A DNA stretch of 64,000 bases from the NCBI RefSeq assembly GCF_000003815.2, contig NC_049988.1, forward strand, positions 1,964,678-2,028,677, in the 5' to 3' direction. Under the pieces are notes generated by a model, which was given only the letters and a program-made list of their open reading frames with translations, made no database searches and was not told where the DNA came from. The translations under genes and the position numbers were made by a program. Shown here in pieces: positions 1-64,000 of the stretch (the stretch's first letter is position 1; each line of letters opens with the position of its first letter). The DNA comes from Branchiostoma floridae. Lineage: Eukaryota > Chordata > Leptocardii > Amphioxiformes > Branchiostomatidae.

Positions 1-401
1 TTTTCAAATTTAGTTTTAAAGGGGTGATGATTCAATATTCCATTTTTAGCGGAAATTTTTTGGACTTGTCTATTTTACCTTTTCATGCCTTTTTTGCCTA
101 GTTCAACTTTGGACTGGGTTGTTTATTAAATCAAAAGGCCATGTTTTCAGTGGGAGTATTTCTAGATTGGTCTATTGTGCAAATTCACATAGGGTGCACT
201 GGAAGAATCCATTCTTGCACTGGGAATTTTGTAAGATTCATTTCTGGGTGTCATTAAGTGTCATTAGTAGAATTGACGTTTAAACAAAAGTCTTCCATTT
301 TTGCACATGGGTGATTTTGGAATAGTCTATTGTTGCATGGGGAGGGAGATGGCTGAAATATGCTGTATTTGCTCTCAAGCAAATGTTGGCTTTTCTAGTT
401 G
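1..401 (-). repeat. Hairpin-tipped dispersed repeat, 5' tip copy (truncated by window edge)
   Basis: Read on the minus strand, this starts with a tip (CTAGAAAGGCCGACATTTGC) followed by a small stem-loop (TTTGCT, a short loop, then AGCAAA) and the block TATTTCAGCCAT. Homologous DNA follows that recurs at 40,147-40,890. The same tip recurs at about 40,147, 40,908 and 56,605, so this is one dispersed family. The body here is a series of short diverged blocks resembling 'ACTCTTCCA' and 'TGGACTGGTC'. No protein is encoded. The family name is unknown to me. The element continues beyond the left window edge. Confidence 0.7.
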
Positions 402-664
402 TATATATATATATATTCACGTCGAATAGTGATTAATACCATCAGATATGAACTATTTAGAAGTCACTTGTATAAAGCATACGGAAATCATACTAAGCAC
501 ATACAATGTACTATATATGTATATCTAGAATAAGATAAACGCTTTGTGAAAACAAGCGCGTCATTCACATATTACAGATACTGAAAATAATTGTCGTCAA
601 ATTTGTATATCATCGTGTAACACTATCTACGTAAACTCTAGATTGATTTTTACTTGTTTTACAG

Positions 665-1356
665 ACCAAGGGGGCAATACGGAGTGGACGCCTTGTATGA
701 TCCGCACTGCAATGGACCAGTGCCCTCTATCGGACTGGAGCTGTACTTCAACAGGTTAAAACTATGTCGACTATGTCGATATTCTTTGTCCGCTTCTAAT
801 GCAAGGCTGGTAAAAAAAAGGGCTGTGTTTTCTGTTTCAGTACAAAACAGTGGTCAAGTTTTAATAACATTATGGTATAGAAATGATTAAACGTCAGAAA
901 AACAACAGGTATTTGGATTCTCAGTTGCGGTTCCCATTGAATAAAACGAAAGAAAATTAGAATACGTAGAAGTTAAGAAGTTAATTCGTCGCAGTTTCTG
1001 TTCATTTGATGATCACACTGAAATTATCAATCTATCATTTCAGTTCGGATCAATAAGTTATTGTGGTTTGTATTGTTTGTATATGCTCTTACGTCATAAG
1101 TTTTAGTTGATGTTTAAAAACGCGTAGATATGCTTTATATTCAGTTGAGTTTTGAAAGCCTGGAACAAATAACGCAGAGGGCTTGAAAGCAAGTCTAATG
1201 TAAATTGCAATCACGGAAACTAACTTTCTATCTTTTATCTACTGACAAATGTTTTTTTTTTTTTTCTTCTGTTCAATAGGACCTGAGGCAACCATTAGAA
1301 CAACAAGGATGATCAAAAAGCTTTCTAATGAAAGTGTGCCAGCCCCAACATCATAA
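665..1356 (+). CDS. 3' end of a Cys/Trp-rich extracellular protein (two last exons)
   Basis: Exon 665-754 (90 nt) is preceded by a polypyrimidine tract with AG and followed by GT. It has phase 1 at both ends, as is usual for extracellular modules. In that frame it reads through TEWTPC and CPLSDWSC, which recalls the Trp/Cys spacing of thrombospondin type-1 repeats. The donor's single leftover base joins in frame to a second exon at 1280-1356 (acceptor TTCAATAG). That exon adds about 25 polar residues and a TAA stop at 1354-1356. The rest of the gene lies to the left or in exons I could not see. The module call is weak because only a partial motif is visible; the splice and phase agreement is the main support. 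Confidence 0.45.
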
Positions 1357-1741
1357 CAGCAAAATGTTTATAGATTGCACTATGGAAAATTGTATTTCAT
1401 AATCACAGTTTGTGTGAAGGTGCTGAAAGCTAGAAATGTCCATTTTGATAAATTGTTTGGGTGTAAAATAAGACATTTCATTTCAGACTATTCATCATCA
1501 TCACCATATACAATACAAAATGATTATGTAATACTAAGTGTTAATGCACATTTGCGAAATGTGTTTACCTATCAAGTTTGTACAGACCACATTAGATAAA
1601 ATGTTACAGATATTGATATTCATACGAGATCAGGTATAGCAAAACATTCTGCTGTTCTTAATTGGCTAGGGGCGTCTCGGTCATAGGAGAAATGTGTTGT
1701 TCCGACTAGAAGACAACTGCAAAATAGAGGTATAGTTTTTT

Positions 1742-1922
1742 TAGGGTTAATGACCCGCCCCGAGGTGTATATGGTGTCATAACGCCTGGTCCTTTGCTAA
1801 AACCACCGAATAAAACCACCTCGTTCGCTTCGCTCACTCGGTGGTTTTATTCGGTGGTTATAGCAAAGGACCAGGCGTTATGACACCATATATACCGAGG
1901 AACAGGTGGGTCATTAACCCTA
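1742..1922. repeat. Long hairpin MITE-like palindrome with TTAA at its tips
   Basis: The two arms (about 82 nt each) are near-perfect reverse complements around a loop of about 19 nt at 1824-1842. The outer arms read GGGTTAATGACCC and GGGTCATTAACCC, with only small mismatches near CCGCCCC/CAGGTGG. No open frame of note is present. It resembles a non-autonomous foldback element; the autonomous family is unknown. Confidence 0.75.
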
Positions 1923-2794
1923 TTATCATATAGCCTACCCACACTCACCCATTTAAGAGTAGATTAGAGTAGAGTAGAGTTTCCAGTTGAGTAGGAGCGA
2001 CAAATTCTTTTCTAAAACATACATCTTTTATTCAGTACATACATTTGAACAGTGAATTTGAACAACATAAAACTTGTACGTGAAATGTATTTCTGTTCCA
2101 AGGCTTAAAATAAGAACAAAGTCGATTCATTATGCTACAAACTGTTGCACGCTCCGTATTTCTCCATTCGCCCATTCTCCAGTTTGTCGAGTTCGTTCGT
2201 ATCAGGCGCTAAATCTCGGCCGGCTTTCCTGAGGTATTCCGGGATCCCTGTGCTTCACAGCTCTTGAGAATCTCGTTCACTATAGCTACGAACCCAGACA
2301 CGACTTCTCCGAAGAAAGGTAGCATTTTGGTCCTCCAGCGCCATGACCGCTACTCAATGGCGGACCGTGATGTTATTGTCGTCTGAACTTGAATGGGCGG
2401 GGGTGCAAATAATTTTATTTTCCATTTGCAGTTTAAATTGGACATGACTTGAAATAGATTTTATTGTCTTAAATATTATAGGTAATTCAATGTTGTTTTA
2501 AGACAGCAAATGTTTTCTTTGAACAAAGAAACACGCACTACCGATGTTAATAGAGGGAGCCACCCCCCCTGCCATTCCAGTACTTATTCCCCTATCTTGG
2601 CAGATGGACGATGCCTGGATATCTCATTCTGATTGGCCAGCGCCCTGTTTGTCTGTCCTCCTGATTGGTTTAAACTTTCAAAAGTTTTATCACATATGCG
2701 ATAATCAAAAATTTAATGCACGGCTGTTACGGCGTCATAACCAGCATGAAACGGGGCCTTCTGATTGGCCCACGTCCCCTGGCTATATGATAAT
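1922..2794. mobile_element. Candidate TIR element next to the hairpin
   Basis: A 14-bp inverted pair, ATTATCATATAGCC at 1922-1935 and GGCTATATGATAAT at 2781-2794, bounds about 870 bp. Inside lies an island richer in G+C at about 2150-2400. On the minus strand that island has a short open stretch of about 40 codons that I do not recognise. The inverted pair abuts the palindrome at 1742-1922, so both could be parts of one composite element. The boundaries are tentative because no target-site duplication is clear. Confidence 0.3.
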
Positions 2795-3339
2795 AAAGCT
2801 TAACAACCTAGTTAACATAACAATAAGGGCTAACATAATTCTCTGATATTGTATTATTACGGAGTAGGCTAATCATTAGTTACGGTATTCTTTTTAATAG
2901 CAGAGCAATCCTTGATATATTTGCCTACTTTTCTATGTACATGGGTGTAAAATAATACAAAACTATTCATAATTCTCAGCATATAACAATACAAATTATG
3001 CGTTATGGGCTTACTTGTCAAGTTTGCACAAACCACATTAAGTATAGTTTTACAGATGTTAACAGTGATTAGGTGTTGTATTTTAACAGAAACGTTCTGC
3101 TGTTCTTTGTTTGGGAGATCCATAGGTGAATTGTGATATAACAACTGGTAACTATGAAACTCACTAGCAATAAACAACGTTTTTAATGGGTGAGAAGTAT
3201 ATGCTGCAAAAGCATCCCTTTGTTCAAGAAACAAAGCATACCTTACTAGTACTGCAACAATCTGTCTGCAAATTATATTATCTTCTTATGGATTGAAATC
3301 ATCGCCTAACATGCCTTATTGGTACTGCAATCCCCTAAT

Positions 3340-6003
3340 TCAGGCTAAAGCACCTTTATCAATATCCTTGAGAACCTTTGAAAACTTTCTGCGATTGTCC
3401 AAATCTGGTGTTTCAGCATGGGTGGCAGTCATGTTGTTGCTCTTCCCGACTGTCGACAAAGTACGATTTGCTTTCCAAGCAGCCTTTGAAGTGGTTTCTC
3501 TAATCAAAGCAACCATCTGTAAATCATCTGTATTTGGATCTTGACTTTCCTCGGCATATACATCCATAAGGATAGCCATGAACATGCTCAGTAATATGAA
3601 CTGCATCAAGACCTGGTAGGAGAAGAACATTAAAGGTCCTAAGAACGAATGTCCATCGACGAGAGCATCAAAATCAAAACTACCTAACATCATAGTACAC
3701 AGGCTCTGTAGGCTGCTTGGCATACTCTTATAATCATGTAACTTGGTGCCGAAAATGAGATTCCCCATCTGAGTAAAGGCAACGAGGATGATGCCAGCCA
3801 TGGCGGTGAACTGTACAATAGGTTTGAAGGACCTTTTGAGGGTCAGGGTTAGGGCGTAAACGTGTGAGTTGAACCGTAGGAGCCATATGAACTTCAACGT
3901 GCCACAACAGATGAGTATTGCAAGCAGGTAAGTATACACTTGAAACCAGTTGACTGCGCTTTTGTAGAGACCAAAATCTGAGCTTGATAATTTCCGTTGT
4001 TCGGCAACCTCATCGATGAAGCCCTGAGCGTGGAAATAAGCACCGAGAGTCGCGATGCCAACGGTGATCACAAGAAGTTCAACCCAGCTCCAAAACTCAG
4101 TCAGGTACTCCATCGGACGGGAGAAAAGTCTCATGGCTGAAACGAAATGAATATCCGTGATTATTCTAAACACATTAGATAAATCAAATGTAAGCATGGC
4201 ATTAGTCTAGTTCCTTTTTTCCATACCATTTTCTGACCGACAAAAATATAACATGGCTACACAGTCATGCAATGTGATTCTGCATGGCATATAGCGTCTT
4301 CATTATCATAATCAATCATTGACAAGGTGATTATTGCTCTCTGACCAATGAACAGTCACACCTGGATCACGTGACCTTATCAATGCGTGACATCAGCAGC
4401 TGGTCAAAAGTTTAAGCAAACGAATTCCTTCCGCCGTGTCTGTTGTGTAAATGTTTTTATTGAGTTGAGTAGATTAGATCTTATTGATTCCTTTAATGTA
4501 GCAAAACAGAGCCTAACAATTGAATGTTTGCGTATGTCCGTGTATGTGTTTTTAGATGACAGTAAATCGAATTTTTTTTGGTAAACCCACTTTAAAACTT
4601 TGGAAGATTGACGGAAAGACAGACGAAAATAGGGTTTATAGGATTAGCTCTTTATCGCCATTTATACACTTAGTTACCTTCTTTTATAGCAAAGAATAGA
4701 ATGAAGGCTGCCAACACAGCTCGTAACACGAAGAGTAAGATGGCGTCTTGTTGGATCAGCCTCAAGGTTACAACCTCGGCCCCCTTGTAGACAGCTCCCA
4801 GGTTGGTAAACTCTACCACTAGAGTCACCATAGAGAACAGGTTCGCATGTGGGTTGTATAGAATCATCTCCACGAAGACGGCACGTGTTCGTTCATTTAA
4901 CCATCTGTGCTGCTGTAGGAATGTTGCCAGACGACGACTCGATGCACAAGTCTTTCCAAGCTGGGCGTAGTAACCACCTGTGTAATATGTGCCATGCTGT
5001 CCAAAATATGGGAAGCCTGGGTGAAAAAACAACATGCCAGTATTGTAAAACATAAGCAAATGCTGCTCCAGTGCCACCTACATCGGCTATAAGTAGCAGC
5101 AAGAAGACGTTTCCAGCCATTCTACCCTGATGTTGAATGATTCAGACACCGAAACTTTGGAAGTAAGTACTCCCTGGTTGTGCCTAAAGGACCTTATTAA
5201 ATGAGTAATTGCCAACCTTATGAAGTTATTTACGGATCAGGAAACAGATTCTCCTGATTATTGTCCATTGCTTTTGACGATAGATGCAATGCAATACATA
5301 GCTGTAAAACTTTTTTCAGCGCAGCAAAAATGAATTGCAAAACCTAAACAAACTCTACCCAAAAATTTTGATTGTGGACTTACTGTCAATCAGTGACGCA
5401 AACTTGTACTTCCAAGGCGTTTCCATTTCTTCCGTTGCCGTTAGATTGCTTGTCTCGTTCTGACGTTTCCATCCCTGGAATAGTAAAAAATGCTTTGATT
5501 GTGCATATAACGTGACAGAAACACGAACCGGGTGTAATAGAGGCAATGTATAAGATCCGAGCATATTCCCCGTCTACATGTATCCGTTTCTTAGAGATAA
5601 TATTGATACATTTACATTTACCTCGGTATAGTCGCCCGTATCTTCCGTCAGTGCAGAGTAGCCTACTTTACATAGTGGTGTTATACGTTGCATTCTCTTT
5701 GGTGTTTCACAGAGTCGTCCTGAAGAAGATACATGTTACATGTAAAGTGTGCGTGGACACGAAAGTAAGACATCCTTGATATAAATGCATTTTTCACAAT
5801 GTAAAGCTGACGAAAAATCAGTTTGTCGTCTTACCCTGTTTCAGACGCACTTGTCTCAACTGTACCACCACCAGAGGATGAGTTAACATGTCCTGCAGTA
5901 CTGTGTCTGCTGCCTTGGCGCGCCCGTTGTACCACTCTGCTGAACGTGTTGTCGGGATCAGGTCACGTTGAATCCAGCTCCAGAATGACTCTATGTCCTT
6001 CAC
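3340..6003 (-). CDS. Polycystin (TOP) ectodomain and TRPP channel domain, C-terminus
   Basis: Exons 5835-6003 (ESFWSW, then AEWYNG and VVQLRQVRL), 5622-5719 (two Cys), 5384-5474 (N-glycosylation sites), 4678-5016 (YYTGGYYAQLG, RTRAVFVEMILYNPHANLF) and 3340-4136. The last exon encodes membrane helices, LLRFNSHVYALTLTLKRSF, a pore region ending MMLGSFDFDAL and a final helix LMFFSYQVLMQFILLSMFMA, then a cytoplasmic tail of about 70 residues and TGA. The tail shows no EF-hand or long coiled coil, unlike PKD2. The pore has Ser where PKD2 has the Asp of its LGDFDF filter. This 797-nt terminal exon joins the previous one through a split GCC codon. Confidence 0.95.
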
Positions 6004-9000
6004 CTAGGTACAAACGGAAACGGAAGTTTTGGTTTATGTCTGTTATTTGTCTCAGTAGGTATGTGTTAAAGCATTTTCCCACTGACCCGTTTCAAGTATG
6101 TTTCCGACTGATTTATGAGAATATACTGGCAGGATGCAAAGGTTGAATTTATTCGGTAGGCTGTCAGGAAGTGAACCTTTACACATGGCCAAAAGTCAGC
6201 AAGAAGGTGTGAAATGAATGAACATAATTAAGATCTATCATTCAACATATCTATGAAAACTGCATGAGGTTTGAGACCTTTATTAATAATTTATTGTGCT
6301 GTCGTATATAGCAATTGTTGAAAAAAAACTAACAGTTCTTCATTCGACCATTTTGTACCATACATAGGTATCTGCCCTGAAGAAATAGTACGAGGCGACT
6401 TTGGTGAAGTTAGGAATAAAAGCCTAGTAGAATTTAATTGGCCTAGCAGTGAAAAGACAGAAGTCCCAAGGCAACGTATTTGACCAAATTCTTTTTTTTC
6501 TCCGACATGTATGCTAAGAGACTATATCATGTGATCAAAATAATAATACAGCCTGTAAGAATACATTTGTTGTCACTGACTCATGTAGGGGATTTTTTTG
6601 TACTCACCTCTGAGTAGTCTCCCTCCACAATCTGTTCCTTCACGTTCTGTGCCATGTAGTAGGACAGCGGACTTCTCTCACCGTACGCCGTGAGCATGAT
6701 TACCGTGAAGAACAGGCCCAACACGAGCACCTCCCACACAGCCGCACGGCGTTTACGTTTCTCTGCGCTCTTGGATCTTGCTTCGATCAAAGCTGTTTCA
6801 TCTAGTGGCAGTGTGGACCGCTCCTCCTCTGGTAGCTAAAAAAACATAACTAGCTAAACGTCAAGCCAGCATAAGGCGAAGACGGTGCGATTGCGCCTAA
6901 AAGTATCTTCTTAACTTTTTCACAATAACACACATGTGTATGTAATGTATTCCTATGTTACAGTATACTTGTATCTGTTGAATGAATTGACAGAACTGTT
7001 AAAATGTCACATGTTTAAAGTCAAGAGGTATTAACAGGTATTAATATTGTGTTTTATGGTTACAATATTTAAAAAATAAGACTTCCTAGAATCAAAATCG
7101 TGTTCAAGATATACCATCTGTGAGCAGGGTTACAGCATGTCAAATAAGCTTATAAATGCACGTGTTTTACCACATGTTTCAAATATTCAGAGTAAATATA
7201 TACCTTTCAAACACCTTTCTAGGCAAAGTACGTTGTACAAGGCATTCAAATGTCCAATTATGCAACTTATGAAAGAAAGTAGAAGTATCGCAAATTACAT
7301 GATACCTGATCTGCCGGTACCTTTGCGCAGGTATCATACTCAGCCGCACGGTTGATGGTAAAATATCGCATCCAGGTTGTGACACTGGTCCCTGGCTTAT
7401 TTTGTGTAGGTACGTTGCTCTGTGGAAAAACTCTGTAAGTGAATAGCCCTCAAACTAAAAGTATATCAATACAAAACTCTAGATAAGAAAGCATTAAGAC
7501 CGCGTAGAGTGTTAGAAATTCACAGTAAAATCTAGGGATGAAAACGCATATACATCTCCTTAGACATCAGAGTTTAAAAAAAAAACTTGCCTTGCAAGAT
7601 TTTTTTCCATTACATTTACATCATTATTCATGAATAGTGAAACTTAGATACTATGAAACCAATCTTTACGAGACTGACGTGTAACAAGAAATAGGTAGGG
7701 TAGGGTAGGAAAATGATTGGCACAGTAAACCAAAACAAAAGGTAGCAGTCGCATTGTTCTCCATATTTGGTCAATTTCTCAGGTCACAGGCGGCCCCGTT
7801 TTTGTTGCAGTTTCAAGGCTCAAGCTTGAAACCTCTACACTCAAAAGAACTTAAAACACTAATCGAGAAGTAGGGGTAACTCTCTGGTTGGCCAAGAACG
7901 AGAAGGCGTAGCAAAGCAGAATGGCAGCTATATTGAAACAGGTCGTTACCTTTCAGGTATTATATAGTCCTCATCGTTTCCTACTGTACTGGGAGGTGGA
8001 TCTTCATCCTCAACAGGTTTCTATGTTTAAAGAAAAGTATAGTTTAAAAAAAAAAACATGGCATTGCCGAAAGTCTTACAAGGTTTGTTTCCATGTTGTG
8101 TAACCTACATTTCCGATATCAAGTCTAAATCTTTAACTTTGACGACACCGACAGACATGTGCTTGTGACTAAACATGCATTTGTTTTTCAGTTTACATGC
8201 ATTGCGTTAGATGTATATTTCTCTGCATCTGTATACAAATATAAATGAGAGATGTTAGAATATATTTGAAGAACTTTACCTTGGTGAGTAAGGCGAAGAT
8301 GATCGCCACCAGAACTACCTTGACAGGTTGTACTAGAAACAGGTCAGTGACGAATGACGTCAGGAAAGTGCAGACCCAGGCCTCCGCTTTCGCTTTGCCG
8401 AAACTCAAAGTGTACAGAACTGTGAAGAAGGCCGCCACGAAGCTCGCTGACCATACAAGCAACCATCCTGAGGGTGTACAACATAAGGTACTTACACAAT
8501 TTAAACATTTTAAATTTTCTTGCGTTTACTTTTCACTTTTTCCGCTTTTGCATGGCTGTAGTTATTTCAAAACTTAAGGGGGAACATGTTCCGTACTACT
8601 CATTAATATAATAATGATGATTGTAATATTAAACCCTATCCAGACTGGGCTTTTCTGGCATTCCCTAAGATATTAAAGATATATAAAAATAAGTTTAGTT
8701 TAGCGAGAAAATATTGACATTCCATTGTTTAAACCAAAATTAGTGATTTTTGTAAAATCTGTCTTTCAGAAACCCGTTGCCATGGCAACACGAAAAATTC
8801 TATTTTTTGTAAATTGTTGCCAATAATATTCTAGGAAAAGTCACCAAGTTTCGTTGTTCTAGCACAAGCCGTTCGGGAGCTATACGTATACGACGTCAAA
8901 GTTGGCCAAAACACTTTTAACCCCCCTCCGTCTGGATAGGTTTAAGAAAGCTAATATAAGTCGCTTTTTGCGAGACATTACAAATGTAAATTGCTTTTTT

Positions 9001-12000
9001 GGCATGACAATTCACGAATCCAAAGGGTAAAACCAATTTGAGAAGACGTACAACATAAGTTAGATTTCGCAAGGCATTTTACAATAGTTATTAGGGACAC
9101 TTTGGAAGCATCAAAACGACTTCTCTACACATACTCAAATACATTATATGCCCTAGCGATAGGCTGGAAACAATGATGCAGCCATGTTCTGCAAGGATTG
9201 TAAAAGAATACTTAATAGCTTACCTATGAGCACACCCCACCAGGGTAGCGAAGACTTCTGTCCACAGCTAACGTCATCTTTGTTTTCGTCACGCATCTTA
9301 GAACAGGTTTCAATATCAACATTCAACGACGAACGCAGAACTGTGAGCTTGAGACCTTTTTGATTGACATATGTGACTGGTCGATCTCTTTGATACCAAT
9401 CTGACGGTGTGTCCGGATTCTTAGAGGCAAAATTTTGCCTATATCTAGGTCTTCGGTGTAGTGAGTTCAAAGCACGTCTGTCTAGCTCCGAGTTTATCTT
9501 CTTGCCATCCCTCTTTTTTGTGGTCAGTGTTCCGGAGTTACGGAAGAGAAAGACGATGATGAGGTTGACTGGTAGGATGATGACTGCACTCTGTATGCCG
9601 ATCATCAACTGAAGGTGAAGAATATGAGGCATTGAAGTATTGGGAAACGTCACAAACAACATTCTTACAGCAAATTGTTGTGCCCGAGACGGTGGGAGGG
9701 ACCAACTTTCTAAAACAAATGTCCTGATGTTACACCATTCGGGAATATGCGCATGTCAGAGGTCAGCAGGTAATTGCAAACGTGAATTCGAAAAAAAAAG
9801 TGTGAAGTGTCAAAAACCTCGTATATTGTCGTAACCTTTCGATGACATCTAGATTGCTAATACCTGCTTGTTTATTTTCTCAATAAAATTTGGATTCGAA
9901 TTTGTGAATAAAAAAAATCATAGGAGCGTGTATTGTTATTACCTGTGGAAGAGAAATTGGAGGGTTAATCTCCACACCAGCTATCCTGAGCGGCTCGGGG
10001 GGATCGAAGTCGTCTCCGCGGCCGAAGAACATGATGTTGGTGAGCATGCTGCTGTAGAGCAGCGTCAGGCAGCAGGACAGGCGCTGGACACGGGTGAAGG
10101 GGCTACGGGCAGGGCGGCCCAGGACAGAGAACCACAGGTGGCCATCATTTACGTCCCTGTTGGAATTGTGCACATTAGACTTGATATCTTTTCCGACTCA
10201 CACCTAACGAAGTGTTGGCGGAAGTGTATACTACTCTTGGGACGAGTAATAACAATACCACTATACACTGAACCCTTAAGAAACGCAACATGAGTTTAAA
10301 AACGGCCTGTTAGTTGTTAGCTTTGAAAAGAACTGCTAGAGAATAAAAACATATGTTACTTCTTATCAAACACCACAGCTACTGGTAATTCAGTCGCCAT
10401 TGAAAATGTGTTACCAATTAATAGCATAAACCAGTAAATATGGTTATGGTTGCTTTTGGTGATAAACAATTTATTTATGCTTGTACTTTTCGCTATTGTT
10501 AAATATTACTTTTTTTGTGAATTGAGCCTACCCTATCTAGCTACCGGTGCTATTTAATGTATTACAATATCAATTTTAGGTGAAGAAGGCAGTAACGACA
10601 AGCAATAGCCATGGATCTTGCACAGGTCGGTGTCTCAGGCATCACATGACTTCAAGTAAATATTACCATGCATGTATTGCTATTGCTAAATCCAAAGTCC
10701 AATGCCACATAGTGTCCGGAACATGTAAAGTTTGGTTGAAGCATAAAATGTCCAAAAATGTTTACATTTGATAGTCATGTATTAACAAAATACCATTATT
10801 CTATAACAAGTAGTTTATATTCTAGAGTTACACAGCTAAACCGTAACCACAGGTAAACCATAACAAACGCTTCTGAAACATTATGTTCTTAGAAACGGCA
10901 ATAAAGCCCTACATATCTGTTTGTCAATGTAAGACAAGACCATTTACCTAGAACTTCTCGCGAGGAACAAGTTACGAAATTTAGCCATTTCCTCCTCCAC
11001 TGCTGTGGGAATGACACGCTCTATTTTTCCGTCATCCTCATCAACAGCGAACCACCTATATGTGCAAATAACATAAAGAAGTTCCTGCATCTTCGACTTT
11101 TATTGTTACGGCCATTTTTGTCACATATTTTCAAAGGCTTTGTCCATAAAAGTACCCAAACATGTCATTTTTTTCAAATTCCTTTTAAGTTATAGAACGT
11201 ATTTAATATCATATGAGAAAGAGGAGGGGCATATGGATAACAACAATTTGTCATTGACGAATATACAAGATATTAATATGTACTATAATACTTGAAATAC
11301 CAATAAAGTCAAAGAAAAAAGCAATCAGACTTAAGTACTATAACGTAACGTTTTTCGAAAAGACCAGTTCTGAGGAAATATACTTTACAATGTACCAAAA
11401 ACACACATAATCGTAGCTAACATCGAAATTTGGATCAATTCCTTATTTAATATCTCCGTCAGTAACAAAATCTTACCTGTTACTTAGGAAATACGATGTG
11501 GAGTTTGTGCCTCTATTGCTTACAACGATTTGACTTAGGAACCTGAAACACAGAAGCACAAGTAGTTAAAGAAACCACATTCTAGCGTCGATGAAGGGAA
11601 GACTAGTAGCGACTGGGCCTGGTTTTGAAATTTTAACCCTATCTAGACCAGGCTTTTTTGGATTCCAGGGACCAAGGGGGGCTCTTTTGACCCCCCCTTC
11701 GTAATTTCAAAACGGCTTGGGTTACGATCACCAAATTTGGAGGGAATGATGTACTAGTGAAGTTTTATATTTCCTGTATTTTTGGTATCGTTATGACGTA
11801 ATATGACGTAATTATGACGTCATAATGTCATATTTTGGGCTAAAATCGTCAAAATATGAAATTTCCGCTATACATAAATGTATTGAACAAAATGATGACT
11901 ATAAACCTTATCTTATTAGTGTCTAAGTCTGCCAAGACTTTTGTTGCCAATGACGACGACACTGACGTCTATATGACGTCAGAAAATGACGTAATTTGTC

Positions 12001-15000
12001 CGCCATCTTGGATCGACAAGCATGAATTTTCTAAAATACGACTTTTTCCACATATAACCCCAAAACCCAATAGAAATGGACTGACAATGATCAAGTGATT
12101 GTGTTTTGTAAGAAAATAAAAGATTTTGACGGTATTTTAGCAAAAATTACATGTATTTATCGTTGAAAATGACATTGTCCGCCATCTTGGATTTGACCCA
12201 TGACGTCATCAAATTAGCATAAATTATGAATATTTGATTTGAAATGTGACTTAAAATTACACAGGATGTTAATGATATTAATAAACAAGTTTGATCTAGC
12301 AATAAAACCATGAAATCCCATAATTCAAGCTGAAATTAGTAAATTTGGGAAAATATGCCTGTCAGAAACCCGTTGCCATGGCAACACGAAAAATTACAAA
12401 CTAAAATTTTTTTCACAGAATTGTTGCCAACAATATTTTAGGAAAAGTCACCAAGTTTCGTAGTCCTAGCACACGTCGTTCGCCAGTTATACGACGTCAA
12501 AGTTGGCGCGGGCACTTTTAGCCCCCCCCCTGGTCTAGATAGGGTTAAGACATTTCATGTATCATAAACTACCTAAAAGTTTCGTCAGTGACACTGAGGA
12601 TATGTGGGTATGTGGCTGAGGATATCAACAGGCTTTATAACCCAGGGCCACAGCGAGTAAATTTTCTGAATAACATCCTCCACTCTTCAAACTTAGTTAT
12701 AAGTGAGTGCAAAAGACAAAAAGTAAAAAAGGAAAGGTTTTAGATTTAAAAATAGACACCATGCACCATAAAGGTTATAACAAAACTTTAAGTGACAAAA
12801 CATGATATCGCAGACAAAAAGCTTTTATTACTTTAGAGGTGAATGAAGTGACACCTGTGCGGTACCAAATCATGGTTAACACATTGATGCAACTTTAACT
12901 ATCAAATTAAACCTCTACAACAACGGTCATGTGCTCATGGGCTAGGGTCACTTCAACAAGTTTCTATTCACATGTTACTATTCTCACCACGATGGGCTGA
13001 ATCCTGCGTTGTTGTGCCACACCCTTATGTGTGTGAGGACTCCTAGCGGTTCTTCTGTTGACAACAGGAAAGAGTCCACACTTCCTTGTTCAAACAGACA
13101 GCGATAGTAGTCCCTTAGCGTAATAGAAGGGCTCTCACACTGACTACCATACAGCACCAACGTAACCTGTGATGAAATGCAGTAAAATGCAATGGTATAG
13201 TTTATAAGAAACATAACTGTATTGTAGTTGTAATCATCAGAATGTTTGCTTAAACTAAGTTAGTGCATCCTATGCTCAATAAAACTATGTACTTCCACCG
13301 AAGATGGATATGTTATTAATTAGTATTTCAATTTCTGTCCATTTGCAATCAATTTTATTTCCACACATTGATATGCAAATTTCACTTTAATATTTCAGCC
13401 TTATTCTGCCTGGAATTTAAGTATAATCACAATTTGCTTTGTGTTGGGGAAGAATATAACTTTGATTTACTGTAGAACTAGAATTTACAACTTACAAAAT
13501 TTACAACAACTAGTAATTAATTGAGGTATTTATATTTGATCATATGCCATTTTATGATTTGTTAGTTTATGTTTGTATTACAACGCTAAACTTTTCATGT
13601 TTTTCAATATTTCATGTTTGGCTCCCCGCCGCACCCAGGAATCAACAACAGGCGATATGCTTTCCCTGGTTATTCCAATGATTATTAGTTCACTTATTTG
13701 CACTACATATGCCACTGCTAACAGTGTGGTCCTAAACTTAAATCAGTGTTATCGTCTTACATCAGAACCTCTAACACCGTAGTGGCAGAGAATTCCTGTT
13801 GTTTGACAGTAATAGGCCCATGTCAGCAGATAATATTAATTCTCCTAACTTAGTAATGTTCAACATCAAACTTCATTCGGTCAGACGAGAGAAAGGGCTG
13901 CTAAAAGCGTGATTTAGTCAGACTACCTCAGCGGATGTTCCAGCGTTGCCCCGGTATCCAGTGTATACTGTGATGACGTATTGACACTCCTTGCGAGGGT
14001 TTAGCTTGTGACCAGGCAGAAGTCCTACCCCAGCCTACAATCGGCACAGGGAATCAGGAAAATACAGCTTTACATCGCTTTAGCAATGGTAGTTATTGGT
14101 AACAGTCACTTGCATTTTGCGACATTTTACATCAAATTATGTCCTTGAAAGCAACATAAATACTTCATACGACGCTTTCTAAAGTCATAACCAGAAGGAC
14201 ACTTCACGTAACCACTTTCTTCTGTTTTATATTTTAGGAGACAAAAATATGCTACCGACGAAGAATTCGAATATCGTTTGACTCTCAGTTTGACTTGCAA
14301 ACTCACACTATCATAGTCACACTATGACACACTATAACATCATCATCCTCACCTTAGCGATGTCTTTTCTGTCTGTTTTCCTGGCCCAGATAATACTGAG
14401 CAGGTACAAAGTGAACACGGTGAGAACCAGGATCAGACCTATCGGATTCTCCAAGATGTTTGTTCTGAGAACTTCCTGGATGTTTAGTGGATTTGGCGGC
14501 ACGAAACCAGCAAATTTGGTCAGATGATCACACTGGCAGTGGATGTGGGTTATGTTAGACATCGGACCGACCTGTTTGGAGAGATACGGTAGAGGTGATC
14601 CAGGAGAAATTTCACAGACTGCATGGTAAATTATTCAAACATATGCAAATTGATTACACTAGCGGTCAATTTGTGTTGTGTTAGAAATCAGATCCACCTG
14701 TTCGTGAGTCACATACTTGAATTACTTCATGGTAAACGTGACCTAGTTAGCAACCTTATTTATACATAGAAATTCATTCATAAATGCATATTTCTCAACG
14801 ATTTAATCAATTATCAATGTCATCAATACACTTATGATATGAAAACTATCAGCACAATTTTATTAGCAGAAACGGAACGTATCAAGGCAATGTTACATTG
14901 ATATAAAGAAACATAGATCAAGTAATAGTTATTAATATTGCATTTCAGAAAATATCAATCAATCGATCAAGAAATGTTTTATTATAATCAATATATATTC

Positions 15001-18000
15001 TTCACAGGAATTGATTTTGTATTTGTGCATTTAGAAATTGCAATGTTTAGAAATGTATCATAAAACTATTACAGTTATGAATTGCCTAGTTGTTGAATAT
15101 CACTGTATTTATATATATGCCTGTATTTGAAGATTGCTATTGGAAAGAAATGATACCGTTTACAATGGATCACTCCTACCTCTAGTACTTTAACGATATT
15201 ACGAATAGCTACTATAGCATTTTAAAGATTCAATATCAAACTGTACAAACTAATAATTAAACAACCAAATTATGTACAACTTACGCTACAGCCTTCGCTT
15301 TGCCACAGGTGGGTGTGGTTTTCTTCGAAGTAGACACATGCTGTCTCGAATGCGTACAGCGTAAAGTTGACGATTTCTCCGCTGGTTTGATTACTTCCAG
15401 GGCCGAATCGAAGTCCTGTCATTAAAGATAAATTTGACGAGTCGAGATAAATAAATCTAAGATGACAAACTCCAGGGCAATGTATATGTTAATTCGATGG
15501 TACCGATATGCACAAACGTGAATCAATCTTAGTATTATGGTATCTTCATTATCATAAACAGGATAAAATATTCATATGATTCGGATGGAATATTTCTATA
15601 TCTTACACTGATAGGGCACCATCGTTTGAGCTTCCTGATGCTATGACGAAGAATTTCACATTTCCATAGTGCAAAATATTTTAGTCGTACATTTTGCAAT
15701 GTTGAGGTTTAAAATCCATGGCTCAAGTCAAGTATGGTCATAGTACTAATTGTAGATCTGAATAAAGCCAGTCAGTACTGTCGGAATGCCATGATCGGAT
15801 GAGCTTGTAAAATAATAAAAAGTAATACCGATGTAATAGCCAGTCTTGTCGTCCGACTCCACATCGAGGTCTGTAATGGCAATCTCATCTTCTGGCAACA
15901 GCCACTGATAAGCACTTGATTTCAACGATGTTCCATTTATCAATGGGACGGTGAAGATCTCCTCGTCTGGAACTGGCAATGTGGTTGTCCAATCATGGGT
16001 ATCTGGTGTTGGAGGCTCGTGTTTTCTCAACCAAACGGTGACGTCATGCGGGAAAAGGGTGCTGTTAAAATCCAGGCTGAACCTCAGCGACAAAATGTTC
16101 CTCTTAGCACTGACATTAAAAATCTGGGGAAAGATAGCTTTTTCTCCTACCATCAGTTTACCCAACACCAATAGACACTAACAAGGCAGATTGGTCTAAA
16201 AACACACTATACCGGGCTGAGCCAGTCTTGAAACAGTCTTACTTAATGTTATTGGGTGGTCAAAGGGACTAGAACAGTCTTGCCTTGGTGTGCATTGTTT
16301 CTGTGTAGATGCCAAGGGTTGAAAACCAACTTCACACCTAGGTAACATGTAAATGGGACTTCACACATCAGTGTAATTTATTCATTATTGATATACGTAG
16401 CCGCACAAAGAAACACTCACCTGAGTGTTGACACCTCATCCATGAGGTGTAAAAACAATAGGACTCAAAAGGGCTGACTTTCTTATTGTGTTCTGTTGCA
16501 AAGTAAACCCATCTGGTTCCATTTAATTTCTTGCATAGTCAGATAAGAAGTGAACAATAGTAGTACCTTCATTTAGCCACTTTAACCACCCAATAACAAT
16601 AAGTAATACTGTATGTTTTCAGACCAGTCTGCCTTGGTAGTGAGAACACCAGTACTAAACATAGAAATACCAGACCACACTGTCTTATCAAAGTTATGGG
16701 CACTGTAGAGTTCTACGTCTGCATAGGAATTTACCAACCACCACTGAAGAATGGCGTGTGGTATAAATTACTAATACTAATTACTTGCTGACGTCAGATA
16801 ATAAATGAGGTTAGTCAGTAGACCTTAATTTAAGACAGCTGGAAATACAATGTGTAAATCTTCAAACTCTGAAATCTATACTACTATTTCATTTTGTCTA
16901 CTTTGCCCCTTTGAGTATCTAGAGCTTTAGCTTAAAGCTAAAGCTAAAGCTAAAGTTGCCATGCATCACATTGTGATGCGTAGGCCCGGCACCCATCTCC
17001 GTTTTTAAGCCCTGGGGTCAAGGCATGATGCCTAGGTTACACATAGCCGACTTTGGCTCCCGAACACTAGCCGACTCTTAGCCGACCCAAGTTGGCAGTA
17101 GTTCGGGAGAAGTCTGACCAGTTTAGGCCACGCCTTTTTTTAGCGCCGAACACGTCCCGAACATGACTTAACCATCTTCCGACCAGTAAATGACTTACTC
17201 CCGACTGTGTCCCGAATGTTGTCTTACCTATTCCCTACCATGCCGACCTCTAGCCGCAGACAGCCGAATCTGTCTTGACTGATTCCCAACCGATTGCCGA
17301 CCCTCTCACGACTTGAAATAGACATAATCAGCGATTTTTAAAAGAGTGGTCATTTTAGTTTCTAATCAAGATTACCATTTCTTCTATTTTGTAAACATCA
17401 GCAAAAGATCAAATTTGGATCACAGATAGCTCCAATGCGGCATTTATGGTTCTTTTTGCTTGGGGCTGGATGTCGGTCGTGTGAAGTTCGGGGGTGATTC
17501 GTCTACGTCCTGGTGATATTCTTTTTGCTTGGGAACGAGTTAGCAGAGATTTGTCTACGGTCTTGGGGTGAATCATTGGTAAGTTGGAAACAAGCTGTGA
17601 GTAAGTTAGCAGTGTTTATGGCGTGGTTAAGCTTTGATTTATCTGCTGACTTACTCCGGAACACCAACCGAACACTAGCCGACCGTGCCGAACACCAGCC
17701 GACCACCAACCGACCAATTCCAGAGTTGCCGTTCAGAGCCGAATGTTTTGAACATTTCAAAACATTCGGATGGAGCAGCCGAACACCAGCCGTCTCAGCC
17801 GAACGCCAGCCGACTCAGCCGAATGCCAGCCGACTACAGCCGACTAGCTCCCGAATCACTCCTAAACCATAGTCGGGAGAGAGTCGGGAGCCAAATTTGG
17901 CTATGTGAAACCTAGGCATTAACCAATGTAGTAATTAACCCTCAAACCACTGTAGCTTTTTTTCGACTAATCTTACCGTATGGCGTCAAACACTTTTATT

Positions 18001-21000
18001 CGGTGACTTATACTACATATATACAAACAAAATCATGGGAGGAAATTTGTTTTCGACACGAAATGCCATAATGACACATATTGATATACGTCTGGGATCA
18101 GTTTTGACCCCCATACGGTGGTTTGAGGATTAAAGATGAAACATACCGATATGTCGCCAAGTCGTGAAGATGAAGTAAAGATGTCTATCCATCCATCTAG
18201 ACTTTTGTTTTCCCTTCTCGTCAGGATGTCTATTGGCTGACTTTGGCCAGAAACAGAAATGGTCGAGTTGCCACATTTGACCGAGAGGCCCGTGACATCC
18301 GAATTGATTATTCGAGAATTGTTTGAATATTCAAACGGGTTGAAAGTAGATTCCAGAAACTGCAATTAAAGGTAAACTGGGTTAAGACGATGGTAAATTA
18401 GCAAGTTATTAATTGTCTCCGATCTGTCAGAGCTGTATAAGGAGATAAAGTGCATATGGAGTGTCTATAAACAGCTAATAAACCACCAAGTGATTATTAT
18501 TGACCAGTAATTAACGCTCGACGTCCTTATGTATGAACCCATGTTTATAACATTATGGTTTTTAGCCAATAGGGGGAAGCTTCTTACACGTAGCCTAGTC
18601 ATATGACAATCAGTCATTTTTTAGTCTTTTTAGTTTCGATAATTGATAAATGACACTTGTTGCATTGTAACATCAGGATCGTTGTATCAACGGCATCGTT
18701 CGGCAAAGAAATTTTTCATTGTATTTTATTACCACATCTACTTTATTCAGAAAAGAATAACGCAAAATCTTCAAGCGACAAGAAAACATGCAAGTTATGT
18801 GTATTCATCACACAGTTTAATTCCTTGCAGACTGTATACGGTAACAAGCAAGAGTCTGTCTGTTAAATTCCGTGGAACACACAGGTCCAGGAAACCGAAA
18901 CAAAGTCATTGAATCTTTGATAATTATATTATTATTAAATTAGATAAGATTTACTGTTACAAAATTAAGTGGTGGCTCGTACCTGCACCCCAACCGTCTC
19001 TCCGCCGGGGCAACTATCTCCTACGAGTGATGAGAAGGACGGCACGTGGACAAACGAGTCGCTCACACCCGCCACTGTATACAGCTTCTCAGAGGAGTCA
19101 CCGGGGTCTTCTCGTTTAATTCTCACCTGCATCTGTACAGAGATAGATAATATATCTCTATTATCCACCTGTGTTATTTTAAGCGAATTCATTTTTCGTA
19201 TTCAAAGCTAATTGTGAATCTAAATAAAGTCAAGTCAAAGCTTCCTATTAATAATATGGACAACCCTGATGTAAACGTAGATATTGGTGGTATGACGATG
19301 TGAAATGATATCAACATCTCTGTCATCAGTGTTTTAATTATGTTATGTTTCGAGCCAATTAGAATTAGAAAGAATACAAAAATTGCACAGCGATATACAT
19401 TTTTCAGACTGTGGCGTCATGTGTGACGTAACTGGTAGAGTGTTAGACTCGGAACCTAGAGGTCCTGAGTTCGATACCCGACGTTGTGGAATGGATTGGA
19501 AAGGCACTTTAAATGACCTTCTTCACTTCACCCAGATGTAAGAATGGGTACCTGACTTCGGTCGGGGAGGTAAAACACTACATTTACCTTCTGTCTGTCC
19601 TTTGTTCATGTGGCACTGTTAGAACATTTACTAACTTGAGTGCAAACAAATATGTAACTTTTCAGAAAATTCATTGACAGGAAAAGATACCCCTTTGAAG
19701 TACAAACACAGCCAATATTATTTGACGTGACATTTAAAAACAATAGTACCTTGGATGTATAGACATCCACATATAGATCTTCGTCATCGTAGGCTGGCAT
19801 CATATTAATCAGATAGATGTCGTCAAGAACATCTAAGGCTTGGAAGGTTCTTGTAGTGGCCTCCTTGTTCTGAAAAAGCACAAAAGACTTACCACAAGTG
19901 TTACCATAGGCGCTCAATTGTCAGTATTCTGTGAACGGAAGGTTACGTAAATTGAGCATTTATCAGGATTTTAACAAGATTTAACAAGTTAAACGGACCA
20001 TAAAGAGTTGATATATTGTATAGAGAGGGAGATACGTCGAAGCTATTAAGTCAGTAATAATATATTGATATCGTGTCATTCAACGATTCAGCAAATATTA
20101 AACGACATGCGATTTCTCTGTGAGGTACGGATCTCTATGCAGCTTGGTGTATTGAAGGATTGTACTTTTTGGATTGTAGTGATTGGAACAGTCTTATGCC
20201 TAGGTTACACATAGCCGAATTCGGCTCCCGACTCTCTCCCGACTATGGTTAGGGGTGATTCTGGAGCTAAGTCGGCTGTAGTCGGCTGGCATTCGGCTGA
20301 GTCGGCTGGCGTTCGGCTGAGTCGGCTGGTGTTTGGCTGCGCCATCCGAATGTTTTGAAATGTTCAAAACATTCGGCTCTAAATGGCAGGTCTGGAAATG
20401 GGTTGGTTGGTGGTCGGCTGGTGTTCAGCAGTAAGTCAGCAGTCAGTTTTAACTGCTTAACCAAGCCATAAACACTGCTGACACTCCCAGTTTGTTTCCA
20501 ACCTACTAACGACTCACCCCAAAACCGTAGACAAATCTCTGCTAACTCAATCTCAAGCAAAATGACTATTACCAGGACGTAGGCGAACAACCCCCTTACT
20601 TCACACGACCGACATCCAGCCCAAAACAGAAAGAACCATAAATGCCGCATTAGAGCTATTTGTGATTCAAATTTGATCTTTTGCTGATGTTTACAAGACA
20701 GAAGAAAGGATTATTTTGATTTTTAAAAAATGGCCACTTTTTTTGAAAATCGCTGATTATGTCTTTTTCAAGTCGTGAGAGGGTCGGCAATAGGTTGGGA
20801 ATCAGTCAGGAGTGATTCGGCAGTCTGCGGCTAGTGGTCGGGATGGTTGGGAATAGGTTTTCATTCATAAGTTAGCATTCGGGACACAGTTGGGAGTAAG
20901 TCATTTATTGGTCGGGAGATGTACGGGACATGTTCGGCGCTAAAATATAGGCGTGGCCTAAACTGGTCAGACTGCTCCCGAACACCAGCCGACCTGAGTC

Positions 21001-24000
21001 GGCTAAGGGTCGGCTTGTGTTCGGGAGCTAACTTCGGCTATGTGTGACCTAGGCATTATGAAAATATATGTATTTGTCGTGTATATGTTTGTTCGTTTGT
21101 TTTTCTTTGCCTACCGCTTCCAACATGGCGGGGGAGCCTACTTCACCCTCGTGCTCGAGCTTAGCCGATACTTCAGAAGCTTTGAACACCTGGACAGCGC
21201 CTAGAATGGTGTAATAAGGTATGTTGACAATAAAGCAAGCCCTTCATGTTTGATATAAAGCATGTGCATCCTGCAGAAATATAAATGACAGCGCCTGACA
21301 TGTTTGTTAATGAAACGTCAATAACCCACACCAATGTGCTTAGAGTTACGTGTCCCATGGAAAGTGACAAATGACTACTGAATAAACTACCGAGTGAGAG
21401 AAGACAATTGAAATATTAAAATACCATAATTAATTCTACGCTATTCGTCTGTATCAATCCGTGGTTATGCATTTATGGCTTTATAAACTTTAGAAATGGA
21501 GGCTGGTTAGTGACTGAATGACGTCAAGAGTATTGTCCTGCGTCTCTTTATGTAACGAATTATGAAAAGTGAATTGAACATCGCACACCTCAAATTTACA
21601 TTCTAAGTGCAAAAGTAGCGGTAAAGTGGAACTATAATGCATAGCTGAAACCCCCAAACATATATCAAAAAGGGAAAGCTCCAGTTTATATAAAAGTGCG
21701 TACACATGTTACGCAATATCTAAAAAAATGTTATCAATGTCGATTGCACACCTGTAAATATGAATGCAGTGGCGATGTTCACCTCCTCCACGGTTAGGCC
21801 GTTATTTTCCGACAACTCTCTTAACTTCTCGAATGCATGTTCAAGAGAGATGGAACTGAATACCTGCATTGAAGTAAATATGAGTTCTTATAAAAATATT
21901 ATGTATGTTTGTATGCATTTCTATGTAAAAATAAAAATCTATGCGAAAAGAATTGAAAGTATAGCCATACTTAATTACCAATATGCCATATATATGTGTG
22001 TGTAAGTGATATCTGGTAATTAAGTATGGCTATATTTTCAATTCTTTTCGAATAGATTTTCATTTTTACACAATGTTTTTTAGGGCAAAATTGCTATGTA
22101 CTATTTGTCTTACCTTAATTTGACCATGATCATATTTCATTCTTTACAGGAAGGGGCATGTATTATTTGTTATACTTTATCACCAAACAGGTAGAGGTGG
22201 GATATGTTTATTGCATTTTGACCCCGAAACAATAGGGATAGGAGGGAATTGTGCTGTTTGAACTAAAGGACATTTTAATTTCTGAACATGGTTTAAATGC
22301 AAATCTGAAATACATTTGAATTAAGTTAAAGAATATCTATTATTGTACATTTAAAAAAATACATGTTAGGATTTCAAGTTTGTTTGAATTTAGTTAGGTA
22401 TTTTCTAGATATATTGAAAGTGGCTTTAAGGATATCTTTACTGAAAATAATCTGAAAACATCTGTGTGTATTATTTAGATTATAGATTTTATTTATTGCC
22501 CCCATAAAAACAGGTATAAATTCGACCTTACTGTCTGACTTTGTATATTTTCAGATTTCAATGCTGGGCACTGATAATCCCTTTGTGATAAGCCATTAGA
22601 CATTGGTTTCATTTTTTCGGCTATAGAATTATATTAGCGAGTTAAATGATAAGTAAAAATTTCGAAATCAGGGTTTGTATATTGTTCTTAAACTAAATGT
22701 TAGCACTTACTTGTGCATTACCAGACACAAACTGTGGAAATGCTGTCACTAATAAAATAGAGTTTGCCAGTCCTATAATTCCGTCATAGTCCTGTAGTTG
22801 TGTGTTTGCCATATCCTCAGTCACTTTGTCTGTAAACTAAAGGATAAACAATAGCAACATTAATGATATACAAAGGTTACACATTTTAAAATGATAATGA
22901 TTATCAAATTATACAACTGCAAAAGAATAATTCCCAAAGGCTAATTGGAAACAACGTAAAACATTGAATTGTATACTTAACGAAAAGGATAATTTAAAAT
23001 AGTAGTAAATTAAAAGAGAATCGAAATTTTTTTAAAAGAATTCTAAAAATATTTGAAGAGATTTTGCTTCTTTTTTCGTATGCAGTGCGAGATCAAATTA
23101 TCATTTATATACATAAACTGGTTGGACGACTTCAGCAAAAATATTATTTTTCTCCTGGTCGGTAAGATGTGAATAGTTTTTACAAATTTTGCAAATTTAT
23201 AGGTCTTAAGACCATTCTTCCTCTTTCAGAACTGTATCATTAACATTCTTCAAAAAATTGAAGTTGATATTTCATTGCTTTCCCTGTATAGTATTTAAAT
23301 ATCCTTTCGTAAATTGGCGTTTTTTGTACCTGCTCTTTTTTACAAATCAAGCGAACGATACATAAGACATACCACATAATGTACAAGTCTATTAATACAG
23401 CTTAATGATAATCTAACTTAAAAATAAAGTATTGATAACGATAAAAGATCTTATACCTCACTGGTGTCATCCCCGTTGATGCCCAGGTAGAGTATAACTC
23501 CGGATGCCACCTTCGTTATACCGAATGCATTCTCCGAAAAACCATTGAACAACAGGTTGTAGAAAGTCCCTGCTTGACTGTCGAATTCTTTCGTGTATGC
23601 GAGCAAAAACTCATATTCGGGGGCTTCGATCTAAAAGTGGTTTTAACACAAGCACAAAAAAAGTTCAGGTGAGATGATTCAACTGATTCTTTCTCTTCCT
23701 TTCATGTATTTTCTTTGAAAGAAAAGCATTATATTCTTAACGAAAAATTCCTGTTTTCCTCTATCTGTTTGCAGAAAAAAACGGACTATTACGATCTAAA
23801 ACATGTAAACAACACAACGTAACTCAATATATGCAACCGAAATATAACCATTCACTTACGAAAATTGGGTCCATTAAGATGGTAGTGTTGCGTCCGTCGG
23901 TGCTTGCTACAGACACTTCTATGTTTATTGTACCAGGAACAATGTCCAACATAGGTGTGTTGAACACCTAATTTCAATGACAAAAGATTTCGAGTCAGTT

Positions 24001-27000
24001 GTTGCTAGAATTATATACATATAATAGATACAAATCTCTTTTGGTACATTTGGTTCATCTTTTTACAATGGTTTCCCATAATTGCAACGCTGCGATTTCC
24101 AACATCATGTTAAATTCTAGAAACGGAACAATATACCGCACGCCAGCGTGTCAAGTTGGTGAAAATAGCATAACAGTGCCGCATTGTATGAACCCCACAT
24201 CACCGCACCAGAAGCCCAGGTCCAGTGAGATACAAACTTAACTTCCAAAATGCACAGATTATTCTAATCTCCTAATACAACCGCGATAAAGGAAGATAAA
24301 GGCAGAGGTAGTTACTGACGGACGAAAGTCCAGGCGGTGACAAATTACCTTTAAACTTACCCAACCAGAAAATAGGCTGAAAACAATGTCAACGCTTGTA
24401 GTGGGCCCATCGCCAGGAAACTGAACTGTTGCCAATTCAAGGCCATCCGGTTTTATCTTGTATTTGACATCTACCCTGAGTGGGCCAAAGTCATCATAAA
24501 ATTCTGGAAATAAATAAAATAAATGGCTGTCACTATCATTAGTACATTTCATGGTCAATGAGTAATACATTATTCAAGATCACATTTATAAAGTACTTAA
24601 ACAGACGATGCAATGCCGGTGCAATGGCCTAGTGGGTAGAGTGTTCGCCTTGCATTCGGTAGGTCGTGTCATACGAAAGACTTTAAAAATGGTACATGCT
24701 GCTTTCTCTGCTTAGCACTCCGCATCCGGTAAAGAGTATCCATGGAAGTTGAACACACACCACTACCAGTGGTGTAGTGATTGCTTTGTGTGGCCCAGGG
24801 CTAAGGCAACAGAGATGGGCACCTTCCCAGGCGCGGGAAGGGTATAATTTTTTTAAAACTATACAGACGATATATACAGGACCCGGTATTTCTCTTTCAA
24901 ATAATGACGACGTGCTGCTAACTCATTACGTAATCAATGTACCTTCGCAGACGACGCAAAACTTCTCCACTAAAGATACCCTTTCTTCGGGAAGGACGGA
25001 GCAAACATTTGCTGGTATTTCTGTGGAGCTCATCTGAAGAAGTCTCTCTGGTACTGGATTCCTATACACAAGAAATCGATATTCCGCAATCCTTGGAAAT
25101 CCTGGGTTGAGGTCGTTTGTAACCCTGATTGTGTAGTTTCCGGGGACCTGCAAAAGTAAACAGAACACAGGAGTTCGTAGACATTATACAGTCCTAACAA
25201 ATTTAGATCTCTTCTTAATTACTTGTTGTGCCTTTTTGTCACTATGCGGCTCTAATAGGTAAGCATTTTTTCACCATTAGTAAGAACAACTTTGTAAAAA
25301 TGCATTTCTTATCGTTCAATAACCTTTGATCTATCTACTAATTATTTACGGTATTTAAAATACTTACAGTAAAAACGTTGGGATGAACTTCAAGGGCATC
25401 TTCATTGGCGACTAAGATATCGGTAGTCCAGTCGATGCCAGGAAATTCTGCTGGGGCTTCCACTAGTGCCCACAAGTTCAAACCTGAATTGTCTACACCT
25501 GGTGGTATGTCCAGGCGTAGCCTCTCGTGAGGGATGAAGTCACCAGGGACACAATTTGCGGCACAACTGCAAAAAATATATATTATGCGATTGTGTATGA
25601 GTACGCGTAACTGATGTGCGTCAATTATCCAGCTGGTATATAGCGCCATGGAAAACGCAAGACAGTAATATGCAACTGAATAGATTTTAGATGTTGTCCG
25701 TTGATTTGTATGTCAGCAAATTTCTAAATAAAACCTACTCATCAATAGGACAATGAGTTGAAATTTAGACAGTCCAAAAAAAAGTCAAAAGCAGGTTGAT
25801 ACAAATGAGTCCTTAACTTTAACCTTCAACACGTAGGCATCCTTTCTTGTTTATCTTGAAATTGTACATACTCCATGTATTACCTGTCAGACTTCACGTC
25901 TTAACCGTCTATTCTCGGTCTATAGAAAATGTGTTTTTTATTACATCACAGTATTGCTACCCATCGAATGGTTAAACAGTGCTCTGCTCTTCCTGGAGAT
26001 GACTGACGATAAGGATACACACAACTTGATATTGTAAAGGTTAATGGAGATCAAAATAAACAAATAAACAAACAATCAAACGAGCCCCTTTTTGGAAGTA
26101 TTTACTGAGCACCGAATCAAAGGTGAGATGTATGCAGTACAGTCTTCCTACCACTAATTGACCATTTACAAAGGTAAATAAAAATTTAAGTATCTAAAGG
26201 TATTTAAAAGTATTTAAATCAGCATAATTAATGCATATCTAATTATAAAAGATGTACTACATTGCACACGATGTTATGCAATTAATAAAATAACAGTAAT
26301 AGAAAGCACCCAGCAACTAATAGCAAGAACACCTGAAAATACATTGTTATAATGCCTGTCAACATGCAGTTGCCATTAAAACTTCCAGAACTTTACGAAA
26401 TTGTTCCAAGGTAAATATCAGGAAAAATAAACAAATTTGGTGGCTCTAAGGAAAGCAGTTTAGGCGTTATGCGACATGAAATTTGGCACAGGACTCAAAA
26501 CCCCCATCCAGGTCTTACATAGGGTTGATAGAATATACCTTATATAGTATTTTGCTCCAGGATCGCTGACGGTGTGTATGTTGATGAAAGTATAACCCGG
26601 TTCGTGACCCACTGCACTGATGACCACACTGACTCTGACAATTGAATTCAGCGGGACAGGTTTCGTGCTGGAGTCAAATCTCAAGACACCTCCGTCTGGA
26701 TCCGAAACTGGGTGTAAGTCTCCGAGAAGAGCTTCACAGGCTGATATTCCACCGCTGGTAACTAAGAATAGTGCGTTATTAGGTACTGCACACAGAAAGT
26801 AGGAAATCGACTAGATGAAAGAAAAAATAGTGAATGAGCATACCCCCCCCCCCCCATGCAGTACTATTTGTTATGCATGGTAAGAGTGGTGGGGCCGTTT
26901 AAAAGTAATTAATCGTTCCGATGTGATATTGGTTACGGCTTAGGTCCTAGTTCCCAAATTTAAAAAAATCACATATTACTCATTTTTTTTCTAAAATAAT

Positions 27001-30000
27001 TCTGGATTTCTAGACTAACGCCAAAACGTCACCGCGAAAATATCAAACTACCGCAAATATATCTAGCCACAATCTCAGTTAGTTTACTGTAAATGCAGAA
27101 ATTTTCGCGGTGGATTAATTTTAATTGTTTTCGCGGTGACAACTTCACCGCGAACTTAAATCCACTGCGAACATTTTTCTATTATGGTATTAGATTGCAG
27201 TCTATGGTGTTACCGCGAACTTAAATCCACCTCGAAAAGTCCCTTTCCTGCTACCGCGAAATTAAATCCCCGCGAAATGAAATGCATTTACAGTGTACTA
27301 CCTGGTGGGTTCGGATAAGAAACAGCTTCACAGTCCCAGGCGTAGCTTAACTGGTCGCTGGGGACCTGACAATCCGGATCAGGAGATATGAGGGACGGTC
27401 TAATAACAAACGCGGCCCTCGGCATTGTTCTTGCTGACAAGGCGTTCATGCTTGCAATTATGGGGAACGGTAGAACTTCCAGCCATATCTGAGCCACACC
27501 GATACTGGTGTGTCCAATCTCGGGTATTTCCATCGTCACAGTAACCTGAAAAAAAAACCCCAGATGCAAACAAATTGGTTATTTCAATGCGGCAATTGTC
27601 TAATTTCGTCTTAGTCGGCGTAGTAGATTGTGAAGCAGTGACAGAAACAACAGCCGACAAGAATTTATGACAGCCCTTTCTGTAAAAATGCTATTAAGGT
27701 TCGTACGACATATACCAGACTGGCTCAAGAATGTTCTCAACCTGTGATCAAACGATGATCATACAGCAAAATTCAATGTAACCCTGCGTTAAAAGCCAAG
27801 TTTTGTGTCCAATGAATTGAGTGCTTCATTTCTTAGCATACTGACTTTATTAATATTAACTTAAAATTCAAAAAGGAAAAAAAATGTATATATTATGTTA
27901 TGACATTGATATGCCATAAATGTCTTGAATGTCGAAAATATTGTCACCTTTGAATACTAACACATTTTGGTTGCAGTTTGTGAGCTACTTATAAGTAAGT
28001 AACAGTTGCTTTTTTCTAGTCGGAAAACATTGCAGGTACGGATTACATGCTAAGTTTTGCTTCCTACACACCTGGACCATAAATAGACCTAGAGGTAAGG
28101 TCTTCGGTGGTAGGTCGAGTTTCAACTTGTCCTTGATGACGTCATCTTGATCCGGCAGGACTTCAAGACTTAACGCCTCCTTCCCGATCGACTGTGAGGT
28201 GTTTCCCCTTACCGTCCATTGTGCCGACACCTACAGGCACAAATTATGTTAAGAGGCTAACTTTACTGTATTTTCCCGAATAATTAAAATCAAAACACGC
28301 ATCCCTGGTTTGGGGCAGGTCTCAGAGAGATCTGTGGGACCGAAAGGTAAAATGGATAATCTGAAATCACTTCTCAACTAATTTTGAACAGAACTTAAAC
28401 TGAATGAATTCAAAGTTATTATGTTTTCCTTTGGTTATTTTGCATAAAACCTACATCTGGAACAGCAGTTAAACATGTCAAAGCTACTTACTCATATTTA
28501 TTGTATTCAAATGTCACTCTTATCATGTTTAGACAACTTTATTCGGTAAGACAACACCGATGTGTATAGTTTTGCATCCTTTCTGTGTGTACCTCTACTT
28601 TGCTTTATTTCAGGCTATTTATCCATGTAATAAACTCAAATAAAATACGCATTCAGCTTTGGAAACAACTTGTAGCACCTTTTCAATTTTGAAAACTTTT
28701 AAAAAGTGCGTACTCAATTCAACAAAATACGGTATTTCAAAATGCCTTAGTCTCTGTATTCACCATTATACTAAAGAGGATTCTCTTAAGAAACTGTAAT
28801 ATCAAAACTTGAAATTCTACTGAATTATCACTAAATCCACTAGAGGCGTGTCCTTAGCTTACAGTTACCTACCTGCTAACGAAATATTATGAAAATCCAG
28901 CCACAACTTCTCGAGTTGAGTTGTTCACAAACACACAACAGCAACAACAAACTCATGCAGACAAAAATAGAGACCCAAAAAATGACCCTCAAAGCTAGGT
29001 TAATGATAATGGAAACCCGCCATCATAACGTCATGTATTATTAATGAGTTGTGATACATTAGAGTAATGAAGGCTTTTCCCATCATTAGAAATGAATGAG
29101 ATATGGTAAACCAAACACAACAAAATTTAAAATTTCGTTTCAGCGAATCATATCGCTGTATTATTCCATTAATTTTAGGGCATATTATGTGATTTTCATG
29201 TTCAAATCAGCTGGGCTACTTAAGCTAGTAGGTTATGAATGATAAATCCCAAAATTACACCAACAACATAATTACCGCGTTTCTTACGATTAGCAGTATT
29301 CCATGTAGTAAATAATATGTTCTCTTCTTGAGCGTCTGTAACAAAAACGCTCCTGCGATTCAAAACAAGCTATTAGCTGTACGACGCATTTTCAGACATC
29401 CTGGCCACAGCACATACAGAAAGAAATTTAAACATGTTTAAAAATTCTCTGCAGTACCTTCGCAACCCGCAAAGGCCATATTGTCCACCGGACAACACAT
29501 CTAACGTTATAAGTAAAAGGTCCTTTAGGTGAACTTTCTAGAGGGCGCTCTCTCTTCGACGTAGAATTGGCCAGACCTAAGAGCAGGCGCCGAGACCCCA
29601 GAAAAAAACTTGCTCTAGGTGTGACCCCTGTGCGGCCCATCATCATCATACTCCAATCATTATCCTTTATTGATTTCAACATAGCAGACATAATAGCAGT
29701 CTGAATAGCGTTGAAATTTACAACCTAAAATCGTAGATATGTATATACAATAAGAATATATTAAAATAATAATGAATATCTCCGATATTAAGTAGCCGTC
29801 GTTACTAACTAACTACGTGTCTACAGTCTTGTTTTACAGCTTGATGGCTGTGTGCAGGAAAGAGTTATGAAGTCTTTTAGTTCTAGCTGGGGGAGTGGAG
29901 AAAGTGTTTTTGTTTCTGAGTGAGCGTCCCGTGGCAGTTGATCTGGAAGGTGGGACCAGGTAATGTAGGGGATGGTCAACATCCAACATTTCTTTGAAAT

Positions 30001-32962
30001 GTTTGACAGCAGCATCCTCACGTCGCGACTTGAGTGTGGGTAGGTCGGGCACATCGCGCCTGTCCGCTCGGCTGATGATCCTTGGAGCTTCATGCGCGGC
30101 CAAAACGTCAAACGTCAGCAACTTTTATGAGCAACCAAAAATCAGAGATAAAGAACGACTCTTTTTTTTTTACCAAAAGACAAAACAAATGAGACCATAA
30201 CGAGCGATCGTTGCGACTCTTTAGCGGTCTTTGAGCGATAGTTTTGAGCTATTTGCGTTTGTTGCGAGTTGTTTTCGCACTCGCTTTGCGATCATCGTTC
30301 GCTCATCTTTCTCGGCGTTCACACGACGACTATTTCGTTTGAAACAGTCACCGAGGTTACGGTAACCAAAGCGTTCCCTGCGTTTGCTGTACGCTCCAGC
30401 AATAGAGAGAGCGCGGCGAGAGCGCCGTTCTGCTGGTAAGTGCGTATCAGTAATAACATAGACAAAAAATAACAGCGCTCTAAAGTTGTTGAAAAGTTAT
30501 CCTTACTTTGTAAGCCTGATTACACTGGAATGACACCACAGAATTGATGATGATGTTACCGCATCGATGTACCTGAAGTGGGTTGTCATAACTGTAATAC
30601 ACAAATCAAAGTAGACACACACTTCATAAAGATTCCTCGTTCATGATGTATGTCTGTGTTTATATGAAATTTATGAAATAGTGCATGGCTTATGTCTCTT
30701 TTCGGACTATGGCTGTCACTGGGAGATCAAAATAAATCTTGTGCCATGAAATGACATAAAGCTTTCATCCTTTTGTCAACACGATATGAAGTGTCTTTTT
30801 GACCAAATTGTGAATATGGTCCACAGATTTATATATTTTGCTTCTGTGCCATGATATGACTAAATGAGCTGCAATTTGATATTGTGTATTCTGAAGGTAT
30901 ACGCTTTGACGTTTATTTTTTTTCTTGTGTAGGACTTTGTTGAAGTTCTTTTTAATAGGTCATTTCACGGTTTCGAACAAGCATGCATGCCTAAATTGTG
31001 ATAATTGTAATGTGTACAAACTATGGTCTTAAACCTTGACCTAAGACTACAATTCACCACGACTGCGCATGTGCAATGGTAAAATGGCGTTATGCTAATT
31101 TCCCTACCCGTGAGTCCCCTCGTGAATACCGACGGTGACGTGGCACGGCTGGTCACCAGGCGGTTCACCCCCGTCTGCCGCGGTGGTCAGGTCACAGTCG
31201 CCAGTCGATAAAGTCTCACATGGCGCAAGCTCAGGGACTATGTTTGGAACATCCGTGAATAGTTTCCATCGGGATGGTACGTCACACAATAACACAACCA
31301 TTACTTTTTACATAACCGTTGCTTTATACTCAAGTTTCGGTGACCGTCTGTCACCTTTTTCAGGGCAACACCTGTTCTGCAGTACAATGTGAACCAGTCA
31401 GAATTGCCCTGAAGAAGATGGCAAACGGCCACTGAAACTTTGTTGAGAATAAAGCAATGGCTGTGAAAAAATGTTCGCTTCATTCTGTGTTTGGAATAGT
31501 TTTCAAATAAGTTTGTTGTAGCGTTAGATACTAGACGAAACATATTGTTTATCGATATTTTGTTGCTGGATTTTTTTGTGGGGGGTGGGGGGTTCAACCT
31601 CTCACATTAGTTTTGCGGTCTCCATAGGATGTCAACCATAAAAATTAAGTCGGTGTGGCCTAACATCTAAACAGTTTGTGCTAAAACCCGTAAACTATTT
31701 CTCTGTATACTCACCAATACGGTAGACTTCATTCGCCCAACCCCCTCCTTCCCCGTCCGCCGCACAGCCTGTAGCAGGTCCGTACCTGCTGTAGGTGTTG
31801 TGGCCATCAGCAGACGCAGCACACCAGCCGCTATGTTGTACAGCAAACACAGAGAAGCCACGAGAGAGCGCTGCTTTGCAACACTTTTCCCTTGCGTTTT
31901 GACGCCAAAAGTAACCGCCATCTAGGTATGTTTCATCTATCCCCTCTAGTGTTGGAATAGCTCGGGGACCAGGGACGTCCTGCCAGCACCCCAAACTTGG
32001 GAAAACAGTACATATACTTACTGTGAAAGGAAAGAAGAAATTCATGTGAAAACAGGGAGCTGCCACAATATAGATTCTACCATTAGCCAACAAACCCAGC
32101 CCATGGTTGATGATTCTGCACACCACGGCCGTTTAAAATCCCTGGAATTCAGATATTCAGTTAGTGCAATAGAAAACGTGGCGTTTGCATGAAAAATGTC
32201 GCTAGTCGTCTTATTCGAAGCACACAAGAAGTATAGTTCACAATAGTGACAATAACAACAACTTTTCCTCTGAATGCAGCGTTTTGCTGCATCTAAAAAG
32301 AATGTCTAAAGGGACAAATATAGGTGTCAGCAAGTTTACAATAGCCATATCTTTCATCTAGTTCGATTTATAAGAAATTTACCATTTGCAATCGGTTGCA
32401 AACAGATAGGTCTGTCAGGAAATCATATGCTACAGACATGATTTTAATGCAACGTTGATCAACGATCCAACAATAGTTAGTTGAACTAGGTTACAGCATT
32501 GCTGCTCAGACGAGCACCCAAGTTAACTCGACCCAACATCGAACCCAAACCCTGACCCTTACCCTGACTGAGTTGATCAGGGTACAGGATTAGGTCGAGT
32601 TGACCAGAGTTTCAGGCCGAGTTGGTAAGTGCCTAATCATCCTAATCCCCCGGGACCAATGTCTGTGTCCATTCTGTCCAAAAAATGAAATAAATGTCAC
32701 TGAATCTTCCAGATATTATGTCTTTCATCTCTTCCTTGCACAAGTTTAGTTGATCGCAAGAGGATCGATTCCATAAGGAGATATAATTATGTTTAATGCT
32801 ATCTTAATATTTCAAGACTTTCTTCATAAAAGATATTAATGCATATAAGATTGCACTGTTGTCAGAAATGGTATTCAAACCTACGATAAGCTCTATCTGA
32901 TTGCAACATTACTTTTTTGCTGTCAGTAAAGGCCCGAAGGATTGTAGCCTCCGAGGTAATTG

Positions 32963-33025
<63 letters not shown>

Positions 33026-34711
33026 TATATACTTATTTTGTGGATTGCTTCGCTTGTCATCGTGATATCTCAAAGGTAGTTTCTTCTTTCCTTTCTTCCT
33101 CCTCCCTTCATTCATTTATTCATTCATTCATTCATTCATTGAATTATAGCTAGTCAATGGAAATCATTATTTAGCACATACTGTTGTACAGTAACTGCTT
33201 AATGTTTAACATGTCGCCATTATATGTAAAGGCTGCAACCTCTCTCTTTCTTTATCTATTCATGCAATGATGCATTTATCCTTGAAAGGTATTTGTTCCA
33301 CCATGGGTGTATAATTTAATCTCTTACGGTTGAATAGCTGAAGGGCAAAATTCATAAAAATAAATGAAAAGTAGCAACAAGCTGCTTTGAGTTCTATTTT
33401 CTATCATTTAAAGGGGTTTTTATTCGTCCTTGAATGCATATTTTGAAATGGCATTTTTGTATTGCTTAATGTTTTCAATGTGCTAATTATATTGAAAGGT
33501 GATAACCTTGTTCTTTTTTCTCCCTTTAATTCATCATTGAATCATATTCGATAGTCATTGCATGCATATTATTATCCGATGCTGTTTACATTCATCAGTG
33601 TTTGTAGTACCATCTTATCAGTCACTTACGAAATATATTAGAAACTGTTCTAATCCTCTAGGTTTTTGTGCGCAGGGTCGCCATTTTGACTGTCATAGTT
33701 TTTGGTAAACAATGTTCGTAATACCCATGTCACATTATCCACGATCTTTGGGTGTATCGATGGAAGATCGGCAATATTCAAGATCGACAGAGAATTGCGC
33801 GCATTTTTCACCTGAAAACCATCCCTGTCACATATAAGCCATACTTTGCACCTAGTACATTTGTTTGTGCAATAAAGTTATTATTATTAACGAGGCTCGG
33901 ACGATTGCCGCAGAATCGTCTTCCGATCAAATGTGACAGGGGTATAAGGACTTGTTTTCTTGTTTGTATGGCAACATATGTCTTAAACACTTTCTCAGTT
34001 TCTTAACAACAGGGCAAAAGAAAAGGTGTGCCCACCATAGCATTCCCAAGGACGACCGTCTGCTGTACACGAGCAGAGACTGCACGTTCCGTTTGCTACG
34101 ACCCCGTTCCGACATGTGCACGACGGGGCTGGGACATCACCACGACACAGGGACGACTCTACTCGGGGGATGGATACTGCTGCCACCGTAAGGATTGCTG
34201 TAATTTCATCAAACGAAATTTATTAAGACATAACATAGAGAAATGTAAACACGAAAAGTAGATGATCGTAGCCTCACGTTTAAAGATATATTTTGTTATT
34301 CCACTGCATTCCCGGTCAATATCTTCAATACGAGCTATCGCGATAATGTCACGGTGACGCAGTGGTAGGCAAAAAGCAGGTGGTTTGCAAAATATATACT
34401 TTTTATGTCAAACAGTAATTTGATCTGCTACTTTAGATATCAATTTTAATCTTAACATTGAATTGTCTATCGACTGACGTCCTGGTAGGCATAAGCCGCC
34501 GAATACGCTGGATATGAACAACAACAACAACAACGATCGCTCTTTATACGTGTTGCAAGATGTGAAAGAACATTTATAACTTAAGATTCCTTACTATTCT
34601 GTCTATTAAAAAGATAAGCGCACTCTTTACCTGTCAAAAGTAACAGTCTTCCCATCTTCAGTTCTGTGCCCTGAAGCCTTCGCATGTGGAATATGTACGC
34701 TGTCCAACCTT
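3340..34711 (-). CDS. Polycystin-1-like receptor-channel (REJ-GPS-PLAT-TRPP), whole visible gene
   Basis: Large multi-exon minus-strand gene of the polycystin-1 / PKD1-like / PKDREJ family: membrane proteins with a big ectodomain that self-cleaves at a GPS motif, 11 membrane passes, a PLAT domain after the first pass and a TRPP-type channel domain. Exons in transcript order: 34631-34711, 34036-34176, 31715-32020, 31108-31237, 30507-30591, 28072-28230, 27302-27545, 26539-26761, 25368-25566, 24943-25147, 24361-24503, 23860-23967, 23457-23630, 22711-22836, 21752-21863, 21115-21200, 19750-19869, 18983-19132, 18147-18359, 15829-16123, 15285-15415, 14353-14571, 13927-14034, 12988-13166, 11477-11542, 10948-11055, 9943-10156, 9224-9608, 8280-8467, 7950-8020, 7306-7384, 6608-6835, 5835-6003, 5622-5719, 5384-5474, 4678-5016, 3340-4136. 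Every junction is phase-compatible. The 32 exons from 28072-28230 down sum to 6,027 nt, exactly 2,009 codons including the TGA stop at 3340-3342. The first two exons and 7306-7384 are the least certain. The true 5' end and start codon were not found. Which vertebrate paralogue it matches cannot be settled by eye. Confidence 0.93.
6608..10156 (-). CDS. Membrane segments 2-6 and cytoplasmic loops of the polycystin-like gene
   Basis: Exon 9943-10156 carries DGHLWFSVLGRPARSPFTRV, a polycystin-1 family hallmark, and the second membrane helix. Exon 9224-9608 starts with a helix (LMIGIQSAVIILPVNLIIVF) and a long basic loop. Exon 8280-8467 holds two helices, the second being QPVKVVLVAIIFALL. Exon 7950-8020 is an acidic loop (EDEDPPPS). 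Exon 7306-7384 (79 nt) is inferred only because the flanking exons need one exon of length 1 mod 3 there; it has an acceptor, a donor and an open frame. Exon 6608-6835 is a basic loop followed by the helix before the large extracellular polycystin domain. Confidence 0.85.
8631..8944. mobile_element. Short TIR MITE, TTAA-flanked family, copy 1
   Basis: Terminal inverted repeats AAACCCTATCCAGAC and GTCTGGATAGGTTT enclose about 310 bp in a polycystin intron. The interior contains AAACCCGTTGCCATGGCAAC and GAAAAGTCACCAAGTTTCG, both of which recur in the larger copy at 11633-12547, in the same orientation. No open frame is present. It is a deletion-derived, non-autonomous copy; the TTAA (or TTTAA) flanks suggest a TTAA-targeting superfamily, which is an inference. 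Confidence 0.8.
10948..14034 (-). CDS. PLAT/LH2 domain exons of the polycystin-like gene
   Basis: Exons 13927-14034, 12988-13166, 11477-11542 and 10948-11055 encode a canonical PLAT domain. Visible are YVITVYTGYRGNAGTSAEV at the first strands, LYGSQCESP, DSFLLSTEEPLGVLTHIRVW, HNNAGFSPSWFL and the closing RWFAVDEDDGKIER. The domain sits in the first cytoplasmic loop and in the family binds membrane lipid or partner proteins. The 66-nt exon 11477-11542 is small, but both junctions split a codon correctly (TG|G and AG|G). A 915-bp TIR element occupies the intron between 11542 and 12988. Confidence 0.95.
11633..12547. mobile_element. Larger non-autonomous TIR element, TTAA-flanked family, copy 2
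   Basis: Ends read TTAACCCTATCTAGACCAGG and CCTGGTCTAGATAGGGTTAA, an inverted terminal repeat of about 20 bp, enclosing about 915 bp in the intron between exons 12988-13166 and 11477-11542. It shares internal blocks with the 310-bp copy at 8631-8944. The interior repeats 'TGACGTCA/TGACGTAA' motifs and two CCGCCATCTTGGAT blocks. No transposase is visible. The 80-codon plus-strand frame inside is not a recognised protein. Confidence 0.82.
14353..19132 (-). CDS. GAIN/GPS autoproteolysis region and first membrane helix
   Basis: Exons 18983-19132, 18147-18359, 15829-16123, 15285-15415 and 14353-14571. The first encode the GAIN-like beta region (SDSFVHVPS, then NPFEYSNNS). Exon 15285-15415 carries the first GPS Cys and the LWQSEGCS segment; exon 14353-14571 carries HCQCDHLTKFAGF. 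The cleavage tripeptide HL^T is intact, so self-cleavage is expected from family knowledge. A hydrophobic helix (about 20 residues, IGLILVLTVFTLYLLSIIW) follows about 25 residues after the cleavage site and is membrane segment 1. Several Asn-X-Ser/Thr sites precede the GPS. Confidence 0.92.
17028..17919. mobile_element. 0.89-kb TIR element with CCGAC-rich subrepeats, copy 1
   Basis: Ends are ATGCCTAGGTTACACATAGC and its approximate reverse complement (GCTATGTGAAACCTAGGCAT). The interior is made largely of short degenerate blocks such as CCGAACACCAGCCGAC. It lies in the intron between exons 18147-18359 and 15829-16123. A second copy in the opposite orientation is at 20196-21056. Open frames of 70-120 codons inside are by-products of stop-poor subrepeats. 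No transposase was recognised. Confidence 0.85.
19424..19590 (+). repeat. tRNA-derived SINE
   Basis: A degenerate tRNA-like head with box A (TAACTGGTAGAGTGTTAGAC) and box B (GGTCCTGAGTTCGATACC) is followed by a body with AAAGGCACTTTAAATGACCTTC and GGGTACCTGACTTCGGTCGG. That body is the style of deuterostome tRNA SINEs. It sits in a polycystin intron, antisense to the gene. A working tRNA is unlikely because the cloverleaf is imperfect and a SINE body follows. Confidence 0.75.
19750..28230 (-). CDS. REJ-module exons of the polycystin-like gene
   Basis: Twelve exons (28072-28230 down to 19750-19869) encode about 600 residues resembling the receptor-for-egg-jelly (REJ) region of polycystin-1 and PKDREJ. 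Family-like features are the SLISPDPDC segment, LSYAWDC shortly after, repeated Ig/FN3-like strands such as PGNYTIRVTND and PGTINIEVSVASTDG, and late helical stretches (LEHAFEKLRELSENNGLT). All junctions are in phase. The region is extracellular in the family. The intron after exon 27302-27545 contains a MITE a few bases past the donor. Confidence 0.85.
20196..21056. mobile_element. 0.86-kb TIR element with CCGAC-rich subrepeats, inverted copy 2
   Basis: Same family as 17028-17919 but inverted: the reverse complement of its right end (ATGCCTAGGTCACACATAGC) matches the left end of copy 1 and homology continues inward. It lies in the intron between exons 21115-21200 and 19750-19869, ending about 58 bp from the donor side of exon 21115-21200. 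With copy 1 it brackets three exons (18147-18359, 18983-19132, 19750-19869). Confidence 0.85.
21924..22071. repeat. Intronic hairpin, arms of about 57 bp
   Basis: The left arm (with ATAGCCATACTTAATTACCA) and right arm (with TGGTAATTAAGTATGGCTAT) are near-perfect reverse complements separated by about 35 bp. The arms extend outward through AATCTAT and AAAAAG/CTTTT blocks. It lies in the intron just upstream (gene sense) of exon 21752-21863. It is most likely a small foldback MITE. Confidence 0.8.
24606..24840 (+). repeat. tRNA-derived SINE, diverged
   Basis: The head GCAATGGCCTAGTGGGTAGA resembles box A of a tRNA-derived SINE. It is followed by a body with CTTAGCACTCCGCATCC and a region ending GCCCAGGGCTAAGG. 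The box B region is degraded. It is intronic, between exons 24361-24503 and 24943-25147, and antisense to the gene. Confidence 0.55.
27084..27297. mobile_element. MITE with TTTCGCGG subrepeats abutting a splice donor
   Basis: Inverted ends carry ACTGTAAATGCA and TGCATTTACAGT. The interior repeats blocks such as TTCGCGGTG and ACCGCGAACTTAAATCCAC. On the gene's strand its end lies about 5 nt beyond the donor of exon 27302-27545, which begins CCACCAG|GTAGTA. No coding capacity. Confidence 0.8.
29834..30121 (-). mobile_element. 5'-truncated non-LTR retrotransposon: reverse-transcriptase C-terminal tail
   Basis: The minus strand reads about 85 in-frame residues ending in a stop. Segments RADRRDVPDLPTLKSRREDA, HFKEMLDVDHPLHYLVP and ATGRSLRNKN are typical of the tail after the RT thumb in invertebrate LINEs ('LPTL..RRE', then 'HPLHHLVP'). 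The catalytic RT domain is absent, so it is a dead-on-arrival copy. It lies in the intron between exons 30507-30591 and 28072-28230, in the gene's sense orientation. The 3' UTR probably extends toward about 29,500. Confidence 0.7.
30507..32020 (-). CDS. WSC-like Cys-rich module and linker exons of the polycystin-like gene
   Basis: Exon 31715-32020 uses a strong acceptor (TTCCTTTCACAG) and encodes a domain starting GCWQDVPGPRAIP. It continues with an Asn-Ala/Cys-Cys segment, HSGWCAAS, a TYSRYG motif and a GGGWANEVY end. This is a WSC-like carbohydrate-binding type of fold found at the N-termini of some invertebrate polycystins. Exon 31108-31237 adds a Cys-containing acidic linker. Exon 30507-30591 contributes FQCNQAYK, which joins VSAQW at the start of the next exon. 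The chain of phases (1-1, 1-2, 2-0) closes without gaps from here to the REJ region, the best support for this assembly. Confidence 0.7.
32021..34035. other. Long intron with (AT)n and (ATTC)n tracts
   Basis: About 2 kb between the WSC-like exon and the VWC-like exon. It holds an (AT)n microsatellite at 32967-33031, an (ATTC)n run near 33115-33140 and A/T-rich DNA with several poly-T tracts. A possible LINE-type 3' end (GTGCAATAAAGTTATTATTA) lies near 33870. The isoleucine/tyrosine-rich frames over the AT repeat are not genes. I see no credible exon. Confidence 0.6.
32967..33031. repeat. (AT)n microsatellite
   Basis: About 65 bp of almost uninterrupted AT dinucleotides, with one AAAT interruption near the right end. 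It lies in an intron. Length polymorphism is likely but not shown. Confidence 0.95.
34036..34711 (-). CDS. Tentative N-terminal exons, including a VWC-like Cys-rich module
   Basis: Exon 34631-34711 has acceptor CTGTAG and donor GTAAAG and is open in the phase-1 reading. Exon 34036-34176 encodes a cysteine-dense stretch with CTCRNG, GTCSLCSC and DGRPWEC, the kind of C-x-C and C-x(2)-C-x-C spacing seen in VWC-like or pacifastin-like modules. Its phase-1 donor joins exactly to the WSC-like exon at 31715-32020. Both exons are 1-1 phase modules, as expected for shuffled extracellular domains. The first exon's product is not recognised, and it is also open in a second frame. No signal peptide or start codon was located upstream, so the gene probably begins further right. 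Confidence 0.4.
34478..34535 (+). repeat. Possible retroelement 3' end with (CAA)n tail
   Basis: GGCATAAGCCGCCGAATACG is followed shortly by an (ACA)n run at about 34513-34534. A short unique stretch ending in a trinucleotide tail is typical of LINE/RTE 3' ends. It is short and unconfirmed; it lies between the two tentative N-terminal exons. Confidence 0.35.
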
Positions 34712-37202
34712 CTACAGGCAAATGGTTACACTATGACGTACTAATTGTGCACTGACCACACAAATAGGCTTTTGTCTCTTAGTCCTTGAATACATTTTCT
34801 GAGCTGATAATATTGCATATATCAAGACAGCATTCTCGTATTTTTACATTCTATTCACTTATATTTCATTGGAAGTTTTGTGTTTTTCATGAATGTATAA
34901 TTCGACCCCCTACTGTAACATCGCACAATATTAACGTATCTGGCTAGTCACCTTAAAGGACCTCAAACGACTTAAATATTAATATTCAGTGTACATGCAG
35001 CAGCGACCTTGTTTGGCGCTCTGGATACGTTGTTTATGCATGTTTATAAATTTAGGCAGCAAGTCCTAAATATTTACCCATTATTTGGAGTTAGGAGGCC
35101 TGTTTTAAGATCGAAGTAATTATTAGTTCAATAAACAAATAAAGAATTTAAAGGTGGTAGCCTCGAAGTCTTATAACCCTATACTAATAGATTCATCAGT
35201 GTATGCAATATCATTATATCAGCCACCTACAGAAGATATCGAATACTGTCTTAAACGTCTGATCGTTTCTAAGTTGTGTAACTGTTAACTAGCACATCCT
35301 ATAACTTGCATGTCTAATCTCTATTGACGTATTTCAATAGGTGGTATCAATGTTCTGAAATATTTTATAAATTCATCCTTAACCTTAAGTAAATGCCACA
35401 TTGCGGTTCCCTTTGCATGCTGGGTAACGCTAGTGAGGTGGGACGATTCGTTGTCATGACAACAAGCAAAAACAGACATATGTGCCCAATTTTTTCAACG
35501 TTTTTTTTTTAAATAGGCACTAGATACACCAGTGTACACAAAGCGGAATACGCACAAACATTGTCTACACACAATACTCCATTTGCTAATTATTTTTCAT
35601 ATGGAGCTCACTTAAATTTTTCTTTGTCTACTTTTTTTCAATGACGTGTTTTTTGTGCGTCATGCTGCACAAAGGGTTCTTTTGTCCTTGGTACGTATGG
35701 TCAATTTACTGGTAACCTTTATGGTTCTTATCCTTCGACAGAAAGAAGTGCTGTATCAGGTAATGTTCCTGGGCAATTAAACAACAATGTGTCAATCCTA
35801 GTGTAGATTATTCGGGTGGAGTGCACACGTTTTATAGGTGTCTTCAAGGCTATGTTATCGGTAGAGTTTGTTTGAATGTTTTTGTTGGTTTCATTTTGCA
35901 GCATAAAAAAAAGAAAATTTTGTATGGATTACCATAAAATCAGGTATATATTTTTGCCTTGATTAATCCAAAATATTATTAGATTTTTGGCCTTGTGGTG
36001 GCTTTTCAATACATTTCTACAGAAAGTTTGTAAATACTTGTAATATGTGTCCAACTCAAATGTGGTTATATCGCTATGTTTGTATATTCTATTATCAGAA
36101 TGATGCCAACAATATTATTTCGGTTTCATATTGTATTCGTGTATCCATTGTTGACATTTATCTATTGATCAGCAAATGGTCGTCCTTTGAGTTACTATGG
36201 TGAGCCCATTCATCTTTCAGCTCACACTGTACATTGCTCGACCTTTACACGCAATTATGATAATTCAAAGGTGGTAGGCTTTTCAATGTTATTCTTTATT
36301 ATATACACTGTTCCGTGTATCAATGTTAACAATTGTATCATAAAAACTTGCTGGAAGTTATCTTTAACTTCATTCATCTCCTAATTGCATTCATTTTTCC
36401 TTATATCCATATTGTGATATCATACTATTCTTACCTTTACCAAGAAGGATATGTTTTTGAAAGAGCGTGTGTGCCTTTGTGTGCGTGTGGAGCTCACTCC
36501 CATGTTTCTTTCTTTAATTTTTCAATGATGCATTTGTCCGTGCGTCTCACTACACATAGGGTCTTTGGCCTGGGCACCTCAGCGAAATTGAGTGATAACC
36601 TTAAACCACTGTATCGAGTAATGTTCCTGCGCAATTTTAAGTGTAGATCATTTAGGTTTCTTTAAGTTGCTTAATTTGCAGAGAAGATTATTTTTGGCTA
36701 GCATTTGTTTCAATATTTTTTTTTAGTTTTGCAAAAAAAATATGAAAATATTAATGGAGTTCCATGAAATTTGGTACCATGTACTTATGTATCGATTAAT
36801 CCAAAAGACAACTTTAAAATTGTTGGTTGTGATATAAATATGACTCAAAGGTAACAAGCTTGTCGTTGACATTTTTGTTTTTGATGACATGTTGGTAAGC
36901 GCTTTAAGCACTACATTTTTTTAGGAAAGAGAAATAATGCCAGGTGCTATCATGGCCACCTGGGAACGTACCAAAATCCTACCATCGTTATATATGAAGC
37001 AATATGGGCAATTCGTTTGTCGTCTATACCCTTTTCAAGTATTTTAATACTCAAAATGATGCATCACTATAGTAGGTCCAGCAAACATTAGTTAGGACAA
37101 GGTACAAGAAATTCAATGGTGGCAAAGATTGTAAGGCACACTTTTGTTCTTTGAGTACAGATTTTTGGTTGTGGTAGGTAGTTGCAGTATCAGTAAGACA
37201 TG
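34712..37202. other. Gene-free A/T-rich region with a diverged direct duplication
   Basis: No credible exon was seen. About 35,580-36,000 and 36,470-36,850 share ordered motifs: TTTTCAATGA near the start, GTGCGTC, a later block reading GTAATGTTCCTG followed by GCAATT, and GATTAATCCAAAA at the end. This suggests an old tandem duplication with a period near 870 bp. All open frames are short and biased by A/T content. Confidence 0.45.
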
Positions 37203-37630
37203 CTAGGCGTCGCTGTGGCGTAGCGGCAGCATTTGTGCTTCGTGACCCATAGGTTGCGAGTTCGAATCAGGCTGCGTGTCACCGATCTTCTGCACTTCAC
37301 ACGGCTTTCCTCACTATACTCAGGTGAAAATTAGTACCTAGCTTCGGCTAGGGCCGTCTCTTGGATAGGACGTTAAATGGAGGTCCAGTGTATGGGGAGA
37401 GTCACACCCCATGCACGTTAAAGAACCCCCACACATGCGATGGTGCAGTGTGAGATGGAGCAAAACTCTTCTGTGTGGAATTGGTGATTCAGTTCAAATC
37501 ACCCGGATGGAGACCTGGCGAACCTCCATTCCGTATCAGCCACATGGTGATTTACATCAGCGAAAGGGTATGTTACCCCGTGAGGGGCGGAATAACCCCG
37601 CCGTGTGTAAGCATGTGCGAACATGCACAG
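37203..37630 (+). repeat. tRNA-derived SINE, near full length
   Basis: The head contains TGGCGTAGCGGCAGC (box A) and GGTTGCGAGTTCGAATC (box B). A body follows with GGATAGGACGTTAAATGGAG and CACCCCATGCACGTTAAAGA, a conserved SINE core found in many lancelet-type repeats. The tail region near 37,560-37,640 is C/G-rich. This is a mobile element, not a tRNA gene. Confidence 0.8.
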
Positions 37631-38490
37631 CATAAGAAAAGACAGCATTTGCTACTAGAGCAGGGAAATGAACTTAGCGTGACAACAGTGATTGTCATCA
37701 TGCTGTAGTCACCGAGAAGTCGTTTGAGTTATAGATTATGGGCACCATCTCATCGCATGTTCAGATCAGACAAAGCATATGTCTGCCTGGTCAATATATA
37801 TTTTATTCTCGTGTCCCATGTACCGTTGAATGTAAATCTAAAACTTATCATCTTCTATCGACATTTTGCGGTGCTTCTACCAAACTACCGTCTAGTTACT
37901 TGCTACCGCTAAAATACAAGATTACAACTGTAGTGGTCTATCCAGGAAATTGTCAAATTTTGGTTTCACGCCACTTGAAGTACTGATATTGTACTTCCCC
38001 GTACTGATATTGTACGTGGCGTGGTATAACCTGTACGTCGACATCCTACATGTCCCTACCTACTATTATATAAACTTTATTCAAAATAGACGGAAGCATT
38101 GTCATTGTCTTCATTACAGTAGAAATACCAGCATCGATGTAGAAGCAAGGAGGTTAAGCAGAAGTTAGACTACCGCCCATTAGATCTCACCTGAGAGTTT
38201 TGATATAGTTATCGTGCCTCCTTCTCTGGAGCACAACGGCCAAAAGAGAGACCGTTCGATGCGTATATAAAGAGTTATTTTAGCTGCGCCTGTGGGTGGA
38301 TAACCGTGTTGTCAACTTGCTCGCGGGGTTTTCATTCTCCAAGCAGACGTGTCAGCTAGAGCGATGAAAAAAAGAAAAGAATTTGGCCAATTAGGGACAA
38401 ATAAGTTTTCGATAAGGTTTCGATTTCAGTCAATTTTTGCAGTCTATCCAGCCGTTAGTTCACTCCTAGGCAAAGTACGTAGCTCCTACT

Positions 38491-39325
38491 AAGGAAAGGT
38501 TGATTTGATTATATGGATGACATCCTCTGGGAACTCCAAAACTGATGCAAGCGAGCGAATAAAAAAAGTTTGGCCAAAAAAAAAGTTGCCTTCAGTATGA
38601 AATCTAAGTGATCAGGAAGGTTGACCATAGGACTAAAACACATAGTATGGTATACCAACATTTAGGTGTAGGGACCAGTACATCGCACGGGTGCAAAACG
38701 TTTTTTTTTTCTTTCTTGGACCGATCCCCCCCAAAAAAAACTGACCTGAAAAAATCAGTGGAACGGATGTCGACATACCTTTAGGGTCTTACCGGGCCAA
38801 GAAGACAACAAGAGCGAAGTCGAGCAAAGTTTATAGTTTATTTGTCCCAGTCAAATGTACAGAGACAGTTAGCCTTTATTACATGGAGATGGGATTTTAA
38901 AAAGCCAGTTGGCGTCGGATAATCCACCAAACAGATAACTTTCAATTACCATTGTTTTGAGTATTTCCAATTCTCAAGTTCTACACACAATCAGGTTCAG
39001 GTCTGGACCTGGAAATGATCCTCTGGACCTGAACAGGACCTAAACCTGAGTTTTCTGTACTGGTACCAACTCCTAACAATAGATATTTTCTTTCTTTCTG
39101 TCCTTTCACACCTTACTCTTTGACTTATTCTTTGATTTATTTTGGCATTCTATGGCACTAGTTACCTGTTTTATGATACTTTTTTTTCAATCTACGGCAT
39201 ATATGTTCTCATTTTGCAGCTGCTTTGCACAATTTACTGTGTAGTTGAAAACCTTGTTTTGGAAACGGCCGAAAATTGGTACGAGCGCGAATGTCATCCA
39301 TATAATTAAATCAACATGACCTAAG
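38491..39325. mobile_element. 0.83-kb TIR element, copy A
   Basis: The left end carries GATTATATGGATGACATCC and the right end its complement (ATGTCATCCATATAATTAAA). Internal blocks include ATTACCATTGTTTTGAGTAT and GGTCTGGACCTGGAAATGAT. These recur inverted in copy B at 61412-62301, which shows the family is about 0.85 kb. No transposase frame is visible. It sits in the gene-poor region between the polycystin and LRR genes. Confidence 0.82.
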
Positions 39326-39756
39326 CTTTTAATAAAAAGGTTTTATTCCTAACATGGCCAGAGTACCTATTATTACTAGTTTTCGGCCAGGCGGGAGTCT
39401 GGTAAAGACAAGTAGGTGGTAATGGGTCAATTTGTCACGCAATTGTTGTGTGGTTCAGTTAGCATAATATAGTTTATAAGTTTTACCCTATACCTTCATT
39501 TTATACTCTGTAATAGTTGCAGCCATACATTGTATTTTAGCATGACAATTGTCATGCAATAAAGTTCATTCAACAAGGTTGTAACCTACAGATGTTCACT
39601 AATATCATACTATTATTCATAGATTAATATTTGGTTTGCGTTTTAGCGTAAGATGTCTGTTACAAAATGGGAAGGGCACAGTGTCACTTTCGCAAGAAGG
39701 TGCACTGAATTTGAATTATGACGTTACAGTGAATCATGTGGCCACAGCGAAATGAA

Positions 39757-40110
39757 TCGAAAATTTCGTACGTACATGACAAATATACTTACTTACAACA
39801 TATATACTTACTAACTTACTCCGGAGCAGTTTTTGTTTACTTCGGAGCTGTTTTTTTTTTTTTTAATCCGGAACAGTTTTTTTTTTACTCCGGAGCAACA
39901 CGTATAGCTAACTTCAAAGCAATATTTCCCTGCATGTACATATAGACGGTATGGTTCGTACGTACATGACAAATATACTTACTTACAACAAATATACTTA
40001 CTCACATACTCCGGAGCATACTCCGGAGCAGTGTTTTTACTCCGAAGCAACACGTATAGCTACTCCAACGCATTGATTCACTGCAAGTACATATAGATGG
40101 TATATATTCG
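39757..40110. repeat. Two-copy local tandem duplication with ACTCCGGAGCA motifs
   Basis: The block TTCGTACGTACATGACAAAT followed by ATACTTACTTACAAC occurs at about 39,766 and again at about 39,957, about 191 bp apart. Both copies are followed by runs of CTCCGGAGCA-like motifs and poly-T, and each ends near a 'TACATATAGA' block. Confidence 0.7.
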
Positions 40111-40146
40111 TACGTAAAACTAACCTGTACGATAAAACTAGATAAA

Positions 40147-41030
40147 CTAGAAAGGCCGACATTTGCTTGAGAGCAAATACAGCATATTTCAGCCATCTCC
40201 CTCCCCATGCAACAATAGACTATTTCAAAATCACCCATTTGAAAAATCACTTTTACTGATGACGATTTAACCCCAAAATGAATCTTACGAAATTCCCCCG
40301 TTCAAGAATGGACTCCAGTGCACCCTATGTGAATTTGCACAATAGACCAGTCCAGAAATACTCACACTGAAACCTTGGCGTTTTGAATAAGAAACCAAAT
40401 CCAAAATTGAATTTAGCAAAAAAGGTCCCAGTGCATGAAAAGGTATGATAGACCAGTCTAAAAACACTTCCACTAAAAATTGAATTTTGAATCATCACCC
40501 GTCCAAAACTGAATTTGAAAAAATCCCCCTTCCGTGCGCAAAAATGGACTCTTCCATGTAAAGTAGAGCAGTCCAAAAATAAATCCGCTAAAATAGGACT
40601 TTGACATAATCACTGAAGTCCAAAAAAAAGGATTTTTAAAAAAGCCCCCTCGATGCAAGAATGGACTCTTCCAGCACACCGATGTAAAATTGCAAATTAG
40701 ACCAATCCAAAAAAAAATAACCCTGCTGAAAGACTTTGACAAACTAGAAGTCACCAAAGTCCAAAATATGAATTAAAAAAAAAATCCCCCCTCCGTGTGA
40801 GAATAGACTCTTCCAGCACACTTTCTGTAAAATTGCGAAATGGACCTGTCCAAAAGTACACCCACTGAAAGACGTCACCATTCCAATGATGAATTTTTAA
40901 AAAAAACTAGAAAGGCCGACATTTGCTTAAGAGCAAATACAGCATATTTCAGCCATACCCCTTCCCACGCAACATTGGACTGTTCCAAATCACCCCTGCG
41001 CAAAAATGGAACATCCTCTTAACAGTACAT
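40147..41030 (+). repeat. Hairpin-tipped dispersed repeat, two tips in tandem
   Basis: Two copies of the family tip (CTAGAAAGGCCGACATTTGC, stem-loop, TATTTCAGCCAT) begin at about 40,147 and 40,908 in the same direction. Between them is about 760 bp of short diverged blocks (GACTCTTCCA, TGGACTGGTC-like, AATCCCCC). This matches, in inverted orientation, the repeat at the left window edge. No protein product. Confidence 0.75.
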
Positions 41031-42135
41031 TATCCCCCAAAGTGGACTGGTATTGTGAATTGATTCCAGGTAAAAACAGAGCTTGCTTCTATTTTTCAGA
41101 AAATGACAATAATCACACCTTCCATTCAGAAAATTTTCATCATGACTGAAAATTGTTGAATGACTTCATGTAATGTCATTAACAATTTTCAGTACGATAA
41201 CTAGGTGTAAGTTTAAAAAAGTATAAGCTCCTTGTGATGTGGGTACATTTATTATTGCAGTGAACTTTTTTATTCAAGTAGGGCATACGATTTAATAATT
41301 TCAAGCGGGTGCAGGTACTGTAGGAGCATTTGTTTTCTTCAAGCTGTAAAACTGTTAAACTGTTTTACTTTGTATGCAATCAGCCATCGAGCCTATTCTT
41401 ATTTTAGTTTAACAACTTCCTGCCAGACCCGGAAGATACGATTGAACCTTGTTCGAGGATTTATTTTCGTCTGTCTGGTCAGTCTGTTCATACCCTGGCG
41501 CTGAGAGTGTTTTATTGGGCTGAAACTCTGGCAGTTTAAAGTTACTTACAATTTAAATGTTCAAAGTTTATGTCAAACAACAACAGCACTAGGAAATGTG
41601 GCCACTATAGACAGGTGGTCACTATAGAGAAAATGCTGATCTATTGACTAGGAGCCATACGTTACACATCATCATTAATCATATAAACATTGCACAGGTA
41701 AGCGAATTGTTTAGATGTACAATTAAGTTCAAATAATTCTGAAGAGAAATATTGATGAGAAAATAATCATTCTCGCCACTGTCTAATTTATAATAACGTA
41801 TCAAAACTAAACGCAGATTTTCTAACTAACGCACCTTTCGCCGACTTCATCAAAGGACCGCCGGCTATCAATCAAACACGGCTGTTGATTAGACTTAGAG
41901 TTTCAAACAGTCATGTGCTGTGTGCCAGTTGACAGCGAACTTCATGCTACGTGATGTTTTACATTGCTTGGACCTTCTTTCCTACAGCGGTGCTTCTACA
42001 AAATATTTAGACTGTAACACTGAGTCCCGCATGTTTTATAGAATAGAATTTGACGCAGAACAGCGTTTTTTGCTGGGTATTTTTCTTGAAACATGTTCGT
42101 GGGAATATCAGCGAGGCGGCGACGTAGGGATATCA

Positions 42136-43330
42136 GACCGTCAACAAAAGTCGCACGGCGGCTAACGGCGCATCGAAGATACTAGCGCTATGAATAAGCG
42201 CTTCAACTAAGGATGGCAACCCGTACAATATTTTTGTATACTGTTGAACTAAGTAAAGTTTGTTGTTTATGAGGTTTTAGTTGTCTTTGAAGCTTTGACC
42301 CGAAATATTTTAAAGTCAAACTGCTGAAGAGAAGTAAGTGACTGCTACGATTATCGTAGATATGGCCCTAAAAAAACAGATAAAAGAAGCCTTCTCAATA
42401 GTCTAAAATGCAAGAGCTTCCGGGGGGGCTTCGCCCACCTGGGTCCCCCCCACAGTGGCCCTGCCCCTGGACCCCGCCAGGGACATACGGCGGCCCCCGG
42501 ACCCCTGTCCGACGCTTTGAAAAAATCCTGGCGAGAAGTCTGTACGGCCTGAGTCTTCAAGTTAACGTATTGTGTGGTCCCGCTTATGAATATTAATTAG
42601 CCTTCGCTTTCCTCTTCGCTGATTGGCTGAACCATTAATTGAATTAACTCTTCCTGCCGGCTAGACGCAGGTGCAGATGTCGGCTCTGTGGGGTGAACGT
42701 CCGAAAGGTCATGGCATGGAGAACGAAAGAAAACCAATTTCCCCTATAAAAAGTGCTGTAATTAAGCCTTTTACAGTACTTTATGCCAAAAATTTTACTT
42801 GGATCATTTTACCAACTATCTTATGCCTATCTATACCATATGTTACTCATACCAGGGTACAGGGTTGCAAAATATACCGTTATAAGACCGTCAACAACAG
42901 TCGCACGGAGCTAACAGCGCAGCGAAAATACCATCGCTAGCGTTTCAACTTCGGATAACAAGTTATAAGTACTGTTGAACTCAGTAACGTTAAAGTTTGT
43001 TTTTAGTTGCCTTTGACGGTTTGACCTGAAATGGTGTTACGCTAAACTCCTGAAGAGAAGTTAAGTGACTGCTGCGATTATCATAGATATGCCCCTAAGA
43101 ACTGATACAATATAAAGCCTTCTGAATAGTGTAAAATGCGAGAGCCTTAGGCGGGCTTCGCTCCCCCTGGCGGGAACACTGCTATATACGGGATCATGAG
43201 GCCCCGCTTATGAATATTAATTAGCCTTTGGCCTCCTCTTCGCTGATTGGCTAGGTCTTTGATTCAATTAACTCTCCGGCTGACGCGCACAGGTGTGGCT
43301 CTGTGCGGGGTCACGGAAGGTCACGTCAGG
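42136..43330 (+). repeat. Diverged direct duplication, about 0.5 kb per unit
   Basis: Copy 1 is about 42,136-42,700 and copy 2 about 42,884-43,330. Shared ordered blocks include GACCGTCAACAA, GTCGCACGG, GAAGAGAAGT followed by GTGACTGCT, ATCNTAGATATG, GGGCTTCGC, TATGAATATTAATTAGCCTT and CTCTTCGCTGATTGGCT. Spacing is about 740 bp. Frames inside are short. Unknown repeat family. Confidence 0.7.
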
Positions 43331-43399
43331 AGGCCAAAAGAAAACAAATTTCCCCTCAGAAAAGTGCCAAAATTAATCATTTTAAAGTTGTTTATGTCA

Positions 43400-44071
43400 A
43401 AAATTTTACTTGAATCTTGTTACCAAGTATCTAATGCCTATCTATACCAAATTTCAGGTCATTTAATTGTAATACCAGGGTACAGGAGCCAAAAGTGTCC
43501 TTTTTTGGTCAAAAATTGGCCAAAAATCGCAAAAATAAGCATTTTGTTGCACTGTACACCAAAAGTGTTATTGAATTTATATGGGGGCATTATCAAGGCA
43601 TATCTCTGTCAAATTTCAGCTCATTTGGTTGTAATACCAGGGCACAGGGGCCAAAAGTGTCCTTTTTTGGTCAAAAATTGGTCAAAAAATCGCAAAAATA
43701 AGCATTTTGTTGTACTGTACACCAAAAGTGTTATCGAATTTATATGGGGGCATTATCAAGGCGCATCTCTGCCAAATTTCAGCTCATTTGGTTGTAATGC
43801 CAGGGTACAGGGGCCAAAATATACAATTTTGGTCTAAAATTAACCAAAAAATCTCAATAAAATCATTTTATAGGCAGATATGAAAAAAACTGAGAAAAAA
43901 AGCATCAAGGTATTGGCCCATTCTACCCCTGTGCCAAATTTCAGGTCATTCGGTCCAGGAACGGCGGAGATGAATCACTTTGAAGATTTGACAGGAGAAA
44001 GAAAGAAGAAAGAAGAAAGAAACATTACGAATACAATATATTTCACCATACTATGTATGGCTGAAATATAA
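43400..44071 (+). repeat. 162-bp-period tandem repeat array 1 with 3' hairpin end
   Basis: The motif CAAATTTCAG recurs at 43448, 43610, 43773 and 43935, spacings 162, 163 and 162 bp. Each unit then carries GTAATACCAGGGTACAGG-like and TTTTTGGTCAAAAA-like blocks. The array ends with GAAGATTTGACAGGAG, an A/G-rich stretch and the hairpin CACCATACTATGTATGGCTG before AAATATA. Because 162 is a multiple of three, a 196-codon open frame runs through it; I treat it as a by-product, not a gene. Confidence 0.85.
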
Positions 44072-44279
44072 TGAACCCCTCCGTGTAAGAATGGACTCTT
44101 CCAGATAACACCAGGCTCGCTGATTGGCTGCCACCTCCCCCTTTTTAGGATATAGATTCAGGCTAAGTAAATGGTTAGCTATCTAATTAGATTAAATAGA
44201 CATAGATGCCAGTAGGTGCAATCTGCAGCTGGGGGTCAACGACCTTAAGGTCAGTGACCCCTCTGGCTATTGGAAAATG

Positions 44280-44997
44280 ACCAAAAAAATCCCCAAATAT
44301 ATCATTTTGAAGTAGTTTATGACAAAAATTATACATGTGTCATTTGAATAAATATCTAGTGCACCCTTTTACCAAAATTTAGGTCATTTGGTTTTAAAAC
44401 CAGAGCACCAGAACCAAAAGTGTACGTTTTTAGTCATAAAATGGCCAAATAATCGCAAAATTAAGCATTTTGTTGTACTGTATACCTCAAGTGTTAATGA
44501 ATCCATGTGCGCATATGTCTAGGGCACTCCTATACTAAATTTCAGGTCATCCGGTTCTAAAACCAGGGTACAGGAGCCAAAAGTGTCCTTTTTTGGTCAA
44601 AAAATGACCGAAAAATCGCAAAAATAAGCATTTCGTTACACTGTACACCAAAAGTGATATTGAATTTATATGGGGGAATTATCAAGGCACATCTGTGCCA
44701 AATTTCAGCTCATTCGGTTATAATACCAGGGTACAGGGGCCAAAATATACAGTTTTGGTCTTAAGATGACCAAAAAACATTAATAAGATCATTTCAAAGG
44801 CAGTTATGAAAAAAAATGAATAAAATGTCCAAGGGTATTGGCCCACTCTACCCTTGTGCCAAATTTCAAGTCATTCGGTTGAGGAAGAACGGAGATACCG
44901 TGTTCCGAAGATTTGACAGGAGAAAGAAAGAAGAAGAAACATTACGAATACAATATATTTCACCATACCTATGGTACATGGTATGGCTGAAATATAA
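44280..44997 (+). repeat. 162-bp-period tandem repeat array 2 with 3' hairpin end
   Basis: Homologous to the array ending at 44,071. The key motif occurs near 44372, 44535, 44699 and 44860, spacings 161-164 bp. It ends with GAAGATTTGACAGGAGAAAG and the hairpin ACCATACCTATGGTACATGG followed by TATGGCTGAAATATA. The two arrays are head-to-tail, so this may be a duplicated element. Confidence 0.82.
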
Positions 44998-45065
44998 ATA
45001 AAGAAACGGGAAGGCATCCCGACGTTTAGCCTTACGACCAGGGCAAGTAAGGGCATGTCTCACGA

Positions 45066-45282
45066 CAGGGGGGTGGGGGTGGTGTTAGGGGGTGGGGTGT
45101 AAGAATTTCCTCGGTGGGAAAGAAGGACGACCTGAGTCTTGGTTCAAAAAAAAATTAGATAATTAATAAAAATAAAGAAAAATGTAAGGTATACCGGCGT
45201 AGATACTTACAACAAGGCCAAATAAGGGCATGTCCATGATGATTGGGGAAGGGGGGGTCATTTAAGGGGGGGGGGGGTCATA
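45066..45282 (+). other. Two G-rich tracts in a diverged repeat pair
   Basis: G runs lie at about 45066-45105 (five or more runs of at least four G) and 45244-45280 (runs of 7 and 12 G). They are preceded by related blocks (CAGGGCAAGTAAGGGCATGT and AAGGCCAAATAAGGGCATGT), so this is a diverged tandem pair. The first tract meets the usual G-quadruplex pattern. Confidence 0.6.
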
Positions 45283-47346
45283 GTTACCTTGTTGGGTCAA
45301 AAGGTCGACTTGACCCCTCTTTCACCCCTACCCAGAGCTCAGAATATACCTATTCCCCTAGACTAGGCCGTCAGACGATGACCTCTGACCTGCGCCGGTT
45401 TGCGCAAGAATAATCATCGCAGCGTGCTCCTACTATACTACTTTTAACTGTAATTTGTCAACGTATCATATCTCTTGTTCATATGTACACTCCACTCCAC
45501 TACAGGGCTACCTTGACTTTTGCTACTCTTGGCGTTACCTACGTCTACATATTGATTAGAATTAGATATGAGTCCAAGACAAGATGGAGTGTCTCTGCTA
45601 TTTATATTAAAAAGCATTTACAGCAACGAGCTATTAAATTGTTGGTGAATACTCCACAGTCACTATAAAGTTTGATAGGTTTACAAGATGTGCTACAGCA
45701 GGTTTATGCTACGTCACAGTCAATGCAGCTTTGATCATGCCATACCTTATATCATTTCTACCCATCAATGTGCCTTAGGCCGAACATATAACTAGACTGT
45801 ACAAATAAAAGAACATCAGTGCTTCATCTTCATGATGGGCAGACGGTGCTGACCCTACTGATCTAGCCAGCCAATATTGAAGTCTATATTTCAGCCGTTA
45901 TTCAATACACAAACCTAGAACAGATACTTTCGTTCTCTGTCATGTCTTCTGTTACAAGCGATGTACACCACTATAAATGAATAACGCAATGATAATAATA
46001 ATAAGAATCTTTTTCTGCAGAATAATCATAAGCTATTGCTAACAACGAAATCAACATATTCACGCTCAATAAATAAAGTGAATGAATATATAACGAAATC
46101 TTAAACATCGAACATAAACTGACAATGGTTTTCTGTGAACAACCAAATATAAAAGAAACTTTATCGGTAAGAAATAGATGTGTCGGCTAATCAACCAATC
46201 AATCAATCGAAACATATCTTGTGAAGAGTCACAGTAAGATCATGATTTCGTTTAGACAGTCTTTAGTACAGGCCATCACTTCACTAGAAATAGAGAAGTA
46301 TTGCGCATGCTGGTTTACGTGTGTTGCGCCAAAGAACGGTTATACTGGCTATATAGATACAGATACACATGCGCATGGGTGGAGAGTAGGAGTCCGTTGG
46401 AGGGTATAGTGCAGCTCTTCAAGCAAACACTTTTTATTTTTGGATGCAATGGCCAAAATTTCAAACCAACAATGACGTGAAAAAAAATTTACTGCCAGCG
46501 TCCCAGGCCCAATAGTCTTTCCGTGGCTTATTCAGGCTAAGGTCCTCTTATGCTGTGTGACACACATGAGACAGTCAGACTGGTCTAAATAAGTTAGTCG
46601 GCAAACGATTTCAGTTTCGTCTCCTGGTCCCTTTTGATAGTCTGTGCTCGGTTGATATTAGTACTCTTTTCTAGCTTGCAGAATACGGTAGTACTGAAGA
46701 GCTTGCCTGGTAACTCTTTCAGGAAAAGTCAAATGGCTCGTGGTCTTCCTGTGTGATGCTGAATCACAAGAGAGTGATGCAACTGTCTCTGTAGTTCTGG
46801 TGCCAGCCACTAACTCGTGCTCTGCCGTTTCATCTCCCCACAGCGCCTCCTATGCCGAGCTGTCAAAACTATGTTCAGTTCGTGCTTCAGTGTGGTATTC
46901 TGGTTCTGTCGCAATGCTGCTTGGGTTGAAGTATAAAAAAAGGGTAGTCCTGCTACAGGTGCTGCTGCCCGGTGACTTCTTGTTTTCTTTTCGGTAGGTT
47001 TTAGATGCTTCATACCAACGACACCCTCCAACGTCAACTCCCACCCACCCATCACCCATTGGCAATGCTACCTGTCAGAAATTGGCACAGTTACCTGTGC
47101 TGGAACTGTTAGACTCTTCTTGATTATGCTCAATCAGCATACTTGGCTATCTTGTAGCAACAGAGTTCACAGGAAGGCTGGATATCGTCCGGGTAGGTAG
47201 TTCGCTCCGACGTTTATCATACACTATATATACAGTCGCTTCTCACTTCTCTGCTATTCCAGAAACGAACATAGGAGCTACAGAGTTGGAATGCTACAAA
47301 CACCAACAGCTTGTACAGCTGTTTTCATATATATACACGTATCGAA

Positions 47347-47424
47347 CATGTGTGTGTGTATGTTCGTGTGTGTGAGCGTGCGCGTGTGTGTGTATGAGCG
47401 TGTGTGTGTGTGTGTGTGTGTGTG
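47347..47424. repeat. (GT)n microsatellite, interrupted
   Basis: About 75 bp of GT dinucleotides with interruptions (ATGTTC, GAGCGTGCGC, ATGAGC). Flanking DNA at 45,300-48,280 shows no credible exon on either strand. Confidence 0.9.
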
Positions 47425-48283
47425 TATTCTACCGAGTGCAAAACCCGCAGACCCTAAAATTTTATAAGATACTATTCCAAGTTAGTTAATGTTTGCTTCC
47501 TTTTGTTCCACACCACGTAACAACATTGCTTTTCTAACCCTGAGACAACCTATCAAAGTTCCCTGGCGCAAAACACGCGGAACTATTGTGTTGTAGCAGT
47601 CATAGTGTGGACTACAGGAAGTTATTGATAAAAAATACCATCTGGCCAGAGTGCCTTGGGCAAGTGACGAGCTCCTCTTCCTGATACCAAGGATATAATC
47701 TCCTTTTGATATCCGGGATTGAACCTCCTAGGTGATACTGAGACAAATTTCCACCTGCCAGCTGACACTGCGGCCCCCCAGGAGATTAAATGGGAAATGA
47801 AAGCTAGATATGTGGACAGTGCCGTGTATATAATGTTTGTTAATGCATGATGGCCTATGCTAAAGAATAACATAATATTGAATAGTGTATTGCCCTTTTG
47901 AAGATGTAAAAAAAAACATGTCACTTGCACCACGGTGACGACTTTACACATGGCTGCTTGATATTTCCCAAATTGAATCTTGCTTTCCAATGATCGATGT
48001 CAATGCTTTTATTTCGGTGAATTTGATCGATGTGCTCGCTTACTACATTCTAAATCATACATTTTGTGAACACCACCATACGAACATTTTAGCAAATAAA
48101 GTCTATATAACTTCTTTTTCACATTTTGGCTAAAGTCGTGGAGATAGATCAATACTACGTGTCTGTCATTATAAAGGGTTGTGGGGAGGGCATGTCGTTT
48201 AAAAAGAGTACAGTGGGTTGATATCGTGGGCACTTTTTTCTTACATCTTAGTGGAGTGAGGAAATTCTCAATGACACAAGGTC

Positions 48284-48366
48284 GCCATCACGACAAGATT
48301 CGAACACAGGACCTCTGAGCTCTCTCTGAGTTAAACACCCTGCAATTGCGCCACAGGACAACACGG
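48284..48366 (-). repeat. tRNA-like SINE head (minus strand)
   Basis: The minus strand reads TCCTGTGGCGCAATTGCAGG (box A region) and GGTCCTGTGTTCGAATC (box B) about 40 nt apart, with the overall size of a tRNA. The aminoacyl-stem ends do not pair convincingly. It lies about 150 bp downstream of the LRR gene's stop. A degenerate tRNA gene is the alternative reading. Confidence 0.6.
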
Positions 48367-48507
48367 CATGCTGTTTACCGTTCCGAATTTCAAGTTGGCT
48401 TCCCTAGTAATGACTAATGTGTTCAGTAGTGTGAAAACACATGTCTGACGACAGGCCTTTTCTCAGAATTGCCACAGCTAAGGAGGATAGGGAGGAATGG
48501 TCGTTGA

Positions 48508-48515
48508 TTTTTTAT
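48508..48515 (-). promoter_or_regulatory. AATAAA polyadenylation signal overlapping the LRR stop codon
   Basis: On the minus strand the gene ends CCC AAA TAA AAA, so the TAA stop is embedded in AAATAAAAA, which contains the AATAAA signal. If used, the mRNA would have almost no 3' UTR. Other AATAAA sites downstream could be used instead. Confidence 0.4.
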
Positions 48516-51500
48516 TTGGGATCCTGTCCCATGGCAGCCCCTAGTGTACATGTGTGCGTGTGTGGAGGTACCTGCGCAGGTGTGTTATGGGTTCTCTCCT
48601 CTGCCTGGTATCTCTCATAGCCAGTAGGTAGTGTGACAATGGGAGGGACGCACGCCTTGGTGTGGTACGGGACACATTCTCTGGGGTGTGCCATGGCCAG
48701 TAGGTGTTTGGTAGTGTGACAAGGGAAGGGACGCACGCCGTGGTGTGTTACGGGTTCCCTTCTCTGGTATCTCCCATGGCCAGTAGGTGTTTGGTAGTGT
48801 GACAAGGGGAAGGGACGCACGCCGTGGTGTGTTACGGGTTCCCTTCTCTGGTATCTTCCATGGCCAGTAGGTGTTTGGTAGTGTGGCAAGGGGAAGGGAC
48901 GGACGCCTTGGTGTGGTACGGGACACATTCTCTGGGGTGTGCCATGGCCAGTAGGTGTTTGGTAGTGTGACAAGGGAAGGGACGCACGCCGTGGTGTGTT
49001 ACGGGTTCCCTTCTCTGGTATCTCCCATGGCCAGTAGGTGTTTGGTAGTGTGACAAGGGGAAGGGACGCACGCCGTGGTGTGTTACGGGTTCCCTTCTCT
49101 GGTATCTTCCATGGCCAGTAGGTGTTTGGTAGTGTGGCAAGGGGAAGGGACGGACGCCTTGGTGTGGTACGGGACACATTCTCTGGGATGTGCCATGGCC
49201 AGTAGGTGTTTGGTAGTGTGACAAGGGGAAGGGACGCACGCCGTGATGTGTTGCGGGTTCCTTTCTCTGGTATCTCCCATGGCCAGTAGGTGTTTGGTAG
49301 CGTGACAAGGGGAAGGGACGCACGCCGTGGTGTGTTACGGGTTCCCTTCTCTGGTATCTCCCATGGCCAGTAGGTGTTTGGTAGTGTAACAAGGGGAAGG
49401 GACGCACGCCGTGTTGTGTTACGGGTTCCCCTCTCTGGGATCTCAAATGGGCATGGAAAATGGGCCTTTAGTTTTCTATTACGAGTCTTATACAACACAA
49501 TACAATCACCTTGTCTGACTTCCTTGGGCACCTGGTATGCAGCAGTACCTCTTTCATTAGTAGAACGGCGATTCGGTACAGTCGCAGCATCGTTGCCCTG
49601 ATATAGTCTCTGGTTGTTCCCAGTCCTTGTGATTGTAGGAAGCGATGGCTCGGCAGCAGCGCTGTAAAAGCGGGTAGTTTCGCATTCTGGATCGTCAGAA
49701 GGTAGTAGAGCGGGCAATGACCAACAGGAAGCTGCATTTTGGTATTCTTGTGGCGTATGTGGGAGGGTAGGTAGGGGCCGCTGTGCAGCAGCGATGTGAT
49801 CTGGGATTTCAGTATACAGATGTGGGAGGCTGCACGTATGTGGGAGGGCAGGTAGGGGCCGCTGGGCAGCGGCTAGATGATCTGGGATCTCCCAGTAGGT
49901 GTGTGGGGGATCATCGGTGGATTGAATCGCCCGCAGATCTAAAGGCATTGCCGTACACGAGACAAGACCTGGTTGTCTTCTTCCTTGGCCGTTAGCAACA
50001 TTGTTCTGAAAGGCGTTGTTTCGTACCTTCAACAGAAAGGCTACAAAGAGTATTAAGGATAGAATCCCCACCATTGAGACAACGACTGGGACGAGAATAG
50101 GACTTGATTCTGTGTGTGGGTCATCCGCAATGGTCAACAAAGTAACAGTCTGCAGTGTAGACACAAATGACATTGTGGCTTGGACCGCAGTGAGAGTCGG
50201 GGATTTTTGGTCTTCTAAACTCGTATGAGGGACTGATGTCAGAAATCCAACGTCGTCTGTGTCATCACTGCGTGTGGGGCATGCTTTCTGGGGCTCTTTT
50301 GGGACTGAGGAAATGTTGAATGTCATGATAGATGGGTTTAGTTTGGAGAGAACCATGCAGGGTATCTTCTTCGTGTAGCCGGTGCTTGCGTGGATACCGA
50401 CTGTCCTTGTGTCCTTCGTGATGTCAAACAGAATGGCAACATCTGTCATGGTTGAGTTTCCTACACCCACAGATACTATTTGAACGACTGAGTTATCATC
50501 AAAGGCCACAGTGATACCGGCATTGTGTTCCCATACTAGTCTGCACTTATCTGGATAGTGTAGGGCCAGCTCGTATGGGGGAGCGTCGGTAGCGATGACA
50601 ACAAACCGGGGCAAACGGACGATCCTTTGCGGAGATAAGTGCGAACCGATACACAGCTCGGGAAAATCTTTTGATTCGTGACTAGGTACGCTCTGTTCTG
50701 AATCAAAGCTCCACGCAAGGGACTTATTCAGTAGGCCACTTGCGACACAGAGATAGAAGTGTGGCACTTCGACTGCGATGATCTGTGTGTTCGGGATGGT
50801 GTGTTTATGTATGGCAAGACTCCATACCATTTCATGTGGCGTTGTATCATACACTGTCATCAACCTGTCACCACCGACGCGCAGGTTTGACTCAAACTGC
50901 GACACCCGTGATAACCCCCAGTCTAGACAAGACAGAGGATTTTTCTGTAGGTTCAATTCATGGACAAGCATATCTTCGAACGCGCTTGGAAAGAGGCTTG
51001 CGATGTCATTTCCTCCCAAGTATAGGTACACCAGCATGGACAGTTCAAGGAACCAGTCAGAGTCTACCACCTGCAGCAAGTTGTTCTCTAGGTTCAGCAC
51101 GAAAAGTATGGACATATTTCTGAAGCAGCCAGGGTCAATCTTTGCTATTTTGTTATTGGACAAGCCCACATAACTGAGCTTGTCTACGCCAGTGAACCAA
51201 CGCTGCTTGACATGAGTCAACCTGTTGAAATCTAGACTCAACTTCTGGAGATGGCTATTCAGGGTGCCTTCCTCCACGTCTGTGATTTCGTCATCTAACA
51301 GGACCAGGGTCTCTACAGGGGAGTGGACAAATGGCTTCAACTTCTCTGTTGACAAAACGCCTAATGGATAACGTCTTATTGCGAGAGTTTTGTGACCCAG
51401 ACAGGACACTGTGCGATCGCCACGACTAGTATCGACACTGACCATACTTTCCTCCTGACCAGCACATAAGATACACGTACCTGGTGGGTTCTTAAAGTGC

Positions 51501-51640
51501 ACTGCCATTGCCTCATGCAAACATTCCAACCAACCAGCTCTGTTACACGGAAGGAAGCAGGGGTCTGACCAAGCTGCGCAGGCAGTCACCAGGATCAGAC
51601 AAGGAAGCGTCACCCTGACAAGTTCTCTCTGGAGAGCCAT
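48512..51640 (-). CDS. Intronless LRR transmembrane receptor with Pro-rich repeat tail
   Basis: One uninterrupted frame of 1,042 residues. Residues 1-23 are a signal peptide (LPCLILVTACAAW). A Cys-rich N-cap follows (Cys 28, 32, 40, 56, 59). Residues 108-235 hold about five or six LRRs with LxxLxLxxNxL spacing (LQKLSLDFNRL, LSYVGLSNNKI, LFVLNLENNLL, LVYLYLGGNDI, HELNLQKNPL). Residues 236-510 are an unrecognised ectodomain with N-glycosylation sites. A membrane helix lies at about 513-538 (ILVPVVVSMVGILSLILF). The cytoplasmic tail holds two EIPDH.AAAQRPLP.LPHT units, a polar stretch and, from residue 733, ten 28-residue repeats. LRR-transmembrane proteins without a TIR domain are expanded in lancelets and are usually taken as recognition or adhesion receptors; the ligand is unknown. 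Start: the ATG at 51640 precedes a perfect signal peptide. The tail has no kinase, TIR or death domain. Confidence 0.9.
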   Translation of the reverse strand: MALQRELVRVTLPCLILVTACAAWSDPCFLPCNRAGWLECLHEAMAVHFKNPPGTCILCAGQEESMVSVDTSRGDRTVSCLGHKTLAIRRYPLGVLSTEKLKPFVHSPVETLVLLDDEITDVEEGTLNSHLQKLSLDFNRLTHVKQRWFTGVDKLSYVGLSNNKIAKIDPGCFRNMSILFVLNLENNLLQVVDSDWFLELSMLVYLYLGGNDIASLFPSAFEDMLVHELNLQKNPLSCLDWGLSRVSQFESNLRVGGDRLMTVYDTTPHEMVWSLAIHKHTIPNTQIIAVEVPHFYLCVASGLLNKSLAWSFDSEQSVPSHESKDFPELCIGSHLSPQRIVRLPRFVVIATDAPPYELALHYPDKCRLVWEHNAGITVAFDDNSVVQIVSVGVGNSTMTDVAILFDITKDTRTVGIHASTGYTKKIPCMVLSKLNPSIMTFNISSVPKEPQKACPTRSDDTDDVGFLTSVPHTSLEDQKSPTLTAVQATMSFVSTLQTVTLLTIADDPHTESSPILVPVVVSMVGILSLILFVAFLLKVRNNAFQNNVANGQGRRQPGLVSCTAMPLDLRAIQSTDDPPHTYWEIPDHLAAAQRPLPALPHTCSLPHLYTEIPDHIAAAQRPLPTLPHTPQEYQNAASCWSLPALLPSDDPECETTRFYSAAAEPSLPTITRTGNNQRLYQGNDAATVPNRRSTNERGTAAYQVPKEVRQGDCIVLYKTRNRKLKAHFPCPFEIPERGTRNTTRRASLPLVTLPNTYWPWEIPEKGTRNTPRRASLPLVTLPNTYWPWEIPEKGTRNTSRRASLPLVTLPNTYWPWHIPENVSRTTPRRPSLPLATLPNTYWPWKIPEKGTRNTPRRASLPLVTLPNTYWPWEIPEKGTRNTPRRASLPLSHYQTPTGHGTPQRMCPVPHQGVRPFPLPHYQTPTGHGRYQRREPVTHHGVRPFPLSHYQTPTGHGRYQRREPVTHHGVRPFPCHTTKHLLAMAHPRECVPYHTKACVPPIVTLPTGYERYQAEERTHNTPAQVPPHTHTCTLGAAMGQDPK
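48610..49445 (-). repeat. 84-bp coding minisatellite with 3-unit higher-order structure
   Basis: Ten tandem units encode EIPEKGTRNTPRRASLPL plus VTLPNTYWPW (28 residues). Units 4, 7 and 10 are a distinct type (NVSRTTPRRP in unit 4), giving a higher-order block of three units. Single-base deletions in a G run (GGGAAGGG instead of GGGGAAGGG on the plus strand, near 48,969 and 48,719) make each block about 251 bp, not 252, and shift the reading frame. The second part therefore reads HYQTPTGHG and the last part HTTKHLLAMA. All three frames of the unit are stop-free, so the ORF survives both shifts. Confidence 0.95.
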
Positions 51641-51770
51641 TACTACAACTACGACCTTGTCATGTACAAGTAGCTTTTTAAAGCACTACAACTGCTTTCC
51701 TTTCTTGAGAGCCATCATTACAACTACGGCCTTGTCATGTCGGCCTTTTAAAGCACTACGACTGCTTTCC
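51631..51770 (-). repeat. 75-bp tandem duplication spanning the LRR start codon, with upstream ORF
   Basis: The block containing GAGAGCCAT, ACAACTACG, CCTTGTCATG, TTTTAAAGCACTAC and CTGCTTTCC is present twice at a 75-bp offset. The downstream copy (gene sense) carries the real ATG at 51640. The upstream copy carries ATGATG starting a 10-codon frame (MMALKKGKQL, then TAG) about 75 nt before the main start, if this DNA is transcribed. The TTTTAAAG blocks are weak TATA-like candidates. Confidence 0.75.
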
Positions 51771-54700
51771 AACAGAGACACAGGCATTCACCAGGTTCTG
51801 ACGACACAACTTGATGTCCTGACATGCACAACTAAACAAAGCTACCCCAACATGCCACATCTCAACCCAGACTCGGGTTGGACACTAACCTGTTCACACC
51901 GATCTGCAGAAAAGGAAAACTAGCCAAGCTGTCTGCGGAAAGAAAAGGTACTTCCCTATCCTCCTCTACACTCCTCTACTCCACACCTCCAACTGTTGCG
52001 CTTCCCCTGCTGTTTTGCCCAGACAGTGATGAATTGATCTATACCGCTGATGGGAAGACGTCGGTGCCTCAGGCTGGAAGGAACCTTGACAACATGCTGA
52101 TATTCCGACTAATTTCCACGAACCAGTTCTCTCCACTACTCTACGCACACCGGAGATGAACAAGGAAATATTGCATCCACAAGCAAAGCACACTCAAACT
52201 CAGACGGCCGCGTGGTATCAAATCCATGCGAAATCATTTGTCACTATATGCAACACTGCCCTAACCACACTCAACAGAGATCTTCCCTCTTCGTCAATTT
52301 GAGAAGACTGGTAGGTTTTGATATGGACAATCTATCCGGCGACATTTTAGTACAGTTCCTTTTAAAAGGATCTTCTTTTCTGTCCTCTGCAGAAAACTGA
52401 AAAAATATTCATGTTTGTGCAAACTTTCTTATTAATTACCAATCGGTAGCTGTCTCAGAAAAATGTTCATATATTTATTGTTAGAATAATTATATAGACA
52501 GTTTTCTGAGAAAGCTACCGATTATCCAAAAACGCCTAATGAACATTTTACGTTAGAACATTAGAAACGAGAGTTCCACGACCCCATACCTTCGCCAAAT
52601 GATTTTACATTTTACTGCTTTAACTGCTGTATTAATTGTGTTTGCCATTGATTATGGTTCCAATTTTCATAAAATATATAACATATAAATCATCGCCCCC
52701 ACCAAACAACAGACACGATTACTCTATGTTAAGAAAGAAGGCTTTTATCGTATTTTCTGATAATTTATGCAAATTAGAACCTTATTTGCAAAATTAATGT
52801 TCAACGATGTATACCTGTATATAACTTTTAAATGCTACGTGTAAGAAGTTCCCGGCATTAACCAAAATGACATTATAGTATTTTCTCATTACTTATGCAA
52901 ATTAGGTCTTTATGTTGCATAATATCTATCTATCAATATTGTTCTCTTTCTCAGTTACAAATGGCACATGTTGCAATGGTCTTATAATTGAACTAAACGT
53001 GTTTAGACAGATGTCTAATAATTATGCAAATTAGATTCTAATTTGCATAATCGATATGTAATTGTATAAGACATCATTTTAGCTATCTACATACCAAAAA
53101 TCATAACAATCCCCTTCTTGAGTTATTCCATTCAGAGTCTGACACTTAACCTGTCCTGCAGTTCCAAAACAAGCCGGTAGGGAGCCCAAACCTTAACCAG
53201 TTACTCTTGGCATCAAGAGCATGTCCAGAACTCGAAATATCATACCCAGAAGTTCTGCTGCAGTACCGTAACAGGTCGCTAGGAGGCCCAAAATCTGTTA
53301 GATGTCAGGTGTCATCAAAACAAACTTCCAAATATCAATACAATCCATCAAGGCGTTCTCGAGTTATGCTGGTCTTCTATTAGATAGATATATACTATTA
53401 GATAGATACTTAGATAGATACAAACTCTACCTAAAATATAACCTTCTTGGCGAAGGTAATCATGGTTAGATATGTTGTTTCCGTGAAGGTAGCTTCTTTG
53501 TACATATTTTTTGTCCAGAACGCATTGTGAAGGCTGCTTGCAGTAATAGTACAAAATGCCAGGCGACGCTTTGAATGCACTGTACTTATTCCCAACAGCA
53601 ATTAGCTCACACTGACTTTAGTATATGAATGGCATCAAATCATGCATTGATTTTCGTAATTTTCCCACTGACCATACTGTAAATTGTACAAGCTGCAAAA
53701 ATAAGCAAATATATATATTAAGATGCCCTAAATTGCCAAAAGTTATATGTGAAAAGGGATAATAATGTCCAAAAATGTCTATTTCGGTATTGTGAAATAT
53801 ATTACATTTGTAGTAAATTATCCCTTGCACATGGAAAATTATTGGTCGGGTCGTGGTAAAATAATTAGTATGACATTTTTTTGTAACTTCCTGTTGTGCA
53901 CTCAAAACTGGTGCAAGTAATATTTCTTTGCCATGTTTATCAGTACAAGTAAGGTTAGAAATACGTTTTAAACCCGAGCAAAGTCTTGCAGTACTATACA
54001 AGAATATATGTCGATGGAAATTGTGCGAGGATGGCTGGAAGTTTGAAGTCTTATAATCGATATAAAATAGCCACTCATAAAAAAGGGAACTACCAATTAA
54101 GTGCCAAGTGAAATACGTAGGTATAAATCAATTCAGTAATAAAATAAGCCTAAAATAAAAGGATAGATTGACGTATATAAATATAAAACAGTCAGCACAA
54201 AAGTTACGTAGCATATATACGGCGTACAACATAAAGTTGAATAGGTCCAGCTTCACACTGGTAAGTAAATGACTTAATTTCACCAACATTTTACATCGAG
54301 TTCATTTGAATATCATTTTTATCATTAAATGTACACAAAAATATTGTTGCAAACATTTCTTCCCTTCTAACTCTGACCATTAAAGGCCTCGAATATTTTC
54401 ATTTGTCCCAAAATTTACCTCTGTGAAACACAGGATAACAAAATTTCACAAAATCCTTTTAATCACTTTCTATTGCAGCGTAAAAAATACACCTCATTTC
54501 GATTCCTAAATTTTTCTTTTCAGTGACAGCATTATATATTCTCCAGGCTTTGTTGCACTAGTGCTTTGTTAAACTAACATGTAAACAGTTACAATTTGGT
54601 TGGTCGATGAGAAGGGTTTCAAGAAATGACATATCAAGGTTATAAGGTGAATATAGAGCCTTAGAATTTACTCGCCACTAGCGACAATCCCCAACAATGC

Positions 54701-56604
54701 AGCGAGTTTCGCAATGTTTTAACATCAAGGTATAAGCTATACAATCATAGAAAACAAAAAGTAGTACTTCATAACGCCCAAGACTGTTGTCGTCTGTATG
54801 AAGTCTAACAGATTTTTGCTAAGATATGTATAAGTCTCCCACTGTTATAACACAACATTAAGGTGTGAGTTACAAAATAACAGAAAACAATTAAATGCTC
54901 TGGACTTGCATCAGGCACAACATCGTTAATGTTTTGTCTATATGGAGCCTGGCTTTGGCTAATACGGAGCCTAACAGATATTGCTAAGATATGTTGTTCA
55001 TCATACTTTACTCGCAATTCTTCCACTGATGCTGATTATACACAGCAGTTATGGCGCACCATTCTTTATCCCAGTCCACCTTGGTGCAGGAGTGGTAGGT
55101 CTTCTTCTTGTACACGAACGGGAAATGGCAGTCCGCTGGGGAAGTGAAAGAAAGCGTTGGACCGTTTTTTTTTTTTAATGATTCAAGGCGTGATGTCTTT
55201 AAGAGAGCTTAAATTTTCACGTTTTCATGGTTTTGCACATGGAACAGATGAAAAAGGATTGTCATTGTCGGCTAGCTGGGGGGGGGGGGGTCATTTTCAT
55301 ATCTGCCGCGGCCTAGCGAAAACCTATAGACGCGCTCTATTTCTGTCGGCCCACGTCACACGTCGTATTCCTATCTGATTGGCTATGGTCAGTACGGGTG
55401 ATACAATTAAAGCAGCAGGATGAGCGTTGCTATCACAGTAGTTTAGTTATGTAACCATGCCGGTTATTTTCATAAAAAACGGCAATCCTTTCGCCAGGAA
55501 ATATACGTAGCATAGTGCCTTACAGAATGCAGATTTTGAGATAACATCTCTTTGAGTTTACATCTGCCATAATCGCCTGCGAAATTGCATCAATTACGTA
55601 CGTACAATTTTAGTGGCGGAAGCCGTGCTACAGGCTTCAAGTTCAAGATAGACAAATTTTACGTATTTCACATGGTGCGGAAAAGGGTTGCTAAGTATCA
55701 CCCTAAGTTTCAGAGATTTCTGACAAAGAATAGTCTCTTGGGGACAGTAGTCTCTTTCTGTCTGAGTCAGCAGATTGTACCATTTCTTCCTTTAAGTGCC
55801 ACTTTTTGCAAAGCAATATGGAGCAAAACCATAGCCTTAGACCTCCACCATAGCCCTCAACAGTTCACAGAGTTAACTATCCCCAGAGGACCATTCATGG
55901 CAGAACACCGGACGCGGCATGCTCACAAATCCATTACAAATATTTGCCTCTGTGAACGTGTATGTGTAAAATACTATATAGAATTGTTTGGTCTTTAAAT
56001 TGTGTAAACTGAACCTGTGCTTTATATTTTGTCTGAGCCTTATACCTCTTCCCTCATGACCTCAATACAAAGCGGTCTTCAGGACGATTTGAGCTTCCAT
56101 GAAGAAACAAACAAACAAACAAACAAACAAATCAATCATAATCTCTAATATGCCCTTGACCTGTCTGTGCAACCTGCACTGCTAATTAAAACAGTCAACT
56201 AGAAACGTGTCTGAGAGACATCGAAACGTCAGCAAGCTATATGCAAAGTAGTAAAAAGTGGTAAAAAGAATCCTCCCATTTTCTGCCAACCTGATTAAAT
56301 TATTGTCGTTGACAATGAAAAGAGCCATCTACACGACCAGAGGAATAAGAGGAAAACCATTAGGATCTCTCATCCAATGGCCATGTGGAATATAAAAATA
56401 TTACCGTCCTAAGAAGTACGACTAAGAACATGACCTACCATTCTTGTAAAAGCACCAGGGGTATCCTTGAGTTGAACTATCAAAGCAGCATCCACGCTGA
56501 TGACACTGATCTGGAGTTATACCTCCCCATCCGCAATCCTCTCGCCTTGTGTGTTTGATACGGCATTCATCAAATGGTATTTCTACAGTAATGTACGTAT
56601 CAAA
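51771..56604. other. Gene-poor region with small inverted repeats and microsatellites
   Basis: No recognised exon on either strand. It contains a short inverted repeat at 52440-52525 (ATCGGTAGC and GCTACCGAT arms with CTCAGAAAA/TTTTCTGAG), a G run of 12 near 55,278, and an (AAAC)n tract near 56106-56131. A CATCGAAACGTC motif near 56,220 resembles retroelement 3' regions. Open frames are short and lack domain signatures. Confidence 0.55.
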
Positions 56605-57687
56605 CTAGAAAGGCCGACATTTGCTTAGGAGCAAATACAGCATATTGCAATCCATCTTCATCCTTGAAAAAATCCCAAAATTCAACAATTTGAAGTAATG
56701 TTTGCTCAAAGGGAAAATGAAGTACTGTGGGCACTTGTCCTACACACCTTCATGCCGAATTATAGGTCATTTGGTTTCAATATAAGGGCATAGGAGCCAA
56801 ATATATACATTTTTTAGTTAAAAATGACTAAAAATCCCAAAATAACTCATTTCATAAGTGCTCTATGAAGAAAGTGTTGATGGGGTCCTGTTGTCATATG
56901 TCCAATTTACCTTTGTACCAAATTTCAGGTCATTTGGTTTACAAACAAGGGCAAAGAAGCCAAAAATATACATTTTTAGTCAAAAATGACTGAAAACCCC
57001 AAAATAACTAATTTTTGAAGTGATCTATGAAGAAAGTGTCAATGGGGTCCTGTGAGCATATATTCAATGCACCTCTGTACCAAATTTCAGGTCATTTGGT
57101 TTCTATACAAGGGCATAGGAGCAAAAAATATACATTTTTAGTCAAAAATGGCCAAAAACCCTGAAATAACTCATTTTTGGAGTAAACAATGAATAAAGCG
57201 TTGATGGGATTCTGTGGTCATATGTCAAACGCACCTATGTACCAAATTTCAGGTCATTTGGTTTTAATACAAGGGTATAGGAGCCAAAAATATACATTTT
57301 TAGTCAAAAATGGCCCAAAACCCTAAAATAACTCATTTTTGAAGTAATATATGAAGAAAGTGTTGATGGTTTTCTGTGCTCATATGTCTAATGCACCTCT
57401 GTACCAAATTTCAGGTCATTAGCTTGTAATACCAGGGCACAGGGGCCCAAAATATACATATTTTGTCTAAAAATGACCAAAAACCCTAAATATCATAAAT
57501 TCTAAGGCCTCTATCAAGAAAGTGAAAAAAACGTCTGGGGGTATTTGCTATTTCTACCACTCTGCCAAATTTCAGCTCATTTGGCCAAAAAATGAAAAAA
57601 TTAATCCCATTTGAAGATTTGACAGGAGGAGAGACAAAGAAAAAGCAATATATTGCAATCCCATACTATGTATGGATTGCAATATAA
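56605..57687 (+). mobile_element. Near-complete hairpin-ended repeat element with 162-bp tandem core
   Basis: Starts with the family tip (AAAGGCCGACATTTGCTTAG, stem-loop) followed by CATATTGCAATCCAT. The core has CAAATTTCAG at 56919, 57081, 57243, 57405 and 57566 (spacings 162, 162, 162, 161). It ends with GAAGATTTGACAGGAG, then ATTGCAATCCCATAC, TATGTATGGATTGCAATATA. The end motif is the reverse complement of the start motif and also forms a local hairpin. Other copies in the window carry TTTCAGCC/GGCTGAAA in the same places. No protein of its own; non-autonomous. Confidence 0.8.
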
Positions 57688-57784
57688 AAACGATTAAACG
57701 AACCGATACATATTCAGAAGTATAGCAAATTGAAATCACTGTTTAATAAACCATATACCGTAACATATATAGTACCTATGGACA

Positions 57785-58078
57785 AGCTAAACTTTACCTA
57801 ACCAACACCAGAATTGGTTGGGACTTGTATACCCCAAATTTTTAGCCGACTCCGTCAGCCTTGTTTACGGAATCTACATCTACCGTCCATCCCTGAACAA
57901 AGACGGGGGTTGACACAGGTTATCTGGCATTTACGACCATCTGCTGCAGTCATCTCTGACGTCACGTCCGGAAGCTACAGTAGACTGGTTCATTCCGTGA
58001 ACAAGTCTGATGGAGTCGGCTGAAAATTTGGGGTAAGTACCAATCCATTTTGGTGTCGGTTAGGTAAAGTTTAGTTTT
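57785..58078. mobile_element. Foldback MITE, arms of about 75 bp
   Basis: The left arm begins CTAAACTTTACCTAACCAAC and contains CCCCAAATTTTTAGCCGACT. The right arm is the approximate reverse complement, ending TCGGTTAGGTAAAGTTTAG. About 140 bp separate the arms. It lies just downstream (gene sense) of the sushi gene. Confidence 0.8.
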
Positions 58079-58137
58079 ATCCTTGATGTCATTTACCAAC
58101 ACAGATGGACTTTCATGCTAATATATAGTACTACATC

Positions 58138-58797
58138 TAATTCATTTAGATTTAATACAGGGAACAGATTTGGGTAGAAATAAGCGAATGAAATTGAGTC
58201 AATCTATAAATATTACATTTGCTCTCTTGTCCATTACTGGTGATGTACGTTCTGCCTTCATAGGTATGAAAGCCAGGGTCATTGTATGCAAACGACTGTG
58301 CCCAAACGGTGAAACCTTCCAGCACTGTGAAGATAACAGCAAAACCCTGGTAGTAACTGTAGTCTAGCATTATAAGTTCTATGACCGTTGAAGACTTTAG
58401 ATAGATTAAGTTCATAGCTTATCCTATAGTGAAGTGAAAAGCTGAGTGTTTCCACAGAAGAAAATTATGATTATTATGATTGTATCGGTGGTCTGCTAGT
58501 TGTTATAACTAATATGAGTTTGTGTATCTCACACGATGGACCATGTTTAGCTTGTTTTGTATAGTTCACAACCACCAGAGATACAATGCCATTATAAAGC
58601 TTTGCTGAAAAGTGGTAGTACTTGTCACTCAAATGACTTTTTTGGTCTCTGGTCTTTAATTTTTGGGTCCGAATCTTACATAGTGTATCTTAAACTCAAC
58701 ATATTGGAAAAATATTACTTTAATTCATTTAGAAGTAATACAGTGAACAAATGTGGGTAGAAATAAGCGAATGAAATTGAGTCAATCTATAAGTATT
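58138..58797 (-). repeat. Direct repeat pair of about 75 bp near the sushi gene 3' end
   Basis: Two copies (58138-58214 and 58721-58797) share GGGTAGAAATAAGCGAATGA, AATTGAGTCAATCTATAA and a preceding TTCATTTAGA, with few differences. They are 583 bp apart. The left copy overlaps the end of the candidate terminal exon at 58152-58324, so the right copy may be a duplicated remnant of that exon end. Confidence 0.75.
58152..58324 (-). CDS. Candidate terminal exon of the sushi gene
   Basis: Downstream (gene sense) of the last sushi exon there is an acceptor TTATCTTCACAG. In the phase the sushi donor needs (one leftover base), about 56 codons follow to a TAA at 58152-58154. The frame includes FAYNDPGFHTYEGRTYITSN. 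I do not recognise a domain. An alternative acceptor (CTACCAG) a little upstream gives another short open frame, so this exon is only a suggestion. Confidence 0.35.
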
Positions 58798-58838
58798 GCT
58801 TGAGGCTAGTTCTTTCATTTTTCGAATTATTTACTAAC

Positions 58839-61800
58839 CAGCGCATGACGGGGGCTGTCCGCTCCATGTTCCGTCAGACAGGCATTTTATGGAAGAGGCG
58901 CCGATAAGATTGTATCCTGGATCACATGTGAAGTATGACACGTCTCCGTAAGAGTTGGAACCGGTCACGTAACCGTTGGTGGGAAGGGACAGAATTGGAC
59001 ACTGCACTGCTGTATGCAACACAAGGCAATATATACCATGAGCGGAAAGAGACAATTCATTTTTTACAAATCACAATTACAATTAAGTTACAAGGCTCAA
59101 ATGGAAAGAGCATACTTCTGCACTTTTTGGAATACATTACCCATGCATGTCGGTGACTTTCCATTCGAAGTTCCGTCAGACTGACAGGTCAGTAAAGATG
59201 GGCCAGTAAAATTGTATCCTGGGGCACACGTGAAGTTGGTCACGTCTCCGTAAGAGTTGGAACCACTCACGTAACCGTTGTTGGGAGGTAACACAATTGG
59301 GCACTGTACAGCTGTATGTAAAACGGGACAAGAAAGACATTGAAGATTACTTTCATCAGAGACTATTCACTTCTTCACAAATCACATGAAGTTATGTATC
59401 TCAAATGGATAGGACGTATTCCTATATTTACGTGGAAAATATTTGCATGTCGGTGATTTTCCATTCCAAGTTCCGTCAGGCAGACAGGTCAGTGAAGAAG
59501 CGCCAATAAGCCTGTATCCTGGGTCACAAAACCGTTGACGGGATGTTGTTGTTGTTGTTTATTAAGAAACCTTTTAGCCCATACGGACTAATCTTCCAAG
59601 GTTCAAACAATCAACATGACTATACACCATACACCATACAATTAAAAAAGTACAACAATCAACAATCAAATTATTTACAATAGAGCACAGTGTCTAGAGG
59701 TCAAAGTTCTCGATGACAATGTTTGACATAGCTTGTTTAAATCATTTTCGAATCTAACATACTGGCTGTGACAGCAATGGACACTGTACAACTGTGTTTC
59801 AAAACATCCAATTGCAGCAAAAACATTGAAGATATTCCTGCATGTTACTTACATAAAAAGAAAAATGTTAAATAAAATTGTTTTCCTTTACCATTGCATG
59901 CTGGTGACGTCCCATTCCAAGTTCCGTCCGACAGACAGATCAGTGAAGATGCACCAACAAGGTCGTATCCTGGGTCACACGTGATGTTGATGATCACATC
60001 TCTATACGTGCCGCTGACGTTAACGAAGCCATGTAGGGGAGGCTTCAGCTGGGGGCAATTCACACCTGCATCGAAACATAGTGATGAAAATTTGAAATAC
60101 ATTAGTATGTACAGATCTTTGGAAAAATACACCACTTATTCAATGCCTATCCAATGTTCTTCTTTTACCAAAGAGCAGAAAATGAATATGAACAAGTATT
60201 TAACTATCATTTGTAGATTAGTGAAGAAAAATATGTTATAATGACCAGACCTGTCCACAAACCCAGTGGTAATACAATGGCTTATGTACTAATGTTTTCT
60301 CTGTTATGCAAAGGCGAATGCTTGAGATGGCAGTTATCGCATGGGGTACATATTTTAAAAACTGGCTGGCAGTGCAGCAGGCAAATTTTCCTTTTATTTA
60401 TAGAAAGCATATTACGTGGCATTCTTCAAAGATCAACCATTATATTAGATTCAATCCAAAAAAACAGGATCATACATATGTATTTCAATATACTAAATAC
60501 ATTTGTAAAGGTTATATTAACGTTTTTAGTAAAATCAACATACTTGTCATGTTGTTTTTCTGGACAAGACGTTGTTCCATAGCGGCAGTCTGGTTTGGCT
60601 TGCGGTTCAATATACCCACAGTAGTTGCAAGGTGAGGTATGGTCTGAAGAAGTAAAAAGAAATGGGAAAAAAATTAATCATGATAAGATCGTTCATCATA
60701 TATCTCTCTGAAAATCCCAATTGCCTTTTATATTTCATGGTCGAAGATGTATTGTGATAGAAGAAAATATCATATTTCAAACTTTAGGCATTCATTTAGT
60801 TTCTTGAAAAAATAACTATTGTGGCTTAAATATTTATTTATTCAAAACAGTTCAAACCTATTATAATGATATCTAAACCCTCTATCAGCGACTTGGAATT
60901 GACTCCTTCAATGGATATTGATTATGATATGTTGGTTTATTATCTAAACAATTCACACACATACAAACAGATCCTACAACGATGCCAGATGAGAACAGTA
61001 TATTGCCCTCCTTTATAGCATATGGATGTGTTTAAGTTGCCTATCATTGCATTGTCCCAAACCATATATAGCCAAACCAACTGCGTAAGATTGAAAAATC
61101 AGTTGACGTTGTTTGTATGTTTCATATGAAACATTCATGTTGCAATTAGTAGTATTAGAATGAACAAAACACTTTTCATAATGTCAAATACGCTATACGC
61201 ATTTTTGTATGGTAGTAGTAGGATAAGTGTCATAAAATTGGCGTAAATAAAAAATATGACATCAACATGAAATTAGTATATGCTTAAACAAAATGATCAT
61301 ATTGCCTTATATGACTGAAAAGTGTTTTAAAAATTACAATCTAAAGTATTTAAGCAAAGTGGTATAGTAGCATAATACCGGTTGTCATGGATTAGAAACA
61401 ATTCGTAGACTGTAAGGCCATGTTGATTCGATTATATGGATGACATCCGCGCTCGCACCAATTTTCGGTCGATTCCAAAAAAAAAAAAGTTTTTAACCAC
61501 ACAGTAAATTGTGCAAAGCAGCTGTAAAATGAGCACATATATGCTGTAGATTGAAAATAAAGTATCCGAAAACATATAACTAATGCCATAAAATGCCAAA
61601 ATAAATCTAAAGTTAAAGAATAAGATGTGAAAGGACAGAATTAAAAAAAAAACTATTCGTTGGTAGGGGTAGGTACCAGTACAGAAAATTCAGGTATAGG
61701 TACTGTTCAGGTCCAGAGGATCATTTCCAGATCCGGACCTGAACCTGGACTTGATTGTATGTGGAAACTTGAGAATTGGCAATACTCAAAACAATGGTAG

Positions 61801-63774
61801 TTGGTCAATTTTGCTTCAAAGGAATCTGTTCGGTGGATTATCCGACTCCCATTTTAAAATCCCATCTCCATATAATAAATGCTGTCTCTGTACCTTTGAC
61901 TGTAGAAACTCGGTACAAATGACTTTAATCTCTACTTGACTTCGCTGTTGTTGTCTTCTTGGCCCGGTAAGACCCCAAATGCCTGCCGACATGTCCATTT
62001 TACAATTGGCAAAAACAGTTCCACTGATTTTTTTTCAGGTCTGTTTTTATTGGATCGGTCCAAGAAGAAAAAAATGTTTTTCACCTGTTCAATGCACTGG
62101 TCCCTATAGGCCTACACCTAACTGTTGTTATACCATTATTACTATGTGTTTTGAATCCTATGTTCAACCTTCCTGACCACTTAGATTTCATACTGAAGGC
62201 AACTTTTTTTTTTGGCCAAACTTTTTTTTATTCGCTCGCTCGCATCAATTTTGGAGTTCCCAGAGGATGTCATCCATATAATCAAATCAACATGGCCTAA
62301 TGTAGCTAACCAAAAAACGAAAACAGTACCTCCAATTTTATGAAGGTAATAACCAGACTAAGATATCAGTACTGAAAAGCCGTTGGCTTATTTCCTTTGA
62401 TGTGTTTACGTCTTACATTGAGTCATCAAATTAGTCTGCCACTCCACACATATTGCTTTTATTTGTAATGCACCATACACCATTTTGAAGTAATATTTTT
62501 ACTCGCTTCCAGATTTAAGCAACGCTTCACAATTGTATCGATTTCATTTATGAGAGCAGACATACGGTAAATAGATAGTAGTTTATGTCACAATATTTGC
62601 ATACTAAACATACACGATATAGTAAAATATTGTAGATTGTAAAGTATTTGTCAGCCAGCACCAGCCCACTGCAAAGTTTGGCTTAACCTCACTAACATGG
62701 CCCGGGGACCGGCAACAGATGAACAGACTGATACAAAACGGACAGACTGATAAGGAATTAGTTAGCAGCGTCATGAAGTCGGACTCAAAAAACAAAATTA
62801 ATGATAATATTTCGTTATTATCCTTCCTGTGCCTAGCCAAAGAAGAATAAAGAAATATGCACGATTTATTCTCGAGTCCTAGTATATAAACAGAAAAGCT
62901 GTGTCTAAATTAGATCAATAAAAGATCCCAAACGCTGGTGCAATGTAAGTTTAGAATAGATATTTTGACATAAGGATTCTGATATCATAAAAAGTTTGTT
63001 TACGTTTGGTCTATTATCACAAGGAAAAGTAACAACTGAAAATAGAATATTTTCATACAAGGAAAATTTTCGTCAAAATTGATATATCGTAAGACAAAAA
63101 AAAGTCGTCTTAAACTTTATAAATGCCATAAAAATGGTTAAAAGAGCAAAGACAATACCTGTTCATTTCTGTTGGTATTGACGTTGACGAACATCAGTAG
63201 AACGATAACCACCATGATTGTTATAGCGGTTACCACTGCTGCCAGGACTGCCAGCTTGCAGCAGACACGGCTACATACGGCTACGTCTGGTTCTGGTTTC
63301 GTCGTGTCTGATAGAGAAATGTTTGTTGTTGTGTTGCTTTTTTGGGGGTTGTTTTTTAATGTACATGTAATGGTGAATTTTGTTTTTGAAAACCAAAGTA
63401 AACATTCTGAAAACTCTAGATTTCCAACCACAATGAAGAGTATAAATGTCGAGTAAAAGGAATACTTGGATTTCCTTCCTTAATACACATACTAACCTCT
63501 CACATATTCTAATAAAGTGAGTGTAGGAGAAAGAAAGCCTAAGAGGCTTAGATTACCTGTAGAGGTTTCAGTCCCAAAATTCTTGTCTCCCGACAGATTC
63601 TCCAGTTTTACCGGCTCAGCTTCTTGATACACGTCCGTCTCTTGTCCTTCTCCGTCCATCTCAGAAGGATTTCCATGGTCGACACGCTGGCTTGTGTTAC
63701 TCCGGCGGTTAGGTGGAACTTGGGCGGACGGTCCCCGTGACGGGGGCCCTTACAGGCTGTGCTTGCTCGTACAT
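58839..63774 (-). CDS. Type II membrane protein with sushi (CCP) domains
   Basis: Exons in order: 63557-63774 (acidic cytoplasmic tail with DVYQEAEPVKLENL), 63159-63307 (VCSRVCCKLAVLAAVV then ITIMVVIVLLMFV, the membrane helix), 60544-60643 (stalk with NQT and NMT glycosylation sites), 59892-60065, 59141-59311 and 58839-59009 (one sushi domain each). Each sushi exon is 171-174 nt, phase 1-1. They carry four Cys, ITCDPGYDL- or FTCAPGYNF-type centres and a DGTWNG-, DGTSNG- or DGTWSG-type segment before the last Cys. All junctions are phase-compatible (1, 0, 1, 1, 1). Sushi domains typically mediate protein binding, as in complement regulators; this protein's ligand is unknown. The N-terminus is uncertain: the ATG at 63774 starts MYEQAQPVRAP but loses frame in a run of five C near 63742-63746, while the ATG at 63659 is in frame with the rest. 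The 3' end may be 58152-58324. Confidence 0.82.
59445..59792 (-). pseudogene. Sushi exon broken by a retroelement insertion
   Basis: The 5' part (about 59761-59792) has the usual start VQCPLLSQP after an AG. The 3' part (59445-59543) has an NG-F block, then directly CDPGYRLIGASS, CLPDGTWNGKSPTC. Between them is a foreign insert (59544-59760). In addition about 40-45 nt encoding the middle of the domain (the YGDV-FT region in the sisters) is missing, and the two sides are out of frame. The donor is gone: the sisters have a G-GT after the last Cys codon, but here TGCAAATATT follows. Skipping this exon keeps phase, so the gene can still work. Confidence 0.85.
59544..59760 (-). mobile_element. 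5'-truncated LINE 3' end inside a sushi exon
   Basis: On the minus strand about 217 bp of non-sushi DNA ends GGCTAAAAGGTTTCTTAATA followed by an (ACA)n trinucleotide tail, a classic LINE 3' terminus. It interrupts the sushi frame between the CPLLSQP and NG blocks. The insert has no long open frame. It is in the same orientation as the gene. Confidence 0.75.
61412..62301. mobile_element. 0.89-kb TIR element, copy B (inverted relative to copy A)
   Basis: Ends carry GATTATATGGATGACATCC and GGATGTCATCCATATAATC, with AAGGCCATGTTGATT/AATCAACATGGCCT outside them. Internal blocks match the reverse complement of copy A at 38491-39325. It lies in the large intron of the sushi gene between the stalk exon and the membrane-helix exon. 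No transposase visible. Confidence 0.85.
62302..63158. other. Rest of the large sushi-gene intron
   Basis: A/T-rich sequence with no recognised exon or repeat. The phase match between exon 63159-63307 (ends phase 0) and exon 60544-60643 (starts phase 0) means no further exon is required here, although one of length 0 mod 3 could be hidden. Confidence 0.5.
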
Positions 63775-64000
63775 CTGTACTGTGTACTTGCTGTACTGTG
63801 CAAGCTCCAGAGGACTGTACAATCTTACACAAAAAAATCTTTATTAATATTCAAAAGAACTACGACATCGTTTATACTAAAGACATATTTATGAATATGT
63901 ACTTTGTATTAGCCAGAGCAAGGACGTAATGTTGAAAGAGCAAGCATCTATTGTGTGTTTTAAACGGAATTTTGTTTACCAGTATAAGGCAGACTAATTT

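Follow-up and report, generated by a model that had tools for sequence, protein, structure and literature searches.

A minisatellite read in three frames at the end of an LRR receptor tail in Branchiostoma floridae

The receptor gene and its tail array

The window, a 64,000-nucleotide stretch of B. floridae DNA (NC_049988.1, positions 1,964,678 to 2,028,677), contains an 84-bp minisatellite inside a candidate receptor gene. The longest ORF around the minisatellite runs on the minus strand and contains the array without an internal stop. The profile search identifies an LRR domain in this ORF, with both LRR_8 (1e-22; best stretch, residues 129-189) and LRR_1 (7e-06) over the cut-off, and IGFALS, LRRC15 and LGR4 are the top solved matches by E-value among the best 60 of 106 matching sequences. 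On hydropathy only, residues 7-25 form a candidate N-terminal signal peptide and a strong single segment at 519-537 is the predicted transmembrane span. The tail that follows has about 500 residues and ends with the minisatellite. Four candidate tyrosine motifs, HTYWEIP, HLYTEIP, EYQNA and AYQVP, were picked by eye from the tyrosine list of the tail and may be ITIM-like or of another type. The features are as follows.

51640..48512, minus strand: uninterrupted ORF of 1042 aa, predicted LRR transmembrane receptor (ORF, LRR profile match and hydropathy)
49754..49906, minus strand: upstream tail with two older tyrosine/proline motif copies, TYWEIPDHLAAAQRPLPALPHT and LYTEIPDHIAAAQRPLPTLPHT, from which the minisatellite unit may derive (translation and local DNA match)
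49391..49453, minus strand: U0, degenerate first copy, frame A, FEIPERGTRNTTRRASLPL
48972..49390, minus strand: U1-U5, frame A, VTLPNTYWPWEIPEKGTRNTPRRASLPL type; a CCCC to CCC change on the coding strand leaves U5 at 83 bp
48972..49222, minus strand: higher-order repeat copy 1, U3-U4-U5, 251 bp (period 251)
48721..48971, minus strand: higher-order repeat copy 2, U6-U7-U8, 251 bp, frame B, SHYQTPTGHGRYQRREPVTHHGVRPFPL type
48645..48720, minus strand: U9, truncated divergent unit (GTACC, not GTAAC), sole unit in frame C
48559..48644, minus strand: U10, degenerate final copy; a base is lost at its junction with U9, then -7 and +4
48511..48516, minus strand: AATAAA hexamer that includes the TAA stop (48514-48512); candidate poly(A) signal

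The receptor stop lies inside this hexamer, so that little 3' untranslated sequence may follow it; a second AATAAA starts at 48013.

Tandem Repeats Finder reports the array with a period of 84 (9.8 copies, 48627-49444, score 1307), which is outscored by a period of 251 (3.2 copies, 96% matches, score 1477). The nine units U1-U9 occupy 49390..48645 on the minus strand, at the far end of the receptor tail, and start on the coding strand at 49390, 49306, 49222, 49138, 49054, 48971, 48887, 48803 and 48720, respectively. Three of them are shortened: U5 and U8 to 83 bp, and U9 to 76 bp. The two 251-bp blocks, U3-U5 and U6-U8, differ at a single base of 251, and the loss that turns CCCC into CCC sits at the identical place at the end of both (U5 and U8), while it is absent from U0-U4, U6 and U7. 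Since the loss is common to two near-identical blocks, one loss followed by one duplication is the simplest account, and two independent deletions at this shared site are less simple.

The near-identity of the two copies would also fit a false duplication, and tandem repeats are described, in the excerpted source, as a known origin of assembly errors (PMC6868369). It is conceivable, though in our judgement unlikely, that the 251-bp duplication or the loss of single bases is an artefact of sequencing or assembly and that the true allele is read in one frame throughout. However, the C run is only four bases long, and an artefact would have to strike the same place of both blocks while sparing the other units. 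Furthermore, when both copied losses are undone, the reading still exits the array shifted and stops at 48543, 10 codons before the present end, so that correction yields no obviously better gene.

Reading frames through the array

The ORF uses all three frames within the array: U1-U5, which start at codon phase 0, are read in frame A, U6-U8 in frame B and U9 in frame C, after which the reading returns to frame A. The original prediction had placed one-base shifts after units 6 and 9, and these correspond to U5 and U8 if the degenerate U0 is counted. The accompanying change of peptide along the array, from VTLPNTYWPWEIPEK... to SHYQTPTGHGRYQRRE... and then to HTTKHLLAMAHPRECV..., is likewise confirmed, and this allele does draw three peptide readings from one DNA unit. 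The original prediction overlooked a third one-base loss, where U9 meets U10; this loss restores frame A, and the -7 and +4 changes within U10 cancel modulo 3, such that the ORF also ends in frame A. The tail therefore consists of five units plus flanks in frame A, three units in frame B and one truncated unit in frame C. It is worth noting that U10 owes its frame to the three losses together, so that it is no proof of A as the ancestral exit frame and is ambiguous as evidence on that point.

The proposal that the 84-bp unit has no stop in any frame does not hold. The common unit gives CCG-TAA-CAC when read in frame C; the TAA is present in the consensus and in five of the nine units (U1, U4, U5, U7 and U8), and variants at positions 53 and 55 remove it (it is missing in U2, U3, U6 and U9). 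The feature is less special than claimed, because the common unit carries a stop in one of the three frames. The reading enters frame C only at the end of U8 and keeps it across U9, and the ORF escapes the stop because U9 is of the divergent type. Frame B is free of stops in all nine units and, as read now, has three units with YQTP and two with RYQRR.

Whichever frame the reading leaves the array in, a stop follows 9 to 43 codons later. With the array ending near codon 999, the three exits give proteins of 1008, 1032 or 1042 aa.

That the array goes untranslated as read, being 3' untranslated or spliced out so that its frame is irrelevant, seems to us scarcely probable. Amphioxus 'mirage' minisatellites do sit on exon-intron borders according to the excerpted description (PMC3087553), but here a single 1042-aa ORF crosses the array without a stop and U0-U5 continue the receptor frame.

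Chance openness and limited buffering

The openness of frames A and B is ordinary, near what chance provides. In our chance model, the U1 protein was fixed and codons were drawn in 200,000 recodings according to codon usage in the part of the gene upstream of the array. Of these synonymous recodings of U1, 37% have an open frame B, 28% an open frame C and 10% both. Fully open units arise from U1 when its bases are shuffled (3.4% of cases), its codons permuted (8.2%) or its synonymous codons redrawn (10.5%), frequencies that refer to a property U1 itself does not have, given its frame-C TAA. Among the 84-nt windows in the non-repeat part of the ORF, 46 of 692 leave both other frames open. The shuffle, permutation and recoding frequencies do not support selection for keeping the alternative frames open.

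The idea that such an array buffers the gene against slippage was explored by simulating every one-base loss and gain in U1-U9. The reading stays open to the array end in 456 of the 1492 cases (106/746 losses and 350/746 gains), but stops inside the array in the other 1036. Part of the idea does stand, as indels in U1-U4 run further before a stop, with a median of 78 codons (672 simulated) compared with 24 in the unique tail (residues 540-700; 960 simulated) and 12 in the ectodomain (residues 30-500; 2820 simulated). This longer run makes the array more forgiving than unique sequence, yet no general buffer. Buffering is limited and partial, as expected from a repeat with two open frames.

Copy-number changes were also thought to swap the C-terminal peptide. 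Among 90 duplications or deletions of whole-unit runs, 30 do lead to a different exit frame, but 32 keep both frame and terminal peptide and 28 stop inside the array. The addition of a 251-bp block (U3-U5 or U6-U8) gives a protein of 1019 aa, 106 residues under the expected length, through a frame-C TAA, and the removal of one block leads to a different exit and 924 aa. The feature is real in this sequence, and the advantage proposed for it is mostly unsupported.

YxxP is an SH2-docking pattern. Slippage could in principle act as a functional frame switch, replacing YWPW units (frame A) by HYQTP/RYQRR units (frame B) that offer candidate tyrosine docking sites. The stop-free frame B and its YQTP and RYQRR motifs would suit such a role, and the excerpted source describes an LRR receptor of amphioxus whose tail inhibits in a tyrosine-dependent manner (PMC8211107). 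We nevertheless consider this function improbable: the frame-C stop in five of nine units and the many unit-block and one-base changes that end inside the array count against a switch, and chance alone opens frame B in more than a third of recodings. Very improbable, in our view, is the further suggestion that the array is a heritable frame switch, in which the same receptor would carry YWPW-type, YQTP-type or truncated tails among individuals of a highly polymorphic species and recombination would tune signalling. It would draw on the net -1 length of the 251-bp block, by which each block gained or lost puts everything distal into the next frame.

Possible origin of the unit and a proposal of tolerated frame drift

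The unit may have been copied from the tail's own TYWEIPD motif, a derivation that is supported but not strong. Local DNA alignment matches it to the older tail motif at 49906-49881 save for a 6-base gap, with a score of 31 that none of 1000 dinucleotide shuffles attained (best shuffle, 30). The match is confined to the first of the two older motif copies, and the six extra bases in the unit turn YWEI into YWPWEI.

Variation among the units provides a weak lean to frame A. When the 18 variants in U1-U9 relative to the consensus are each scored singly and entered once, frame A has 7 synonymous ones, frame B 4 and frame C 3, against expectations of approximately 4.8, 4.7 and 5.1 (about 27, 26 and 28%); with counts so near expectation over 18 variants, constraint on any frame is weakly shown. 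A hand count of the variants private to U1 or U2 finds 4/5 synonymous in A, 1/5 in B and 0/5 in C, which makes A the likely original frame of the proximal units.

We propose that the three-frame reading reflects tolerated frame drift at the far end of the tail, spread by minisatellite turnover, and assign this a probability of about 0.62. The distal cytoplasmic tail of the receptor would have grown by turnover from a frame-A coding unit, in a single copy of which one C was presumably dropped from the CCCC run. Unequal exchange or slippage would then have duplicated the 251-bp block together with the loss, such that one mutation acts twice, and a third one-base loss at the array end would complete the passage from A through B and C back to A. 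The array lies at the extreme C-terminus, two of its frames are open and each exit soon meets a stop; the LRR part, the membrane span and the proximal tyrosine motifs consequently remain intact in any frame. Selection on the distal peptide is for this reason probably weak, and the frame changes would have been tolerated rather than selected. In favour of tolerated drift we count the loss shared by blocks that differ at 1 of 251 bases, the reading of U0 and U1-U5 in frame A, the mostly frame-A-synonymous variants private to U1 or U2, the closely spaced protein ends of the three exits and the frame-C stop in 5/9 units, together with the length instability of an amphioxus gene minisatellite, and its unequal repeat numbers in two haplotypes, in the excerpted report (PMC3087553). 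The end-to-end openness of the array counts against it: when a doubled one-base loss is tried at each position of U3-U5, the array is open from 31 of 252 places, and the other 221 placements would not give an open path. The weakly shown constraint and the ambiguity of U10 are further points against it.

The locus is a small but clear illustration that a higher-order repeat whose length is not divisible by three can carry and multiply a frameshift, the frame beyond it then depending on the number of blocks. Should block number vary among alleles, the locus would reveal how much the sequence of a receptor tail matters. Coding repeats open in three frames were reportedly regarded by Ohno as immune to frameshift; the lesson of this array is that 'open in all frames' needs checking in every unit type.

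The closest parallel is the MUC1 VNTR, for which the excerpted accounts describe a base gained in the C run of a single unit, which leads to a new repeat protein, the ADTKD frameshift (PMC5843638), and MUC1-ARF, the product of an alternative start (PMC5074479). As in the receptor, a coding minisatellite is open in a second frame and the shifted peptide ends shortly past the array (PMC5843638, PMC5074479). In MUC1, however, these are a disease allele or an alternative start on a 60-bp unit, whereas in the receptor the sequenced allele itself shifts three times in the distal tail and one loss appears to have been copied by a higher-order repeat. According to the excerpted sources, -1 frameshifts also occur in dentin phosphoprotein repeats (PMC2803795), and in SRD5A1 three frames of one long stretch are translated, which goes with resistance to frameshift variants (PMC13352861); SRD5A1 differs in being a human gene with three nearby AUG codons, while the receptor array has two frames open throughout.

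Within amphioxus, the excerpted text on gene minisatellites reports two haplotypes of a globin gene that differ in repeat number and an unstable minisatellite in Adh3 (PMC3087553). These 'mirages' of the Adh3 and globin genes resemble the receptor array as unstable gene minisatellites homogenised inside and not at their borders (PMC3087553), but they span exon-intron borders, whereas the receptor array is contained in a single ORF. Two proteins of Branchiostoma belcheri, BbLcLRR and FrLRR, compared by description only, are likewise amphioxus LRR transmembrane proteins; the excerpted descriptions make no mention of a tail minisatellite, and FrLRR, unlike our receptor, is said to be without a cytoplasmic tail (PMC8211107, PMC10199209). 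Among the matches listed from the open-licence literature on amphioxus minisatellites, LRR tails and multi-frame repeats, we recognised no published account of this locus, nor did the open-licence matches listed include a description of an allele whose frameshift is multiplied by a higher-order repeat. By blastn, 48512-49445 matches none of the plasmids searched, the outcome to be expected of an animal gene.

Other repeats are present in the window. The arrays at 43440-43869, 44370-44777 and 56764-57490 have periods of 162-163 bp and consensus units that are alike by eye, and are probably one satellite family. A large inverted repeat (17024-17845 / 20270-21060) comprises five arm pairs, 83-94% complementary, with 2424 nt between the innermost arms and mirrored 20-bp tandem repeats in the inner arms; it looks like a foldback-type element. 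Lastly, a 285-aa ORF on the minus strand at 3340-4197 matches PKD_channel (2e-36) and is part of a polycystin-type cation channel.
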